From assembly GCA_002402045.2 (NCBI GenBank), contig NVUX02000008.1, positions 1 to 64,000 on the forward strand: a DNA stretch of 64,000 nt, read 5' to 3'. This DNA is from Paracoccaceae bacterium (GTDB lineage: Bacteria; Pseudomonadota; Alphaproteobacteria; Rhodobacterales; Rhodobacteraceae). Every line of letters begins with the position of its first letter. The stretch's first letter is position 1. Below the pieces are notes generated by a model, which saw nothing but the letters and a program-made list of their open reading frames with translations, was not told the DNA's origin and searched no databases. Below, piece by piece: positions 1 through 64,000 of this stretch. The position numbers were made by a program, and so were the translations under genes.

Positions 1-450
1 GCCAGCATCGCGCACGGGGCGCACATCAACCTGAGAGCCGGGAAGGAACGCAACCGCGCCGCCCAGATCCACAGTGAAGCCGCCTTTGACGCGGCCAAAC
101 ATAGCCCCTTCAACACGCTCTTCTTTTTCATAGGCTTTCTCAAGCCGGTCCCAAGCTTCCTCACGACGGGCTTTTTCACGGCTGATAGCCGCTTCGCCAC
201 GGGAGTTCTCAACGCGCTCAAGGAACACTTCAACAGTGTCGCCTACTTCGATTTCAGCAGCTTGGCCGGGCTCGGCAAATTCTTTTAGGTCAACACGGCC
301 TTCCATTTTGTAGCCGATGTCGATGATTGCTTGGCCAGCTTCAATAGCAATTACCAAGCCTTTGACGACAGATCCCTCGTCAGGGGTTTCAAGTTCAAAG
401 CTCTCGTTTAAAAGGGCTTCAAAGTCTTCCATGGATGCGGACATAGCCAT
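1..450 (-). CDS. rpsA: 30S ribosomal protein S1, N-terminal part (runs off window)
   Basis: Reverse-strand translation begins MAMSASMEDFEALLNESFELETPDEGSVVKGLVIAIEAGQAIIDIGYKMEGRVDLKEF, typical of S1; adjacent to cmk. Confidence 0.9.
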   Translation of the reverse strand, partial: MAMSASMEDFEALLNESFELETPDEGSVVKGLVIAIEAGQAIIDIGYKMEGRVDLKEFAEPGQAAEIEVGDTVEVFLERVENSRGEAAISREKARREEAWDRLEKAYEKEERVEGAMFGRVKGGFTVDLGGAVAFLPGSQVDVRPVRDAG

Positions 451-552
451 AAATATAGTCTCCAGATATGTGTTGTGGGCCGAGCGGTTGGGTCCGCCGG
501 TCTTTAGGTTTCGGGTCTGAGGCGGTGCAACGCGTAAAAAACGCCTCGGGGC

Positions 553-1188
553 TTACGCCTTTCCGAATCGTTCTTTAACAAGTGCCACAGCCTCGGCAAC
601 AGCCGCGTCTATAGACAATTCTGAGGTATCAAGCAAGAGCGCATCATCCGATGCCCGCATAGGGGCAACATCTCGAGAGGCATCACGGATGTCTCTCTGG
701 CGCAGATCCATCGCCACCGTTTCCAGCAATGTGTCCGGATTTTTCGCCTTCAGCTCGGCATAGCGCCGCGCTGCGCGCACCTCGTCTGAGGCGGTCACAT
801 AAAGCTTCACCTCGGCCTCGGGGCAAATAACGGTGCCAATATCGCGGCCATCCAGCACTGCGCCGCCCTTGCGCTTGGCAAAAGCCTTCTGGAAAGCCAG
901 CAACGCGGCCCGCACCGCTGGCAAAGCCGCCACCTTACTAGCAGCTTGCGCCACCCGCGCCGTGCGCAGCCCCTCACGCGTCAGATCTTCTTCCGACAGC
1001 GTCTTAGCTATTTCTTCTGCAATTTCGGCGTCGATAACCCCACGCCCTCGCATCATCGCCTTGGCCCCTACAGCGCGGTAAAGCAGGCCGGTATCAAGGT
1101 GGGCAAAGCCAAATTCATCGGCCACGGCGCGGGCAACGGTGCCTTTGCCTGCGGCGGCGGGGCCATCAATGGCGACGGTAAACTGCAT
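553..1188 (-). CDS. cmk: cytidylate kinase
   Basis: [41 protein letters not shown] and [23 protein letters not shown] motifs. Confidence 0.95.
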
Positions 1189-1215
1189 ACTGATTCCTAC
1201 CTGATTTAATTTGTT

Positions 1216-2247
1216 CTAGCGATTCAACAACCGGTTGACTACCGGCGCAAACAAAATCACCACAAATATCCTCAAAATATGATGCGTAACCACAAAGCTA
1301 AGGTCCGCCCCCGCGATAATCGCCACCACCGTCATCTCGGCCTGCCCGCCGGGCAGAAAGGACAAAAATGCCTCAAGCTGCGGCGCGATGCCGCTTCGGC
1401 CAATTCCATATATAAATGCACCCGCAACCCCAGCCACGGCCGCTGAAAACACCAACCCAGCCGTTACGTCCACCCGCAACTCCCGCGCCGTAATCCCGAC
1501 ATATTTGACCCCCACAGCAATGCCGATGAAAAACTGCGCCGCCCAAATGATTTCAGCGGGTGGGCGGTGCGTAATAATGCCCGAAAGGCTCAACATCGCC
1601 GTCAAAATCAACGGCCCTAATATGGAGGCCCCAAACAGGCCGATCTTCTCCGCCCCCTTCCAGCCGACAACCCCAGCCACCACCATCAACACAATCTGCC
1701 AAGGGTCCATCAAGCGCGCAGGCACCCCGGGCGGTTGCGTGAGGTCCAACTGCCACACCAACGATAACACAATCGGCGCAATGGTCAGAATCACCAACAC
1801 CCGCGTCGCATGAATAAGCCCCAGCGCCCGCACATCCCCGCCCGCTTCTTCGCCAAAGATCAGCATATCCTGCAAGCCCCCGGGCATGGCCGCAAAATAA
1901 GCCGTGGGGTGGTTGAAGCCAAAGCCATAGCGCAACAGAGGGTAGCCAATGCCCCCAATCGCCAGCACAAACAACGGAACAAACATCAGCGATGTACCAA
2001 TTTCGGGCAGCCGAGTGATCACGTCAGGTGTAATAGTTGAACCAACGGCAACGCCGAGAAAGGTGCGGAAAAACATCCCCACCTGCCCCATGCCCTTGAG
2101 CTTTGCCCCAGAAAGCGCCGCCACAAGGCAAATAGCCATCGGCCCCAATAGCATCGGCATAGGCAAAGAAAGCCATACGAACACGCCCGCCCCGATGGCC
2201 GCAAGCAGCAGCGTTATCCCTTGGTTCTTGATGACCTTGCGGTTCAT
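1216..2247 (-). CDS. AbrB family membrane protein / putative transporter
   Basis: Multi-TM protein with LPMPMLLGPMAICLVAALSG and FLPGGQAEMTVVAIIAGADLSFVVTHHILRI, typical of AbrB. Confidence 0.85.
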   Translation of the reverse strand: MNRKVIKNQGITLLLAAIGAGVFVWLSLPMPMLLGPMAICLVAALSGAKLKGMGQVGMFFRTFLGVAVGSTITPDVITRLPEIGTSLMFVPLFVLAIGGIGYPLLRYGFGFNHPTAYFAAMPGGLQDMLIFGEEAGGDVRALGLIHATRVLVILTIAPIVLSLVWQLDLTQPPGVPARLMDPWQIVLMVVAGVVGWKGAEKIGLFGASILGPLILTAMLSLSGIITHRPPAEIIWAAQFFIGIAVGVKYVGITARELRVDVTAGLVFSAAVAGVAGAFIYGIGRSGIAPQLEAFLSFLPGGQAEMTVVAIIAGADLSFVVTHHILRIFVVILFAPVVNRLLNR

Positions 2248-2389
2248 ACCCAGCCCATCAGCCTATTCCACCGAGCGTAGCGAGGCCACGGCCCAAACGT
2301 GTGGCCGGTCTTTGCGCAGCAAAGGCAGGCCGCACGGAGGGCAGCAAGCTCGCCGCCTCGCACTTCCATCAGCCGCATTGCGACCGCGC

Positions 2390-4222
2390 TTATGGCACAA
2401 TGCGCACAGCCCCCTTGGCCGCAGAGCTCGCAAACGCTGCATAGGCCCGCAGCGCCGTCGAAACCCGCCGTGTGCGTTTTTCGCTTGGCAACCATGGCAT
2501 CGCCCCTTTAGCAGCCTTGCGCGCTTCTAGCACGTCATCTGCCACCGCAAGGCTAATCGTCCGGCCCGGTATATCAATCTCGATAATATCGCCCGTTTCC
2601 ACCAGCCCGATCAGCCCGCCTTCAGCCGCTTCCGGCGATACGTGCCCGATTGAGAGCCCCGAAGTGCCGCCCGAAAACCGCCCATCCGTCAGCAGCGCAC
2701 ATTTTTTGCCCAAGCCTTTGGATTTCAGATAGCTGGTCGGATACAGCATTTCCTGCATCCCCGGCCCGCCCTGCGGCCCCTCATAGCGGATAACGACCAC
2801 ATCGCCCTCCACCACTTTACCCGTCAAAATCGCGCTCACAGCACTATCCTGAGACTCGTAAACCTTCGCAGGGCCGGTAAACACAAGGTTGTCATCATCC
2901 ACGCCCGCTGTTTTCACAATACAGCCTTCCAGCGCAATATTCCCGCCCAGCACGGCCAAGCCGCCATCTTGCGAAAACGCATGCTCTTTGCTGCGGATAA
3001 TCCCACCTACACGGTCACGGTCTAGCGCTTTATAGCGGTTATCGGTCGAAAACGCCTCAACCGTGCGCACGCCCCCCGGCGCAGCTTTATAAAACTGCTC
3101 AATCTCGGGCGTATTGCTCACCGCAATATCCCACTTGGCCAGCGCGTGGCCCAGCGTTTCACTATGCACAGTCGGCAGCTCGGCATGAATGAGCCCTGCC
3201 CTGTTCAGCTCGCCCAAAATGCCCATAATCCCGCCCGCGCGGTGGATATCTTCCATATGCACATTTTCAATCGAAGGCGCGACCTTGCAAAGCACCGGCA
3301 CTTGGCGCGACAGTCGGTCGATATCTTCCATGGTGAAATCCACGTCGCCCTCATAGGCCATCGCCAGCAGGTGCAGCACGGTATTCGTGGAACCCCCCAT
3401 CGAAATATCCAGCGTCATCGCATTTTCAAAGGCTTTAAAGCAGGCCACATCACGTGGCAGCAAGCCCGCCTCATTACCCTCGTAATGCCGCTTTGTTATG
3501 TCCACAATCCGGTGGCCGCATTCTTCAAACAACGCCTTGCGGTCGGCGTGCGTTGCCAGCATCGAGCCATTGCCCGGCAGCGCAAGGCCCAGCGCTTCGG
3601 CAAGGCAATTCATGGAGTTAGCGGTAAACATGCCAGAGCAGGAGCCGCAAGTCGGACACGCCGCCGCTTCCATATCATCCACTTGCTCATCAGTGTAGCT
3701 GTCATCGGCAGCCGAAATCATCGCATCAATCAGATCGATCTTTTTCTCCAGATCATTGATCGTGACCTTGCCAGCCTCCATCGGCCCGCCCGATACAAAT
3801 ATCGCCGGAATGTTCAGCCGCATCGCCGCCATCATCATCCCCGGAGTGATTTTGTCGCAATTCGAAATGCAAACGATGGCGTCCGCACAATGCGCATTCA
3901 CCATGTATTCCACCGAGTCAGCAATAACCTCGCGCGAGGGCAGGCTATAAAGCATGCCGTCATGGCCCATCGCGATGCCATCATCCACCGCGATGGTGTT
4001 AAACTCCTTAGCCACCCCGCCAGCCTTTTCAATCTCGCGCGCCACTAATTGCCCCATGTCTTTCAGGTGCACATGGCCCGGCACAAACTGGGTAAACGAG
4101 TTTACCACGGCAATAATTGGCTTGCCAAAATCGCCGTCTTTCATGCCGGTTGCCCGCCAAAGGCCGCGAGCGCCCGCCATATTGCGGCCATGGGTGGAAG
4201 TACGAGAGCGGTAATGTGGCAT
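2390..4222 (-). CDS. ilvD: dihydroxy-acid dehydratase
   Basis: [62 protein letters not shown] motifs; 610 aa. Confidence 0.97.
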
Positions 4223-4237
4223 GAGGATGTCCCTTTA

Positions 4238-4263
4238 GCTAATCCGATTTTTACCGGATTAGC
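4238..4263. promoter_or_regulatory. Perfect 9-bp inverted repeat upstream of ilvD (candidate operator or 5'-UTR hairpin)
   Basis: GCTAATCCG-N8-CGGATTAGC, 15 bp upstream of the ilvD start. Confidence 0.4.
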
Positions 4264-4291
4264 ACAATCGGCAGGGGGAGCGCCAGAGGGT

Positions 4292-4759
4292 TCAGGCCGC
4301 GGTTATCCGGCATTGAAAGCAATTGTTTCGCGCCGAGCGCACATCCACAAAGGCCACGCCCCCGCGCGAAAAAATCTCGGCAGCCACCTGCTCAATATCA
4401 GCCGCAAGCGTAATCTGCCCAGTGCCATAAACAATCCGGTGGTCTTCGCTATAACCCTTTAGCAGATAGTCGGGGCTAGATTGCAAAGCAGGTGGCACAC
4501 CCTTGCCCTCCCACGGCGCACACGCATCCGCGCATAAAAAGATCGGGCCGGTTTCAGCATAAGGCTGTTTTTCTGGAAAGGGCCGCGCGGCGCATATCAG
4601 CATACCGGCCCCCTTGGGCACATTATCAAGGCAGCTACGGCAGGGGGTTCCAGCACCGCCAGAAATGGCCCGCTCAGCGGGCTGGCCATAATCATCACCG
4701 CCACCTTGGCGAATATGCGCAACCCACGCGCTGTTATAAGGGTGAAATTCGAGTGTCAT
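4292..4759 (-). CDS. DUF1203 family protein
   Basis: CRSCLDNVPKGAGMLICAARPFPEKQPYAETGPIFLCADAC resembles the DUF1203 core. Confidence 0.7.
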   Translation of the reverse strand: MTLEFHPYNSAWVAHIRQGGGDDYGQPAERAISGGAGTPCRSCLDNVPKGAGMLICAARPFPEKQPYAETGPIFLCADACAPWEGKGVPPALQSSPDYLLKGYSEDHRIVYGTGQITLAADIEQVAAEIFSRGGVAFVDVRSARNNCFQCRITAA

Positions 4760-5058
4760 AAGATGCTCCGTTTGTGATCCTCCCTAATCGCGGTTTTTGC
4801 TTTGGCACACGACCCGAAACCTGCGCATTGCGGGAAGCCTCACCAAATAACCTAGCGAATTCATGCCCCCAAAAAGCGATAGTTGTGGAACGCCAACCAC
4901 AATGAACTCGCATCCATAGCTTTCTGCATCTAGCGGTGCGGTTATGTCAAACCAATATGATACAAATACCAAGCACCCATGATAACCACATCAAATGACC
5001 GCTGTGCGGACAAAGCTGAAGCTCAGTAAACGATGAGCAGCGCTTTTGAGCGTGGACA

Positions 5059-5087
5059 TTGACTACAATTTAGATGCAACCTACTAT
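5059..5087 (+). promoter_or_regulatory. Candidate sigma70-type promoter of leader/MFS unit
   Basis: TTGACT - 17 nt - TACTAT (5/6 and 4/6 matches to consensus). Confidence 0.5.
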
Positions 5088-5114
5088 TCCATCGATATTG
5101 AAAGATTTACCACT

Positions 5115-5159
5115 ATGAAAATCGTCGTCATATTTCAGCAAAGGCGCTTGGGTCGGTAA
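5115..5159 (+). CDS. Candidate 14-aa leader peptide MKIVVIFQQRRLGR
   Basis: ATG...TAA short ORF between the candidate promoter and an intrinsic terminator upstream of a drug-efflux type gene. Confidence 0.4.
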   Translation: MKIVVIFQQRRLGR

Positions 5160-5184
5160 CCGAACCCATACCAATATTTTATGC

Positions 5185-5212
5185 GCCCTCGAAATTCTCG
5201 GGGGCTTTTTTT
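5185..5212 (+). terminator. Intrinsic terminator between leader ORF and MFS gene (candidate attenuator)
   Basis: GCCCTCG-AAATTCT-CGGGGGC followed by TTTTTTT. Confidence 0.75.
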
Positions 5213-5238
5213 ATGCCTAATGTCAACCGGAACCCAAA

Positions 5239-6411
5239 ATGCTCTCTGCTGCCACCTCCCCTCCAAGGCTTATCACCCTGATCTTCCTCACAGGTCTCTC
5301 TACGTTGTCGCTCAACATGTTTCTGCCGTCGCTGGTCAATATAGCCGAGAATTTTGAGACCGACTACGCGATCGTCAGCTTATCAATTGCGGGATACCTA
5401 GCCGTAACAGCAATCCTGCAAATCATGATAGGCTCGTTGTCTGACAGATTTGGGCGCAGGCCAGTGCTATTGGCCGCACTTTTCATTTTCTCTATTGCGT
5501 CACTGGGGTGTCTTCTGGCCGAAAATATTTGGGTGTTTCTGTTTTTCCGATTTATGCAAGGTGCCATAATCGCAGGGTCTGCGCTTTCACCCGCGGTTGT
5601 GAGAGACATGATGCCCGCGAAACAGGCGGCCAGTATTCTTGGATATATAGCGATGGCAATGGCTATCGCCCCAATGCTGGGGCCGATGGTGGACGAACTC
5701 TTTGGTTGGAGGTCCAGCTTTCTAGCCTATGTCGTAATCGGGTTAACCGTTTTCACGTTGGCATGGCTAGATTTGGGCGAGACTAACAAAATGCCATCAA
5801 AATCATTTGGAAGACAGGTGAAGGCCTACCCGGCTTTGCTTAGGTCGTCACGCTTCTGGGGATACGCCCTTTGCACGGCCTTTTCGACCGGAGCCTTCTA
5901 TGCGTTTTTGGCAGGTGCGCCGCTTGTAACCCGTATGCTGTTTAACATGTCGGCGGGAACGCTGGGCATTTATCTTGGCTCAATAACTGGCGGGTTCTTT
6001 CTTGGCAGTTTTATTGCAGCGCGCTTTTCAAAGAATTACTCACTAGCAACGATGATGCTAGCGGGACGCATCATCGCCTGCTCAGGGCTTTTACTGGGGC
6101 TAGCGTTGTTAGCACTCGGGATTGTCCACGAATTTACCTTGTTTGGTGCCACGATATTTGTTGGCATTGGAAATGGTGTCACAATGCCAAGTAGCAATGC
6201 TGGTGCAATGTCTGTGCGCGCTGATCTGGCAGGAAGCGCATCTGGTCCTGCGGGCGCGTTAACCGTTGGCGGCGGGGCAATTCTGACGGGAGTCTCTGGC
6301 GTAATTGTGACGGAAAATACGGCGGCGATGGGTCTACTATGGATGATGTTTGGAGCGTCATTTCTAGGATTGCTGTGCGCGGTATGGGTGCTATTCCTTG
6401 ACCGTGAGTAA
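5239..6411 (+). CDS. Bcr/CflA-type MFS drug efflux transporter
   Basis: 12-TM MFS; LSLNMFLPSLVNIAENFETDYAIVSLSIAGYLAVTAILQIMIGSLSDRFGRRPVLL. Confidence 0.85.
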   Translation: MLSAATSPPRLITLIFLTGLSTLSLNMFLPSLVNIAENFETDYAIVSLSIAGYLAVTAILQIMIGSLSDRFGRRPVLLAALFIFSIASLGCLLAENIWVFLFFRFMQGAIIAGSALSPAVVRDMMPAKQAASILGYIAMAMAIAPMLGPMVDELFGWRSSFLAYVVIGLTVFTLAWLDLGETNKMPSKSFGRQVKAYPALLRSSRFWGYALCTAFSTGAFYAFLAGAPLVTRMLFNMSAGTLGIYLGSITGGFFLGSFIAARFSKNYSLATMMLAGRIIACSGLLLGLALLALGIVHEFTLFGATIFVGIGNGVTMPSSNAGAMSVRADLAGSASGPAGALTVGGGAILTGVSGVIVTENTAAMGLLWMMFGASFLGLLCAVWVLFLDRE

Positions 6412-6502
6412 TTTTGTATAGAGTAGCCTATTCTAAGAATTTGGTGTTTGACGTGTTGCAGAAAATAGTGATTCGAGGCTCGATGCAGACATGCCGAACT
6501 TT

Positions 6503-7213
6503 TCATATTAGCGCTGCAAGCGCCTCCAAAATCGTATGAATTTTGGCGGCGTCTGTCGTTTTTTGCACAACATCATTCGGGAGCACCTCGCCTTGATCTT
6601 CCTGCGGGCGTGCGCATGAACTATGCACCTCCACCACGCCCGTGCGGCGCACAATTTCACCAACATTTTCAGCGTTCACACCCGCGCCCGGCATAATAGC
6701 GATACGGCCAGCGGCGCGTTTTACCAGCTTGGCAATCAGGCTCAAACCCTCGGGCGCACTCGGCTGCCCGCCAGAGGTAAGAATGCGCTCAAAACCCAGC
6801 TCAATCGCCTGCTCCAGTGCCAAAAACGGGTCCGGCACACAGTCAAATGCGCGGTGCAAAGTGGCCGGAAGCGCGCTGGCCCGCAGCAAGCCCGCCATCG
6901 CAACCGTATCAAGCTGGCCATCCGGCAGCAGCACGCCAAATACGACACCGGCGCAACCGGCCTTTGCACTGGCTTCAATATCCTGCTTCATAATCGCTAG
7001 CTCTGCCCTTGAGTAGCAAAAGCCGCCCGCACGGGGGCGGATCATGTTATAAACGGGGGTATCTAGCTGGGCAGCCGCCGCCATAAACCCCACTGATGGG
7101 GTTAGGCCGCCTTCTGAAAGCGCCGCGCACAGCTCAATCCGGTGCGCGCCCGCTTGGCTGGCCGCAAGCGCGCCCTCAAACGTGTCGACACAAACTTCCA
7201 GCCTTATTTTCAA
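6503..7213 (-). CDS. cutC: CutC family protein
   Basis: LEVCVDTFEGALAASQAGAHRIELCAALSEGGLTPSVGF ... YNMIRPRAGGFCYS. Confidence 0.93.
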   Translation of the reverse strand: MKIRLEVCVDTFEGALAASQAGAHRIELCAALSEGGLTPSVGFMAAAAQLDTPVYNMIRPRAGGFCYSRAELAIMKQDIEASAKAGCAGVVFGVLLPDGQLDTVAMAGLLRASALPATLHRAFDCVPDPFLALEQAIELGFERILTSGGQPSAPEGLSLIAKLVKRAAGRIAIMPGAGVNAENVGEIVRRTGVVEVHSSCARPQEDQGEVLPNDVVQKTTDAAKIHTILEALAALI

Positions 7214-7216
7214 GCG

Positions 7217-7972
7217 TTAGCCCGCCGCGCTTTGCAGGCTGCTTTCCAACAGGTGCTTGGTATAGGGGTGCTTTGTGCGCATCGCCCGCATGTCTTCCAC
7301 GCCCAGCGTTTCCACGATTTCGCCAACCTGCATCACCGCGATATCTTGGCAGATATGCCCCACCACCGCTAGGTCATGGCTCACCATCAGGTAGGTCAGC
7401 TTATGCTCGGCCCGCAGGTCTGTCAGCAGGTTGAGGATCTCGGCTTGCACCGAAACATCCAGCGCTGAGGTTGGCTCATCGAGCAGCAAAATTTGCGGCT
7501 CGGGGGCCAGCGCGCGGGCAATGGCCACCCGCTGGCGCTGCCCACCAGAAAGCTGGTGCGGGTAGCGAAAGCGAAAGCTCGGGCCGAGGCCCACATCGTC
7601 CAGCAGCTTGGAAATACGTTTATCAATATCGGTAAACCCGTGCAGCGAAAGGGTTTCGCTCAGCACTTGATCGACCGAGTGGCGGGGGTGTAGGCTTGCG
7701 TAAGGGTCTTGAAAAACCATCTGCACGGCCCGATAAAAATCACGCCCGCGCGGGTTTTCGACCGGCTTGTCCAGAATTTCAATCTTGCCAGACCACGTAG
7801 GCGCTAGCCCCATGATCGCCCGCAAAATTGTGGATTTTCCGGAGCCACTTTCGCCCACAAGGCCAAAGCTACCGCCCTTAGGCACGCTCAAATTCGCACC
7901 CTTTACCGCGTCAACACGCTCTTCATACTCGCCAAACCAAACGTTCAGGCCTTCAATTTCAATTCCACTCAT
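7217..7972 (-). CDS. Dipeptide/oligopeptide ABC transporter ATP-binding protein (DppF-like)
   Basis: Walker [25 protein letters not shown], Walker [13 protein letters not shown]. Confidence 0.9.
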
Positions 7973-8820
7973 CCGCTTACACTTTCATCTGTCGCCCAAG
8001 CCGGATCCCGCTTCAGCACGTCCAGTCGGTCTTTTGGTGCATCAAGCCTTGGCAGCGAGTTCAGCAGGCCCCGCGTATAAGGATGCTCGGCCTCGTGCAA
8101 CTTATCCGCTTGCAGGGTTTCCACCACGCGGCCCGCATACATAATCAGCACGCGGTCACAAAAGCTCGACACCAAATTAAGGTCGTGGCTGATGAAAATC
8201 AGCCCCATGCCGCGGTCTGTCACCAGCTTGTCCATTATTTCCAGAACCTGCATTTGCACGCTCACGTCCAGTGCCGACGTCGGCTCGTCTGCGATCATGA
8301 TCTTGGGGTCTGGAATAAGCATCATCGCGATCATTATCCGCTGGCCCATGCCACCAGAAACCTCATGCGGATACATCCGATACACCCGCTCAGGGTCTCT
8401 GATCGCCACAGCTTCCAGCATGGCAATTGTCTTCAGCTTGGCCTCTTTTTTCGACACTTTGGCATGCAGCCGATAGGCTTCCATAATCTGCGCGCCCACC
8501 CGCATTACGGGGTTCAGCGAAAACTTCGGGTCTTGCATGATCATCGAAATTTGCTGCCCACGCACCTTGCGCATTTCACGCTCAGAGCGGCCCAGCAGGT
8601 CCACCCCTTCAAGCTCCATCTTGTCGGCGGTCACCATTCCGGGGGGCCGAATAAGCCGCAAAATCGCACGGCCGGTCATGGATTTGCCGGAGCCACTCTC
8701 GCCCACAATCCCGAGGCGCTCTTGCCCTAGGCTAAAGCTCACGCCCCGCACCGCGTCAAACACGCCGGTGCGCGTGGGGAATTTCACCCAAAGGTTTTCA
8801 ACTTCTAACAGTTTGCTCAT
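7969..8820 (-). CDS. Dipeptide/oligopeptide ABC transporter ATP-binding protein (DppD-like)
   Basis: Walker [24 protein letters not shown]-terminal EAEHPYTRGLLNSLPRLD. Confidence 0.9.
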   Translation of the reverse strand: MSKLLEVENLWVKFPTRTGVFDAVRGVSFSLGQERLGIVGESGSGKSMTGRAILRLIRPPGMVTADKMELEGVDLLGRSEREMRKVRGQQISMIMQDPKFSLNPVMRVGAQIMEAYRLHAKVSKKEAKLKTIAMLEAVAIRDPERVYRMYPHEVSGGMGQRIMIAMMLIPDPKIMIADEPTSALDVSVQMQVLEIMDKLVTDRGMGLIFISHDLNLVSSFCDRVLIMYAGRVVETLQADKLHEAEHPYTRGLLNSLPRLDAPKDRLDVLKRDPAWATDESVSG

Positions 8821-9767
8821 GACGCACCATCCTTTGGATCCAACACATCGCGCAGACCATCACCCAGCAGGTTAAACGCCAGCGAAACCGTGAAAATTGC
8901 GAGGCCGGGCATGGTGGCAACCCACCAATGATCAAGAATAAACTTGCGGCCTTCAGAGATCATCGCGCCCCATTCAGGGCTTGGCGGTTGCGCGCCGAGA
9001 CCGAGGAAACCAAGGCCAGCGGCGGCCAGAATAATGCCCGCCATATCTAGCGTAACCCGCACCACAAGCGATGAAATACACAGCGGCCAGATGTGCTTGG
9101 TGATAATCCGCATCGTCCCCGCGCCCTGCAAACGCACGGCGTGAATGTAATCCGAATTGCGGATCGTCAGGGTTTCTGCCCGCGCAATCCGCGCGTAGGG
9201 CGGCCATGCGGTGAGCGAGATCGCCAGCACCGCGTTTTCAATGCCCGCACCCAGCGTGGCCACGAATGCCAGCGCCAGAATAAGCCGTGGGAAGGCGAGG
9301 AAAATATCGGTGATCCGCATCAATACGATATCCAGCCAGCCACCGGTATAGCCCGCAATAGTGCCCACGAGCAGGCCCACAATCGGGGCCATCAGCGCCA
9401 CCAGCGTCACGATATAAAGCGTGATGCGCGAGCCATAAAGTAGCCGTGAGAGGATATCCCGCCCGAGGCTGTCTGAGCCAAGGATATAACCCTCAATGCC
9501 GGGGTCACGATCAGATTGCCAAATCGGCGGAGTAAGCCGCAGGGCAAGGTCTTGGACAAAGGGATCCGCCGGAGCCAGCACAGAGGCCAGCGCCGCAAGG
9601 ATCACCAGAAGCATCAAAATTCCTAGCCCGAGCATCGCCATGTGGTTGCTTTTCAACGAAAGCCACGCTTGGTAAAGCGAGGCCGCACGGGCATGCCGGC
9701 GCGAGGTTGGGGTATCGGTTAACAGCCATTCTTTTAGGCTGGGTTTTTGCGTGTCGCTTAGGCTCAT
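8817..9767 (-). CDS. Dipeptide/oligopeptide ABC transporter permease (DppC-like)
   Basis: ILGSDSLGRDILSRLLYGSRITL and EWGAMISEGRKF motifs. Confidence 0.9.
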   Translation of the reverse strand: MSLSDTQKPSLKEWLLTDTPTSRRHARAASLYQAWLSLKSNHMAMLGLGILMLLVILAALASVLAPADPFVQDLALRLTPPIWQSDRDPGIEGYILGSDSLGRDILSRLLYGSRITLYIVTLVALMAPIVGLLVGTIAGYTGGWLDIVLMRITDIFLAFPRLILALAFVATLGAGIENAVLAISLTAWPPYARIARAETLTIRNSDYIHAVRLQGAGTMRIITKHIWPLCISSLVVRVTLDMAGIILAAAGLGFLGLGAQPPSPEWGAMISEGRKFILDHWWVATMPGLAIFTVSLAFNLLGDGLRDVLDPKDGAS

Positions 9768-10822
9768 TTTGCCCTCGGATCAAAGATTTTATAAAGAAGT
9801 TCGGCAAAGATATTTAGCAGAACAAAGACGAGGCCAACCACCACGGTGCCACCCATTACGGCGTTCATATCGGCCGAAAGCAGCGAGATGGTGATGTATT
9901 TGCCAATGCCAGGCCACGAGAAAATGATCTCGGTCAGCACCGAGCCTTCAAGCAAGCCTGCATAGGAAAGCGCAATCACCGTAATCAGCGGCACTTTAAT
10001 GTTGCCAAAAGCGTGCTTCCACACCACCGCCCATTCAGACATGCCCTTAACGCGGGCCGTGGTGATATATTCCTCACCGAGTTGCTCGAGCATAAAACTC
10101 CGCGTCATCCGGCTGATATACGCCAGCGAGTAATAGCCCAGCAGCGAGGCGGGCAGGATGATATGTGACACCGCATTCCAGAAAATATCCCAGTCCCGCG
10201 CGATAATACTGTCGATCAGGATCATGCCCGTGACGCTCGGTACGATGTCCTCCAGGAAGATATCCACCCGCCCCGGGCCAGAGACCCAGCCAAGCTTGCC
10301 GTAAAGCACCATAAGGCCAATAATGGCCAGCCAAAACACCGGCATCGAATAGCCGATCAGCGCCACAACGCGGGCCACTTGGTCTATCCACGTGCCGCGC
10401 TTTACCGCCGCTATAACCCCGAGTGGCACGCCGATAAACACGCCAATCAGCGTGCCCAGCGTCGCCAGCTCCATGGTGGCGGGGAATACTCGCGTCACGT
10501 CATCCCATACAGGAAAGCCGGTGCGAAGCGATTTACCAAAATCGCCCTGAACCACATCGCCGAGGTATATAAAAAACTGCGTAAATAGAGGTTTATCGAG
10601 GCCTAGCTCCAGATAAACATCCATATATTGCTCTTGCGTGGCGCGCTCGCCCACAATCGACAACACCGGATCCACCGGCATTACCCGCCCGATGAAAAAG
10701 GTTACAAATAAAAGCCCCAGCATGGTGACGGCAATCGTCAGCAGCGTGGAACCGGTTTTTTTCGCTATGCCAAAAAGGGGCGACCTGCGCCGCCCCTTCC
10801 TGCTTGTATCAGCTATCGCCAT
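9764..10822 (-). CDS. Dipeptide/oligopeptide ABC transporter permease (DppB-like)
   Basis: DppB-type permease: SMLEQLGEEYITTARVKGMSEWAVVWKHA-like EAA loop; TEIIFSWPGIGKY. Confidence 0.9.
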   Translation of the reverse strand: MAIADTSRKGRRRSPLFGIAKKTGSTLLTIAVTMLGLLFVTFFIGRVMPVDPVLSIVGERATQEQYMDVYLELGLDKPLFTQFFIYLGDVVQGDFGKSLRTGFPVWDDVTRVFPATMELATLGTLIGVFIGVPLGVIAAVKRGTWIDQVARVVALIGYSMPVFWLAIIGLMVLYGKLGWVSGPGRVDIFLEDIVPSVTGMILIDSIIARDWDIFWNAVSHIILPASLLGYYSLAYISRMTRSFMLEQLGEEYITTARVKGMSEWAVVWKHAFGNIKVPLITVIALSYAGLLEGSVLTEIIFSWPGIGKYITISLLSADMNAVMGGTVVVGLVFVLLNIFAELLYKIFDPRAK

Positions 10823-12421
10823 TTACTTAGTCACGTTCCAATAAGATACAGCTGTAATCGCGCCGCCAAGGTTAAGGCCTTGTACGTTCTCGGAGCGGCC
10901 AGTTTGCTCGATTTTCTGGAACATCACCGCAAATGGGGATGTTTGCTGGTGCTCGCGCTGGATGGCTTCATACATCGCAGCCCGGGTGTCACGGTCGTTT
11001 TCAACAACAGCGGCCAGCGTGGCTTCAGACATTTCAGGAATGCCCCATGAGTTCCGCCAAGCCAGAAGGCCAGTCGCGCCCGCTTCATCAGAGTTATCAG
11101 GGTTAAAGGCAAATGTGCCGGCGTTTGTGTTAGGGTCTGGGTAATCTGGGCCCCATGCGCCTACATAAATGTCGTGCTCACGTGCGCGGTATACGCCCAA
11201 AATCTGCTTGCCGGTGCCCACGGTAATGTTCACCGTAATGCCAGCCTGCCCAAAGGTGTTCTGGAGAGATTGTGCAATCTCGATGCGCTCTTGTGCTTCC
11301 CGCACAACAATCGCAACTTCAAAACCATCGGCATAGCCAGCTTCGGCCAACAGCGCCTTGGCTTTTTCTACGTCGAGCGTAAACGGCACGTCGTCGATCT
11401 CACCCAAGTATGTAGCAGGCAAGAAGGCTTGGTGAATGGTGTATTGGCCATTCAGGAAGCTGTTTTGCATGCCTTCATAATCGATCAGATACTTGATCGC
11501 CTCGATCACCAGCGGGTTCGACAGAATCTCGCTTTTCTGGTTCATCGAAATATACATCAAGCGGCCACGAAGCTCGCTATCCACTTCAATGCCGTCAACG
11601 CGGGAAGCGCCGGCTACATCTTCAGGGTTCAGGTTACGCGCTACGTCAATGTCGCCATTTTCAAGCAGCAGGCGCTGGGTGGCGCTCTCTTGAATGTTGC
11701 GTACAATTACGCGCTGCATAGCCGGGGCGCCACGGAAAAAGTCGTTATTCGCAATCAGCGTTACGCTTTCATTTGGCTTCCAGCTACCCAGCGTATATGC
11801 GCCAGAACCAGCGGAATGCGTGCGCAGCCACTCATTGGCCAAGTCGCCGTCAATTTCATTTTCCATCGCGGTTTTGCTGTCGATAATCGAGCCAACAACG
11901 GCGGTAAGGCAGTTAAGCACAAAGGATGTTGCGTAACGCTTATCGGTGGTGATGGTAATCGTATTGCCATCAGCCACAATGGTTTCGCCAATGTTTTCAG
12001 CGGTAAAGCCAAACTGTGACAGGATAAACGATGGTGTTTTGTTCAGCGTAATCACGCGGCGGAGGGACCACTCAGCGTCTTGCGCGGTAACAGGATTACC
12101 TGATTCAAAGGTCACGCCTTCACGCATGGTAAAGGTGATGGTCTTGCCATCTTCCGAAACCGTCCAGCTTTCGGCCAGCGCAGGAATATACCCAGCGCTC
12201 AGGTCTGCCGGATCAAAACCAACGAGCTTGGTATAGAGGTTGCGGTTTACGTCCGAGCCAGAAAACTCGAAAGACTGCGCAGGGTCAAGCGTGGTGATGT
12301 CATCAATTTGTGCGGCGATGATCAGCATGTTATCGGGGGTGGCGGCAATTGCAGGTGCAATGCTAACGCCAGCGGCCAATATCACGGCAGCACTGAATAT
12401 AGTTGAACGAAGTGCGTTCAT
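10823..12421 (-). CDS. Periplasmic peptide-binding protein (SBP family 5)
   Basis: Signal peptide MNALRSTIFSAAVILAAGVSIAPAIAA; SBP_bac_5-like fold; start chosen at MNALRS with upstream AGGAGG. Confidence 0.88.
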   Translation of the reverse strand: MNALRSTIFSAAVILAAGVSIAPAIAATPDNMLIIAAQIDDITTLDPAQSFEFSGSDVNRNLYTKLVGFDPADLSAGYIPALAESWTVSEDGKTITFTMREGVTFESGNPVTAQDAEWSLRRVITLNKTPSFILSQFGFTAENIGETIVADGNTITITTDKRYATSFVLNCLTAVVGSIIDSKTAMENEIDGDLANEWLRTHSAGSGAYTLGSWKPNESVTLIANNDFFRGAPAMQRVIVRNIQESATQRLLLENGDIDVARNLNPEDVAGASRVDGIEVDSELRGRLMYISMNQKSEILSNPLVIEAIKYLIDYEGMQNSFLNGQYTIHQAFLPATYLGEIDDVPFTLDVEKAKALLAEAGYADGFEVAIVVREAQERIEIAQSLQNTFGQAGITVNITVGTGKQILGVYRAREHDIYVGAWGPDYPDPNTNAGTFAFNPDNSDEAGATGLLAWRNSWGIPEMSEATLAAVVENDRDTRAAMYEAIQREHQQTSPFAVMFQKIEQTGRSENVQGLNLGGAITAVSYWNVTK

Positions 12422-12480
12422 AGTATCCTCCTGAGGGTTTTTTATAGGATTCTTACTGAATCCCTTGGTGCCAGCATTAA

Positions 12481-12511
12481 CCCGCGCTTTAACCATTTAG
12501 TCAAGCGCGGG
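12481..12511. repeat. Perfect 9-bp inverted repeat upstream of the peptide-binding protein gene
   Basis: CCCGCGCTT-N13-AAGCGCGGG. Confidence 0.5.
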
Positions 12512-12542
12512 ATGGGCGAACATATACCGTAGTATTACAGGG

Positions 12543-13592
12543 CTAGGGCTTCCACGTGCGTTCCAACAGCGCCAGCCAATTCCCAAAGCAAAGCTTTTCC
12601 ATCAGGGCATCATCATAGCCATGCGCCACCATCGCGGCCCGCAAGTTTGGCAGGCCCGAAATATCGCCAATGGCTTCTGGTACCGTCGCCCCGTCAAAAT
12701 CTGAACCAAGGCCCACATGGTCCTCCCCCGCCAAACTGATCATATGATCAAGGTGGCGCAGCATGATCTCCAGCGGAACTTCCGGCTTCATCTGGCCATC
12801 AGGGCGCAAAAATCCGGTGGCAAAGTTCAGCCCGACCATGCCGCCGCTTTGGCCGATGGTGCGGAGCTGGTCATCGGTCAGGTTGCGAGCGTGGGGGCAT
12901 ATTTCATAGGCGTTGGAATGCGTCGCCACAATCGGGGCATCGCTGGTTTCCACCACATTCCAAAACCCCTTTTCGTTGAGATGAGACATATCAAGCATAA
13001 TCCCGAGCGCATTGCACTCGCGCACAAGATCATAGCCAGCAGGGCTAAGGCCAGGGCCGGTATCCCCGGTAGACGGGAAGCGAAACGGCACCCCCTCGGC
13101 AAAAATTGTCGTCCGAGACCACACAGGCCCAAGCGAGCGCAGCCCCGCGCGGTAAAGCACATGCAGCGCATCCAGATCACGGTCAATCGGCTCCGCGCCT
13201 TCCATGTGCATAATCGCCGCCATGGTGCCGCTTTGCATGGTTTTGGTGATATCCGCCACGCTCGTGCAAATCTTTAGCGCACCGTCGCTTTCAAGCGCTG
13301 CCAGCATGCGCGCTTGCTTCATCGCCACGCCCAGCGCTTCACCCTGCTCAACTTTCGGTGGCATCGGAATGTCATATTCCGGTTGCATCATTTGGTCAAT
13401 AATGCCGCCCTCATCCAGCGGACTCGGCACCCAGATGGCAAAAAATCCGCCACCAAAGCCGCCCGCTTTGGCTTTTGGCACATCAATATGGAAGTCGTTG
13501 CCGGTGCTAAACTCGGTGCGCGCGGCCCGTCCACCTAAAAACTGCTTAAGCAGCACATCATTGTGGCCATCAAAAATCAACGGTGTATTCAT
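12543..13592 (-). CDS. Membrane dipeptidase (peptidase M19)
   Basis: IFDGHNDVLLKQF, HMEGAEPI, LDMSHLNEKGFWNV, ATHSNAYEICPHARNLTDDQLR. Confidence 0.93.
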   Translation of the reverse strand: MNTPLIFDGHNDVLLKQFLGGRAARTEFSTGNDFHIDVPKAKAGGFGGGFFAIWVPSPLDEGGIIDQMMQPEYDIPMPPKVEQGEALGVAMKQARMLAALESDGALKICTSVADITKTMQSGTMAAIMHMEGAEPIDRDLDALHVLYRAGLRSLGPVWSRTTIFAEGVPFRFPSTGDTGPGLSPAGYDLVRECNALGIMLDMSHLNEKGFWNVVETSDAPIVATHSNAYEICPHARNLTDDQLRTIGQSGGMVGLNFATGFLRPDGQMKPEVPLEIMLRHLDHMISLAGEDHVGLGSDFDGATVPEAIGDISGLPNLRAAMVAHGYDDALMEKLCFGNWLALLERTWKP

Positions 13593-14515
13593 ATCGTATC
13601 TGGCAAGTATTGCCCCTCCAACCCGATTAAAAATTCTGCAAAGGCTTTGGCCACCGGTGGCAGCGCCCGCCCTGAACGGCGGATTAAAAACCAGTGGCGC
13701 ACAATCGGCAAGCCCTCAAATTCCAGTTTGACGAGCCGCCCGCTTTCCAGCTCGGCGGTCACCGCCTGCCCCGAGATAAAAGCCAGCCCCAGCCCCGCAA
13801 TCGCCGATTGTTTGATGGTCTCGTTACTATCCATCACCATGGTTTTATATTCCCGCCCCTCTCCGATTCTATCAAGAAATCGCTGCATGAGAATGCGGGT
13901 TCCAGAGCCGCGCTCGCGCGAAAGAAAGGTTTCGGCCAGCAGCTCATTGGGCGAAATGTCGCGCTTACCAACTAGAGCATGCCCCTTGGGGGCCACCAAA
14001 ATATGCGGATTATCCCCTAGCACCTCCGCCTCCACCGGCGGGTTTCGCGGCGGCCTGCCCATGATCGCAAGGTCGATTTTCTTGTCGGTCAACGCCCCGA
14101 TTATCTCGGCCCGATTGCCCACAAACAGGCTTATCTCCACATCCGGCAGCTCCTTTTGCGCCGCCACTACAATGCGCGGCGCAAAGTATTTTGCCGTGCT
14201 CACCACCCCCAAAGTCAGGTGGCCCACCTTCCCCGTTTTGAGGGCGTTAATGTTATTATAACAAGCGCTTAAAGAGTTTTCGATCTGCCGCGTGGTCGCC
14301 AAAACAGCCTCCCCACTTTGGGTCAGTACCGTTTTACCCCCCGGCCCTCTATGCACCATTTGCACCCCAAAATTACTCTCCAGTAATTTAAGCTGCGTCG
14401 AGACAGCAGGGGCCGTCACATGCAACAATTCAGCCGCAGCTGTCAGGTTTCCGGCTTTCACAATCGCGGCCAGCGCACGCAATTGCTTCAGGGTTATGGC
14501 ATTTTCATGAATCAT
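13589..14515 (-). CDS. cbbR: LysR-family regulator of the Calvin cycle operon
   Basis: LysR HTH ITLKQLRALAAIVKAGNLTAAAELLHVTAPAVSTQLKLLE; divergent from cbbF. Confidence 0.88.
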   Translation of the reverse strand: MIHENAITLKQLRALAAIVKAGNLTAAAELLHVTAPAVSTQLKLLESNFGVQMVHRGPGGKTVLTQSGEAVLATTRQIENSLSACYNNINALKTGKVGHLTLGVVSTAKYFAPRIVVAAQKELPDVEISLFVGNRAEIIGALTDKKIDLAIMGRPPRNPPVEAEVLGDNPHILVAPKGHALVGKRDISPNELLAETFLSRERGSGTRILMQRFLDRIGEGREYKTMVMDSNETIKQSAIAGLGLAFISGQAVTAELESGRLVKLEFEGLPIVRHWFLIRRSGRALPPVAKAFAEFLIGLEGQYLPDTI

Positions 14516-14617
14516 AGTTTTTCTTAACACAGAAAAGATTTTTTTTAGTTTTATTTTGCGCACGATCTGTCATGCATCACGCATTCACTTTTTCGCAACC
14601 AACGGGAAACAGCGTTT
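14516..14617. promoter_or_regulatory. Divergent cbbR/cbbF intergenic control region
   Basis: 102-bp T-rich spacer between divergent cbbR and cbb operon; LysR-type regulators usually bind here. Confidence 0.5.
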
Positions 14618-15628
14618 ATGACATCGGACACCACCCTGAGCGGCTTTCTTTCAGACAAGCCCAAAGACCTAAGCGAGGCCATTCTCGCGGTGGCCAAAGT
14701 TGGCAAAGACCTTGCCGCCCTCATCTCACGCGGGGCCCTTGGTGGCGAATTAGGCGGAGCCGTGGGCGAGAATAAGGGCGGTGACCAGCAAAAAGCGCTA
14801 GATGTCATGGCCGATGATGTATTCGCCGCAGCGCTCACCAAAACCCAAGTCAAATATTACGCCTCCGAGGAGCAAGACGAGGTGATTACGCTCAATCCTA
14901 ACGGCCACCTCGCCCTCGCGATTGACCCGCTGGACGGCTCTTCCAATATCGACGTTAACGTCTCCATCGGCACGATATTTTCGATCTTTGAAGCCAATGA
15001 GGGCGCAAATGAAAGCTTCCTGCGCCCCGGCAAAGAGCAAATCGCCGCTGGCTACATCATTTTCGGCCCGCAAACCGGCCTTATGCTCACCTTGGGTGAC
15101 GGCACCGCGATGTTTATTCTCGACTATAAAAATGGCGAATATATGCTGGTAAACCCACGCGTAAATATTGTGCCTGATGCCATTGAATACGCCATTAATG
15201 CCTCAAATTACCGCCACTGGTCCACCCCCATCCGCGCTTATATCGACGATATGATCGAAGGCGCTGATGGCATCCACGAGCGCAATTTCAACATGCGCTG
15301 GGTGGCAAGCCTTATCGCCGAAACCCACCGTATCATCTCGCGCGGCGGTATCTTCCTTTATCCGGGTGACAACCGCGACGGCTATAAAATGGGCCGCCTG
15401 CGCATGGTTTATGAGGGCGCGCCCGTGGCCTTTATCGTCGAGCAAGCGGGCGGCATGGCCACCGATGGCAAAGACCGTATTCTGGACCAAACCCCGAAAG
15501 GGCTGCACGAGCGCACCCCGCTGGTATTTGGCTCCAAAAACAAAGTGACCCGCGTGATTGCCTATCACGACCTCCCAGAAACCGAAATGTCTCCGCTGTT
15601 TAAAAAGCGTGGCCTGTTTAACACATAA
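14618..15628 (+). CDS. cbbF: Fructose-1,6-bisphosphatase, class 1
   Basis: AIDPLDGSSNIDVNVSIGTIFSIF, GGIFLYPGDNRDGYKMGRLRMVYEGAPVAFIVEQAGG. Confidence 0.95.
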   Translation: MTSDTTLSGFLSDKPKDLSEAILAVAKVGKDLAALISRGALGGELGGAVGENKGGDQQKALDVMADDVFAAALTKTQVKYYASEEQDEVITLNPNGHLALAIDPLDGSSNIDVNVSIGTIFSIFEANEGANESFLRPGKEQIAAGYIIFGPQTGLMLTLGDGTAMFILDYKNGEYMLVNPRVNIVPDAIEYAINASNYRHWSTPIRAYIDDMIEGADGIHERNFNMRWVASLIAETHRIISRGGIFLYPGDNRDGYKMGRLRMVYEGAPVAFIVEQAGGMATDGKDRILDQTPKGLHERTPLVFGSKNKVTRVIAYHDLPETEMSPLFKKRGLFNT

Positions 15629-15639
15629 GGACCCATCAA

Positions 15640-16512
15640 ATGAGCATCAAGCACCCGATTATCTCCGTGACTGGCTCTTCCGGCGCAGGCACCTCCACGG
15701 TTAAAAACACCTTTGACCAAATCTTCCGCCGCGAGGGTATTAAGGCGGTCAGTATTGAAGGCGACGCCTTCCACGCCTATGACCGCGCAAGCATGAAAGC
15801 CGAGTTTGAAAAGCGCATCAAAGCGGGTGACCACTCCTTCAGCCACTTCTCATACGAGGCCAACGAGCTGGCCGAGCTAGAGCGGGTATTTCGCGAATAC
15901 AGCGAAACCGGCCACGGCAAAACCCGCCACTATGTGCATAATGACGAAGAAGGCGTAGCGTTCGGCGCGGCCTCCGGCACCTTCACCGCGTGGGCTGATT
16001 TTGAGGCCGGCACTGATATGTTGTTTTACGAGGGGCTGCACGGTGCCGTTAAAAATGACGAGGTGAACCTGCCAAATCATACGGACCTCACCATCGGCGT
16101 TGTCCCCGTGATAAACCTTGAGTGGATCCAAAAAATGCACCGAGACCGTGACCAGCGCGGCTATACCACCGAGGCCATCACCGATGTGATTTTACGCCGG
16201 ATGGATGCCTACGTTAAATGCATCACCCCGCAATTCAGCCAAACAGACATCAACTTCCAGCGCGTGCCTGTGGTCGATACCTCCAATCCCTTCATCGCCC
16301 GCAGTATTCCTACGCCAGATGAAAGCCTCGTGGTGATCCGCTTCAAAAATCCGGCTGGCATTGATTTTCCATACCTAACCAACATGATAAATGGCAGCTG
16401 GATGAGCCGCGCCAACTCTATCGTGGTGCCCGGTGGCAAGATGGATCTCGCCATGCAACTCATCCTCACCCCGCTGATTTTACGGCTGGCCGATAACGCG
16501 AAAAGAGCATAA
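15640..16512 (+). CDS. cbbP: Phosphoribulokinase
   Basis: [52 protein letters not shown]. Confidence 0.96.
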
Positions 16513-16514
16513 TT

Positions 16515-18479
16515 ATGGAAACCAACATGGCAAATGCCATCCGTGCGCTGAGCATGGATGCGATCCAAAAAGCAAATTCCGGCCACCCAGGCATGCCCAT
16601 GGGCATGGCTGATGTAGCCACCGTGCTTTTCAACCGTTTTATAAATATCGACCCGAGCAATCCTGATTGGGCCAACCGTGACCGCTTCGTGCTGTCTGCT
16701 GGCCACGGCTCGATGCTGCTCTATTCCATCCACCACCTGCTTGGCTATGATGACATGCCAATGTCGGAAATCGAGAATTTCCGCCAGATGGGGGCGCGCA
16801 CAGCTGGCCACCCCGAGTATGGCCACGCCAAAGGCATTGAAACCACCACCGGCCCGCTTGGCTCCGGCATTGCCACCGCTGTGGGCATGGCCTTGGCCGA
16901 GCGCATGCAAAACGCCCGCTTTGGTGATGATTTGGTAGACCACCACACCTATGTGATTGTAGGCGATGGCTGCCTGATGGAAGGCATTTCCCACGAAGCC
17001 ATTGATTTCGCCGGGAATCTTGCCCTCGGAAAAATGATTGTTATGTGGGACGATAACTCGATCTGCATTGATGGCGACACCGCCCTCTCCACTGGCACCG
17101 ACCAGATGAAGCGCTTTGACGCTGCAAAATGGCACACCATTGCGGTGGACGGCCACGATAAAAACGCCGTTGCCGCCGCGATTGAAGCCGCAAAAGCAGA
17201 CCCCCGCCCAAGCTTCATCGCCTGCAAAACCATCATCGGATACGGCGCACCCAACAAGCAAGGCACCGCCGCCACCCACGGCGCGCCCCTAGGCGCTGAC
17301 GAAATCGCCGCCGCCCGCGTATTCCTCAATTGGCCGCATGCACCTTTCACCATTCCTGCGGATGTGAAAGCCAACTGGGAAGCCATCGCCACCAAAGGCA
17401 ACAATGCGCAAGCTTCGTGGGCCGCGCGCTTGCAGGCATCAAGCCAAGCGAAATCTTTCCGCGCGGCACTAGCGGGGCCTGACTTGGCCGCGCTCAACAC
17501 CGCCCTCACCGCGTATCGCAAAACCCTCAGCCATGAGGCCCCCAAGGTCGCCACCCGTAAAGCCAGCCAAATGGCGCTTGAGATCATCAACGCCACCACC
17601 GATGTTACCATCGGCGGCTCAGCAGATCTCACCGGCTCCAACCTCACCAAAACCAGCACCACCGCCCCCGTTTCGGCCGATGATTTCAGCGGCCGTTACA
17701 TTTATTACGGTGTGCGCGAGCACGGCATGGCGGCGGCCATGAACGGCCTCGCCCTGCATGGCGGCTTTGTGCCCTACGGCGGTACCTTCCTTGTGTTCGC
17801 AGATTACATGCGCGGGGCCATGCGCCTTTCGGCCCTTATGGGCAACCGCGTAATCTATGTGCTAACGCATGATAGCATCGGCCTTGGCGAAGACGGCCCG
17901 ACCCACCAGCCGGTAGAAACCATCGCCAGCCTGCGCGCCATTCCTAACCTCAATGTGTATCGCCCGGCCGATGCGGTTGAGACCGCCGAGGCTTGGGAGC
18001 TAGCGCTGGCGGACGAAAACACCCCCTCCGTGCTCTGCCTGTCTCGCCAAGGCCTTCCAACTTTGCGCACCACGCATACCGACGCGCTGCAAAGCGCCAA
18101 GGGGGCCTATGTGTTGCTTGAGGCCAAGGGCGCGCGTGATGTCACCATAATCGCCACTGGCTCCGAGGTAGAAATTGCGATCAATGCCGCTAAAAAACTA
18201 GCAGCAATCGGCATCAAAGCCGCCGTAGTTTCTGCCCCTTGTTTTGAGCGTTTCAAGGCCCAGCCAGCTGCTTATCGTGCCGAAATTCTCGGCACCGCAC
18301 CGCGTGTTGGCGTTGAGGCGGCCATCGAGCAAAGCTGGGGGGGCTTGCTTGGCGACAATTCTGCCTTTATTGGCATGAGTAGCTTTGGGGCCTCCGCTCC
18401 GGCAGACAAGCTATACGAACATTTTGGCATCACCGCGCAGGCGGTGGTAGACGCCGCAACTACACTGATCAATGCATAG
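16515..18479 (+). CDS. cbbT: Transketolase
   Basis: [55 protein letters not shown]. Confidence 0.96.
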
Positions 18480-18492
18480 AGGGAATTCTCAC

Positions 18493-19491
18493 ATGACTGT
18501 AAAAGTAGCCATCAACGGCTTTGGCCGCATCGGCCGCAACGTGCTTCGCGCCATCATCGAATCTGGCCGGACAGATATTGAAGTTGTTGCCATCAACGAC
18601 CTAGGCTCGGTTGAAGACAACGCGCACCTGCTGCAATTTGATAGCGTGCATGGCCGCTTTCCCCACAAGGTTACGGTTGAGGGCAATACTATCAACGTTG
18701 GCACGGGCCCAATTACGGTTTCCGCCGAGCGCGACCCAACACAGCTAAAGTGGGACGGCGTAGACGTGGCACTGGAATGCACAGGTATTTTTACCGCGCA
18801 TGACAAAGCCAGCCTGCTGCTGCAATCCGGCGCTAAAAAGGTGCTTATTTCGGCCCCCGGTGCGGGCGCTGACAAAACCATCGTTTACGGCGTGAACCAC
18901 GAGAGCCTGACCGCGGCCGACACCATCGTGTCGAATGCCTCGTGCACCACCAACTGTTTGGCCCCTGTTGTGTTTATTCTCAACAACCTCGTGGGTATCG
19001 AGCAAGGCTTCATGACCACAATTCACTCCTACACCGGTGACCAGCCCACGCTGGATACCATCCACAAAGACCAATACCGTGGCCGCGCAGCTGCGCTCAG
19101 CATGATCCCGACCACCACTGGCGCTGCCAAAGCGGTTGGCCTTGTGTTGCCCGAGCTAGACGGCAAGCTCGACGGCATGGCGATCCGCGTGCCAACCCCG
19201 AATGTTTCGGTTGTGGACCTCAAGTTTAACGCCTCGCGCGATACTTCGATTGAGGAAATCAACGATGCTATTCGCGCCGCTGCCGATGGCCCGCTCAAAG
19301 GCGTGCTCGGGTATACCGATGTGAAAAACGTGTCGATTGATTTCAACCACGACCCACACTCATCAATCTTCCACATGGACCAAACCCGTGTGATGGATAA
19401 CCGCCTCGTGCGCATCCTCACATGGTATGACAACGAGTGGGGTTTCAGTAACCGTATGGCTGATAACGCCGTCATCATGGGGAGCTTCTAA
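18493..19491 (+). CDS. cbbG: Glyceraldehyde-3-phosphate dehydrogenase, type I
   Basis: MTVKVAINGFGRIGRNVLRAI, SNASCTTNCLAPVVFILNN; start at ATG 18493. Confidence 0.95.
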   Translation: MTVKVAINGFGRIGRNVLRAIIESGRTDIEVVAINDLGSVEDNAHLLQFDSVHGRFPHKVTVEGNTINVGTGPITVSAERDPTQLKWDGVDVALECTGIFTAHDKASLLLQSGAKKVLISAPGAGADKTIVYGVNHESLTAADTIVSNASCTTNCLAPVVFILNNLVGIEQGFMTTIHSYTGDQPTLDTIHKDQYRGRAAALSMIPTTTGAAKAVGLVLPELDGKLDGMAIRVPTPNVSVVDLKFNASRDTSIEEINDAIRAAADGPLKGVLGYTDVKNVSIDFNHDPHSSIFHMDQTRVMDNRLVRILTWYDNEWGFSNRMADNAVIMGSF

Positions 19492-19508
19492 GCAACCCGA
19501 TAAAATAA

Positions 19509-19530
19509 TGGGTGGCGCTTGTGCCACCCA
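19509..19530 (+). repeat. 8-bp hairpin between gap and aldolase genes
   Basis: TGGGTGGC-GCTTGT-GCCACCCA. Confidence 0.5.
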
Positions 19531-19545
19531 ACAATGGAGAAGAAA

Positions 19546-20595
19546 ATGGCCCTAATTACCCTTCGACAATTGCTAGACCACGCCGCAGAAAATGACTACG
19601 GCATGCCGGCATTTAACATTAACAACATGGAGCAAGGCCTTGCAATTATGCGCGGCGCAGCGAAAACAAATTCGCCCGTGATCCTGCAAGCCTCTCGCGG
19701 TGCACGTTCTTATGCTGGCGATATTATGCTGCGGCATATGATACAGGCGCTGTCAGAAATGTACCCTGATCTGCCGATCTGCATGCACCAAGACCACGGC
19801 AATAACGAGCAGACCTGCATGTCTGCGATTAAGTACGGTTTCACTTCGGTGATGATGGACGGCTCGCTAAAAGCTGACATGAAAACACCGGCTGATTTTG
19901 AGTATAACGTTGATATCACCGAGCGGGTTACCCGCTTTGCCCACTGGGTTGGTGCGAGCGTAGAGGGAGAACTTGGGGTTCTCGGCTCACTCGAAACCGG
20001 CATGGCGGCAGAAGAAGACGGCTCCGGCGCGACGGGCAAACTGAGCATGGAGCAACTGCTGACAGACCCTGACGAGGCCGTCGAATTTGTAAAGCGCACC
20101 AAGGTAGACGCGCTGGCAATCGCTTGCGGCACCTCCCACGGCGCTTACAAATTCACCAGCAAACCTACGGGTGATTCACTGGCGATGGACCGGATCGAGG
20201 CTATTCATGCCAAAATCCCCGACGTTCATTTAGTTATGCACGGCTCTTCAAGCGTGCCGCAATATTTGCAAGACCTTATCAATGATAACGGTGGCGAAAT
20301 GGCGCAAACCTACGGGGTTCCGGTTGAAGAGATCGAGCGCGGCATCAAATCTGGTGTGCGTAAGGTGAATATCGACACCGATAACCGCATGGCGCTCACC
20401 GGCACCTTCCGCAAGGTTGCCAAAGAGAACCCGTCTGAGTTTGACCCGCGCAAATTCATGATCCCCGCAATGGCTGAAATGGAAAAGCTGGTTATTGACC
20501 GTTTTGAGCGCTTTGGCGCAGCGGGCAATGCTGGTAAAATCAGCATTATCCCGCTGGATGACATGGCCAAGCGCTACGCCGACGGCTCGCTTTAA
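19546..20595 (+). CDS. cbbA: Fructose-bisphosphate aldolase, class II
   Basis: [45 protein letters not shown]. Confidence 0.95.
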
Positions 20596-20604
20596 AAAGC
20601 GACA

Positions 20605-20616
20605 GGGCCTAGGCCC
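20605..20616. repeat. Perfect 12-nt palindrome upstream of RuBisCO-like gene
   Basis: GGGCCTAGGCCC. Confidence 0.6.
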
Positions 20617-20640
20617 GCTAAACTAAGGAAGGGAGGGGAC

Positions 20641-22020
20641 ATGGATCACGCAGATCGTTTTATAGACCTCTCCCTTGCCGATGCAGATTTGGCGGCCAGC
20701 CACGTGCTGGCCGCCTATATTCTGAAGCCCGCAGACGGGTATGATTTCCTAAAAACTGTCACGCATTTCGCCGCTGAAAGTGGGTGCGGCACGCAGGTGC
20801 CACTGGCAAATGAGGATGCGTTTTCACGCACGCTGGATGTGATTGCCTATCAGGCTGAGGCCTCTAATGGCCTCGTGAAACTCGCCTTCCCACTGGCGCT
20901 GTTTGATTTCAACATGTCCGATGGCAAAGCCTCGATTACAAGTTTTCTCAACCTTCTGGCGGGCAACACCCAAGGCATGGCTGAAATTGCCGACCTAAAG
21001 CTGCATGATTTCCACTTGCCCGAAAGCTACCTGAAGGCCTTTGACGGCCCGCAAATCACCATTGCGAAACATTGGACGCACTTGGGACGAGACGAGGCCG
21101 CTGGTGGCATGATCGTCGGGGCCATCCTAAAGCCCAAGCTAGGCTTGCGCCCCAAAGCGCTGGCCGATGCAGCCTATAAGTTTTGGCTCGGCGGAGATTT
21201 GGTCGAAAACGACCAGCCCCAAGGCAACCAGAGCTTTGCGCCCTTGGCCGACACCCTGCCGCTCATGGCCGATGCCCTAAAACGGGCGCAGGATGAAACC
21301 GGCGCGGCCAAGATATTTTCGGTGAATATAACCGCTGACGACCCCACAGAGATGGACATGCGCACTGAGGCAGCGCTGGAGGCCTTCAAGGCCACGCCCA
21401 ACAGCCTCGCCTTTCATATAGACGCCTATATTGCTGGCCCTATGGCCCTCACATACGCCTGCCGCACCCTGCCATATTTTATAAGCGCCCATCGCGCGGG
21501 GCATGCTGCGGTTACGTCCCAACGCTCAAATCGCGGCTACTCCGCCTTTGTGTTGACCAAAATCAACCGCCTGATGGGGGCCTCGGGCATTCATACCGGC
21601 ACCATGGGCTTTGGCCGTATGGAGGGCAATGAGGCCGATCGGCCCATCGCCTGCATGATCGCGCAAAACGTAGCCCAAGGGCCGTATTTTGAGCAAAACT
21701 GGCACGGCATGAAGCGCTCGGCCGCCATCGTTTCGGGCGGTATAAACGCCCTGCGCCTGCCGTCGTTCCTGCAAAACCTCGGCCATTCCAACTTCATCCT
21801 CGCCGCTGGCGGCGGGGCGTTTGGCCATATCGATGGCCCAACAGCTGGCGCACTTTCGCTAAGGCAAGCCGAGGCCTGCTGGCTAGCACGCGCCGACCCG
21901 TTTGACTTTGCCGCAGATCACCCAGAATTCGCCCGCGCCTTCCTCAGCTTTGAGCAAGACGCCGATATCATTCACCCCGGCTGGCGCACCGCGCTACCCC
22001 ACGACATAACCAACCAGTAA
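20641..22020 (+). CDS. cbbM: Form II RuBisCO large-subunit homologue with non-canonical active site
   Basis: Colinear with form II RuBisCO (GAILKPKLGLRPKALADA, HRAGHAAVTS, GIHTGTMGFG, GGGAFGHIDGP) but GGDLVENDQPQGNQ replaces GGDFIKNDEPQGNQ and GFGRMEG replaces GFGKMEG. Confidence 0.9.
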   Translation: MDHADRFIDLSLADADLAASHVLAAYILKPADGYDFLKTVTHFAAESGCGTQVPLANEDAFSRTLDVIAYQAEASNGLVKLAFPLALFDFNMSDGKASITSFLNLLAGNTQGMAEIADLKLHDFHLPESYLKAFDGPQITIAKHWTHLGRDEAAGGMIVGAILKPKLGLRPKALADAAYKFWLGGDLVENDQPQGNQSFAPLADTLPLMADALKRAQDETGAAKIFSVNITADDPTEMDMRTEAALEAFKATPNSLAFHIDAYIAGPMALTYACRTLPYFISAHRAGHAAVTSQRSNRGYSAFVLTKINRLMGASGIHTGTMGFGRMEGNEADRPIACMIAQNVAQGPYFEQNWHGMKRSAAIVSGGINALRLPSFLQNLGHSNFILAAGGGAFGHIDGPTAGALSLRQAEACWLARADPFDFAADHPEFARAFLSFEQDADIIHPGWRTALPHDITNQ

Positions 22021-22029
22021 GGACCCATC

Positions 22030-22713
22030 ATGGACCGTTCCATTAAAATAGCCCCGTCGATCCTATCGGCAGATTTCGCCAATTTCGGACAAGAGATCCG
22101 CGCCATTGAGGACCAAGGCTGTGACTGGGTGCATGTGGATGTGATGGACGGCCATTTTGTGCCCAACCTCACCTTTGGCCCCCCCGCCGTGGCCGCCTTT
22201 CGCCCACACGTAAAAACCGTGATGGATGTGCATCTGATGATCTCTCCGGTGGACCAATATATTGAGGCCTATGCCAAGGCGGGCGCAGATTTCATTTCGG
22301 CGCATCTTGAGGCCACCACCCACCCGCACCGGACGTTGCAGGCCATCCGCAACACCGGCGCCAAGGCGGGCCTGGCGCTGAACCCCGGCACGGGTATTGA
22401 TGGTATCGAGTATATGCTGGACCTGATTGATATGTTTGTGGTGATGACCGTAAACCCCGGTTTTGGTGGGCAAAAGTTCATTCACTCGCAGATTGAAAAG
22501 GTGAAAAACCTGCGGGCTATGATCGGAGATCGCCCGATCCACATTCAGATTGATGGCGGCATTACCACCGAAACCGCGCCCTTAATGGCGGCTGCTGGGG
22601 CCGATGTGCTGGTGGCTGGCTCAGCGGTGTTTAACGGTGGCAGCGTGGACACCCCCGAGATTTACGGCGCCAATATCAAAGCCATTCGCGACGCAGCAGA
22701 GGCCGCGCGCTGA
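22030..22713 (+). CDS. cbbE: Ribulose-phosphate 3-epimerase
   Basis: IKIAPSILSADFANFGQEI, VHVDVMDGHFVPNLTFGP, VMTVNPGFGGQKFI. Confidence 0.96.
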   Translation: MDRSIKIAPSILSADFANFGQEIRAIEDQGCDWVHVDVMDGHFVPNLTFGPPAVAAFRPHVKTVMDVHLMISPVDQYIEAYAKAGADFISAHLEATTHPHRTLQAIRNTGAKAGLALNPGTGIDGIEYMLDLIDMFVVMTVNPGFGGQKFIHSQIEKVKNLRAMIGDRPIHIQIDGGITTETAPLMAAAGADVLVAGSAVFNGGSVDTPEIYGANIKAIRDAAEAAR

Positions 22714-22714
22714 T

Positions 22715-23356
22715 ATGAAATCTGTAGTATTTGATCTCGACGGCACGCTGATTCACAGCTCGCCAGACCTGCAAGCCGCCGCCAATAAAATGCTGGCCGA
22801 TTACGGGTTCACCCCGCTTGATCTGGCCGCCATCGAGGGTTTCATCGGCAATGGCGTGCCCAAGTTGGTCGAGCGCTGCTTAAAGGTTTATAACAAGCCG
22901 CTGACAGAGGAGGCCGTGGACAAAATGCGTGAATATTACGACGCAGACCCGTTTACGCTAACCGTGCCTTATGAAGGTATGTTCGACTGCCTTGAATCGC
23001 TGAAAGCGGCTGGCATAAAGCTGGCGGTTTGCACAAATAAGCCGCTGGCCCCAGCCCTCACCATTTTGGACGGCTTGCAGCTAACGCAATATTTTGATGT
23101 TGTGGTCGGCGGAGACACCTATTCGACCCACAAACCAGACCCACAACCGCTGCTCGGCTGCATGGAAAAGATGGGGGCAGAAATGGCCAATACCATCTAT
23201 GTGGGCGACAGCGAAACCGATGCGCTAACAGCCAAAAACGCAGATATGACCTTTGCGCTGTTTTCCGGTGGCTACCGTAAAACCCCGTGTAAAGAGCTGC
23301 GGCACCATTTCTTGTTTGACGACTTTTCGGCCCTTACGCCTTATTTGAAAGGCTGA
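22715..23356 (+). CDS. cbbZ: Phosphoglycolate phosphatase (HAD family)
   Basis: MKSVVFDLDGTLIHSSPDLQAAANKMLADYG; VGDSETDALTAKNA; in cbb operon. Confidence 0.9.
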   Translation: MKSVVFDLDGTLIHSSPDLQAAANKMLADYGFTPLDLAAIEGFIGNGVPKLVERCLKVYNKPLTEEAVDKMREYYDADPFTLTVPYEGMFDCLESLKAAGIKLAVCTNKPLAPALTILDGLQLTQYFDVVVGGDTYSTHKPDPQPLLGCMEKMGAEMANTIYVGDSETDALTAKNADMTFALFSGGYRKTPCKELRHHFLFDDFSALTPYLKG

Positions 23357-23359
23357 CCC

Positions 23360-24031
23360 TTGGCGATTAAGGCGCTTATTTTTGACGTGGATGGCACCTT
23401 GGCCGAAACCGAGGAGGCGCACCGGCAGGCGTTTAACGAGACCTTTGCCGCCAGCAAAATGGACTGGGCGTGGGGCGTGCCGATGTATGGCACCTTGCTC
23501 AAAACCACCGGCGGCAAAGAGCGGATGCAGGAATATCAGAAAACCCACCGGAGCCACGAGCCGCAAATGGACCGGGATCAAATACAGGATTTGCACGCGC
23601 AGAAAACCGCGCGTTATGTGGAAATACTGGCCTCAGGCGGCTTGCCACTGCGCGCGGGCGTGGCGGACCTGATCTCGCGGGCACAGGCGGCGGGGCTGCG
23701 CCTCGCCATTGCCACCACCACCAGCCGTCCCAATGTGGATGCGCTTACGGCGTGCTGCTGGGGGAAAACCCCAGAGCAGATATTCGAGGTGATTGCGACT
23801 GGCGAGCACGTGAAGGCGAAAAAGCCCGCGCCGGATCTTTTTGAGCTGGCCCTTAAAGGGCTTGGCCTGCCAGCGGCTGAGTGCCTTGCTTTTGAGGATT
23901 CCCGCAATGGCGTGTTTTCCGCCACAAGGGCCGGGCTGCGCACCATTGTGACGCCCGGGCAATATACGGCAAACGACGATTTCAGCGGGGCGGCAGACGT
24001 AATATCATCCTTGGAAGGGTTCCAGTTCTAG
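23360..24031 (+). CDS. cbbY: CbbY-type HAD phosphatase
   Basis: TTG start; IKALIFDVDGTLAETEEAHRQAFNETF, TTGGKERM, AFEDSRNGVFSATRAG. Confidence 0.88.
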   Translation: MAIKALIFDVDGTLAETEEAHRQAFNETFAASKMDWAWGVPMYGTLLKTTGGKERMQEYQKTHRSHEPQMDRDQIQDLHAQKTARYVEILASGGLPLRAGVADLISRAQAAGLRLAIATTTSRPNVDALTACCWGKTPEQIFEVIATGEHVKAKKPAPDLFELALKGLGLPAAECLAFEDSRNGVFSATRAGLRTIVTPGQYTANDDFSGAADVISSLEGFQF

Positions 24032-24050
24032 TGTGCGCGCCCCGTTGAGG

Positions 24051-24767
24051 CTATTTTGCGTGCATTTCTACATCGGTAAAATAGGCAATACTTCGAACGC
24101 CGGTATTGTCACTATCACAAAATATTCCGATACTCTTGAGGAGAGGGTAGTCATCTCGCTTGAAAATTTCGCGATAAATCTCCATCAGGTTCACTTCCTG
24201 ATGCTGCCACACGCCAGTATTTTCATCCAGCCCGTTGGCCACGTAATGAGCAAAATCGCCGATATACAAATAATCGCCCGGCTCATATTTCTGATTGCTC
24301 CAAATAATCTCGAAAGCATATTCGCCGCCCTCGCGGTCTTCCATTTTCAAGAGCAGCCGCGCGGGGTGGTCGTCCCCTTCTTCCGTTGCTTCATCCATCG
24401 TAGACGATATTGGAAATTCGATGAGCCAATCCCAAACCAGAATCGGATAATCACCAACTTCAATATCGGTGGTGCGGGTCAGAATAGAGGCCGAGCTATT
24501 TGTCTCACATTTTAGCGCCGCTTTGCCGTCTTTTTCTTCAAGCAATAAGCGCATGGGCTGTATGCCCCAAAATTGCTGGTGCACCCAGCCGAGGTTTGGG
24601 TCAATATAGTCGCCAACCGTTTCCCACGGCAGCACGGTTACAATTGTAGCCCCCTCTTCCACCACAATCGGATTGCTTTCGGCGGGCGGATTAAAATAGC
24701 TATACACGGCCCAAACGACCACGCTCAACCCGGCAAGAATCGCTGCGGGCTTCACCCATGACTGCAT
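24051..24767 (-). CDS. DUF3047-like protein with N-terminal TM anchor
   Basis: LKCETNSSASILTRTTDIEVGDYPILVWDWLIEFPI...DDHPARLLLKME resembles DUF3047. Confidence 0.65.
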   Translation of the reverse strand: MQSWVKPAAILAGLSVVVWAVYSYFNPPAESNPIVVEEGATIVTVLPWETVGDYIDPNLGWVHQQFWGIQPMRLLLEEKDGKAALKCETNSSASILTRTTDIEVGDYPILVWDWLIEFPISSTMDEATEEGDDHPARLLLKMEDREGGEYAFEIIWSNQKYEPGDYLYIGDFAHYVANGLDENTGVWQHQEVNLMEIYREIFKRDDYPLLKSIGIFCDSDNTGVRSIAYFTDVEMHAK

Positions 24768-24788
24768 AAAAACCTCACCTAATTCTAA

Positions 24789-25649
24789 TTAAAATTCACG
24801 GCCATATTCATTGGTATTGATCGGCTTACTCGAAAGCTCATAGGTCGCACTCCGCAGGAAATCCATCAAAGCACGGTTGTCTGTGGCATATGCCTCAAGC
24901 GCATCACGGCTAAGCGGTTGGCCTACCGCAATTTTTACCGGTTTGTTGATCCGGCGCTTAAATTCGTTCACCAATAGAGCCGTGCGCAAAGTGCGGCTCA
25001 TGCGGCCAGCCATATGAAAGCGGCGAGAGTTGAACCCCTCAAAAAACACCGGCACCACCGTCGCCTTTGAGCGCAAAATCATCTTGGCGCTAAACGTACC
25101 CCATTCAGGGTCCATCGGACGGGAAAACATGCGCTGGGGCGAGGAAACCGAGCCACCCGGAAAAATGCCAACGGCACCGCCTTGGTTAATATAACTCAAA
25201 GCATCTTTGCGGGTTTTCAGGTTCATCGCCATGGCTTCTCTGGTCCCGTCAAAGCTTATGGGCAATATCGACGAGCTAATTTCTTCGGCCTTGGAAAACA
25301 CTTTATGCGCCAAGATCTTAAAATCGGTGCGCGCGGTGCTGAGGATTTTCCCCATCATTAGCCCATCCAGAATGCCATAAGGGTGATTAGAGATCACCAC
25401 CACCGGCCCCTCGGCCGGGATATTGCTCAGCGAGCCAGAAACCACGTCAAGCGAAAGCCCGTAGCGGTGGGTGACCACGTCCCAAAAATTATTCTCTGCG
25501 TTAATGTCTTTGTCATATCCCCGCGCGCGGTAGATCAGCCGAAGGCGGCCCGTTGTGTTCTCAATCGAGCGAATAAGCACCCGCCCCTTGCGGGACTTGG
25601 CGGTAACAGCATAACTAATTTCACGGGTAGCAGAAAAGCGGGAAGCCAT
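24789..25649 (-). CDS. Lysophospholipid acyltransferase family protein
   Basis: PVVVISNHPYGILDGLMMGKIL, VGIFPGGSVSSPQ (PlsC-type motifs). Confidence 0.8.
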   Translation of the reverse strand: MASRFSATREISYAVTAKSRKGRVLIRSIENTTGRLRLIYRARGYDKDINAENNFWDVVTHRYGLSLDVVSGSLSNIPAEGPVVVISNHPYGILDGLMMGKILSTARTDFKILAHKVFSKAEEISSSILPISFDGTREAMAMNLKTRKDALSYINQGGAVGIFPGGSVSSPQRMFSRPMDPEWGTFSAKMILRSKATVVPVFFEGFNSRRFHMAGRMSRTLRTALLVNEFKRRINKPVKIAVGQPLSRDALEAYATDNRALMDFLRSATYELSSKPINTNEYGREF

Positions 25650-25878
25650 GGGCAAACCTCAAACAGGGTGTCTGCAACATTTGTATGACAGATCGACGTT
25701 GGTTTCCAGAGGGATTCGGCAAAGATAAACCGGCAATGCGGCCTTCGGTGCCTGTTATCGTCCGGTCTGCCCCGTTTGCCAGCAATATCTGGACAACAAG
25801 CGCTGCTTGCCCCGCGTTTAAGGAGCCGCGCCCACATAAGCGGGGTTCGTCATACTTCCCGCGCGTATTTTCATTCAC
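25621..25878 (-). CDS. Ankyrin-like C-terminal ORF, GTG start overlapping upstream stop
   Basis: AGQAALVVQILLANGADRTITGTEG is ankyrin-like; starts within GTGA overlap of the preceding ORF. Confidence 0.4.
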   Translation of the reverse strand: MNENTRGKYDEPRLCGRGSLNAGQAALVVQILLANGADRTITGTEGRIAGLSLPNPSGNQRRSVIQMLQTPCLRFAHGFPLFCYP

Positions 25879-26339
25879 ATAGGGCGGTAAGCGTCGGCCT
25901 TGTCCAGCGTGATATCAAACCAAAACTCAGCACTTGGCCAAAGGCACATTTCGGGTTCGGGTGGCCGCGGGGTCACGGCAAGGCGGCGTTTTTCAAGAAT
26001 ATCCGCGCCTTGCATCATTTCGATTAGCATCGCCATGCCATGAGGATAAAGCCCACTGGCATTCGGAATTGCGGGATTGGCCCCTGCCGCAAAAATGCGG
26101 CGCAACACCTCTGGTGTTACTGGCATATCTAGAAGATCCAGCCCTGACACATCCTCCTCGGCGCGCGCGTCAACCTCAGCGCCAAGCGCCAAATGGGCCG
26201 ATATAATTTTGGGGTTAGCATTGAATCCCGCTGCAGAATACAGAGGCGTATAGCCGCGGTTATCTATGAGATTCACCGCACTTGAGGCGCGCGCTGCCAG
26301 CGCATTTAGCGCCGAAACATTGCCATAAATCAGCCGCAT
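25875..26339 (-). CDS. Ankyrin repeat protein
   Basis: NLIDNRGYTPLYSAAGFNANPKIISAHLALGAEVDARAEED ankyrin pattern. Confidence 0.65.
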   Translation of the reverse strand: MRLIYGNVSALNALAARASSAVNLIDNRGYTPLYSAAGFNANPKIISAHLALGAEVDARAEEDVSGLDLLDMPVTPEVLRRIFAAGANPAIPNASGLYPHGMAMLIEMMQGADILEKRRLAVTPRPPEPEMCLWPSAEFWFDITLDKADAYRPM

Positions 26340-26518
26340 GATGGGCCGCCGAAGCGCCGCCTTTTTCTCGCGTTTCCGCTGGCCAAAGGTAGCAGTCCAT
26401 CCCCTCTATCGCCCCAGCGCACTGCCCAAAATCTGGCGATCATCACGCTTCATAGCCTTGAGCGCTGGCCGTGGCCTCGCTACGCTCAGCGGGCCTAGCG
26501 CCGACATTCAGCGCGCAT

Positions 26519-27679
26519 TTACCAATTTGAGCTTCTAATATAGTTTTCAATCTCTGGCCCCGTGCTCACAGATATCAGCCCGCCAATCACCACCATTGCC
26601 AAGAAGCCAACCAGCGCGCCAATGGCAAGCTTCTTCCTGGAGAACGGTCGCTGGCCATAAACCTTACCCGTTTGCCCATTAACAGACATCCGGTAGCGCT
26701 GCGATTCCAGCGTGTAATGGGTAATCCATACCGGCAGCAAAATATGCTTAAAGGTTTCATCCGAAAACCGCGTATCCGCCGAGGTAATAACTTGCTTGGA
26801 GCCCCCAATATCCGCCTTGATCCAATCGCGGGTTTTTGCGTGCATGAATTGCTGGCTTTCATTGTAGCCGTCTTCCAGCCCCAAGGTATGGTTTTCCGCC
26901 CGAAATCCGGCAAGAAACTCGGTTTGGTAGGTTTCCAAATCCTGCAAGGGCCACGGCGCCAGCGCGTCTTTGAACTCCACCGAAACCGACTTTGAGCCAG
27001 AAACCAGCACATCGTCAAAGCTCCCCGTGACCTTTCCGGATACCCGCGTCCAGTGAATACGCCGGTTTTTGCCCGAGCCACGATACACCCCGCGCTTGCC
27101 GGTGTAATTCGTGTCCGTATAGGCGTCATAGGTCCATGTCGGCACATAAACCCCGTTAAAATGCTCGGTGTCAGCGTTATCAGTTATGCCACTTGGCGCA
27201 AACCAACGCTTGACCAGCCACGCATACATCAGCTCATGCGCTTCCTTTTCTTGCACCTTAAAGGGCAGCAACCCTTGGGGCACAATACTGCGCTGCATGG
27301 TCACATCTGCCACAATCGCGTTATCACAAAACGGGCAGAGCCTTGAGTGCTCATCTGCATCAAATTCAACACTCGCGCCGCAGGTGTTGCAATTTAGCGA
27401 AGGCGTTTCCACGGTTCTCAGCGTGTCGCCATCGGCGATCTGGTCCCAGAGGTCATTCTCGACCTGCGCGGCTTCATCATCCACATGCGGCACCTCAACT
27501 TCGGCCTCGCAATGGGTGCATTTCATTGCTTCCGTGCCGGGGTCAAAGCGCAAATCAGAGCCGCAATTCGGGCAGGGAAACTCGCGATTATCACGGCGGT
27601 TTTCGGCCTCGGCCTGCCGGATTTTGGTGCCAGACCATGGGTTTGGCATGTCAGGGGGCGGCGGCGGTGTGTTACTCAT
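26519..27679 (-). CDS. Zinc-ribbon protein with C-terminal TM helix
   Basis: CPNCGSDLRF...MKCTHCEAEV, CNTCGASVEF...RLCPFCDNAI zinc ribbons; C-terminal LAIGALVGFLAMVVIGGLISV. Confidence 0.7.
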   Translation of the reverse strand: MSNTPPPPPDMPNPWSGTKIRQAEAENRRDNREFPCPNCGSDLRFDPGTEAMKCTHCEAEVEVPHVDDEAAQVENDLWDQIADGDTLRTVETPSLNCNTCGASVEFDADEHSRLCPFCDNAIVADVTMQRSIVPQGLLPFKVQEKEAHELMYAWLVKRWFAPSGITDNADTEHFNGVYVPTWTYDAYTDTNYTGKRGVYRGSGKNRRIHWTRVSGKVTGSFDDVLVSGSKSVSVEFKDALAPWPLQDLETYQTEFLAGFRAENHTLGLEDGYNESQQFMHAKTRDWIKADIGGSKQVITSADTRFSDETFKHILLPVWITHYTLESQRYRMSVNGQTGKVYGQRPFSRKKLAIGALVGFLAMVVIGGLISVSTGPEIENYIRSSNW

Positions 27680-27681
27680 AC

Positions 27682-27984
27682 TCAATTCCTCGACGACGAT
27701 TCCATGATTTTCTCTATTCGGTAAGCCAGCGCATCTTGCGCATAATCGAGGTTTCCCGCCCGAAACCAATCTACAAAAAAGCTCCAAATCACGATCGCGA
27801 CAATGGCCCAAACCACAGAGCCAATCCAGCCACGAGTTTTCTCGCGGCGGGTCATGCTATCCCCCTGAAATTCGGTATGCCCTTCAATAGACAGGGTTAG
27901 CGATTTCAGCAGTGGAATGCCCGCAGCGACCATCCCCGCCATTACGGCCAACAAGGCCAGCGCAAATCCTATCGGACTATCCAT
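27682..27984 (-). CDS. Small membrane protein
   Basis: MDSPIGFALALLAVMAGMVAAGIPLL...GWIGSVVWAIVAIVIWSFFVDWF; directly upstream of the zinc-ribbon gene. Confidence 0.55.
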   Translation of the reverse strand: MDSPIGFALALLAVMAGMVAAGIPLLKSLTLSIEGHTEFQGDSMTRREKTRGWIGSVVWAIVAIVIWSFFVDWFRAGNLDYAQDALAYRIEKIMESSSRN

Positions 27985-28000
27985 ACCAAATACCTCACAT

Positions 28001-28034
28001 AAAAAAACCCGCCCCACGTGTGCGGGGCGGGTTT
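28001..28034 (-). terminator. Intrinsic terminator of the NMT1/THI5-type SBP transcription unit
   Basis: AAAAAAACCCGCCCC-ACGTGTGC-GGGGCGGGTTT; perfect 8-bp GC stem with T tract on the minus strand. Confidence 0.85.
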
Positions 28035-28054
28035 ATATTTAGCACTTTTTCAGC

Positions 28055-29044
28055 TTAATTCAATGCTGCATCCGTGATGATGTGGGTGAAAGCGCCCTCA
28101 GGGGCCGCCGTGATCACAGGGTCATCGCCACCCGCTAGAAGCGAGTCAACGGTGCGCTGATAGTCAGCTTCATCCAAGGTGCCGTTAGAACCAGCGGTAA
28201 GCTTGGCAATCTCGCTCATCATGCGGGTCTGGTGCTCAATGGTCTGCGCACCGGTTTCGTCATACTCGATCACGATAGCCGCTGCGGCATCCTGGTTTTC
28301 TTCAGCCCATTTCCAGCCCTTCATTGACGCGCGCACAAAGCGGGTCATCCGGTCTACAAACTCTGGGTCTGAAAGGTTTTCTTCCAGCACATAAAGTCCG
28401 TCTTCCAGCGTGGCCACGCCTTGGTCTTGGTACTTAAATACCACCAGATCTTCGGCGGTCAGGCCCGCATCAATGATCTGCCAATACTCGTTATATGTCA
28501 TGGTAGACACACAGGCAGCTTGGCCCTGCAAAATCGGATCCACGTTAAAGCCCTGCTTCAGAACAGTTACGCCATCATCACCACCATCAGTGGAAAGGCC
28601 CAGATGCGCCATCCAGCTCAGGAACGGGAATTCATTGCCGTAGAACCAAACGCCCAGCGTTTTGCCAGCGAAGTCATCCGTGGTTTCCACGCCGGTATCA
28701 CGGCGACATGTCAGCATCATACCAGATGTCTTAAATGGCTGTGCAATGTTGACGAGCGCCAAGCCTTTTTCACGGGCAGAAAGCGCGGACGGCATCCAGT
28801 CTACCACCACATCAGCACCGCCACCGGCGATAACCTGTGAAGGCGCGACATCAGGGCCACCAGCCTTAATCTCAACATTCAGGCCTTCATCTTCATAATA
28901 GCCGTTTTCCAGCGCTACGTAATAGCCAGCAAACTGCGCTTGCGTGACCCATTTAAGCTGAAGCGTCACATCATCTTGGGCTTGTACCGCAAAGCCGCTC
29001 AGCGCCATAGCACCTGTGAGCAGGCCTGTTTTGATAATATTCAT
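28055..29044 (-). CDS. NMT1/THI5-like ABC transporter substrate-binding protein
   Basis: Signal peptide; VTLQLKWVTQAQFAGYYVALENGYYEDEGLNVEIKAGG. Confidence 0.88.
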   Translation of the reverse strand: MNIIKTGLLTGAMALSGFAVQAQDDVTLQLKWVTQAQFAGYYVALENGYYEDEGLNVEIKAGGPDVAPSQVIAGGGADVVVDWMPSALSAREKGLALVNIAQPFKTSGMMLTCRRDTGVETTDDFAGKTLGVWFYGNEFPFLSWMAHLGLSTDGGDDGVTVLKQGFNVDPILQGQAACVSTMTYNEYWQIIDAGLTAEDLVVFKYQDQGVATLEDGLYVLEENLSDPEFVDRMTRFVRASMKGWKWAEENQDAAAAIVIEYDETGAQTIEHQTRMMSEIAKLTAGSNGTLDEADYQRTVDSLLAGGDDPVITAAPEGAFTHIITDAALN

Positions 29045-29070
29045 TGTCTTCTCCCTTGTTGGTGGCTCCA

Positions 29071-29910
29071 TCACTTTCGTTGTGACGGGTGCCAGAATGT
29101 AACTTTACGCTCAATGAGCGCAACGATACCATAAAACGCAGATCCGGCAACCGCCGCAACCACAATTTCCGCCCAGACCAGATCCAGCTCAAGCCGCCCT
29201 GCCCCGGTTGAAATTCGAAAGCCCATGCCCACAATAGGCGAGCCAAAAAACTCGGCCACAATCGCGCCAATCAGGGCTAGGGTACTCGCTATTTTCAAAC
29301 CATTAAAAATAAAGGGTGCGGCGGCTGGCAAGCGGAGCTTAAACAAGCTCTGCCAATAGCTGGCCGCATAGGTACGCATTAAGTCTTTCTGCATTTTGTC
29401 TGCGGCGTCAAGCCCTTGCACGGTATTTATCAACACCGGAAAGAAGATCATAACCACCACGACAGCCGCTTTTGAGTGCCAGTCAAAGCCAAACCACATT
29501 ACCAAAATGGGGGCCATGCCGATGATGGGCAATGCCGCTATGAAGTTGCCAATCGGCAGCAGCCCACGCTTCAAAAAATCGGAACGGTCGATCGCAATTG
29601 CAGTAAGGAATGCAGCCGTGCAGCCCATGGCATAGCCCGTCAGCACACCTTTCATAAAGGTCTGCATAAAGTCCGCTATGAGAATATCGGTAGACGATAC
29701 AAAAGCGCCGTATATCATTGAAGGCGGCGGCAATATCACCGGCGAAATCTCCGAGCCGCGCACGATCAGCTCCCACATAATCACCAGCGTTACGCCAAAA
29801 ATTATGGCGGAAACGATACTCTGCCACCGCCCCGGCGCTTGCCTCGCTATCCAAATGTTAAGGCCCCAGCCAAAGGCCCACACCACCAGCGCTGCTAAAA
29901 TTAAGCTCAT
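29071..29910 (-). CDS. ABC transporter permease (SsuC/TauC family)
   Basis: IGMAPILVMWFGFDWHSKAAVVVVMIFFPVLINTVQGL. Confidence 0.88.
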   Translation of the reverse strand: MSLILAALVVWAFGWGLNIWIARQAPGRWQSIVSAIIFGVTLVIMWELIVRGSEISPVILPPPSMIYGAFVSSTDILIADFMQTFMKGVLTGYAMGCTAAFLTAIAIDRSDFLKRGLLPIGNFIAALPIIGMAPILVMWFGFDWHSKAAVVVVMIFFPVLINTVQGLDAADKMQKDLMRTYAASYWQSLFKLRLPAAAPFIFNGLKIASTLALIGAIVAEFFGSPIVGMGFRISTGAGRLELDLVWAEIVVAAVAGSAFYGIVALIERKVTFWHPSQRK

Positions 29911-30827
29911 TGCACAAACCCCATCCGCTTTTTGGTGATCCGCTCCGCCAAGCCCACGCTGGACACCAGCACCGCCGCCAAAGCCGCGGCAACAATAAGC
30001 GAGGCCCAGATAATAAGGGTGGTGCCGTAATAGTTGCCTTGCAACATCCGCGCGCCCAAGCCGCCATCTTGGCTAATCGTCAGCTCGCCAACAATGGCCC
30101 CCACCAGCGAGGCAGCAACCCCGATTTTGAGCGAGGTAAATAGGTAAGGTACGCTCGCCGGCAGCCGCAGCTTCCAGAAAATCTGCGCCTTGCTGGCAAA
30201 CCATGTCCGCATTTGGTCTAGCTGCATCGCGTCTGGGCTACGCAGCCCCTTGACCATGCCCACAACCACCGGGAAAAAGCTCAGGTATGCCGAAATAACC
30301 GCCTTGGGCACCAGCCCCGAAAGGCCCACCGCATTTAGCACCACGATAATCATCGGGGCCAGCGCCAGTATCGGAATGGTTTGCGAGGTGATCACCCACG
30401 GCATTACAGAATTATCCATCGCCCGATTATGCACAATCCCTACGGCCAGTAAAATGCCAAGCCCCGTGCCAAAAACAAAGCCCAGCATAGTGGCGGATAG
30501 CGTGAGCCACGCGTGCCTAATCAGGTTTCGCTTATCACCAAGCACCTGCGAAATCCGTTCGCTCAAAGGGTCGCCCTCGGTGCGCGCCCACTTTTTCATC
30601 GCCGCTGTGCCGGTAGATTTCCAGATCTCCCCCGCCACCTGGTCAGGGGTTGGCAGCCGTGGTTTTTTCTGGGTCCATGTATCGGCCACCAGCTCGGTAA
30701 AGCTCAGCTCATAGCCGCCACGGGTGGCTTTATCATAGGCCCAGTGCTTATTCAGCACGATGGCAAACGCATACCAAAGCGCAAAAATTACCAGCGTAAC
30801 GGTGAGGATGGGGAAGAAATTACGCAT
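29907..30827 (-). CDS. ABC transporter permease (SsuC/TauC family)
   Basis: TSQTIPILALAPMIIVVLNAVGLSGLVPKAVISAYLSFFPVVVGMVKGLRS. Confidence 0.88.
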   Translation of the reverse strand: MRNFFPILTVTLVIFALWYAFAIVLNKHWAYDKATRGGYELSFTELVADTWTQKKPRLPTPDQVAGEIWKSTGTAAMKKWARTEGDPLSERISQVLGDKRNLIRHAWLTLSATMLGFVFGTGLGILLAVGIVHNRAMDNSVMPWVITSQTIPILALAPMIIVVLNAVGLSGLVPKAVISAYLSFFPVVVGMVKGLRSPDAMQLDQMRTWFASKAQIFWKLRLPASVPYLFTSLKIGVAASLVGAIVGELTISQDGGLGARMLQGNYYGTTLIIWASLIVAAALAAVLVSSVGLAERITKKRMGFVQ

Positions 30828-31605
30828 CGTCTTCGTGCCCCGCCCGAAGGCCCTCGCGCACGCGGTGCGCCAGCTCCAAAAACTCCGGAGACTCGCGAAT
30901 ATCCAGCGGGCGCTCCTTTGGCAAAGTGCTTTCAATCACCTCGGTCACGCGCCCCGGGCGCGGCGACATCACCACGATTTTTGTACTCAGATAAACCGCC
31001 TCTGGTATCGAGTGGGTCACAAATCCGATGGTTTTATTGGTCTTCGCCCACAGCTCCAAAAGCTGCTCATTTAGGTGGTCACGCACAATCTCGTCCAGCG
31101 CGCCAAAAGGCTCGTCCATCAGCAAAATATCGGCCTGAAAGCTAAGCGCCCGCGCAATGCTGGCCCGCTGCTGCATGCCACCCGAAAGCTGCCACGGAAA
31201 TTTATTTTCAAAGCCGCTCAGGTGCACAAGGTCCAAAACCTCCTGCACCAGCTGCTTTTGCTCGGCCTTGGAAATGCCCATAATCTCAAGTGGTAGCTTG
31301 ATATTGCCAGCAACCGTGCGCCACGGGTAAAGCCCTGCCGCCTGAAACACAAAGCCATAAGCCCGCTTGCGGCGCGCCTCTCGGGGCGTCATGCCGTTTA
31401 CGGTCACCGTGCCGCCGGTGGGCGTTTCAAGGTCTGCCAACACCCGCAAAAACGTGGTTTTCCCGCAACCAGAAGGCCCGATAAAGCTGACAAATTCACC
31501 CTTGTTGATGGTCAGGTCCACGTCTTGCAACGCATGCACCGGCCCGTCATTTGTCTCAAAGGTGAGGCTGAGTTTTTCAGCCTTGATTACTACATCTAAT
31601 GACAC
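30820..31605 (-). CDS. ABC transporter ATP-binding protein (SsuB/TauB family)
   Basis: GPSGCGKTTFLRVLADLE, LSGGMQQRASIARALS, LLMDEPFGALDE; GTG 31605 is the likely start (in-frame ATG at 31641 overlaps upstream gene). Confidence 0.88.
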   Translation of the reverse strand: MSLDVVIKAEKLSLTFETNDGPVHALQDVDLTINKGEFVSFIGPSGCGKTTFLRVLADLETPTGGTVTVNGMTPREARRKRAYGFVFQAAGLYPWRTVAGNIKLPLEIMGISKAEQKQLVQEVLDLVHLSGFENKFPWQLSGGMQQRASIARALSFQADILLMDEPFGALDEIVRDHLNEQLLELWAKTNKTIGFVTHSIPEAVYLSTKIVVMSPRPGRVTEVIESTLPKERPLDIRESPEFLELAHRVREGLRAGHEDDA

Positions 31606-31606
31606 G

Positions 31607-33058
31607 TTAAACCCCACTCGCCGGTATGCCCGAGCGCTCAACAGGGCGCGGGGCGGTTAGTTCTTTCCACTTGGAAAGCGCCTTATTCACAGTCGCATTC
31701 GGCTCTCGGGCCACAAATTCACCGTGGCCTTCCTGCGTGCGAATTTCGCCGTCCATAACGGCCACGTGCCCACGGGTCAGCGTATAGCGCGGCAGGCCCT
31801 TCACTTCCTTGCCCTCAAACACATTGTAATCAATGTTGGATTGCTGGCTCTCCGCCGTGATGGTTTTCGCCTTCTCAGGATCCCAAACCACAATATCAGC
31901 ATCAGCCCCGACCATAATCGCACCCTTTTTCGGGTAGCAGTTCAGGATTTTCGCAATGTTGGTAGACGTCACAGCCACAAACTCGTTCATCGTTAAACGA
32001 CCTGTCGCAACACCGTGCGTCCAGAGCATTGGCATGCGGTCCTCTAGCCCACCAGTGCCATTCGGAATTTTGCTAAAATCACCAATGCCCGAGCGCTTTT
32101 GCTCGGTGGTAAAGGCGCAATGGTCAGTGGCCACCACGCTCAAGCTGCCGCTTTGCAGCCCCGCCCACAGGCTATCTTGGTGCTTTTTATTGCGGAAAGG
32201 TGGAGACATAACCCGCCGCGCGGCGTGGTCCCAGTCTTTGTTAAAATACTCACTATCGTCCAGTGTTAGGTGCTGAATCAGTGGCTCCCCCCACACGCGC
32301 TTGCCTTGCATGCGCGCCCGCCGAATAGCCTCGTGGCTTTCCTCACAAGAGGTATGCACCACATAAAGCGGCGCGCCCGCCATATCAGCGATCATAATCG
32401 CACGGTTGGTTGCCTCACCCTCCACCTGCGGCGGGCGAGAATACGCATGCGCCTCGGGGCCAGTATTGCCTTCGGCCAGCAATTGCGCTGTTAGCTCGGC
32501 TACCACATCACCGTTTTCGGCATGCACCAAGGGCGTGGCCCCCAGCTCGGCACAACGCTTGAAGCTTGAGTAAAGCTCGTCATCATTAACCATAAGCGCG
32601 CCTTTGTAGGCCAAAAAATGCTTAAAGGTATTGATCCCGCGGTCCACCACCTCCTGCATCTCATCAAAAACCTGCTCGCCCCACCACGTAACGGCCATGT
32701 GAAACGAGTAATCGCAATTCGCGCGGGTAGATTTATTATCCCAGCGCTGCAGCGCCGCCAGCAGGCTTTCACCCGGATTCGGCAGCGCAAAATCCACCAC
32801 CATCGTGGTGCCGCCCGCAAGGCCCGCCCGCGTGCCGCTCTCAAAATCATCGCTGGAATACGTGCCCATAAACGGCATTTCCAAATGCGTATGCGGGTCT
32901 ATCCCGCCCGGCATCACATAGCATCCGGTCGCGTCCAGCACCTCGTCACCGCTCAGGTTCGGCCCAATCTCAATGATCCGCCCGCCCTCAATCAGCACAT
33001 CAGCTTCATATGTCAGGTCAGCGGTTACAACGGTGCCGCCTCTAATTACCTTAGTCAT
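31607..33058 (-). CDS. Dihydropyrimidinase / D-hydantoinase
   Basis: MPGGIDPHTHLEMPFMGTYSSDDFESGTRAGLAGGTTMVVDF; NTFKHFLAYKGALM; VATDHCAF. Confidence 0.93.
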   Translation of the reverse strand: MTKVIRGGTVVTADLTYEADVLIEGGRIIEIGPNLSGDEVLDATGCYVMPGGIDPHTHLEMPFMGTYSSDDFESGTRAGLAGGTTMVVDFALPNPGESLLAALQRWDNKSTRANCDYSFHMAVTWWGEQVFDEMQEVVDRGINTFKHFLAYKGALMVNDDELYSSFKRCAELGATPLVHAENGDVVAELTAQLLAEGNTGPEAHAYSRPPQVEGEATNRAIMIADMAGAPLYVVHTSCEESHEAIRRARMQGKRVWGEPLIQHLTLDDSEYFNKDWDHAARRVMSPPFRNKKHQDSLWAGLQSGSLSVVATDHCAFTTEQKRSGIGDFSKIPNGTGGLEDRMPMLWTHGVATGRLTMNEFVAVTSTNIAKILNCYPKKGAIMVGADADIVVWDPEKAKTITAESQQSNIDYNVFEGKEVKGLPRYTLTRGHVAVMDGEIRTQEGHGEFVAREPNATVNKALSKWKELTAPRPVERSGIPASGV

Positions 33059-33068
33059 GTCATTCTCC

Positions 33069-33845
33069 CTATGGGCATGTTTCTAGTGCCGCGGTTAAAT
33101 CGCGGTCTTTCAGTATCATTGAATAGCCATTGCTGCGGGCATAGGCGCAGGCCGCCGCCCAGTTCACATTGGTATCGGTATATTCCGCCGCCAGCACGGG
33201 CTTGCCCGCGCGCGCATAGGCGCTCACATCATCGCACCAGCCATCGCTAAAGCAGCCTTCGGTAATCACAAAATCCATGTGGCCAATCAGCTGTTGCGTG
33301 ATCTCCGGCACGTTTTTCTGGCCTATTTCCAGCCCCATGCTATGCGCCAAATCGGCCAAGGCCTTGATATAGCGCACCCCATCATGCCAGCTTATCCGAA
33401 AGCCGCTTTCATTGTCATACACATCCATATTATCCGGCTCAATTGCATCAAACCCCATATCTTTACAGCGCTGAAACCGCGCATGCATCAAGGGCAAAAG
33501 TATAGTAAGCTGCCGGATGTCCAAAAACCGCTCGTCGGGCCAGACGCCATACGTGCGGCCAATAACCGAGGCCGGAAAAAACCGCCTATCATGGCGATAA
33601 TTCTCCAGCGTCCCCACCGAAACATAACATATCGTATAAACCCCGCGCGCATTTAGCCGCGCAATATTGCGGGCGCTGGTGCTATCCGGATCCGTATTAA
33701 AAATCTCGATGCCCTGCGGCGCAAGGATAGGCTCACTTAGCTGCCAATCCCAATTGGGTGCGGCTTGAGCAAAGGTAGCAAACCCGCTCAAAACCAACCC
33801 ACTCAAAATTCCGGCAAAGCTCCTCACCTGTTTTTCCCTCTTCAT
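33069..33845 (-). CDS. GH114-like (endo-alpha-1,4-polygalactosaminidase family) secreted protein
   Basis: Signal peptide; NWDWQLSEP, VYTICYVSVGTLENYRHD, DMGFDAIEPDNMDVYDNESGF. Confidence 0.75.
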   Translation of the reverse strand: MKREKQVRSFAGILSGLVLSGFATFAQAAPNWDWQLSEPILAPQGIEIFNTDPDSTSARNIARLNARGVYTICYVSVGTLENYRHDRRFFPASVIGRTYGVWPDERFLDIRQLTILLPLMHARFQRCKDMGFDAIEPDNMDVYDNESGFRISWHDGVRYIKALADLAHSMGLEIGQKNVPEITQQLIGHMDFVITEGCFSDGWCDDVSAYARAGKPVLAAEYTDTNVNWAAACAYARSNGYSMILKDRDLTAALETCP

Positions 33846-33900
33846 TCTTTTCCAAATACTCCGGGGGCGCGGGGGCTGGCCCCCGCTCCGACGTCCGCGT

Positions 33901-35151
33901 CTACTCCACAATCACCGCGGTTTCCACCACTGCGTGCAGCAACACATCTGCCCCCGCCGCGGCCCATTCCATCGAAATTTCTTCGGCTTCGTTATGCGAA
34001 AGCCCGTCCACACAAGGGCACATCACCATCGCTGTTGGCGCCGTCCGGTTTATCCAGCAGGCATCATGCCCCGCGCCCGAAATAATATCACGGTGGCTGT
34101 AGCCCAGCCGCTCGGCCGCATTGCGCACGGCGCTCACGCACCCCTCATCAAACGTCACCGGATCAAACCCGCCAACCTTTTCAAAGCTCACGCCCAGCCC
34201 CATCATGCCCGCAATTTGCGTAGCCCCTTCGCGGAAGTCGTTTTCCATTTTCGTGATGGTATCCAGATCAGGCGACCTGAAATCGACGGTAAACACCACC
34301 TTGCCCGGAATTACATTGCGCGAGTTCGGAAACACCTCAATATGCCCAGCGGCCCCGACGGCGTCTGGCTGAAAAGCCCACGCGATTTGGTCCACAAGGT
34401 CCAGCATTTTCGCCATACCAAGCCCCGCGTTTTTGCGCATAGGCATTGGGGTAGAGCCAGTATGGCTGTCCTTGCCCGTCACCGTCACCTGCGTCCAGCT
34501 AAGTCCTTGGCCGTGCGTTACCACGCCAATTTCTTTACCCTCAGCCTCCAAAATCGGCCCTTGCTCAATGTGAAGCTCAAAGAAAGCATGCATTTTGCGC
34601 GCGCCCACTTCTTCCTCACCCCGCCAGCCAATCCGCTTTAGCTCGTCGCCAAATTTCTTACCATCTGCATCTTCAATATCATAAGCCCACTCCTGCGTGT
34701 GCATGCCTGCAAACACGCCGCTGGAAAGCATAGCAGGCGCATAGCGCGTGCCTTCCTCGTTGGTCCAATTAGTCACCACAATCGGATGCTTGGTCTTGAT
34801 ATCAAGGTCGTTCAGCGTGCGGATAATTTCCAGCCCGCCGAGCACCCCGAGCACGCCATCATACTTGCCGCCCGTTGGCTGCGTATCAAGGTGGCTACCC
34901 ACATAAACCGGCAGCGCCTCAGGGTCCGTCCCTTCCCGCCGCGCAAACATATTGCCCATCTGGTCCAAGCCCATAGTGCAGCCCGCAGCTTCGCACCACT
35001 GCTGGAAAAGCGCACGCCCTTCGCCGTCCTCATCTGTCAAAGTCTGGCGATTATTACCACCGGCCACACCCGGGCCGATCTTTGCCATATCCATCAGCGA
35101 GTCCCAGAGGCGCTCGCCATTGATCTTCATATTTGCAGCCGGTGCAGCCAT
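33901..35151 (-). CDS. Zn-dependent amidohydrolase, beta-ureidopropionase/N-carbamoyl amino-acid hydrolase type
   Basis: M20-type: GSHLDTQPTGGKYDGVLGVLGGLEI, TNEEGTRYAPAMLSSGVFAG, FELHIEQGPILE. Confidence 0.9.
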   Translation of the reverse strand: MAAPAANMKINGERLWDSLMDMAKIGPGVAGGNNRQTLTDEDGEGRALFQQWCEAAGCTMGLDQMGNMFARREGTDPEALPVYVGSHLDTQPTGGKYDGVLGVLGGLEIIRTLNDLDIKTKHPIVVTNWTNEEGTRYAPAMLSSGVFAGMHTQEWAYDIEDADGKKFGDELKRIGWRGEEEVGARKMHAFFELHIEQGPILEAEGKEIGVVTHGQGLSWTQVTVTGKDSHTGSTPMPMRKNAGLGMAKMLDLVDQIAWAFQPDAVGAAGHIEVFPNSRNVIPGKVVFTVDFRSPDLDTITKMENDFREGATQIAGMMGLGVSFEKVGGFDPVTFDEGCVSAVRNAAERLGYSHRDIISGAGHDACWINRTAPTAMVMCPCVDGLSHNEAEEISMEWAAAGADVLLHAVVETAVIVE

Positions 35152-35162
35152 CGGTTTTCTCC

Positions 35163-35447
35163 CTATTTCAATTCAACTTCAACAAAAGACATTTCACGGT
35201 CTCCGTCGTTGATAACATTGTGCTTTATGCCAGTTTCGCGGTAATAGCACTCGCCCCGTGCAACCAGCACTCGGCGCTCTCCGGCGTCATCCACAAGCAG
35301 CATATGGCAGTCGGTCAAGGCGGTAATCACGTAATCCATGCCATGCTCATGCCAGCCGGTTTCAGCCCCCGGTGAAAAATTAAACCGGGTTACGCGTACG
35401 CGCTCATTATCAACCAGCTGGGTTAGCTCAACAGCGGGGCGGGGCAT
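35163..35447 (-). CDS. Small cupin protein
   Basis: RFNFSPGAETGWHEHGMDYVITALTD single cupin. Confidence 0.75.
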   Translation of the reverse strand: MPRPAVELTQLVDNERVRVTRFNFSPGAETGWHEHGMDYVITALTDCHMLLVDDAGERRVLVARGECYYRETGIKHNVINDGDREMSFVEVELK

Positions 35448-36757
35448 TAATCCAGCCCCTTAAGAACGTCGGCCAGCGTGCCGATCAGCTCATCAATATG
35501 GCCTTTGGTGATGATCAACGGCGGGGAAAGCGCAATAATATCCCCCGTGGTGCGGATCAGAATACCCGCATCATAGGCCGCTAAAAACGCAGCAAACGCT
35601 CGCTTGGTTGGCTTACCCTCAATCGGGGCCAGCTCAATCGCGCCAATCAGGCCTTCATTGCGAATATCAATCACGTTCGGCAGGCCTTTCAGGCCGTGCA
35701 GCGCATCTTCCCAATACGGCGCCAAATCCTGCGCATTCTCAAAAAGCCCATCTTCCTTATAAGTGTCCAGCGTTGCCAAACCCGCGGCCGAGGCCACCGG
35801 ATTTCCCGAATAGGTATAGCCGTGAAACAGCTCAATCATGCCCTCGTCGCCCTGCATAAAGGCATCATGAATATCACCCGTGGCCAGCACAGCGCCCATC
35901 GGAATCACACCATTGGTGAGGCCCTTGGCCGTGGTCATCATATCAGGGGTTACGCCGTAATGCGTGGCCCCAAAGGCCGAGCCAAGACGGCCAAAGCCGG
36001 TGATAACCTCATCAAATATAAGCAAAATACCGTGTTTTTTGGTAATCGCGCGAATTTTCTCAAGATAGCCCTTAGGCGGCAATAGCACGCCGGTAGACCC
36101 TGCCATCGGCTCAATAATAACAGCTGCAATATTGCTTGCATCGCCCAGCGCCACGATCTTTTCTAGCTCGTCGGCAATTTCAGCACCATATTCAGGCTGC
36201 CCGCGCGTAAACGCGTTTTCAGGAATATGAGTGTGGGGCATGTGGTCCACGCCCGCCAGCAGATTGCCAAAAGTCTTGCGATTTGGCCCAATGCCGCCCA
36301 CAGAAATGCCGCCAAAGTTCACGCCGTGGTAGCCCCGCTCACGCCCGATCAGCCGCGTGCGCGTGCCTTCACCGCGTGCACGGTGATAAGCGATCGCGAT
36401 TTTCAGCGCGGTTTCCACCGCTTCCGAGCCGGAATTGGTGTAAAATACATGGTCCATGCCGTCCGGTGCCATATCAACCAGCCGATTTGCCAGCTCAAAA
36501 GCCTTGGGGTGACCCATTTGGAAGGCCGGCGCATAATCCAACTCAACAAGCTGCTTTGAAACCGCCTCGGTAATGCGCGGCTGGTTATGCCCCGCATTGC
36601 AGCACCACAGGCCCGCCGTGCCATCCAGCACTTTGCGGCCATCACTGGTGGTATAATACATCCCGTCAGCCGCCACAAACATGCGCGGGTTTTTCTTGAA
36701 TTGACGATTCGCGGTGAACGGCATCCAGAATGCGCTCAAATCATTAGGGGCAACCAT
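35447..36757 (-). CDS. Class III aminotransferase (omega-amino acid / beta-alanine:pyruvate type)
   Basis: LSAFWMPFTANRQFKKNPRMF, NSGSEAVETALKIA, LLIFDEVITGFGRLGSAFG, TTAKGLTNGVIPMGAV. Confidence 0.9.
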   Translation of the reverse strand: MVAPNDLSAFWMPFTANRQFKKNPRMFVAADGMYYTTSDGRKVLDGTAGLWCCNAGHNQPRITEAVSKQLVELDYAPAFQMGHPKAFELANRLVDMAPDGMDHVFYTNSGSEAVETALKIAIAYHRARGEGTRTRLIGRERGYHGVNFGGISVGGIGPNRKTFGNLLAGVDHMPHTHIPENAFTRGQPEYGAEIADELEKIVALGDASNIAAVIIEPMAGSTGVLLPPKGYLEKIRAITKKHGILLIFDEVITGFGRLGSAFGATHYGVTPDMMTTAKGLTNGVIPMGAVLATGDIHDAFMQGDEGMIELFHGYTYSGNPVASAAGLATLDTYKEDGLFENAQDLAPYWEDALHGLKGLPNVIDIRNEGLIGAIELAPIEGKPTKRAFAAFLAAYDAGILIRTTGDIIALSPPLIITKGHIDELIGTLADVLKGLD

Positions 36758-36792
36758 GCCACACCTCCCAGTATTTCTTGCCAAAAAAACCT

Positions 36793-36808
36793 TTGACCAA
36801 ATGGTCAG
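36793..36808. promoter_or_regulatory. RutR-like operator 1
   Basis: TTGACCAAATGGTCAG, one mismatch from palindrome TTGACCA-NN-TGGTCAA. Confidence 0.7.
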
Positions 36809-36824
36809 GTTGAGGCTAGCATAG

Positions 36825-36840
36825 CTGACCAACTAGTCAA
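36825..36840. promoter_or_regulatory. RutR-like operator 2
   Basis: CTGACCAACTAGTCAA, degenerate TTGACCA-NN-TGGTCAA, centred 32 bp from operator 1. Confidence 0.6.
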
Positions 36841-36860
36841 GAAATTGTTTGGAGGTGCGC

Positions 36861-37481
36861 ATGAATACAGCTCGCAAGCGAAATTCGGCACGGCAGGAAA
36901 GCCTTGGGGTGATTTTACATCACGCCGAACAAATATTTGCGGAGTCTGGCTTTAGGGGAGCCACGATGCAGGCGATTGCCGATGCCAGCAGCCTGCCCAA
37001 AGCCAATTTGCATTACTATTTTCCGACCAAACTGGCGCTGTACCGTGAGGTAATCCAACGCATTTTCACCATTTGGCTAGAGGCCGCTGATAGCTTTGAT
37101 ACCTCGGCCAGCCCCCGCGAAGCTTTGAGCAGCTACATTCGCAAAAAGATGGAGATAAGCCGCACGCATCCATGCGGCTCCAAGGTCTGGGCCAATGAGG
37201 TTATTCAAGGCGCGCCGATCATTCAGGACTATTTGCAAACCACGCTCAGGGCGTGGACGGATAGCCGGATTGAGGTGATAAACCGCTGGATTTCTGACGG
37301 GAAAATTGACCCCGTAGACCCCCGCCACCTGCTCTATATGCTCTGGGCCACCACCCAGCACTATGCCGATTTCCAGCATCAAGTGGTCACGTTAAATGGC
37401 GGGAAACGGCTGGATGACACGCAATGGGAAGTGGCAACCATGAATGTGACCAACATCATCCTGAAAGGCATCGGCGCCTAG
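36861..37481 (+). CDS. TetR-family regulator, RutR-like
   Basis: TetR HTH FRGATMQAIADASSLPKANLHYYFPTKLALYREV; C-terminal ATTQHYADFQHQV; SD GGAGG before ATG 36861. Confidence 0.85.
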   Translation: MNTARKRNSARQESLGVILHHAEQIFAESGFRGATMQAIADASSLPKANLHYYFPTKLALYREVIQRIFTIWLEAADSFDTSASPREALSSYIRKKMEISRTHPCGSKVWANEVIQGAPIIQDYLQTTLRAWTDSRIEVINRWISDGKIDPVDPRHLLYMLWATTQHYADFQHQVVTLNGGKRLDDTQWEVATMNVTNIILKGIGA

Positions 37482-37590
37482 CATTCCAACATAAACCACT
37501 GCTTTTGCTAGCGTTACATTCAATTCCTCGTGCCTACTATCGTAGGAGAGCAGGCATGAGATTGTGGGCCATTGTCGAGATATTTCGATA

Positions 37591-37791
37591 CTAGCTGCGC
37601 CCCCAGCGCACCCGCGCCCAAAATCGTTCATAAAGAATATACGTCACTGTCCCCACGGCCGTATTTGCCAATGCCAGCCCCAGCCCCTGCGCAATTGAGC
37701 CTGTCATAAAAAACCCAACGATCCCCATGGTAAAAATACCTGTGATTTGCCAAATTATCGCTTTGAGAACCGTTCTTTTTGCTGAGTCCAT
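37591..37791 (-). CDS. DUF2061 family membrane protein
   Basis: AKRTVLKAIIWQITGIFTMGIVGFFMTGSIAQGLGLALANTAVGTVTYILYERFWARV. Confidence 0.8.
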   Translation of the reverse strand: MDSAKRTVLKAIIWQITGIFTMGIVGFFMTGSIAQGLGLALANTAVGTVTYILYERFWARVRWGRS

Positions 37792-37886
37792 ATCCAGCCT
37801 CCTTATGGCTGTTTACCCCAAGTCTTGACGCGCATGAATTATGGGCTTACTCATACTTTACCCCCATATTTGGATTAAATTCATCA

Positions 37887-38744
37887 ATGGTTACTTTTAT
37901 CACCAAGCGAGCCCGCGCCGAGACATTTCGCCAGCGCCTGACCGAGGCCATGGCCGGTGCCAAGTTCAACAAAAGCACCCTCGCCGCTGAAATCCGCGTA
38001 GACCGCTCGACCATTTCCCAGCTCCTCGCCCCCAACCAAACCCGCCTGCCCAATGCGCAAGTGGTGGCTGAAGCCGCCCGCGCGCTTAAAGTTTCGGCGG
38101 ATTGGCTGCTCGGCCTCAGCCAGCGCCCCGAGCGCGCAAACGACCTGTTGGATATTGTGGTAAACATGCCCGAAGCCGCCCGATCTTCAGAAGACGAACA
38201 ACTCGTCCGCTGGCACCAAGAGGCCGCCGGTTATAAAATCCGCCACGTCCCCGCCACCCTGCCCGATTTTCTAAAAACCTCCGAGCTTTTGCGCTGGGAA
38301 TACCAGACTCAAATCGGGAAAACCCCGGATCAGGCCGTTGGTGCCATGAAAGACCACCTAAGTTGGATGCGCCTGCAACACTCCGACTACGAAATTGCGA
38401 TGCCGCTCTATGAGCTGCAATCCTTCGCCGCCGGCACCGGATATTACAGTGGCCTTTCACCAGATATCCGCGCGGCGCAAATCGAAAAATTCATCGAACT
38501 GCACGATGCCCTCTACCCGTCCCTCCGGGTGTTTCAGTTTGACGCCCATCAGGTTTTTAGCGCCCCGATGACGGTGTTCGGCCCCCTCATGAGCGCCCTT
38601 TACCTTGGCCGACATTATATTGTGTTTCGCGATTCCACCCGTGTGCAAGCCATGACCAACCATTTTGACTGGCTCGTGCGCGCAGCCACAATCGACGCCC
38701 GAGACTTTGGTGACCACCTCAAAAGCTTGCGCATTCCCGCTTAA
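37887..38744 (+). CDS. XRE-type HTH transcriptional regulator
   Basis: FRQRLTEAMAGAKFNKSTLAAEIRVDRSTISQLLAPNQTRLPNAQVVAEAARALKVSADWLLGLS. Confidence 0.8.
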   Translation: MVTFITKRARAETFRQRLTEAMAGAKFNKSTLAAEIRVDRSTISQLLAPNQTRLPNAQVVAEAARALKVSADWLLGLSQRPERANDLLDIVVNMPEAARSSEDEQLVRWHQEAAGYKIRHVPATLPDFLKTSELLRWEYQTQIGKTPDQAVGAMKDHLSWMRLQHSDYEIAMPLYELQSFAAGTGYYSGLSPDIRAAQIEKFIELHDALYPSLRVFQFDAHQVFSAPMTVFGPLMSALYLGRHYIVFRDSTRVQAMTNHFDWLVRAATIDARDFGDHLKSLRIPA

Positions 38745-38813
38745 AAAGCGTTTGCACCCTTGGGCGCGCATATTCTATAGTCTAATAACTTTGTCTGACT
38801 GAAAGCCAAACGC

Positions 38814-39461
38814 GTGCCCACACCCAAACCGACGAGCCAGCCGAGGGCTAAATCAACCCAAAAACCGACCCGCATTCAGCGGGAGAAAACCTTGACCATT
38901 CTCGAAGCCGCGCTTGAGGTGTTTTCCAAACGCGGATTTCGGGGGGCAACGCTTGACCTGATCGCCAATGAGGCAAATCTATCCAAGCCAAACTTGCTGT
39001 ATTACTTCGCCTCAAAAGAGGCCCTTCACGCCGAGCTATTGGCGGGGCTGATGGAAAAGTGGCTGAAGCCTCTTGCACAAATCGAACCAAACGGTGAGCC
39101 GATTGCCGAAATATGTGCATATATCGAACGCAAACTTGAGTTGGCACAAAAATACCCGCGCGAAAGCCGTTTGTTTGCCAACGAGATCATTCAAGAGGCC
39201 CCGCGCGGCCAAGGCGCCCTAAACGGCCAGCTCAAAGAGCTTGTTAATGAGAAAGTGAATCTGATCAATCGCTGGATAGCTGAGGGAAAAATCGCGCCGG
39301 TCGACCCCCTTCATCTGATCTTCTCGATCTGGGCAACCACGCAGCATTATTCAGATTTTGACACCCAAATTGAGGCTATAATGGACGAAGGTTATGACGA
39401 CCGCTTCGAGACCGCCAAAACCTTCCTCCATGACATGTTTACCAAGGCGCTAACTCTGTAG
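38814..39461 (+). CDS. Second TetR-family RutR-like regulator (GTG start)
   Basis: [47 protein letters not shown] matches the C-terminal pattern of the 36861 paralogue. Confidence 0.82.
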
Positions 39462-40520
39462 CGCCTTCACCTGCATCAGGTTTATGGCGATGTCCTTAAA
39501 GGCCTGGGCTTGCGCGCTTTCAGGCGCGGCAACCACGATCGGCGCGCCCGCATCGCCGGCCAACCTAATTTCGATATCAAGCGGAATTTCACCAAGCAGT
39601 GGCAGATTTAGCTTTTTGGCTTCAGCCACAGCCCCACCATGACCAAAGATATGCTCCTCATGTCCACATTCAGAGCAAATATGCGTTGACATATTCTCAA
39701 TAATCCCCAGCACAGGCGTTCCGGTTTTCCTAAACATATCCAGCGCTTTACGCGCGTCTAGCATGGCAATATCCTGTGGCGTAGACACCACAATCGCACC
39801 CGTTATCGCGGTTTTCTGGCTCAGCGTTAGCTGCACATCCCCAGTGCCCGGCGGCAAGTCTACCACCAAAATATCCAGCTCACCCCACTCCACTTGGTTC
39901 AGCATTTGCTGCAACGCCCCCATCAGCATCGGCCCGCGCCAAACCACCGCTTCGTCTTCCCGCATCATCAAGCCCATCGACATAAGCTTAACCCCGTGTT
40001 TTTCCACGGGTGCCATGCCACGCTCGCCCACAGCCTTTGGCCGCGCCAAAGTGCCCATCATCCGGGGTTGTGACGGGCCATAAATATCGGCATCCAACAG
40101 CCCCACTTTTTGCCCCATGCCTGCGAGCGCCACCGCCAAGTTAGCCGACACAGTAGATTTCCCGACGCCCCCCTTTCCCGAAGCCACGGCTACAATATGG
40201 CGAATGCCCGGAATCCTCTGCGGCCCTTGTGGCGCTGCGGATTTTTTCGTCCCTAAATTAGGTACTTTCTTCTCAGAATGAGCGGTAATAAGCGCCGAAA
40301 CCTTGCCAACACCCGCGAGGGCCTCCACCGCGTCCACAGCCTCCACGCGCACTGGCTCCATCGCCACCCCCCGTTCGGCTTCCACTTCCAACACAAAACG
40401 CACAGCATCTCCTTCGATGCTGATAGCCCGTGCGATATCCGCATCCACAATATCCCGCCCGCTCACCGGGTCTTTTACCCGCCGAAGTGCATTCAAAACT
40501 TGTTCACGTGTCACACTCAT
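39450..40520 (-). CDS. Mrp/ApbC family Fe-S carrier ATPase
   Basis: [60 protein letters not shown]. Confidence 0.94.
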
Positions 40521-40870
40521 GGCGCACCTCTTTCATACTTGATGTTTCCTGTCAGGTTTATGCAGTTGGAGGGCCATTGGAAACCTGCAATTTGCCACAG
40601 GTAAAAGAAGGGGAAATAGGCCGCTATTCGCCGAGAACGCATAAACTTGGGAAAATCAATTTATTCGGGAAAAAAAATCTTCTATTAACCTTTTATTGGT
40701 GGTAAATTGACTACGATCAAGTGGTGCAATAAACAAACCGTTAAGTTGATTCGAAGAAATGATATTATTGTAATGATCAATGAGTTCCCAAATTTGTAAT
40801 TGTGGCCTCGGAGCTTTTGCATCCACAATAGCGGTGCAGAAATACGCAACGTCGACCAAAGGACTAAAAT

Positions 40871-41584
40871 ATGCATGTCGGAATAATTATGGACGGGAAT
40901 GGTCGCTGGGCAACTCACCGAGGCCTTGCACGGCTAATTGGGCATAAGCGTGGCGCAGCACAGGTCAAAAAGATCGTTAAGAATTGCCCGCGGCTTGGTG
41001 TGAAAACCCTCACCCTTTATGCTTTTTCCACCGAAAACTGGAAGCGTGCTGCGCATGAAGTTGAAGGGTTGATGAAACTGTTTCGCGGCTACCTAGCCAA
41101 TAACCTTGTTGAATTGCACGATAAAAACGTGCGCGTGCGGTTTCTCGGAGATCCAACAGCGCTATCACCTGAAATTTTAGTACTTATGGAAAAGCTTCGG
41201 AACCTCACCGAAGGTAACACCGGGCTTCAGCTTAATGTTGCTATAAATTATGGTGGCCGGGACGAAATTGTCCGTGCAACCAAAGAAATTGCGGCCCAGG
41301 TTGCGTCCGGCGAGCTGGCCATTGACGACATCACCGAGGCGCGATTTTCCACATTTCTGGATTCGCGCACCCAAAATGACCCGGACCTAATTATCCGCAC
41401 CGCCGGAGAAATGCGGCTTTCCAATTTTTTAACATGGCAAAGCGCGTATTCAGAATTTGCGTTTTTGCAAGAATCTTGGCCCGAATTTTCGCCCGAAGTC
41501 TTTGAAAGTACGCTACAAAACTTCCATTCCCGCACTCGCCAATTTGGCGCTGTGGTGCCCAAAAGGTCAGAATTGGCTGAATAA
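40871..41584 (+). CDS. Undecaprenyl diphosphate synthase family (UppS-like)
   Basis: MHVGIIMDGNGRWATHRGLARLIGHKRG, LTLYAFSTENWKR, DPDLIIRTAGEMRLSNFLTWQSAYSEF. Confidence 0.92.
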   Translation: MHVGIIMDGNGRWATHRGLARLIGHKRGAAQVKKIVKNCPRLGVKTLTLYAFSTENWKRAAHEVEGLMKLFRGYLANNLVELHDKNVRVRFLGDPTALSPEILVLMEKLRNLTEGNTGLQLNVAINYGGRDEIVRATKEIAAQVASGELAIDDITEARFSTFLDSRTQNDPDLIIRTAGEMRLSNFLTWQSAYSEFAFLQESWPEFSPEVFESTLQNFHSRTRQFGAVVPKRSELAE

Positions 41585-41650
41585 AACGCCCTTTATTACC
41601 GCCCCAATTGCGTCTATTATTCCTCCAGTTTTAATTGATTAGGCTAAAAA

Positions 41651-42751
41651 TTGAACCCTTTTCGAATCTTGCCATGTCGGCTTTCCATATCGCTCGCAAT
41701 CCTCTTGGTTGCGGCAGGGTGTGCCGAGGTCTCTCGTACAAATTTCCCAACAAGCTCAGCGGCACAATCAGCCGAGTTGCCGGACTATGTGCGCATAATT
41801 CCACTTACACCCGATAATATTAACCAGTCAAACACGAGCTCCCAACACAGCCACAGCACATCACAGCTGGCCTCCGCGAGGTCCACTTGGCAATATAATA
41901 TTGGCGTTGGCGATGTCCTGAGCATAATTGTGTGGGATCACCCAGAGCTCACCCTCCCTGCCGGCCCGCAACGCAGCCAGTTGGAATCGGGAAGCACTGT
42001 TAATGAAAGTGGGGCTATCTTTTACCCATATCTCGGGCAAGTCCGGGTGGCGGGCCGCATTGTGGGGGATGTGCAGCGCGAACTAACAGAGCGCTTGCAA
42101 GAGTTCATCCCCGATCCGCAAATCGAAGTGAAAGTCGCCGCATATAATGCGCGCAAGGTCGTGATTACCGGCGCCATAAATGCCCCACAATCTTTGCCCA
42201 TCACAAACATTCCGCTCACCTTGCTTGAGGCGATAAACGCGTCTGGCGGTTTGACAGATAGCGCAAATGGGCATCAGGTCAGCATTCGCCGAAATGGCGA
42301 AAATTCAACTATAGATTTGCAAAATTTCCTGGAAAATGGCCAGTCCAGCAACAACCCGATATTGCACGGCGGTGACATAATCAATGTTCCCATCGCCGCG
42401 CCCGCTTTAGCCTTTATACTTGGCAAAATAAAAACACCCGGTGTTGTTGATCTCGGGCCAAACGAAATCAGCTTAACCGCAGCGATCGCACTACAAGGCG
42501 GGCTGGATGAGGCGCGCGCCGACGCCAGCGGCATATTTGTTTTTCGCAATCAATCCGAGCGCATAGACGTTTTCCAGCTCGACGCCACCACCCCGCTTGC
42601 CTTTGTTTTGGCAACAAAGTTCACCCTGAAACCAGACGACGTTGTCTACATTGTTTCGGACCCGGCCGCACGCTGGAACGAAATTATTACCCAGCTAATT
42701 CCGACTATCGGGGCCGTGCGGCAAGCCCAAATTATCAGGAACGACCTTTAA
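41651..42751 (+). CDS. Polysaccharide export outer-membrane lipoprotein (Wza-like)
   Basis: Lipobox VAAGC; YNIGVGDVLSIIVWDHPELT...FYPYLGQVRVAGRIVGDVQREL; SLBB-type domains. Confidence 0.9.
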   Translation: MNPFRILPCRLSISLAILLVAAGCAEVSRTNFPTSSAAQSAELPDYVRIIPLTPDNINQSNTSSQHSHSTSQLASARSTWQYNIGVGDVLSIIVWDHPELTLPAGPQRSQLESGSTVNESGAIFYPYLGQVRVAGRIVGDVQRELTERLQEFIPDPQIEVKVAAYNARKVVITGAINAPQSLPITNIPLTLLEAINASGGLTDSANGHQVSIRRNGENSTIDLQNFLENGQSSNNPILHGGDIINVPIAAPALAFILGKIKTPGVVDLGPNEISLTAAIALQGGLDEARADASGIFVFRNQSERIDVFQLDATTPLAFVLATKFTLKPDDVVYIVSDPAARWNEIITQLIPTIGAVRQAQIIRNDL

Positions 42752-43188
42752 TGATAAATTCTGTTCTTGTTGTTTGTGTTGGTAATATTTGCCGCTCGCC
42801 CGCCGGCGAAAGGATGCTGGCAAAAGCCTGCCCGTCCATTCGGGTGGAATCTGCTGGAATCGCAGCGCTTGAGGGCCATGCCGCGGATAAAACCATGAGC
42901 GAAATTGCCACGGATCGGGGTTTAAGCCTTGAAGGCCATGTCGCCCGCCAGTTCACCGCTGAAATTGCCAATGAGTTTGATCTTATCCTCGCTTTGGAAA
43001 AAGGGCATATTCGCGTGATATCGGAAATGGCCCCTACCGTAAGTGGAAAAACAATGCTTTTAGGCCAATGGCTTACCTCCCAAGAAATCGCTGACCCTTA
43101 TCGCAATAGCCTCGAATTTTACAATCTGGTTTTTGATCAGGTCACAAATGCTTGCGCGGCTTGGGCCAGCAAGCTAGGGGCAAAATAA
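42751..43188 (+). CDS. Low-molecular-weight protein tyrosine phosphatase (Wzb-like)
   Basis: VLVVCVGNICRSPAGERML (CX5R), IADPYRNS. Confidence 0.9.
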   Translation: MINSVLVVCVGNICRSPAGERMLAKACPSIRVESAGIAALEGHAADKTMSEIATDRGLSLEGHVARQFTAEIANEFDLILALEKGHIRVISEMAPTVSGKTMLLGQWLTSQEIADPYRNSLEFYNLVFDQVTNACAAWASKLGAK

Positions 43189-45350
43189 TGGCCACGAGTT
43201 CCGACCAAGAAATCGACCTCCTCGAACTTGCGCTCCTGTTTTACCGCAAAAAGGTCTTGATCCTTTTTATAACCTTTCTCGGCGCCATCATCGGCATCGC
43301 CATCGCGCTTTTTTCCACACCGATTTATCGGGCAGACGCGCTCATCCAGCTTGAAGAGAAATCAAGCGGCGGCATGGCGCTCTCCTCTGACCTCTCCTCT
43401 CTATTTGCAGATACGCCGCAATCCGTGGCCGAAATCGAGATTTTGCGTTCACGAATGATTTTGGGGCAGGTCATCAATAGCCTTCGGCTCGATATTTCGG
43501 CCACCCCCAAGCGTTTGCCCATCATCGGTAATTTCCTCTCTCGGTATGAATTTTCCGAGCCTAATATCTCGTTCATCTCGACCTATGCGTGGCATAACGA
43601 AACCATCGAGCTTGGTTTTTTAGAAGTGCCCGATGTGCTATTGGACCAGACGATCACGCTCACATATCTGGGTGATGGTGCGTTTGAAATTGATCTGGAT
43701 GCAGGCGCACCCATTGTTGGCCAAGTCGGGCAGCCACTCCGCCGCTCAGAGCTGGATTTTGCTATATTGGTAAACGTGATCACGGGGCAGCCGGGCCGCG
43801 AATATGAGCTAAAAAAGTCGGGGTTTGCCAACGTTTTAACCGAGATAAGAAGCAATTACACGATAAACGAAAAAGGCAAAAACTCCTCCATAATTCAACT
43901 TATGGTGCAAGGGCCTAATCCAGCGCTGGCCACTCAAATTCTTAAAAAAATCACAGATGTTTATCTTCTTCAAAACGTCAACCGCAATGCCGCTGAGGCT
44001 GATAGCAGCCTGACTTTCATTCAGGCTCAGCTGCCAGAAACCGAAGCCACAATGCGAGCGGCAGAAAGCGCTGTAAATGCTTACAAGCTCTCGCAGGACT
44101 CCGTGGATTTATCGTTCGAGACTTTGGCCCTTCTGGAGCAAGCGGTCGCCATTGCGGCGCAACTCAGCCAGATCGATCTGGAAGAGCAAGAGCTCAAAAA
44201 ACGCTACACGCCGGCCCACCCAGTTTATCAAACCCTTTTGGGAAATCGAGGCGAGTTGGAGAACCAGCTTGAGAAGGTCCGGCTTCAATCTATGGAGCTG
44301 CCCGAAACCCAGCTGGAAATGCTGCGCCTAACTCAAAATCTTGAAGTTGCTCGCGAAATTTACCTGCAGCTCGTTTCTCGCGCACAGGAACTCGCGGTGA
44401 TAAAAGCCGGTACCATCGGCAATATCAGGGTCATTGATACCCCAATGTCTTTCCCCAAACCTATCAAACCGTCAAAGCCGCTGGTGGTGATTATTTCGAC
44501 CGTTTTGGCACTTTTCCTTGCCGTCGTGCTCGTGCTTCTTCGCTCGTTCATGACAAAAGGCGTTGAAGGGCAGGAGCAAATTGAGGCGCTCGGCCTTTCT
44601 GTTTTTGGCGCCATTCAGAAGGTTGGAAATGGCGACTTCACTGCCAATAAGCGCGGGCGTGATACCCCTATTTTAGCGAAAACTGACCCAACGAACCTCT
44701 CTGTCGAGGCCCTTCGCAGCCTGCGCACCAGCCTGCATTTTGGCATGCTTGATGCCAAATCCAGCCTGCTTTTGTTTACCAGTTCGCGCCCGGGCGAAGG
44801 TAAATCATTCCTCGCGGTTAATCTGGCCACCGTGATGGCGCAAGCTGGGCAAAATGTATGCCTTGTTGATGCCGACATCCGGCGCGGCTATCTGCGCCGC
44901 TTTTTTGGCGTACCGAAATCGGCGCTGGGTTTAACTGATGTATTGGCTGGCGATGCAGAGCTTGATGACGTGATCATCAAAGACCCCGACACCGGCCTTA
45001 GCTTCATTCCCGCTGGTAAATACCCGCCCAACCCGTCCGAGCTTTTGATGCACAAGAACTTCGCCACCACCTGCGCAGCGCTGGATGCTCGTTTTGAAAT
45101 GACCTTAATGGATGCACCGCCATTGCTGGCGGTTACCGATCCGGTGATTATTGGAAAATATGCGGGCATGATCCTGCTGGTGGTCCGGCATTTGTTTACT
45201 CAGGTTGGCGAGCTAAACGCCGCGCTAAAAACCCTTGAAAACAACGGGTTAAAAGCCAATGGAGCCGTATTAAACGCCTATTCACCAAAAGCGTCAAATA
45301 AAGGCGCCGGGGATTACAGCTACCAATACGCCTATAAAACCCGAGATTAA
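43188..45350 (+). CDS. Exopolysaccharide chain-length/tyrosine autokinase (Wzc-like BY-kinase)
   Basis: Wzz domain N-term; SSRPGEGKSFLAVNLATVMAQAGQNVCLVDADIRRG; C-terminal YSYQYAY Tyr cluster. Confidence 0.92.
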   Translation: MATSSDQEIDLLELALLFYRKKVLILFITFLGAIIGIAIALFSTPIYRADALIQLEEKSSGGMALSSDLSSLFADTPQSVAEIEILRSRMILGQVINSLRLDISATPKRLPIIGNFLSRYEFSEPNISFISTYAWHNETIELGFLEVPDVLLDQTITLTYLGDGAFEIDLDAGAPIVGQVGQPLRRSELDFAILVNVITGQPGREYELKKSGFANVLTEIRSNYTINEKGKNSSIIQLMVQGPNPALATQILKKITDVYLLQNVNRNAAEADSSLTFIQAQLPETEATMRAAESAVNAYKLSQDSVDLSFETLALLEQAVAIAAQLSQIDLEEQELKKRYTPAHPVYQTLLGNRGELENQLEKVRLQSMELPETQLEMLRLTQNLEVAREIYLQLVSRAQELAVIKAGTIGNIRVIDTPMSFPKPIKPSKPLVVIISTVLALFLAVVLVLLRSFMTKGVEGQEQIEALGLSVFGAIQKVGNGDFTANKRGRDTPILAKTDPTNLSVEALRSLRTSLHFGMLDAKSSLLLFTSSRPGEGKSFLAVNLATVMAQAGQNVCLVDADIRRGYLRRFFGVPKSALGLTDVLAGDAELDDVIIKDPDTGLSFIPAGKYPPNPSELLMHKNFATTCAALDARFEMTLMDAPPLLAVTDPVIIGKYAGMILLVVRHLFTQVGELNAALKTLENNGLKANGAVLNAYSPKASNKGAGDYSYQYAYKTRD

Positions 45351-47599
45351 AATGGGTGCCGCCCAGCCTTAAGCCAGCGCTCCAGTGCGGGGCGGACAGA
45401 CTGATCTCCCGAGCCGCGCGCCTCATCAATCACAGATTTCACTTCGTCCAGATTCACCGCCCGCAACAGCCGTTTAACCGGCCCCACCGAGGCAGGCCGC
45501 ATTGAAAGCGTGCGCAGCCCCATCGCGGCAAATGCCAGCGCCTCAACGGGGCGTCCAGCATCCTCACCGCAAAAAGACAGCGGGGTCGAGAGCCGTGTGC
45601 AGCGATCAGCTATTTGCTCAATAAACGTTAGAAAGCTCACATTTAGCGTATCATACCGTGCCCGCACCAGCTCGTTTTCACGGTCTGCCGCAAAGAAAAA
45701 CTGCTTTAAGTCATTGCCCCCAATGGAAATAAAGTCCGCCAGCTCAAAGAACTGATCGGGTGCAAAGGCAAGGCTCGGAGTTTCCAGCATCGCACCAATG
45801 CGCACGTTAGCTGGCAAAATATGGCCCAGCCGCGCCTCTTTTTCCAGCTCGTCCAGCAGCGCCTGCCGCGCCTCGCGAAACTCCTCGAATTGGGCAATAA
45901 ACGGAAACATCACCGTAAGCCATCGCCCGTTGGCCGCGCGAATGAGCGCCTGAAGCTGCATGCGCATCACACCGGGTCTATCCAGCCCGATGCGAATAGC
46001 CCGCCAACCTAGCGCTGGGTTGGGTTCTTCGGGCCGCTTCATATAGGGCAAGGCCTTATCAGAGCCAATATCCAATGTGCGAAAAACCACCGGTTTTTCT
46101 CCCGCCGCGTCCATCACTTTGCTGTAAAGCTTAACCAGCTCGGCCCTGCGCGGCACCCTTGCGCGCAGCAAAAACTGCAACTCGGTGCGATAAAGCCCCA
46201 CGCCCTCGGCACCCGATGGCCCAAGACTGGGAAGATCCACCATCAGCCCGCCATTCATGTGCAGCGCTATATTTACGCCATCCTGCGTAGTTGCTGGCTT
46301 ATCCCGCAGCCCTTTATACGCTTCCTGCGCCTCGGTCTGCATAGCAATCTTTTCACGAAATGCTGCTGCCACAGTGTCATCTGGCCGCAAATGCACCAAT
46401 CCGGTTTCACCGTCTATCAATATAGGATCATCATTCAGGGCCTCGCGGGTAATGCGCGCCGCATGAATAACCAACGGGATCGCCAGCGAGCGCGCCACAA
46501 TCGCTGCATGGGAGCCAACCGAGCCTTCCTCCAACACCACGCCCTTAAGCTTTTTGCCATAATCCAGCAACTCTCCGGGGCCAATATTGCGCGCCACCAA
46601 AATGGCATTTTCAGGAATTCCACGCTCTGAGGCATCCTCCCGACCGGTTAAAATCCGCAATAGCCGATTGGCGAGATCATCCAGATCATGCAGGCGCTCA
46701 CGAATGTAAGCGTCCTTCATCCGCGCCATGCGTGTGCGGGTTGAGGTTTGCTCTTTTTCCACCGCAACTTCTGCCGCCAGCCCGCTTTCAACTGAGTCAA
46801 ACATCCTGTTGCGCCAGCCTTTATCTTGCGCAAACAATCGGTAAGCGACCATTACGTCGCGGTGCTCCCCAATCGCTGCGCCCTTATCAAGCAGCACGTC
46901 AATCTCGTCCACCAGCATATCTAGCGCGTCTTGCAAGCGTCCGGCCTCTATCAATGGGTCATCTGCCACAGGGTTGGCGATCACGATATGCGGCTCATGC
47001 AGCAGCACCACGCCCTCGGCCACACCTTCCTGCCCGCGCAAGCCCTTCACAAAAAACGGCAGCTGGTGCTGGGCCGCAATCGACATTTTGTCAGGGCCGG
47101 TAAACGCGCCAAGCTCGGTCATTTCCGCGATGACCATGGCCACCACTTCCAGCCCGAAAATCTCGTCATCCGAATAAGTGCGCTGGTCTTTGCTTTGCAC
47201 CACAAGCACGCCGAGCACCTCGCCCAGCCGCTGGATAGGCACACCAACAAAGGAGGAAAATACCTCCTCGCCGGTTTCAGGCATAAAGCGATAACCGCGC
47301 GCCGCTGGGGCATCTGCAAAGTTTAGCGGCACAGCTTTATCAGCCACGCGGCCCACCAGCCCCTGCCCCACACGCAAGCGCGTTTGGTGAACAGCTTCGG
47401 CATTCAGCCCATACGTGGCGCATAGCTCCAGCGTAGTTTCGTCGCGCTTGAGGTAAATAGAGCAGACCTCGGCCTCAAGCGAGCAGGCAATAAGATAGGT
47501 GACACGGTCCAGCCGTGCCTGCCCCTCGCCAGCTTCCGCCAACGCGTCCCGCAAGCCTTTCAGCAATGTTTGGGATTTTATCCCTTTACGTTCACCCAT
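45347..47599 (-). CDS. ptsP: PTS phosphoenolpyruvate-protein phosphotransferase (EI-Ntr)
   Basis: N-terminal GAF; GSVGSHAAIVARSLAIPLV, GVGLYRTELQFL, SIGGNDLKQFFFAADREN. Confidence 0.95.
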   Translation of the reverse strand: MGERKGIKSQTLLKGLRDALAEAGEGQARLDRVTYLIACSLEAEVCSIYLKRDETTLELCATYGLNAEAVHQTRLRVGQGLVGRVADKAVPLNFADAPAARGYRFMPETGEEVFSSFVGVPIQRLGEVLGVLVVQSKDQRTYSDDEIFGLEVVAMVIAEMTELGAFTGPDKMSIAAQHQLPFFVKGLRGQEGVAEGVVLLHEPHIVIANPVADDPLIEAGRLQDALDMLVDEIDVLLDKGAAIGEHRDVMVAYRLFAQDKGWRNRMFDSVESGLAAEVAVEKEQTSTRTRMARMKDAYIRERLHDLDDLANRLLRILTGREDASERGIPENAILVARNIGPGELLDYGKKLKGVVLEEGSVGSHAAIVARSLAIPLVIHAARITREALNDDPILIDGETGLVHLRPDDTVAAAFREKIAMQTEAQEAYKGLRDKPATTQDGVNIALHMNGGLMVDLPSLGPSGAEGVGLYRTELQFLLRARVPRRAELVKLYSKVMDAAGEKPVVFRTLDIGSDKALPYMKRPEEPNPALGWRAIRIGLDRPGVMRMQLQALIRAANGRWLTVMFPFIAQFEEFREARQALLDELEKEARLGHILPANVRIGAMLETPSLAFAPDQFFELADFISIGGNDLKQFFFAADRENELVRARYDTLNVSFLTFIEQIADRCTRLSTPLSFCGEDAGRPVEALAFAAMGLRTLSMRPASVGPVKRLLRAVNLDEVKSVIDEARGSGDQSVRPALERWLKAGRHPF

Positions 47600-47620
47600 A
47601 TTACCTCGCGCATGCCGCGC

Positions 47621-48874
47621 TTATGGTGCGCGGTCCAAGTCAAATGCATCATGCAATGATTGCACAGTAAGTTCCATATATTTCCGGTCTACCAACACAG
47701 AAACTTTAATCTCGGAAGTTGTGATCACCTTGATGTTTACCCCGTCATCGGCGAGGTTCTTAAACATTTTCTGCGCCACACCAGCGTGGGAACGCATGCC
47801 AATTCCGACAATTGACACCTTCGCCACGTCAGTATCTTTATCCAGCTCGCGATAATTAAAATCGCCGCGCGCTTTAGCCGCTTCCAGCGCGGCTTCGGCC
47901 TTGGCCACATCGCCTACAGGGCAGGAAAACGTCATATCCGTGCGGCCCTCTTCAGACATGTTCTGCACGATCATATCTACAATAACCCCGGCCTCAGCCA
48001 AGGGCGAAAATATCGCAGCCGCGACGCCGGGGCGGTCGGCCACCGAAATCAGCGTTAGTTTGGCTTCATCGCGCGAGCAGGCAATGCCGGTTACCACATT
48101 TGATTCCATAATCTCATCCTCATCGCAAACCAGCGTACCCGGTTCGTCATTAAAACTGCTGAGCACCTGAAGGCGCACTTTGTAGCGCATGGCCAGCTCT
48201 ACAGAGCGGGTTTGCAGTACTTTTGCGCCTAAGGATGCCAGCTCCAGCATCTCTTCATAGGCGATTCTTTCCAGCTTACGCGCCTTGGCGGTGATGCGCG
48301 GGTCGGTGGTGTATATCCCGTCCACATCGGTATAAATATCACAGCGCTCGGCCTCAAGCGCTGCGGCAAAAGCCACGGCCGTTGTGTCAGAGCCACCGCG
48401 CCCCAGCGTTGTTACGCGGCCATCGGGGCTAATGCCCTGAAAGCCTGCGATCACCGCCACCTCCATGCCTTCGGCAAATTTTGCGTCCAAATTCTCGCGC
48501 GGAATGCTCTCTATGCGCGCCGCGCCGTGGGCATCAGTCGTGTTTACCGGCACCTGCCAGCCCTGCCAGCTTCGCGCCTGCACACCCATTTCCTGTAGCG
48601 CAATCGCCATCAGGCCCGAGGTCACCAGCTCACCCGAGGCCACCACGGCGTCATACTCCCGCGCATCATAAATGCCCGGCGTTTCAGCCTCGTCCCCGCT
48701 GGCAGCTTCGCCCACGAGGCCCACCAGCTTGTTGGTTTCGCCCGACATCGCCGACACCACAACAATAACCTGATAGCCCCGCGCCACCTCGCGCTTGACC
48801 TTCGCAGACGCGCTACGAATGCGATCAAGATCCGCCACCGAGGTGCCGCCAAATTTCATAACCAGCAAAGCCAT
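47621..48874 (-). CDS. lysC: Aspartate kinase
   Basis: MALLVMKFGGTSVADLDRI; LGRGGSDTTAVAFAAALEAERCDIYTDVDGIYTTDPRI; ACT domains. Confidence 0.96.
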   Translation of the reverse strand: MALLVMKFGGTSVADLDRIRSASAKVKREVARGYQVIVVVSAMSGETNKLVGLVGEAASGDEAETPGIYDAREYDAVVASGELVTSGLMAIALQEMGVQARSWQGWQVPVNTTDAHGAARIESIPRENLDAKFAEGMEVAVIAGFQGISPDGRVTTLGRGGSDTTAVAFAAALEAERCDIYTDVDGIYTTDPRITAKARKLERIAYEEMLELASLGAKVLQTRSVELAMRYKVRLQVLSSFNDEPGTLVCDEDEIMESNVVTGIACSRDEAKLTLISVADRPGVAAAIFSPLAEAGVIVDMIVQNMSEEGRTDMTFSCPVGDVAKAEAALEAAKARGDFNYRELDKDTDVAKVSIVGIGMRSHAGVAQKMFKNLADDGVNIKVITTSEIKVSVLVDRKYMELTVQSLHDAFDLDRAP

Positions 48875-49010
48875 TGCAAAGGCTCCATTTACTTGAGTTT
48901 GGCCGTTTCATACAAGCCTTTAAGCGCAGCATCAAGCCCAAGCGCCGCGCGTCGCCTCGGGGGGGCATCGAGCCCCCGCTCGGCGAGGCCCCTCTCAGGA
49001 GGCGCCGGTG

Positions 49011-49757
49011 CTATTCCGTCGGAATGCCCTTAAATAATGCTTGCAGCACTTCGCCGATTTCAATGCGCTGCTCTAGCTCGGCAAAGTCAATCGCACCACC
49101 ATGGCGTTCGCGCACCTGTGCCAGCCCGGCCTCATAGGCCCGAAAAAACGGATTGCGGTTGATCGCCGCGATTAAAAAACGATTGGTCGGGTTAAACGTG
49201 CCGTTTACATCCTCGATCAGCAGCGCATAGCCATCCGGATCATCCAAAGCAAATGTTTCCAGAATGGTCTGCACATGCTTTTGCTCCTCCCGAATAAGCG
49301 CGCCAGTATTCATCGGCGCACGAGATATCCGCCCAAGCAAGCCCTGTGAGCCCTCAGCGTTTTCTGCCGCTAAATTTACGCGCAGCTCAATATCCGCGCT
49401 CAAATTGTCCATAAATTCCCATGTGCTATCGCTATAGGCGCGGCGCACCAGTGGCGCATAGGTAGCCGCAAGGCTGGCAGTGGTAGCGGCCGCCACACCA
49501 AAATAGCTGGTTTGCGCACCATATTGCCGGTTTAGCTCAATATATCGCATGGAGCGCGCGCACAGCCCAAGCCGCTCATTATCATCAAAAACCGGCAAGG
49601 CTGCAGTTGTTGTGTGGGCAAAACTCACGGTTTTACTACACACAATCTGCTCGCCATTCCATGCTGGCAGGCCCATTTCCGGAGCCTCCGGCGGCCGCTC
49701 GCCGCCACATGCCGCTGCAAACAGTGCCAATCCAATTATTCCTGAGCGTAGAGCCAT
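49011..49757 (-). CDS. Putative lipoprotein of unknown function
   Basis: MALRSGIIGLALFAAACGGERPPEAP lipoprotein-like signal; rest unassigned. Confidence 0.55.
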   Translation of the reverse strand: MALRSGIIGLALFAAACGGERPPEAPEMGLPAWNGEQIVCSKTVSFAHTTTAALPVFDDNERLGLCARSMRYIELNRQYGAQTSYFGVAAATTASLAATYAPLVRRAYSDSTWEFMDNLSADIELRVNLAAENAEGSQGLLGRISRAPMNTGALIREEQKHVQTILETFALDDPDGYALLIEDVNGTFNPTNRFLIAAINRNPFFRAYEAGLAQVRERHGGAIDFAELEQRIEIGEVLQALFKGIPTE

Positions 49758-49847
49758 TATTTCCCTCATAAGTTACGTGTTTAACCCGAAAAACCATGCG
49801 GGCCCTTGGCTGTCAACGCGCAGAGGTAGCCCTGCGCGGCCCTCCGC

Positions 49848-50213
49848 CTAATTTACCAGTTTTGGCTTAATGCCCATAGGCAAAACGGGCACGCCTTCTT
49901 CCAACAACGCGCGCGCCTCTTCCAGCTTTGCTTGCCCCATAATGGGCCGCTCAGGGGTTTCTCCGTAGTGCATTTTGCGGGCTTCTTCAGGAAACTTGGC
50001 GCCCACATCATCTATCAGCGGTTTTTCGCGTAGATCAGGCGCTTTGGGGTCCATCGCCAAGCGCGGCGCCATTACCGCCTTGGAAACTTCACAACTCCCG
50101 CAAATCACACAAGAAACCAGCCCGCGCACCTGCAGCTTTTCATAGTCTTTATTAGAGCCAAACCACGAATCGAATCCATGTCCGTGCTCACATTTAAGGT
50201 TAAACTTGATCAT
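49848..50213 (-). CDS. DUF1178 family protein
   Basis: MIKFNLKCEHGHGFDSWFGSNKDYEKLQVRGLVSCVICGSCEVSKAVMAPRL. Confidence 0.85.
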   Translation of the reverse strand: MIKFNLKCEHGHGFDSWFGSNKDYEKLQVRGLVSCVICGSCEVSKAVMAPRLAMDPKAPDLREKPLIDDVGAKFPEEARKMHYGETPERPIMGQAKLEEARALLEEGVPVLPMGIKPKLVN

Positions 50214-50297
50214 TACACTTTCGCTGCTAAACTCCGGCAACATCCATTATAAAGGCCATGGCCGCTCGTCGCCAGCGTTATATACCGAAAGAAATTA

Positions 50298-50915
50298 ATG
50301 TTTAAACCGTCCCTCACTGCACCCTTGTTGTTTCTCGCATTGCTCGCCAGTTTCGCCACACCCGCTTATGCCGATTATCGCCAATGCAGCCCCCAGCAAA
50401 AATCTGACATCGAAAAAGCAAGGTTTAACGCGTTTGATGCTCTTTCGGCTGCTACGGTGCAGATCACGCCGCAAAATGGCGCTTATCGCACGTGGTTTGG
50501 CCGCTGGGATGCAGTGCGGGCCAAATTTGTGCGCTCAACAATCTCGGCGCTCAAAAACCATATCCGCACGAGCAAAATAACCTATGTCTGCGAGCGCCGG
50601 GGGTCCGGCTCATGTGATGGCGGCACTTATGCCTTTGTATATCCGAGTGATTCCGGAACCATCTATCTTTGCCCGCCCTACTTCGATCTCCCAACCCTTT
50701 CGGATGCCACCTTTCTTGAGGTGTTCAATTCCGGCACCCGGGGTGGCACCATCATTCATGAAATGTCCCATTATGATAATGTCGGCGGCACCAATGATAA
50801 TTGCTATAACCGAGATGTTTGCAGTGATTTTGCACGCACTTCGCCAAATCGCGCAGCGCATAATGCAGACAGCTTTCAGTATTTCGCTGAAGATACCTAC
50901 CTGAAAGCCCGCTAA
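50298..50915 (+). CDS. Secreted M35-type (aspzincin) metallopeptidase
   Basis: Signal peptide; HEMSHYDNVGGTNDNCYNRDVC (HEXXH plus GTxD). Confidence 0.8.
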   Translation: MFKPSLTAPLLFLALLASFATPAYADYRQCSPQQKSDIEKARFNAFDALSAATVQITPQNGAYRTWFGRWDAVRAKFVRSTISALKNHIRTSKITYVCERRGSGSCDGGTYAFVYPSDSGTIYLCPPYFDLPTLSDATFLEVFNSGTRGGTIIHEMSHYDNVGGTNDNCYNRDVCSDFARTSPNRAAHNADSFQYFAEDTYLKAR

Positions 50916-51123
50916 CGCCTTGCTTAGCTCGACCCTCGCGGCGCGCAGCCTCCGCACTACTTTGTAAGGTTTTATCTGCGCCGCGCTTCAAAGGCAGCGC
51001 ATGTGACGGGTATAGATGAGTATTTATAAAAGAGTGAATACCTCTTCTAAATTGCCCAAATATCCGGAGGGTGAGCGCGGCGCGGGTGCAACATTGCAAA
51101 GCAGCGCGGCATCAAACGCGCCG

Positions 51124-51681
51124 CTACCGGCTTGCGCGACGGTCGCGGCGGCTGCTCATCGGCTGGAAAGCCACTGAAACATGGGTTTCGCAATAAGGCT
51201 TGCCTGGCTCCACCGGATGACCGCAAAACCAGAATTCTTCGGTCGCGGGGTCGCCGATTGGCCATTTGCAAGTGCGCTCGGTGAGCTGCATCAAGTTCAG
51301 CTTCCGCGCCTTTTCTTCAATCTTTTTCACCTTGGCCAAAGCTTCTTCCGAAACCTCGCTAGCCGAGCGCTGCGGCGGTAAAGGCTTGCCGGCAGTAATA
51401 ATCGGGCGCGGGCGCGGAATTGGCCGCTGCACCACAGGTGCTGGCGCTGCCTCTTTTTTGGCTTCTACCTTGGGCTTTTTAGGCTTGGGCACAGGCTTGG
51501 CAGCCTCTGCCTTTGGCGCTGCTTTCGCCGCTGTTGGCCGGTTAGAAAGCCCCAGCCGATGCACTTTGCCAATTACAGCATTGCGGGTCACGCCGCCAAG
51601 CTCGGTAGCGATTTGTGAGGCAGACTTCCCGTCCCCCCACATTTTCTTCAAAATATCGACGCGCTCATCTGTCCAAGCCAT
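51124..51681 (-). CDS. gcrA: GcrA cell-cycle regulator
   Basis: MAWTDERVDILKKMWGDGKSASQIATELGGVTRNAVIGKVHRLGLSNR; CKWPIGDPATEEFWFCGHP. Confidence 0.96.
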   Translation of the reverse strand: MAWTDERVDILKKMWGDGKSASQIATELGGVTRNAVIGKVHRLGLSNRPTAAKAAPKAEAAKPVPKPKKPKVEAKKEAAPAPVVQRPIPRPRPIITAGKPLPPQRSASEVSEEALAKVKKIEEKARKLNLMQLTERTCKWPIGDPATEEFWFCGHPVEPGKPYCETHVSVAFQPMSSRRDRRASR

Positions 51682-51747
51682 GCCTGATCTCCGCAAATTC
51701 TCCGGTAAGCCTCTATATTATGGCCCATGCGCCAAAGTTACAATAGC

Positions 51748-52872
51748 TCAGCGCGGCATTGGCGTGGAATGTTCCTTATAGGGCTGCCAATCAGTGATCT
51801 CTGGATAATACATTTTGCGCCACGCCCGCACCCGCGGGTTCATCATCCGGCGAAAATAGCGCGGGTGGCAAGCCAGTGCGGCCATAATCGGGTAGCCATA
51901 GGGCAGCTGCGGGGCTTCCGCCTCATCATAGGTTTGCAAAAGAGGGAAGCGGCGGCTGGGTTTATAGTGGTGATCAGAGTGGCGTTGCAGGTTTAGCAAC
52001 TGCCAGTTGGTGAATTTGTGGTTGGCATTCCAAGAGTGACGTGGCGCCACTGGCTCATATTTTCCATCGCCCAAATGCTTGCGCACCAGCCCGTAATGCT
52101 CAACGTAATCAATGATTTCGAGGTAATTAATCGCCACAAAGGCCTGCAGCACAAAAAGCAGCACCCCCGCCAAACCACCAATAATCGCCGCGATGCTCAG
52201 AAACCCGAGCGCCAAGCCGCCATAAATCCAGAACGGATTGGAAAAATCGCTCACCTTGCGCCCGCGTTTAAGCGCCCGCGTAGCTTCCACCTCCCAAGCT
52301 GACTTCAGCGTACCAATCATGGCGCGCGGCAAAAAATGATATAGGTTTTCGTTATATTTCGCCGTCACCACATCACGCGGGGTGCCAATATAGCGGTGAT
52401 GTACCAAAATATGCTCGGTCCTGAAATGCCCATAAAGCACGGTGGCCAGCAAAATATCCCCGAACCAGCGTTCAAATTTGTTATGTTGATGCACAAGCTC
52501 ATGGGCATAGGTAATGCCCATTTCGCCCGCCACAATGCCACTCACAAGCGCCAAGAAAATGCTTTCCGTCACGCTCAAATGATCAAACCAGAAGATCGCG
52601 ACCAGCGAGCCAAGCACCACCATAATTTGCAGCGGCACCCATATCCAAGTGATCATCCGGTGCCAGAGCAGCGCACTATCGTCAGCATTTGGGTCAAGGT
52701 TTTCCCGGCTCAGCCCTAGTACGCTATCCATCACCGAACTGATGGCGAGATTATAAATCGGTATCAGTGCTATCCACCAGCCGCCCTTGCTTACGGCTAG
52801 AAGCCAGAGCGGGATAAACACCAGCGAAACCCAAAAGGGCAGCGCGTTGGCAAGGGTTGGTTTTGAGGTCAT
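51748..52872 (-). CDS. AlkB-like membrane di-iron hydroxylase
   Basis: HELVHQ, EHILVHHRYIGTPRD, NYLEIIDYVEHYGL, LQRHSDHH. Confidence 0.85.
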   Translation of the reverse strand: MTSKPTLANALPFWVSLVFIPLWLLAVSKGGWWIALIPIYNLAISSVMDSVLGLSRENLDPNADDSALLWHRMITWIWVPLQIMVVLGSLVAIFWFDHLSVTESIFLALVSGIVAGEMGITYAHELVHQHNKFERWFGDILLATVLYGHFRTEHILVHHRYIGTPRDVVTAKYNENLYHFLPRAMIGTLKSAWEVEATRALKRGRKVSDFSNPFWIYGGLALGFLSIAAIIGGLAGVLLFVLQAFVAINYLEIIDYVEHYGLVRKHLGDGKYEPVAPRHSWNANHKFTNWQLLNLQRHSDHHYKPSRRFPLLQTYDEAEAPQLPYGYPIMAALACHPRYFRRMMNPRVRAWRKMYYPEITDWQPYKEHSTPMPR

Positions 52873-53951
52873 TTTTCGTCCTGCTTTTCGCTATATTGGC
52901 CCAACGCCGCCGTGTGATCAATGTTGCATATCAAGAAACCCGCCTCGTAAGCTTTGCGCATTATGCTTGGCAGGTCGTCCGCCGCTGGTGCTGACACAAA
53001 GCTGCCTGCGCGCGGGTTAGCTACCATTGGCTCTGCCACATAAAGGGTGAGCAATAGGTTAAAGTGCGTAAAAACATGAGTTATGTCCTCATCTTTCTGC
53101 TGCCAACTCGCCGCAAATGGTGGGTCAAATACCGGCGCGCCTTCGGCCCATTCACTGCCCACCAGCCCCAGCATACCGCCCAATAGCCCCTTTGGCGGGC
53201 GGGTTTCCAGCAGCACATGGCCATCAGGCCGCCGCGCAAAATAGGCTATCCCCCGCCGCGTGGGCTTGGGCTTTTTTGGCAGGCGTTTTGGCAATTCGGC
53301 GGCAGTGCCCGCCTTAAACGCGGCGCACGCCTCTAGCAAAGGGCAGCCCGCACAGCGCGGGGCTTTGGGAATGCAAATGGTCGCGCCAAGATCCATCAGC
53401 GCCTGCGCATGATCCCCCGCACGGTTTTGCGGAGTCAGCTCTGCCGCGCGCACCTTCAGCTTTGGCTTTACCGCGGGCAGCGCCACGCGCTCATCAAAAA
53501 GCCGCGCCATAACCCGCTCGATATTACCATCAACCACCACCGCAGCCTCACCATAAGCAATGGCCGCAATCGCTGCCGCCGTATATGGCCCCACCCCCGG
53601 CAAGGCCAAAAGGCTGGCTTCATCCTCCGGAAAACCGCTTTTGGCCACAACCCGCGCACATTTTAACAAATTGCGCGCACGAGCATAATAGCCAAGGCCA
53701 GCCCACGCCGCTAACACATCTTCATCCTTTGCCGCTGCCAGCGCGGCCACATTGGGCCAGCGCTTAGTAAAGGCCTCAAAATAAGGCTTTACGGCCGTAA
53801 CCGTAGTTTGCTGAAGCATAATTTCAGACAGCCACACATGGTAGGGGTTGGCGCGCCTACGGGCGTTTGGCGGCACGCGCCACGGCAATTCCCGCGCATT
53901 GGCATCATACCATTGCAGCAGTTTCGAGCGTATTTCGGCGGCTTTGCGCAT
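52869..53951 (-). CDS. mutY: A/G-specific adenine glycosylase
   Basis: WRVPPNARRRANPYHVWLSEIMLQQTTVTAVKPYFEAF, LPGVGPYTAAAIAAIA, CIPKAPRCAGCPLLEAC 4Fe4S. Confidence 0.95.
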   Translation of the reverse strand: MRKAAEIRSKLLQWYDANARELPWRVPPNARRRANPYHVWLSEIMLQQTTVTAVKPYFEAFTKRWPNVAALAAAKDEDVLAAWAGLGYYARARNLLKCARVVAKSGFPEDEASLLALPGVGPYTAAAIAAIAYGEAAVVVDGNIERVMARLFDERVALPAVKPKLKVRAAELTPQNRAGDHAQALMDLGATICIPKAPRCAGCPLLEACAAFKAGTAAELPKRLPKKPKPTRRGIAYFARRPDGHVLLETRPPKGLLGGMLGLVGSEWAEGAPVFDPPFAASWQQKDEDITHVFTHFNLLLTLYVAEPMVANPRAGSFVSAPAADDLPSIMRKAYEAGFLICNIDHTAALGQYSEKQDEK

Positions 53952-54034
53952 ATTTCCCCTGAATTCACGACCCCGTGTATTGGCCTTCGCAACCAAACCC
54001 ACTAAGTTAGCCCTAGCACTTAACCGGAGTCCCT

Positions 54035-54562
54035 ATGCGAGGCAACCACAGCACAACAAAACGGCGATATAGCCGTGGCTTCACCCAAGCGGGTGGGCTG
54101 GTGGATTCGCGCATCCAAAAAGCGGGCGCGGCGCGGGGCTTTGCACAAATGCGGCTGCTCACCCACTGGGAAGAGATTGTGGGCGTTGAAATTGCCCGCA
54201 TAGCCAAGCCGCAAAAAGTTTCTTATGCGCGCAGTGGCTTTGGCGCGAAGCTTACGCTTTTGGCCAAGCCCGCCCACGGGCCCGAGCTGCAAATGCAGCT
54301 ACCCCGCATTAAAGAGCGGGTAAATGCCAGCTATGGCTACTCAGCTATTTCCGATATTCGCATCACCCAAAGCGGTGAAGCCTTGGGCTTTGCCGAGCCG
54401 GACAATAGCTTTTTACATGATCAACCCTCGCCCCGCCTCCCCCCTGCCAAAGCTGAACAGCTACGCGCAGAGGTTTCTGGCGTCGAAGATGAAACCCTCC
54501 GCGCGCTGCTGGAAAGCCTCGGGGAAAACATACTGTTAACTTCCAAAGGATCAACACAATGA
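54035..54562 (+). CDS. DUF721/DciA-like protein
   Basis: HWEEIVGVEIARIAKPQKVSY...GAKLTLLAKPAHGPELQMQLPRIKERVNASYGYSAISDIRI. Confidence 0.8.
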   Translation: MRGNHSTTKRRYSRGFTQAGGLVDSRIQKAGAARGFAQMRLLTHWEEIVGVEIARIAKPQKVSYARSGFGAKLTLLAKPAHGPELQMQLPRIKERVNASYGYSAISDIRITQSGEALGFAEPDNSFLHDQPSPRLPPAKAEQLRAEVSGVEDETLRALLESLGENILLTSKGSTQ

Positions 54563-55191
54563 CCCATACCCTCACCCGCCGCGCCGCTTTAGCTGTTATG
54601 GCCGCCGCCACCGGCAGCGCTGTTTTGGCCCAAGACAGCACCTCAAGCGAGGCAGAAGCCCCGGCCGTTCAGGAATTTTCTCTCGGCGATCCAAACGCGC
54701 CGATTAAAGTTATTGAATATGCCTCCTTTACCTGCCCGCATTGCGCACGGTTCCATGCGGATGTATTTCCCGAGTTGAAGGCCAACTTCATTGATACCGG
54801 AAAAATCCACTTCATTTTCCGCCCGGTTTATTTTGACGGCCCCGGCCTGTGGGCCGATATGCTGGCCCGCTGCACCGGCGACAATGACAAGTATTTCGGC
54901 ATTGCCGGGATTTTGTTTGAGCGTCAGGCCGAATGGTCCCGCGCCAGCTCGCAAGCAGGTGTGGCCGAAGGCATTGTTTCGGTTGGCAACCAAGCCGGAA
55001 TAGACGAGGATACCGTGCTGGCCTGCTTACAGGATAACGACAACGCACAAGCGCTGCTGGCTGATTTTCAGGTGCATGCCGAGCGCGACAATGTGCAGGG
55101 TACACCCACATTCATGATTGACGGGGTGCTGACAGACAACATGTCGTATGCCGCATTTGCGCAGCTACTCAACGAAAAGCTCGGCGAATAG
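54559..55191 (+). CDS. DsbA-like thiol:disulfide oxidoreductase
   Basis: GDPNAPIKVIEYASFTCPHCARFHADVFPELK (CPHC); VQGTPTFMIDGVL. Confidence 0.9.
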   Translation: MTHTLTRRAALAVMAAATGSAVLAQDSTSSEAEAPAVQEFSLGDPNAPIKVIEYASFTCPHCARFHADVFPELKANFIDTGKIHFIFRPVYFDGPGLWADMLARCTGDNDKYFGIAGILFERQAEWSRASSQAGVAEGIVSVGNQAGIDEDTVLACLQDNDNAQALLADFQVHAERDNVQGTPTFMIDGVLTDNMSYAAFAQLLNEKLGE

Positions 55192-55309
55192 CCCCAAGCG
55201 CGCCGCCCGTTCGGGGACATTGATGCGGGGAGGCTGCGCCGCCCCTGTCAAGCCCCCTCACGGTCGGCGTGCCGCGCCTAGGGCGCGTCAGGGTGCCTGA
55301 GGCGAGGGC

Positions 55310-56305
55310 TTAGTTAAGCCGCACACCCGCGCTTTTCAGTAGATTCTCCAACCTCGCTTCATCCTCGAACTTTAGCCGCACCGGAAAGGCCAGCACCTGC
55401 GGGCGAAAGCTGGCCGGTAGCCGTGCGGCGTCTTTTTCCGTGGTCACAAGCTGTGCATCTTTTTGCGTGGCTTCTTTTAGTAAACGCTGCAAAGCGGCTG
55501 TGGAATAGGGAGCGTGGTCGGAAAAGCTGTGGCTAGCCACAATCTCGGCACCTTCAAGTGCTAGTGAGCGAAAAAACTTCTCAGGCCTGCCAATTCCGGC
55601 GAAGGCCAGCACGCGTGCCCCCTGCCAATCCATTCCCATTTTCAGGGGTTTCAGGGCAGCTTGCAGCCGTGGCAATTTCGCTATTTCTGGCCAGCGCACC
55701 CCCAGCAAAGCTTGCGCTTTATCGCTGCCGATTGACACAATCGCATCACCGCGTTTTAGCCCCGCTGCCACTGCCTCGCGCAATGGCCCCGCAGGCAGCA
55801 CACGGCCATTGCCAAAGCCAACAGCAGCATCCACCACGATAATCGAAAGGTCTTTGTGCAGCGCCGGATTCTGAAAGCCGTCATCAAGCAAAATCACCTC
55901 GGCGCCGGCAGCTATCGCCGCCTTTGCCCCGGCCGCGCGGTCTTTCGCCACCCAAGTCGGCGCAAAGGCGGCCATAAGCAGCGGCTCGTCTCCGACCTCT
56001 GCCGCATTATGCACCATTTCCTCAACCTTGAGCGGCCCCTCAGCCGTGCCGCCATAGCCGCGAGATACCACATGTGCCGCAACGCCCCGCGCTTCCAGAA
56101 AGCTGGCCAACGCGATCACCGTTGGGGTTTTTCCTGTGCCACCCGCATTGATATTGCCCACGCAAATAACCGGCACCGAGAGCTTTTCCCACGTGCCTCG
56201 CCGCAAACGTCGCGCCGTAGCCGCCCCGTAAAGCCAGCCCAACGGGGCCAACACTACGGCCAAAGGGTGCCACTTGCTTTTCCGCCAAAATCGAGGAGCC
56301 TGCAT
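55310..56305 (-). CDS. lpxK: Tetraacyldisaccharide 4'-kinase
   Basis: VPVICVGNINAGGTGKTPTVIALASFL; LLDDGFQNPALHKDLSIIVVDA. Confidence 0.95.
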   Translation of the reverse strand: MQAPRFWRKSKWHPLAVVLAPLGWLYGAATARRLRRGTWEKLSVPVICVGNINAGGTGKTPTVIALASFLEARGVAAHVVSRGYGGTAEGPLKVEEMVHNAAEVGDEPLLMAAFAPTWVAKDRAAGAKAAIAAGAEVILLDDGFQNPALHKDLSIIVVDAAVGFGNGRVLPAGPLREAVAAGLKRGDAIVSIGSDKAQALLGVRWPEIAKLPRLQAALKPLKMGMDWQGARVLAFAGIGRPEKFFRSLALEGAEIVASHSFSDHAPYSTAALQRLLKEATQKDAQLVTTEKDAARLPASFRPQVLAFPVRLKFEDEARLENLLKSAGVRLN

Positions 56306-57468
56306 TAGTTTGCCCTCTCCAAAAGCGCACAAATCTCGCGCGCTACGATTTGCACAGTTTCCGCGCCTTCGCTGCCCACCGCCCAGCCTTGCAGGGCCAG
56401 CTCGGCCGAACGATCAGGTGCCATCGCGTCCACAAGCCGTGCGGGCAGCGCACCATTGCTCTCGGCAAGGGCCAGCCCGCCGGCGTCTTTTAGCCGCGCA
56501 TACCTATGAGCAAACGGTGCCTGCATTGGCCCGGAAAGCACCGCAGACCCAACCGCCACGGCGCCAAAAGGGTCCGCCGCTTCTGGGCCATAGAGCGTGC
56601 CCCCCATATAAGAAACCGTTGCCAGCCGCATCCATGTTGGCAAATTATCCGTATTTTGTGCCAGTAAAACTTCGGCTTTTGGGTCCGGCAATGTATCAGG
56701 GCACGCCGCTGAAATTCGCCAGCCATCGGCTTCCACCCGTGAGCTGATCACATCGGCAGCCGCGCGGGGGGCAATGATGAGCAGCAGGTTTGGCACCGCT
56801 TTCACCGCATGGCGGTGCGCCGCCAATATCGCGCCGATTTCTCCGCGAGAAACCCCCGCCGCACACCAAATTGGCCGCGGCCCCAACACGCCCGAAGCCC
56901 GCCGGAACAAAGCCTCGTTTTCGGGCATTGGGGCCGCGATTTCAGCCAAGGGCTTGCAGCGCACAATCTGATCATCCTTCAGCCCATGCTTTTTAAACCA
57001 ATCCAGATTGGCCGCCTCGCCCAGCAAAACATGTGGGAAATATTGCAAAAATTCAGTGAGCTGCCGCCCGCGAAAGCTTGGCAATAAGCCTTGCTCCGAG
57101 AGGTCTGCAAACAGCAGGTTTACGCCTGATTTGGCAGCACGCCGCACCACGGTCAAGCCATTCTCCGGCGCGCCCCAAAGCAAAACTTCGGGCTGCCAAT
57201 GGGCGATAAACTGGTCAATTACGGCGCGCCGCCCGGTGGGGAGCGCCACATAGAGCGGCCCGGGTTTTTCCACCAGAGCCTGGGTTATCAGCACCGGATA
57301 ATCTTCCAGCTCCAGCCGCAATGCCGCCACCGAATCCAGGGGCACCTCTTGCGGCAAATGTAGCCAAACAAGCCGCCCCTTTGGGCGCGGCGGCAGCGGC
57401 ACCCGCCCGCCGCGCACGGTGCGCAGCAGGGCCGAAATTCCGCTTGCCGCCGGTTGGCTGTCCATCAA
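56305..57468 (-). CDS. 3-deoxy-D-manno-octulosonic acid transferase homologue (divergent N-terminus)
   Basis: Adjacent to lpxK; PHVLLGEAANLDWFKKHGL, WCAAGVSRGEIGAILAAH, YMGGTLYGPEAADPFGAVAVGSAVLSGP. Confidence 0.75.
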   Translation of the reverse strand: MMDSQPAASGISALLRTVRGGRVPLPPRPKGRLVWLHLPQEVPLDSVAALRLELEDYPVLITQALVEKPGPLYVALPTGRRAVIDQFIAHWQPEVLLWGAPENGLTVVRRAAKSGVNLLFADLSEQGLLPSFRGRQLTEFLQYFPHVLLGEAANLDWFKKHGLKDDQIVRCKPLAEIAAPMPENEALFRRASGVLGPRPIWCAAGVSRGEIGAILAAHRHAVKAVPNLLLIIAPRAAADVISSRVEADGWRISAACPDTLPDPKAEVLLAQNTDNLPTWMRLATVSYMGGTLYGPEAADPFGAVAVGSAVLSGPMQAPFAHRYARLKDAGGLALAESNGALPARLVDAMAPDRSAELALQGWAVGSEGAETVQIVAREICALLERAN

Positions 57469-57477
57469 TACCCTCGC

Positions 57478-57720
57478 TTAGCCCAGCTCTTCAGTTGAGC
57501 TGGCTTCAGCGTTTTCATCGCGCAAACGGTGCAGGTGGGCAATAAAATAGCGCATATGGGCATTGTCAACCGTGCCATGCGCCGCGCTTTTCCACGCGTC
57601 ATATGCCTTGGCATAGCTCGGAAAAATTCCGACTATATCAATAGCATCCGTATCCCGAAATGTGTTAAGCTGCGGGTCGGTCAGCTCGCCGCCAAAAACA
57701 AGGTGTAAACGCTGGGTCAT
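57478..57720 (-). CDS. DUF4170 family protein
   Basis: MTQRLHLVFGGELTDPQLNTFRDTDAIDIVGIFPSYAKAYDAWKSAAHGTVDNAHMRYFIAHLHRL. Confidence 0.8.
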   Translation of the reverse strand: MTQRLHLVFGGELTDPQLNTFRDTDAIDIVGIFPSYAKAYDAWKSAAHGTVDNAHMRYFIAHLHRLRDENAEASSTEELG

Positions 57721-57723
57721 GGG

Positions 57724-58569
57724 TTAGTCTCCTTTAGGAATGATCAGCCCCGCGATAGGGCGTTTGGCCGCAGGCTGCAAGCCTTTGATGATATTTTCCA
57801 CTAGTTTTACAGGCCCCGCCACCATGCCCGCAAGCTGTGGATGCGGGTTATTATAGCGCGTCGGCGCGCCCGCGGTGGTTTTTACGTGCCCGCCCGCTTC
57901 GCGTATAATGAGGTCTCCTGCCGCCACATCCCACTCCCAAGCGGGCCGCAGGGTGAGCATAACATCGAACCGTCCTTGGGCCACAAGGCACAGCCGATAC
58001 GCCAAAGAGGGGCGAAAGTTGTGCTTCATGCCATGCGGGGCCAGCCAATGCTCTCGCTTCAGGTCTGGCTTGCGGGTCAGCACCGTGGCGCCGGCCATTT
58101 CGGCCTGCCCGCTTACCTGAAGTGCCACACCATTGCACTGCGCCCCGCCGCCCAGCGTAGCCGCATAGCTCAGGCTTTTCATCGGCACATGCACCACAGC
58201 GGCCACCACCTCGCCGCGCTCCACAATAGCCAAAGCGTGCGAAAAACTCGGCTCACCATTAATAAACGCTCGCGTGCCATCAATATTAATAAACGCTCGC
58301 GTGCCATCAATCGGATCGACAATAAACACCCGCTCAGCCTCTAGCCGCGCCGTGCCGTCCTCAGTCTCCTCCGAAAGCCAGCCATAATCAGGCCGCGCGG
58401 CCAAAAGCTCGGACTTTAGCATCCTGTCAATCTCAAGGTCGGCCTCGGTCACAGGCCCCTGCCCGCCGCCTTTGTCCCAAACTTCGGGGTCCGCCTTAAA
58501 ATAGCGCTTGGCGATCTCGCCAGCGGCCTCTCCGGCATCCAGTAAAAGCTTTAGGTCAGCTTCCCGCAA
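57724..58569 (-). CDS. cysQ: 3'(2'),5'-bisphosphate nucleotidase / IMPase family, with internal duplication
   Basis: WLSEETEDG...VFIVDPIDGTRAFINIDGTRAFINGEPSFSHALAIVERGEV; WEWDVAAGDLIIREAGGHV. Confidence 0.85.
   Translation of the reverse strand: MREADLKLLLDAGEAAGEIAKRYFKADPEVWDKGGGQGPVTEADLEIDRMLKSELLAARPDYGWLSEETEDGTARLEAERVFIVDPIDGTRAFINIDGTRAFINGEPSFSHALAIVERGEVVAAVVHVPMKSLSYAATLGGGAQCNGVALQVSGQAEMAGATVLTRKPDLKREHWLAPHGMKHNFRPSLAYRLCLVAQGRFDVMLTLRPAWEWDVAAGDLIIREAGGHVKTTAGAPTRYNNPHPQLAGMVAGPVKLVENIIKGLQPAAKRPIAGLIIPKGD
58258..58311 (-). repeat. 27-nt perfect tandem duplication (2 copies), in frame
   Basis: ATTAATAAACGCTCGCGTGCCATCAAT at 58258-58284 and 58285-58311. Confidence 0.97.
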
Positions 58570-59899
58570 TGGTCAGGCCTTCCACTAGCAAGCTCGGCAC
58601 CACACGGCTCAGGTGCGCTTGCCCGTCATTTGCCGCGATCATACCGCCCAACATTTCCCGCAAATTGCCCGCCACGGTGCATTCATTAACAGGCCGAATA
58701 ATCTCGCCGTTTTCCACCCAAAACCCCGACGCCCCACGGGAGTATTCGCCCGTATTCGGATTTACACTCGACCCAATCATCGAGGTCACAATCAGCCCCG
58801 TGCCCATCGCCTTTATAAGGTCATCGCGGCTTTGCACCCCTGCTGTCAGCGTCAAGTTTCCCACGCTTGGGCTGGGCGCGCTGCTAGCCCCGCGCGCGGC
58901 ATTTCCCGTGCTCTCCATGCCCAGCTGCCGCCCCGTGGCTAGGTCCAAAACCCAGCTCATAAGCACGCCATTTTTCACCCATGCGCGGCGCTGGGTCGCC
59001 AGCCCCTCGCCGTCAAACGGTTTTGAGCCACCTACGCGCTTGCGAAAAGGGTCTTCCACAAGGTCCATGCCCTCGGGCAGCACCCGCTCGCCCATAGCGT
59101 CCTTCAGCCAGCTTGCCCCGCGCGCCACCGCACGGCCATTTATGGCCGCCATCAAGTGCCCGATCAGGGTCGAGCTTACCCGCTCGTCAAACAACACCGG
59201 AAACGCGCCCGTGGGCGGCTGGCTCGCGCCTTTCAGCGCCACAGCCCGCTCTCCGGCGATGCGGCCAATCTCATCCGCACCCATCATATCAGCGGCAAAC
59301 GCCCGGCTGTCGCCCTTATAATCCCGCTCCATCTCTAGCCCTTCGCCAGAAATAGCCGTGCAATATAGCCCGGTAGACGTGCGCCCATAGCCACCACTAA
59401 ACCCGTTGCTCGTGGCAAGGTGAATGCTCGACGACGAATAGCTTCCGCCCGCTGAATCCACCTTGCTTATACCGCTGACAGCCAGCGCCGCGGCCTCTGC
59501 CTCCAAAGCCATGGCTTTCAAGGCTTCAGGGGTGGCGGGCTCGGCAGGGTCTACCAATTCAAGCGCGCCCACATCCCAATCGGTTGCCAGCTGCTCTGGC
59601 TCGGCCAAGCCAATATACGGGTCTTCCGGCGCGGCCTTTGCCATCGCCACCCCCCGCTCTGCCATCACCGCAATCGTAGCGTCAGACGCATCCGAAACCG
59701 AAACCACCGCCGAGCGCTGCCCGATCATCACCCGCAAACCAAGGTCAATGCCCTCTGCCCGCTCCGCATGTTCCAGCGCCCCGTTGGCCACCTCAATTGA
59801 CAAGCTCTCCCCCTTGATGACAATCGCATCGGCGGCCTCGGCCCCGGCGCGCTTTGCGGCCTCCAACATCTTTGCGGTGAGTTTCTCTAAATCGGCCAT
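58556..59899 (-). CDS. pmbA: TldD/PmbA family metalloprotease subunit
   Basis: GAEAADAIVIKGESLSIEVANGALEHAERAEGIDLGLRVMIGQRSAVVSVSD; SGFWVENGEIIRPVNECTVAGNL. Confidence 0.9.
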   Translation of the reverse strand: MADLEKLTAKMLEAAKRAGAEAADAIVIKGESLSIEVANGALEHAERAEGIDLGLRVMIGQRSAVVSVSDASDATIAVMAERGVAMAKAAPEDPYIGLAEPEQLATDWDVGALELVDPAEPATPEALKAMALEAEAAALAVSGISKVDSAGGSYSSSSIHLATSNGFSGGYGRTSTGLYCTAISGEGLEMERDYKGDSRAFAADMMGADEIGRIAGERAVALKGASQPPTGAFPVLFDERVSSTLIGHLMAAINGRAVARGASWLKDAMGERVLPEGMDLVEDPFRKRVGGSKPFDGEGLATQRRAWVKNGVLMSWVLDLATGRQLGMESTGNAARGASSAPSPSVGNLTLTAGVQSRDDLIKAMGTGLIVTSMIGSSVNPNTGEYSRGASGFWVENGEIIRPVNECTVAGNLREMLGGMIAANDGQAHLSRVVPSLLVEGLTIAGS

Positions 59900-60202
59900 C
59901 GTGCTTCCTTCTTTTCAGCTTTTACGAAACCTAATCCCCTTCCCTTCGGCATACAAGCGCCGCCACTACATTGGTTGTCACCCTTCGTAAAACCTGCGCC
60001 CCGTTTCGCATGAAGTTGGCCGAGGCACAGGGGGGCCTACCCCATCCAACTCATTGCTTTTACGCTGATAAACACTCTTTTATTTTTCCTACTTACCTAG
60101 GCCAATAAATTCAGCCACTTGCCCCAAGCCAAACTAAAGACGCGCATTAATGCCTTGCGCCCCCCGCGTCCTTGCCCCACCATAAGAAAAAAGGAGGCCT
60201 CC

Positions 60203-60961
60203 ATGCCACTCTCAGGAAAAACCGCCATCATCACCGGCGCCAGCCGCGGCATTGGCGAGGCCACAGCCTATGAGCTGGCTTCAAAGGGCGCGCAGGTTTT
60301 CCTCACCGCCCGCTCACGAGATGCCATAGAGGCCATCGCCGCTAAAATCAACGAAAGCGGGGGCAAAGCCGCCTTCCTTGCCTCTGATATGGCGCGTTAT
60401 CTCGGGGTAGAAACCGTGGTGCGCCGCTGCATGGAAACCTTCGGCAGCGTTGATATTCTTGTGCAAAATGCAGGCGTGATCAACCCGATTGCCCGCATCA
60501 CAGATAGTGACCCGCGCGCATGGGCCAAAACCATAGAAACCAACCTGAACGCGGTGTATTATGGCTTGCGTGCCACCCTCCCGATTATGGAGAAGCAGGG
60601 CGCAGGGCTGGTGATCAACATTTCATCCGGCGCGGCCCATCGGCCGTTTGAAGGCTGGAGCCATTATTGCGCCGCCAAAGCTGGTGCCGCCATGCTTACC
60701 CGCCAAGCCCATATGGAAACCGAAGGCTCCAATATTTGCGTTGTTGGCCTAAGCCCCGGCACCGTGGCCACCGATATGCAGGTGAGTATTAAAGCGTCGG
60801 GCATTAACCCCGTCAGCGAGATGGACCTCTCGGACCACATCCCTGCCGCATGGCCTGCCCGCGCTATTGCATGGCTCGCCGAAGGTGCGGCAGCAGATTA
60901 TTGCGGCGAAGAAATCGCCCTAAGGGACGAAGATATCCGCCGCAAAATTGGGCTAATCTAG
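60203..60961 (+). CDS. SDR family oxidoreductase
   Basis: GKTAIITGASRGIGEATAYELASKGAQVFLTAR; NAGVINP; SHYCAAKAG; AGGAGG SD. Confidence 0.9.
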   Translation: MPLSGKTAIITGASRGIGEATAYELASKGAQVFLTARSRDAIEAIAAKINESGGKAAFLASDMARYLGVETVVRRCMETFGSVDILVQNAGVINPIARITDSDPRAWAKTIETNLNAVYYGLRATLPIMEKQGAGLVINISSGAAHRPFEGWSHYCAAKAGAAMLTRQAHMETEGSNICVVGLSPGTVATDMQVSIKASGINPVSEMDLSDHIPAAWPARAIAWLAEGAAADYCGEEIALRDEDIRRKIGLI

Positions 60962-62410
60962 CTCGCTGCCATAGATCAGCTTTTCATTTACAGGGGCCAC
61001 CCGCAAAATATTGGTGGTGCCCGGCGTGTTAAACGGCACGCCTGCGGTAATCACGATCATATCGTTTTCAGTCGCAAAACCAGCCTCTTTGGCCGCCTTT
61101 GCAGCACTAATAACGGCCTCTTTAAAGCGTGTAACCTCGCCTGAAACCACACAATGCAAGCCCCAAACCAGCGCCAAACGCCGCGCCGTAGCGGGCACAG
61201 GGGTGATCGCAATAATCGGCACCCGCGGGCGCTCGCGCGCGGCCAGCATCGCCGTAGCACCCGATTGGGTAAAACTGGCAATCGCCTTAACATCCGTGGT
61301 TTCCGCCACTTCCCGCGCTGCTGCACTGATGGCATCTGCCACCCGCGTGCGGCTTGGCGTGTGTGAGGCCTCAAGCCCCGCGCGATACATCTCGTCTTTC
61401 TCGACCTCAACCGCCACGTTGTTCATGGTGGTTACGGCTTCAATCGGGTAATCCCCCGCCGCGCTTTCAGCCGAAAGCATCACCGCATCCGCGCCCTCAT
61501 AAATCGCCTGCGCCACGTCTGAAACCTCGGCCCGCGTGGGCACTGGCGAGTTAATCATGCTCTCCATCATTTGCGTGGCCACAATCACCGGCTTACCAAC
61601 ACGACGGCAGGCATGCACCAGCCGCTTTTGAATCGGCGGCACCGCTTGCACAGGCAGTTCAACGCCAAGGTCTCCGCGCGCAACCATAATCCCGTCGCTC
61701 ACGGCTAAAATCTCTTCAAATGCATCCACTGCTGCCGGTTTTTCGATTTTCGAAATAATCGCGGCCCGCCCTTTGGCCAGCTCTTTGGCCTGCAAAACGT
61801 CAGACGCCCGCTGCACAAAGCTCAGTGCCAGCCAGTCCACGCCCAGCGCGCAGGCAAACTCAAGGTCGGCCAAATCCTTCTCGGAAAGCGCCGCCAAAGG
61901 CAGCACCACGTCAGGCACATTCACGCCCTTACGGTTGGAAATTTTACCACCCACAGTGACTTCAGTATCGGCATAATCATCGCCGCACGCCGTAACTTTC
62001 AGGCTAATTTTGCCGTCATCCACCAGTAGCGTAGAGCCAACTTCCAGCGCCTTGAAAATCTCTGTGTGGGGCAAGTTCACCCGCGTATCATCGCCCGGCG
62101 TGCTGTCCAAATCAAACCGGAAAGCCGCGCCCTCAGCCAAAATCTCGCTATCATTGGCAAACACACCACAGCGCAGCTTTGGCCCCTGAAGGTCTGCCAA
62201 AATGCCTATTGGCCGGTTTAACTCCACCTCCAGCTCACGAATAATCGTGTGCCGAAGCTTAATTTCCCCATGCGTTCCATGGCTCATATTAAGGCGAAAT
62301 ACATCCGCCCCGGCCAAAAATAGCTCACGGATCATTTGCTTGGTGTCGGATGCAGGGCCGAGGGTTGCCACAATTTTGACATTCCTCTGGCGGCGTATAC
62401 CTATCGTCAT
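60953..62410 (-). CDS. pyk: Pyruvate kinase
   Basis: RRQRNVKIVATLGPASDTKQMIRELFLAGADVFRLNMSHGTH; GIMVARGDLGVELP; ATQMMESMINSPVPTRAEVSDVAQAIYEGADAVMLSAE. Confidence 0.97.
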   Translation of the reverse strand: MTIGIRRQRNVKIVATLGPASDTKQMIRELFLAGADVFRLNMSHGTHGEIKLRHTIIRELEVELNRPIGILADLQGPKLRCGVFANDSEILAEGAAFRFDLDSTPGDDTRVNLPHTEIFKALEVGSTLLVDDGKISLKVTACGDDYADTEVTVGGKISNRKGVNVPDVVLPLAALSEKDLADLEFACALGVDWLALSFVQRASDVLQAKELAKGRAAIISKIEKPAAVDAFEEILAVSDGIMVARGDLGVELPVQAVPPIQKRLVHACRRVGKPVIVATQMMESMINSPVPTRAEVSDVAQAIYEGADAVMLSAESAAGDYPIEAVTTMNNVAVEVEKDEMYRAGLEASHTPSRTRVADAISAAAREVAETTDVKAIASFTQSGATAMLAARERPRVPIIAITPVPATARRLALVWGLHCVVSGEVTRFKEAVISAAKAAKEAGFATENDMIVITAGVPFNTPGTTNILRVAPVNEKLIYGSELD

Positions 62411-62581
62411 TTTATCTCTTTTCGTGCCAAAGTGGCGGGCCTTCGGCTTGTATAGCCTACCTGCGCGCAGATGTCCGCAAGAATTGGCGAAATTTCCTTG
62501 CTTTTTGGCTGCACAGGCTGGCCCATAATTTCGGATGGGTATATCAACACGGTGACAGTTTAAAGAATCGGACCCCCGGAT

Positions 62582-63331
62582 ATGAGCAAAAGCGAGGCTT
62601 TTGAGGCGCTGAACACTGGCGCTGAATCAAACGTGCTGGTGCTGTGTGACCACGCCAGCAACCACGTGCCACCCTGTGTAAATGGCGGCAGCCTTGGCAT
62701 TTCAAAAGCCGACATGAGCCGCCATATTGCCTTTGATATTGGCGCGCGAGAAACCGCACTTCTTATTGCTGGGGCACTCAACGCCCCCATGCTGGCCAGC
62801 CGATTTTCGCGCCTTGTAATAGACCCAAACCGCGGCGAGGACGACCCGACGATCCTGATGAAAATCTATGATCACACCATTATCGAGGGCAACCGCCAGG
62901 CCGATGCCACTGAAAAGCAGCGCCGCATCGAAGCGTTTCATCGGCCCTACCACGCCGCGATTGACGCAGCGCTAGCGCAGGTTACCGCGCGCGGAGATAC
63001 CCCCGTTTTAATCTCGATCCACTCCTACACCCCGCAGCTAAATGGCCGCCCAAAGCGCCCTTGGCACATTGGGGTGTTATGGGACGACGACGCGCGCATC
63101 CCTGTGCCTCTGATGCAGAAACTTGCCACCAACAGTGAGATTACGGTTGGCAATAATGAGCCCTATTCAGGTGAGCTGCGTGGTGATACCATGTATTTTC
63201 ACGCAGCAAAAAACAGCTACCCGCATGTGCTGATCGAGCTACGACATGACCTGATAGACACGCCAGAAGGCCAAGCCAAATGGGCCGCCATTCTAGCCAA
63301 ACCGCTTGCTGAAATCATTAAAACCCTGTGA
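62582..63331 (+). CDS. N-formylglutamate amidohydrolase family
   Basis: NVLVLCDHASNHVPPCVNGGSLGISKADMSRHIAFDIGA; RLVIDPNRGEDDPTILMKIYD; SIHSYTPQL. Confidence 0.88.
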   Translation: MSKSEAFEALNTGAESNVLVLCDHASNHVPPCVNGGSLGISKADMSRHIAFDIGARETALLIAGALNAPMLASRFSRLVIDPNRGEDDPTILMKIYDHTIIEGNRQADATEKQRRIEAFHRPYHAAIDAALAQVTARGDTPVLISIHSYTPQLNGRPKRPWHIGVLWDDDARIPVPLMQKLATNSEITVGNNEPYSGELRGDTMYFHAAKNSYPHVLIELRHDLIDTPEGQAKWAAILAKPLAEIIKTL

Positions 63332-63338
63332 GGATATA

Positions 63339-63638
63339 ATGGACGACCTAACCCAGCTTAAAGCCGAAGCCGCCGCCTTTCGCCGCCTAAAAGCCCACCT
63401 TGATGAGCGCCGCGATGTGCAAAACATAGACATGATGAACCTGACGGGGTTTTGCCGCAATTGCCTGAGCCGCTGGTATCAGGAAGCCGCAAACGAGCTT
63501 GGGGTAGAGATGAGCAAGGACGAGGGCCGCGAGGCTTTTTATGGCATGCCCTATACTGAATGGCGGACACTAAACCAGACGCCCGCCGATGCCACCAAAC
63601 TCGCCGCTTACGAAATTGCCAAACCGAAGGAAGACTAA
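63339..63638 (+). CDS. DUF1244 family protein
   Basis: VQNIDMMNLTGFCRNCLSRWYQEAANELGVEMSKDEGREAFYGMPYTEWR. Confidence 0.88.
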   Translation: MDDLTQLKAEAAAFRRLKAHLDERRDVQNIDMMNLTGFCRNCLSRWYQEAANELGVEMSKDEGREAFYGMPYTEWRTLNQTPADATKLAAYEIAKPKED

Positions 63639-64000
63639 TGCGCCTGATCCTTGCCCTACTGTTTATTGCCCAGCCCCTTATGGCCGCGCCCAAAGTGGCC
63701 GCCACCCTCCCGCCAATAGCCGGTTTAGTAGCTGAAATCATGCAAGGCGTGGCCACGCCCAGCGCCCTCATACCCGCCAATGCCGAGCCGCATCATTTCT
63801 CCCTGCGCCCCTCGCAAATATCAGCCCTACGCGAAGCCGATATTGTGTTTGCCGTTGGGCTTGATCTGGAGCCATGGCTGGCCCGGGTCGAGGGTAGTTT
63901 TGCCATCATCAATCTGGCAGAAACGGCCTCTGAGCCCCTGCCCGCCCGCAATTTCGACCTAAGCGCACGGGCTGAGAGCGACCCGCACCTGTGGCTGGAC
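63638..64000 (+). CDS. Metal (Zn/Mn) ABC transporter substrate-binding protein, N-terminal part (truncated by window)
   Basis: MRLILALLFIAQPLMAAPKVAATLPPIAGLVAEIMQGVATPSALIPANAEPHHFSLRPSQISALREADIVFAVGLDLEPWL...DPHLWLD. Confidence 0.85.
   Translation, partial: MRLILALLFIAQPLMAAPKVAATLPPIAGLVAEIMQGVATPSALIPANAEPHHFSLRPSQISALREADIVFAVGLDLEPWLARVEGSFAIINLAETASEPLPARNFDLSARAESDPHLWLD

Follow-up and report, generated by a model that had tools for sequence, protein, structure and literature searches.

The locus considered here raises the question of what is encoded by a gene that holds the RuBisCO position of a Calvin-cycle operon when the carbamylated lysine, a metal ligand and the loop-6 lysine of the form II enzyme have all been replaced. 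It lies in a stretch of 64,000 nucleotides (the window) from contig NVUX02000008.1 of a Paracoccaceae bacterium. Most RuBisCO-like proteins are old and lie at a great distance from true RuBisCOs, which makes the loss of the chemistry with retention of the fold hard to study. The protein encoded in the operon slot is, to judge from its sequence and genomic setting, a RuBisCO-like protein of recent origin, descended from the genuine form II enzyme that occupied this same slot, and this evolutionary account of the gene is well supported. A single genus spans all stages of the change (canonical enzyme, substituted and maintained protein, pseudogene, empty slot) and also holds a second RuBisCO that plausibly permitted it, the transition being thereby open to stepwise test.

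The slot gene and its operon

The slot gene (20641-22020, forward strand) is an open frame of 459 codons, as given in the original prediction, and is annotated here as a form II RuBisCO derivative predicted to be carboxylase-dead. Its 459-residue product is a full-length form II homologue, sharing 55% identity with Rhodospirillum rubrum CbbM and reaching 617.9 bits with the NCBIfam form II model NF010002, against a curated cut-off of 489. This calls for some caution in annotation, because NF010002 labels the slot protein as RuBisCO and surveys of cbbM would count it as a CO2-fixing gene.

Residues are numbered as in R. rubrum, on the basis of phmmer alignments to solved form II enzymes and of a MAFFT alignment that included the R. 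rubrum sequence, itself confirmed against the full length of the 9rub chain. On the forward strand, codon 189 (21205-21207) is GAA and encodes Glu at the equivalent of the carbamylated K191, codon 192 (21214-21216) is CAG and encodes Gln at the equivalent of the metal ligand E194, and codon 326 (21616-21618) is CGT and encodes Arg at the equivalent of the loop-6 K329, meaning that Glu/Gln/Arg stand where active carboxylases have K191/E194/K329. The original prediction had read the same three codons and matched them by eye to the same residues, a correspondence in which both alignments agree, with no shift. Its further statement that the rest of the active site is retained holds for the residues it named and overlooked a fourth active-site change found in the alignment, namely codon 52 (20794-20796, forward strand), where CAG encodes Gln at the equivalent of N54. 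All 14 other substrate or metal contact residues checked are unchanged in the window protein, these being the equivalents of E48, T53, N111, K166, K168, D193, H287, R288, H321, S368, G369, G370, G393 and G394. A structural model predicted by AlphaFold from a 12-row alignment was poor (mean pLDDT 56, pTM 0.38).

The same set of residues (E/D/Q at 191, 193 and 194, with R at 329) recurs in four further genomes of the genus, at 80-89% identity to the window protein, the search for such genomes having been proposed with the original prediction. This recurrence in independent assemblies led to the rejection of a sequencing or assembly error as the cause of the substitutions. The canonical K/D/E and K are kept in the 38 canonical sequences of the tree and in another 26 form II sequences of the phylum, and no variant was found outside the genus in the sampled 397 family, 385 class and 399 phylum genomes. 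Likewise, no description of a form II enzyme devoid of the carbamylated Lys, or of such a two-RuBisCO arrangement, was found in the open-access literature. In the mutational map of the R. rubrum enzyme, all substitutions at K191, K166, K329, D193, E194 and H287 were treated as catalytically dead (PMC11839469). The slot protein is altered at three of these six positions, which makes it very likely that it no longer carboxylates; the remaining pocket should still hold a sugar bisphosphate.

The surrounding operon, of the CbbR-controlled type, has the order cbbF-cbbP-cbbT-cbbG-cbbA-RuBisCO gene-rpe-gph-HAD hydrolase and is preceded by a divergent cbbR (13589-14563, reverse strand), the LysR-type regulator gene, whose product scores 425 bits with NF045990, slightly below the cut-off of 450. 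All other genes lie on the forward strand. Those upstream of the slot encode class 1 fructose-bisphosphatase (cbbF, 14618-15628), phosphoribulokinase (cbbP, 15640-16512), transketolase (cbbT, 16515-18479), type I glyceraldehyde-3-phosphate dehydrogenase (cbbG, 18472-19491) and class II fructose-bisphosphate aldolase (cbbA, 19519-20595, the true start probably being an ATG slightly downstream). The slot is followed by the genes for ribulose-phosphate 3-epimerase (rpe/cbbE, 22030-22713) and phosphoglycolate phosphatase (gph/cbbZ, 22715-23356; TIGR01449 209 bits, cut-off 180), the latter taken to start at 22715, with its longest frame opening at 22604 within rpe. The last gene of the operon (23360-24031) encodes a HAD-family hydrolase resembling beta-phosphoglucomutase (best match TIGR02009, below cut-off) and occupies the same position in relatives. 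The window genome carries soxB and no photosynthetic reaction-centre gene was found in it, a combination that fits sulfur-based chemoautotrophy.

Some exchange of operon genes was also apparent. The window cbbG shares 89-93% identity with its counterparts in G402, G405 and G398, which are more distant genomes, and only 79-81% with those of the close relatives G399, G207, G406, G404 and G397, although most of the other operon genes of these relatives are closer; being nearer to distant than to close relatives, it suggests recombination of cbbG within the genus. The gph gene may have been exchanged within the genus as well, with the copies of G407 (L060 7801-8418) and G401 (L124 1421-2047) sharing only 62-63% identity with the window gph and those of most variant-bearing genomes sharing 84-88%.

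Second RuBisCOs and slot contents across the genus

A search of the whole window genome found exactly one other RuBisCO, designated CbbM2 (G000:C69:30808-32175; L002/L035). Like the slot protein it is a full-length member of the form II family, and unlike it CbbM2 is canonical, with K/D/E and K; the two share 49-50% identity. The CbbM2 gene has its own divergent LysR gene (cbbR) and is followed by cbbQ, whose product has AAA_5 and CbbQ_C domains, and then by a gene in the cbbO position encoding a VWA-domain protein. With a second canonical form II enzyme accompanied by cbbQO, the cell would not depend on the slot gene of the window for CO2 fixation. Origin of the slot gene as a duplicate of CbbM2 was rejected, the grouping of the variants with CbbM2 failing the AU test (p-AU 0.0003). 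In G406, CbbM2 (L062, L107) belongs to a separate subtype, with 79% identity to the CbbM2 of the window genome, and its cbbQ and cbbO are 89-96% identical to those of the window genome despite this divergence, which suggests that cbbM2 alone was replaced there.

The slot between cbbA and rpe was examined in 13 genomes of the genus, available as draft assemblies. Two of them (G407 and G402) carry a canonical cbbM in the slot, and no other RuBisCO was found in either. Five, comprising the window genome, G399, G400, G403 and G406, have the E/D/Q+R variant, always together with CbbM2. A single genome, G404, has K/D/Q+R; CbbM2 was not detected in it, and cbbQO genes lie at the end of a contig, with 77% DNA identity to the cbbQO that accompany a form I enzyme in G405. 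In G397, which also has CbbM2, the slot gene encodes D/D/A+T and also carries E48D and, at N54, a short deletion. Across these seven variants D193 is conserved, residue 191 is an acid or Lys and residue 194 is neutral. The slot copy of G207 (L036 9389-10132, G207:C48), another genome with CbbM2, has lost large internal segments and has Pro in place of the loop-6 Lys, within a neighbourhood mostly 80-97% identical to the window, and its sequence clearly marks it as an endpoint of decay. It was the only copy with the features of a pseudogene (broken frame or no purifying selection), the frame being open in the six genomes with E/D/Q+R or K/D/Q+R. The slot is empty in the three remaining genomes: G401 has CbbM2, G405 has the form I enzyme and in G398 no RuBisCO was found. 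The G398 region (L126, G398:C17) has cbbA, cbbG, rpe and gph in order around the empty slot, and in this assembly, 90% complete, the RuBisCO may be either lost or unassembled.

A second RuBisCO, or its cbbQO genes, was thus present in 10 of the 11 genomes with a non-canonical slot, the other one being that without any detected RuBisCO, and was found in neither of the two with a canonical slot. In each of the eight genomes where the slot gene is substituted or deleted there is a second form II enzyme or, in G404, cbbQO of the form I type. Such co-occurrence is suggestive of a second RuBisCO as the cause of the slot change and falls short of causal proof, since the independent events are few and only two genomes keep the canonical slot. 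In genome G111, where no second form II was found, a cbbM with the canonical K/D/E and K motifs (L038, about 9948-11214) is divided between two overlapping frames, apparently through a frameshift or a fault in the assembly.

Origin of the variant and selection acting on it

A long branch leads to the seven slot variants in the protein tree, where they are united in a single clade (support 100/100), and the AU test does not reject their grouping with the canonical cbbM of the genus (p-AU 0.37); the exact attachment of the variants within form II is uncertain given this long stem. When the tree is built from the other operon genes, the genomes bearing a variant fall into a single clade of eight, and the canonical slots belong to two outer lineages, an arrangement implying that the slot held a canonical gene ancestrally. 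This position between cbbA and rpe is moreover orthologous to that of the canonical cbbM in G407 and G402, as expected for descent from form II. Divergence at fourfold sites is similar in the slot gene and in the operon (52% vs 49% between window and G407, 52% vs 44% between window and G397). The dN between window and G407 is 0.347 for the slot and 0.128 for the operon, compared with 0.073 and 0.163, respectively, for the canonical pair G407-G402; for the closest pair, window and G399, the slot dN is near the operon average. Operon-like fourfold divergence combined with much larger amino-acid change indicates that the slot gene most likely diverged fast and in place, instead of being acquired from a distant source. 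Arrival of a foreign gene in the slot is not favoured, given that fourfold divergence matches the operon, and a plasmid or phage origin was also discarded, plasmids holding only canonical-type Cereibacter cbbM and phages none.

G397 shares derived changes with the other variants, for example I190V and T391A, so that the loss of catalytic residues probably began before the G397 split. The position of G404, with Lys at 191, differs between trees: it falls outside the other variants in the protein tree, with modest support (93/66), and pairs with G400 in the codon and operon trees. Its Lys191 may have been inherited from the ancestor or regained, and the operon tree leans slightly towards a reversion.

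A codon model gave an omega of 0.118 for the six E/D/Q+R and K/D/Q+R sequences, about 2.5 times the 0.048 of canonical cbbM, with values of 0.059 for CbbM2, 0.061 for cbbA, 0.082 for cbbG and 0.036 for rpe; pairwise NG86 estimates were consistent with these. When omega was fixed at 1 in the variant clade (kappa held at 2), the fit was worse by 382 log units and neutrality was rejected. The variant is clearly under purifying selection, weaker than that on the canonical gene, and is therefore a maintained protein. Of 191 positions at which 38 canonical sequences do not vary, 133 are conserved across all six variants; those unchanged include 14 of 14 other contacts vs 119 of 177 positions elsewhere (Fisher p 0.006, for a set chosen after the data had been seen).

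The raised omega and the deletion pseudogene of G207 mean that this selection may be weak, and, with the gene lost or broken elsewhere in the genus, the main rival explanation is one of slow decay, according to which the gene is on its way out and its product has no present role, persisting only as part of a polycistronic operon. Besides the G207 copy and the omega above that of canonical cbbM, the empty slots of G401, G405 and G398, the acceleration on the stem and the further changes of G397, such as E48D, are in line with it. However, a full-length frame is found in seven of the eight genomes of the clade, omega stands at 0.118 with a value of 1 firmly rejected, all the pocket residues are kept, and the dN between window and G399 is near the operon average. 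Overall, slow decay appears unlikely.

Possible functions and relation to known systems

The explanation regarded as probable is that the slot protein descends from the native form II enzyme, altered in place, as a RuBisCO-like protein that is carboxylase-dead and has kept its sugar-bisphosphate pocket. In this model, the presence of a second RuBisCO with a CbbQO activase would have left the operon cbbM free to lose carboxylase activity. Fast change along the stem of the eight-genome clade would then have removed the carbamylated Lys, one metal ligand and the loop-6 Lys, and on one branch the protein would have returned to purifying selection as a RuBisCO-like protein. It would still fold and dimerise as a form II enzyme and would bind RuBP or a similar sugar bisphosphate, without carboxylation, via intact phosphate and hydroxyl contacts (T53, N111, K166, K168, H287, R288, H321, S368, G369/G370 and G393/G394), serving perhaps to bind, sense or enolise that ligand. 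One of the two options in the original prediction, a RuBisCO-like protein that had lost carboxylase activity and was kept in a cbb operon, is strengthened by the three dead-set positions (PMC11839469), by the intact second form II enzyme with cbbQO and by relatives in which the slot is altered further, deleted or gone.

The second option, a pre-activated enzyme with Glu in place of the carbamate, is unlikely for a carboxylase, the loop-6 Lys being lost, and is conceivable for the metal site, given the acid or Lys at 191 and the neutral residue at 194. In such a CO2-independent site, Glu189 (Asp in G397) would replace the carbamate and hold a divalent metal together with D191, while Gln or Ala at 192 would lower the charge, and the enzyme would carry out a reaction other than carboxylation, for instance the enolisation or isomerisation of a sugar bisphosphate. 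The 191/194 pattern with D193 kept in every variant agrees with this, as do the conserved K166 and H287, and a Lys/Glu exchange between the close relatives G404 and G400 would be expected if carbamylated Lys and Glu were interchangeable. The same exchange may equally mean that residue 191 no longer matters; Glu is, besides, shorter than carbamyl-lysine, and a K191E mutant of the R. rubrum enzyme, made in 1985, was reportedly inactive. Every K191 substitution is also counted as dead in R. rubrum (PMC11839469). The metal site is accordingly held to be doubtful, and a shade more so the full proposal that Glu or Asp acts as a carbamate surrogate in a metal site independent of CO2 activation, supporting a new, non-carboxylating sugar-bisphosphate reaction in a Calvin-cycle operon.

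RuBisCO active sites are shared between two subunits, and the slot protein could in principle form mixed dimers with CbbM2, giving E48, T53 and N111 to its active site or modulating it. The N-terminal contributions are kept in six of the seven variants, and the two genes co-occur in the same genomes. Nevertheless, the two proteins are only 49-50% identical, G404 has a variant and no detected CbbM2, and the CbbM2 of G406 is of a different subtype (79% identical), all of which makes a partner subunit improbable. An active carboxylase with an unusual pre-activated site, as might be supposed from a full-length frame under purifying selection in a cbb operon, is hardly credible, since loop-6 Lys, metal ligand and carbamylated Lys, each highly sensitive in R. 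rubrum (PMC11839469), are gone and another RuBisCO is present in the cell.

Viewed as a RuBisCO-like derivative, the slot protein remains close to the form II CbbM of Rhodobacterales and R. rubrum in length, in identity (55-59%) and in its NF010002 score above the cut-off, and the window operon has the same cbbF-P-T-G-A-M order as that of Cereibacter sphaeroides, there with an active-type cbbM. Unlike form II CbbM, it has K191, E194, K329 and N54 replaced and has undergone accelerated protein evolution, and its genome differs from those form II systems in having a second canonical form II gene elsewhere. With the form IV RuBisCO-like proteins, such as the 2,3-diketo-5-methylthiopentyl-1-phosphate enolase MtnW and OiaX, it shares the RuBisCO fold, the replacement of residues needed for carboxylation and the conservation of other pocket residues. 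It belongs to neither of these two families as scored, reaching 57-66 bits with the MtnW models and 83 with that of OiaX, against cut-offs of 409-700; its best match is to form II, with which it also groups. The carbamylated Lys, lost in the slot protein, is retained by form IV proteins such as MtnW.
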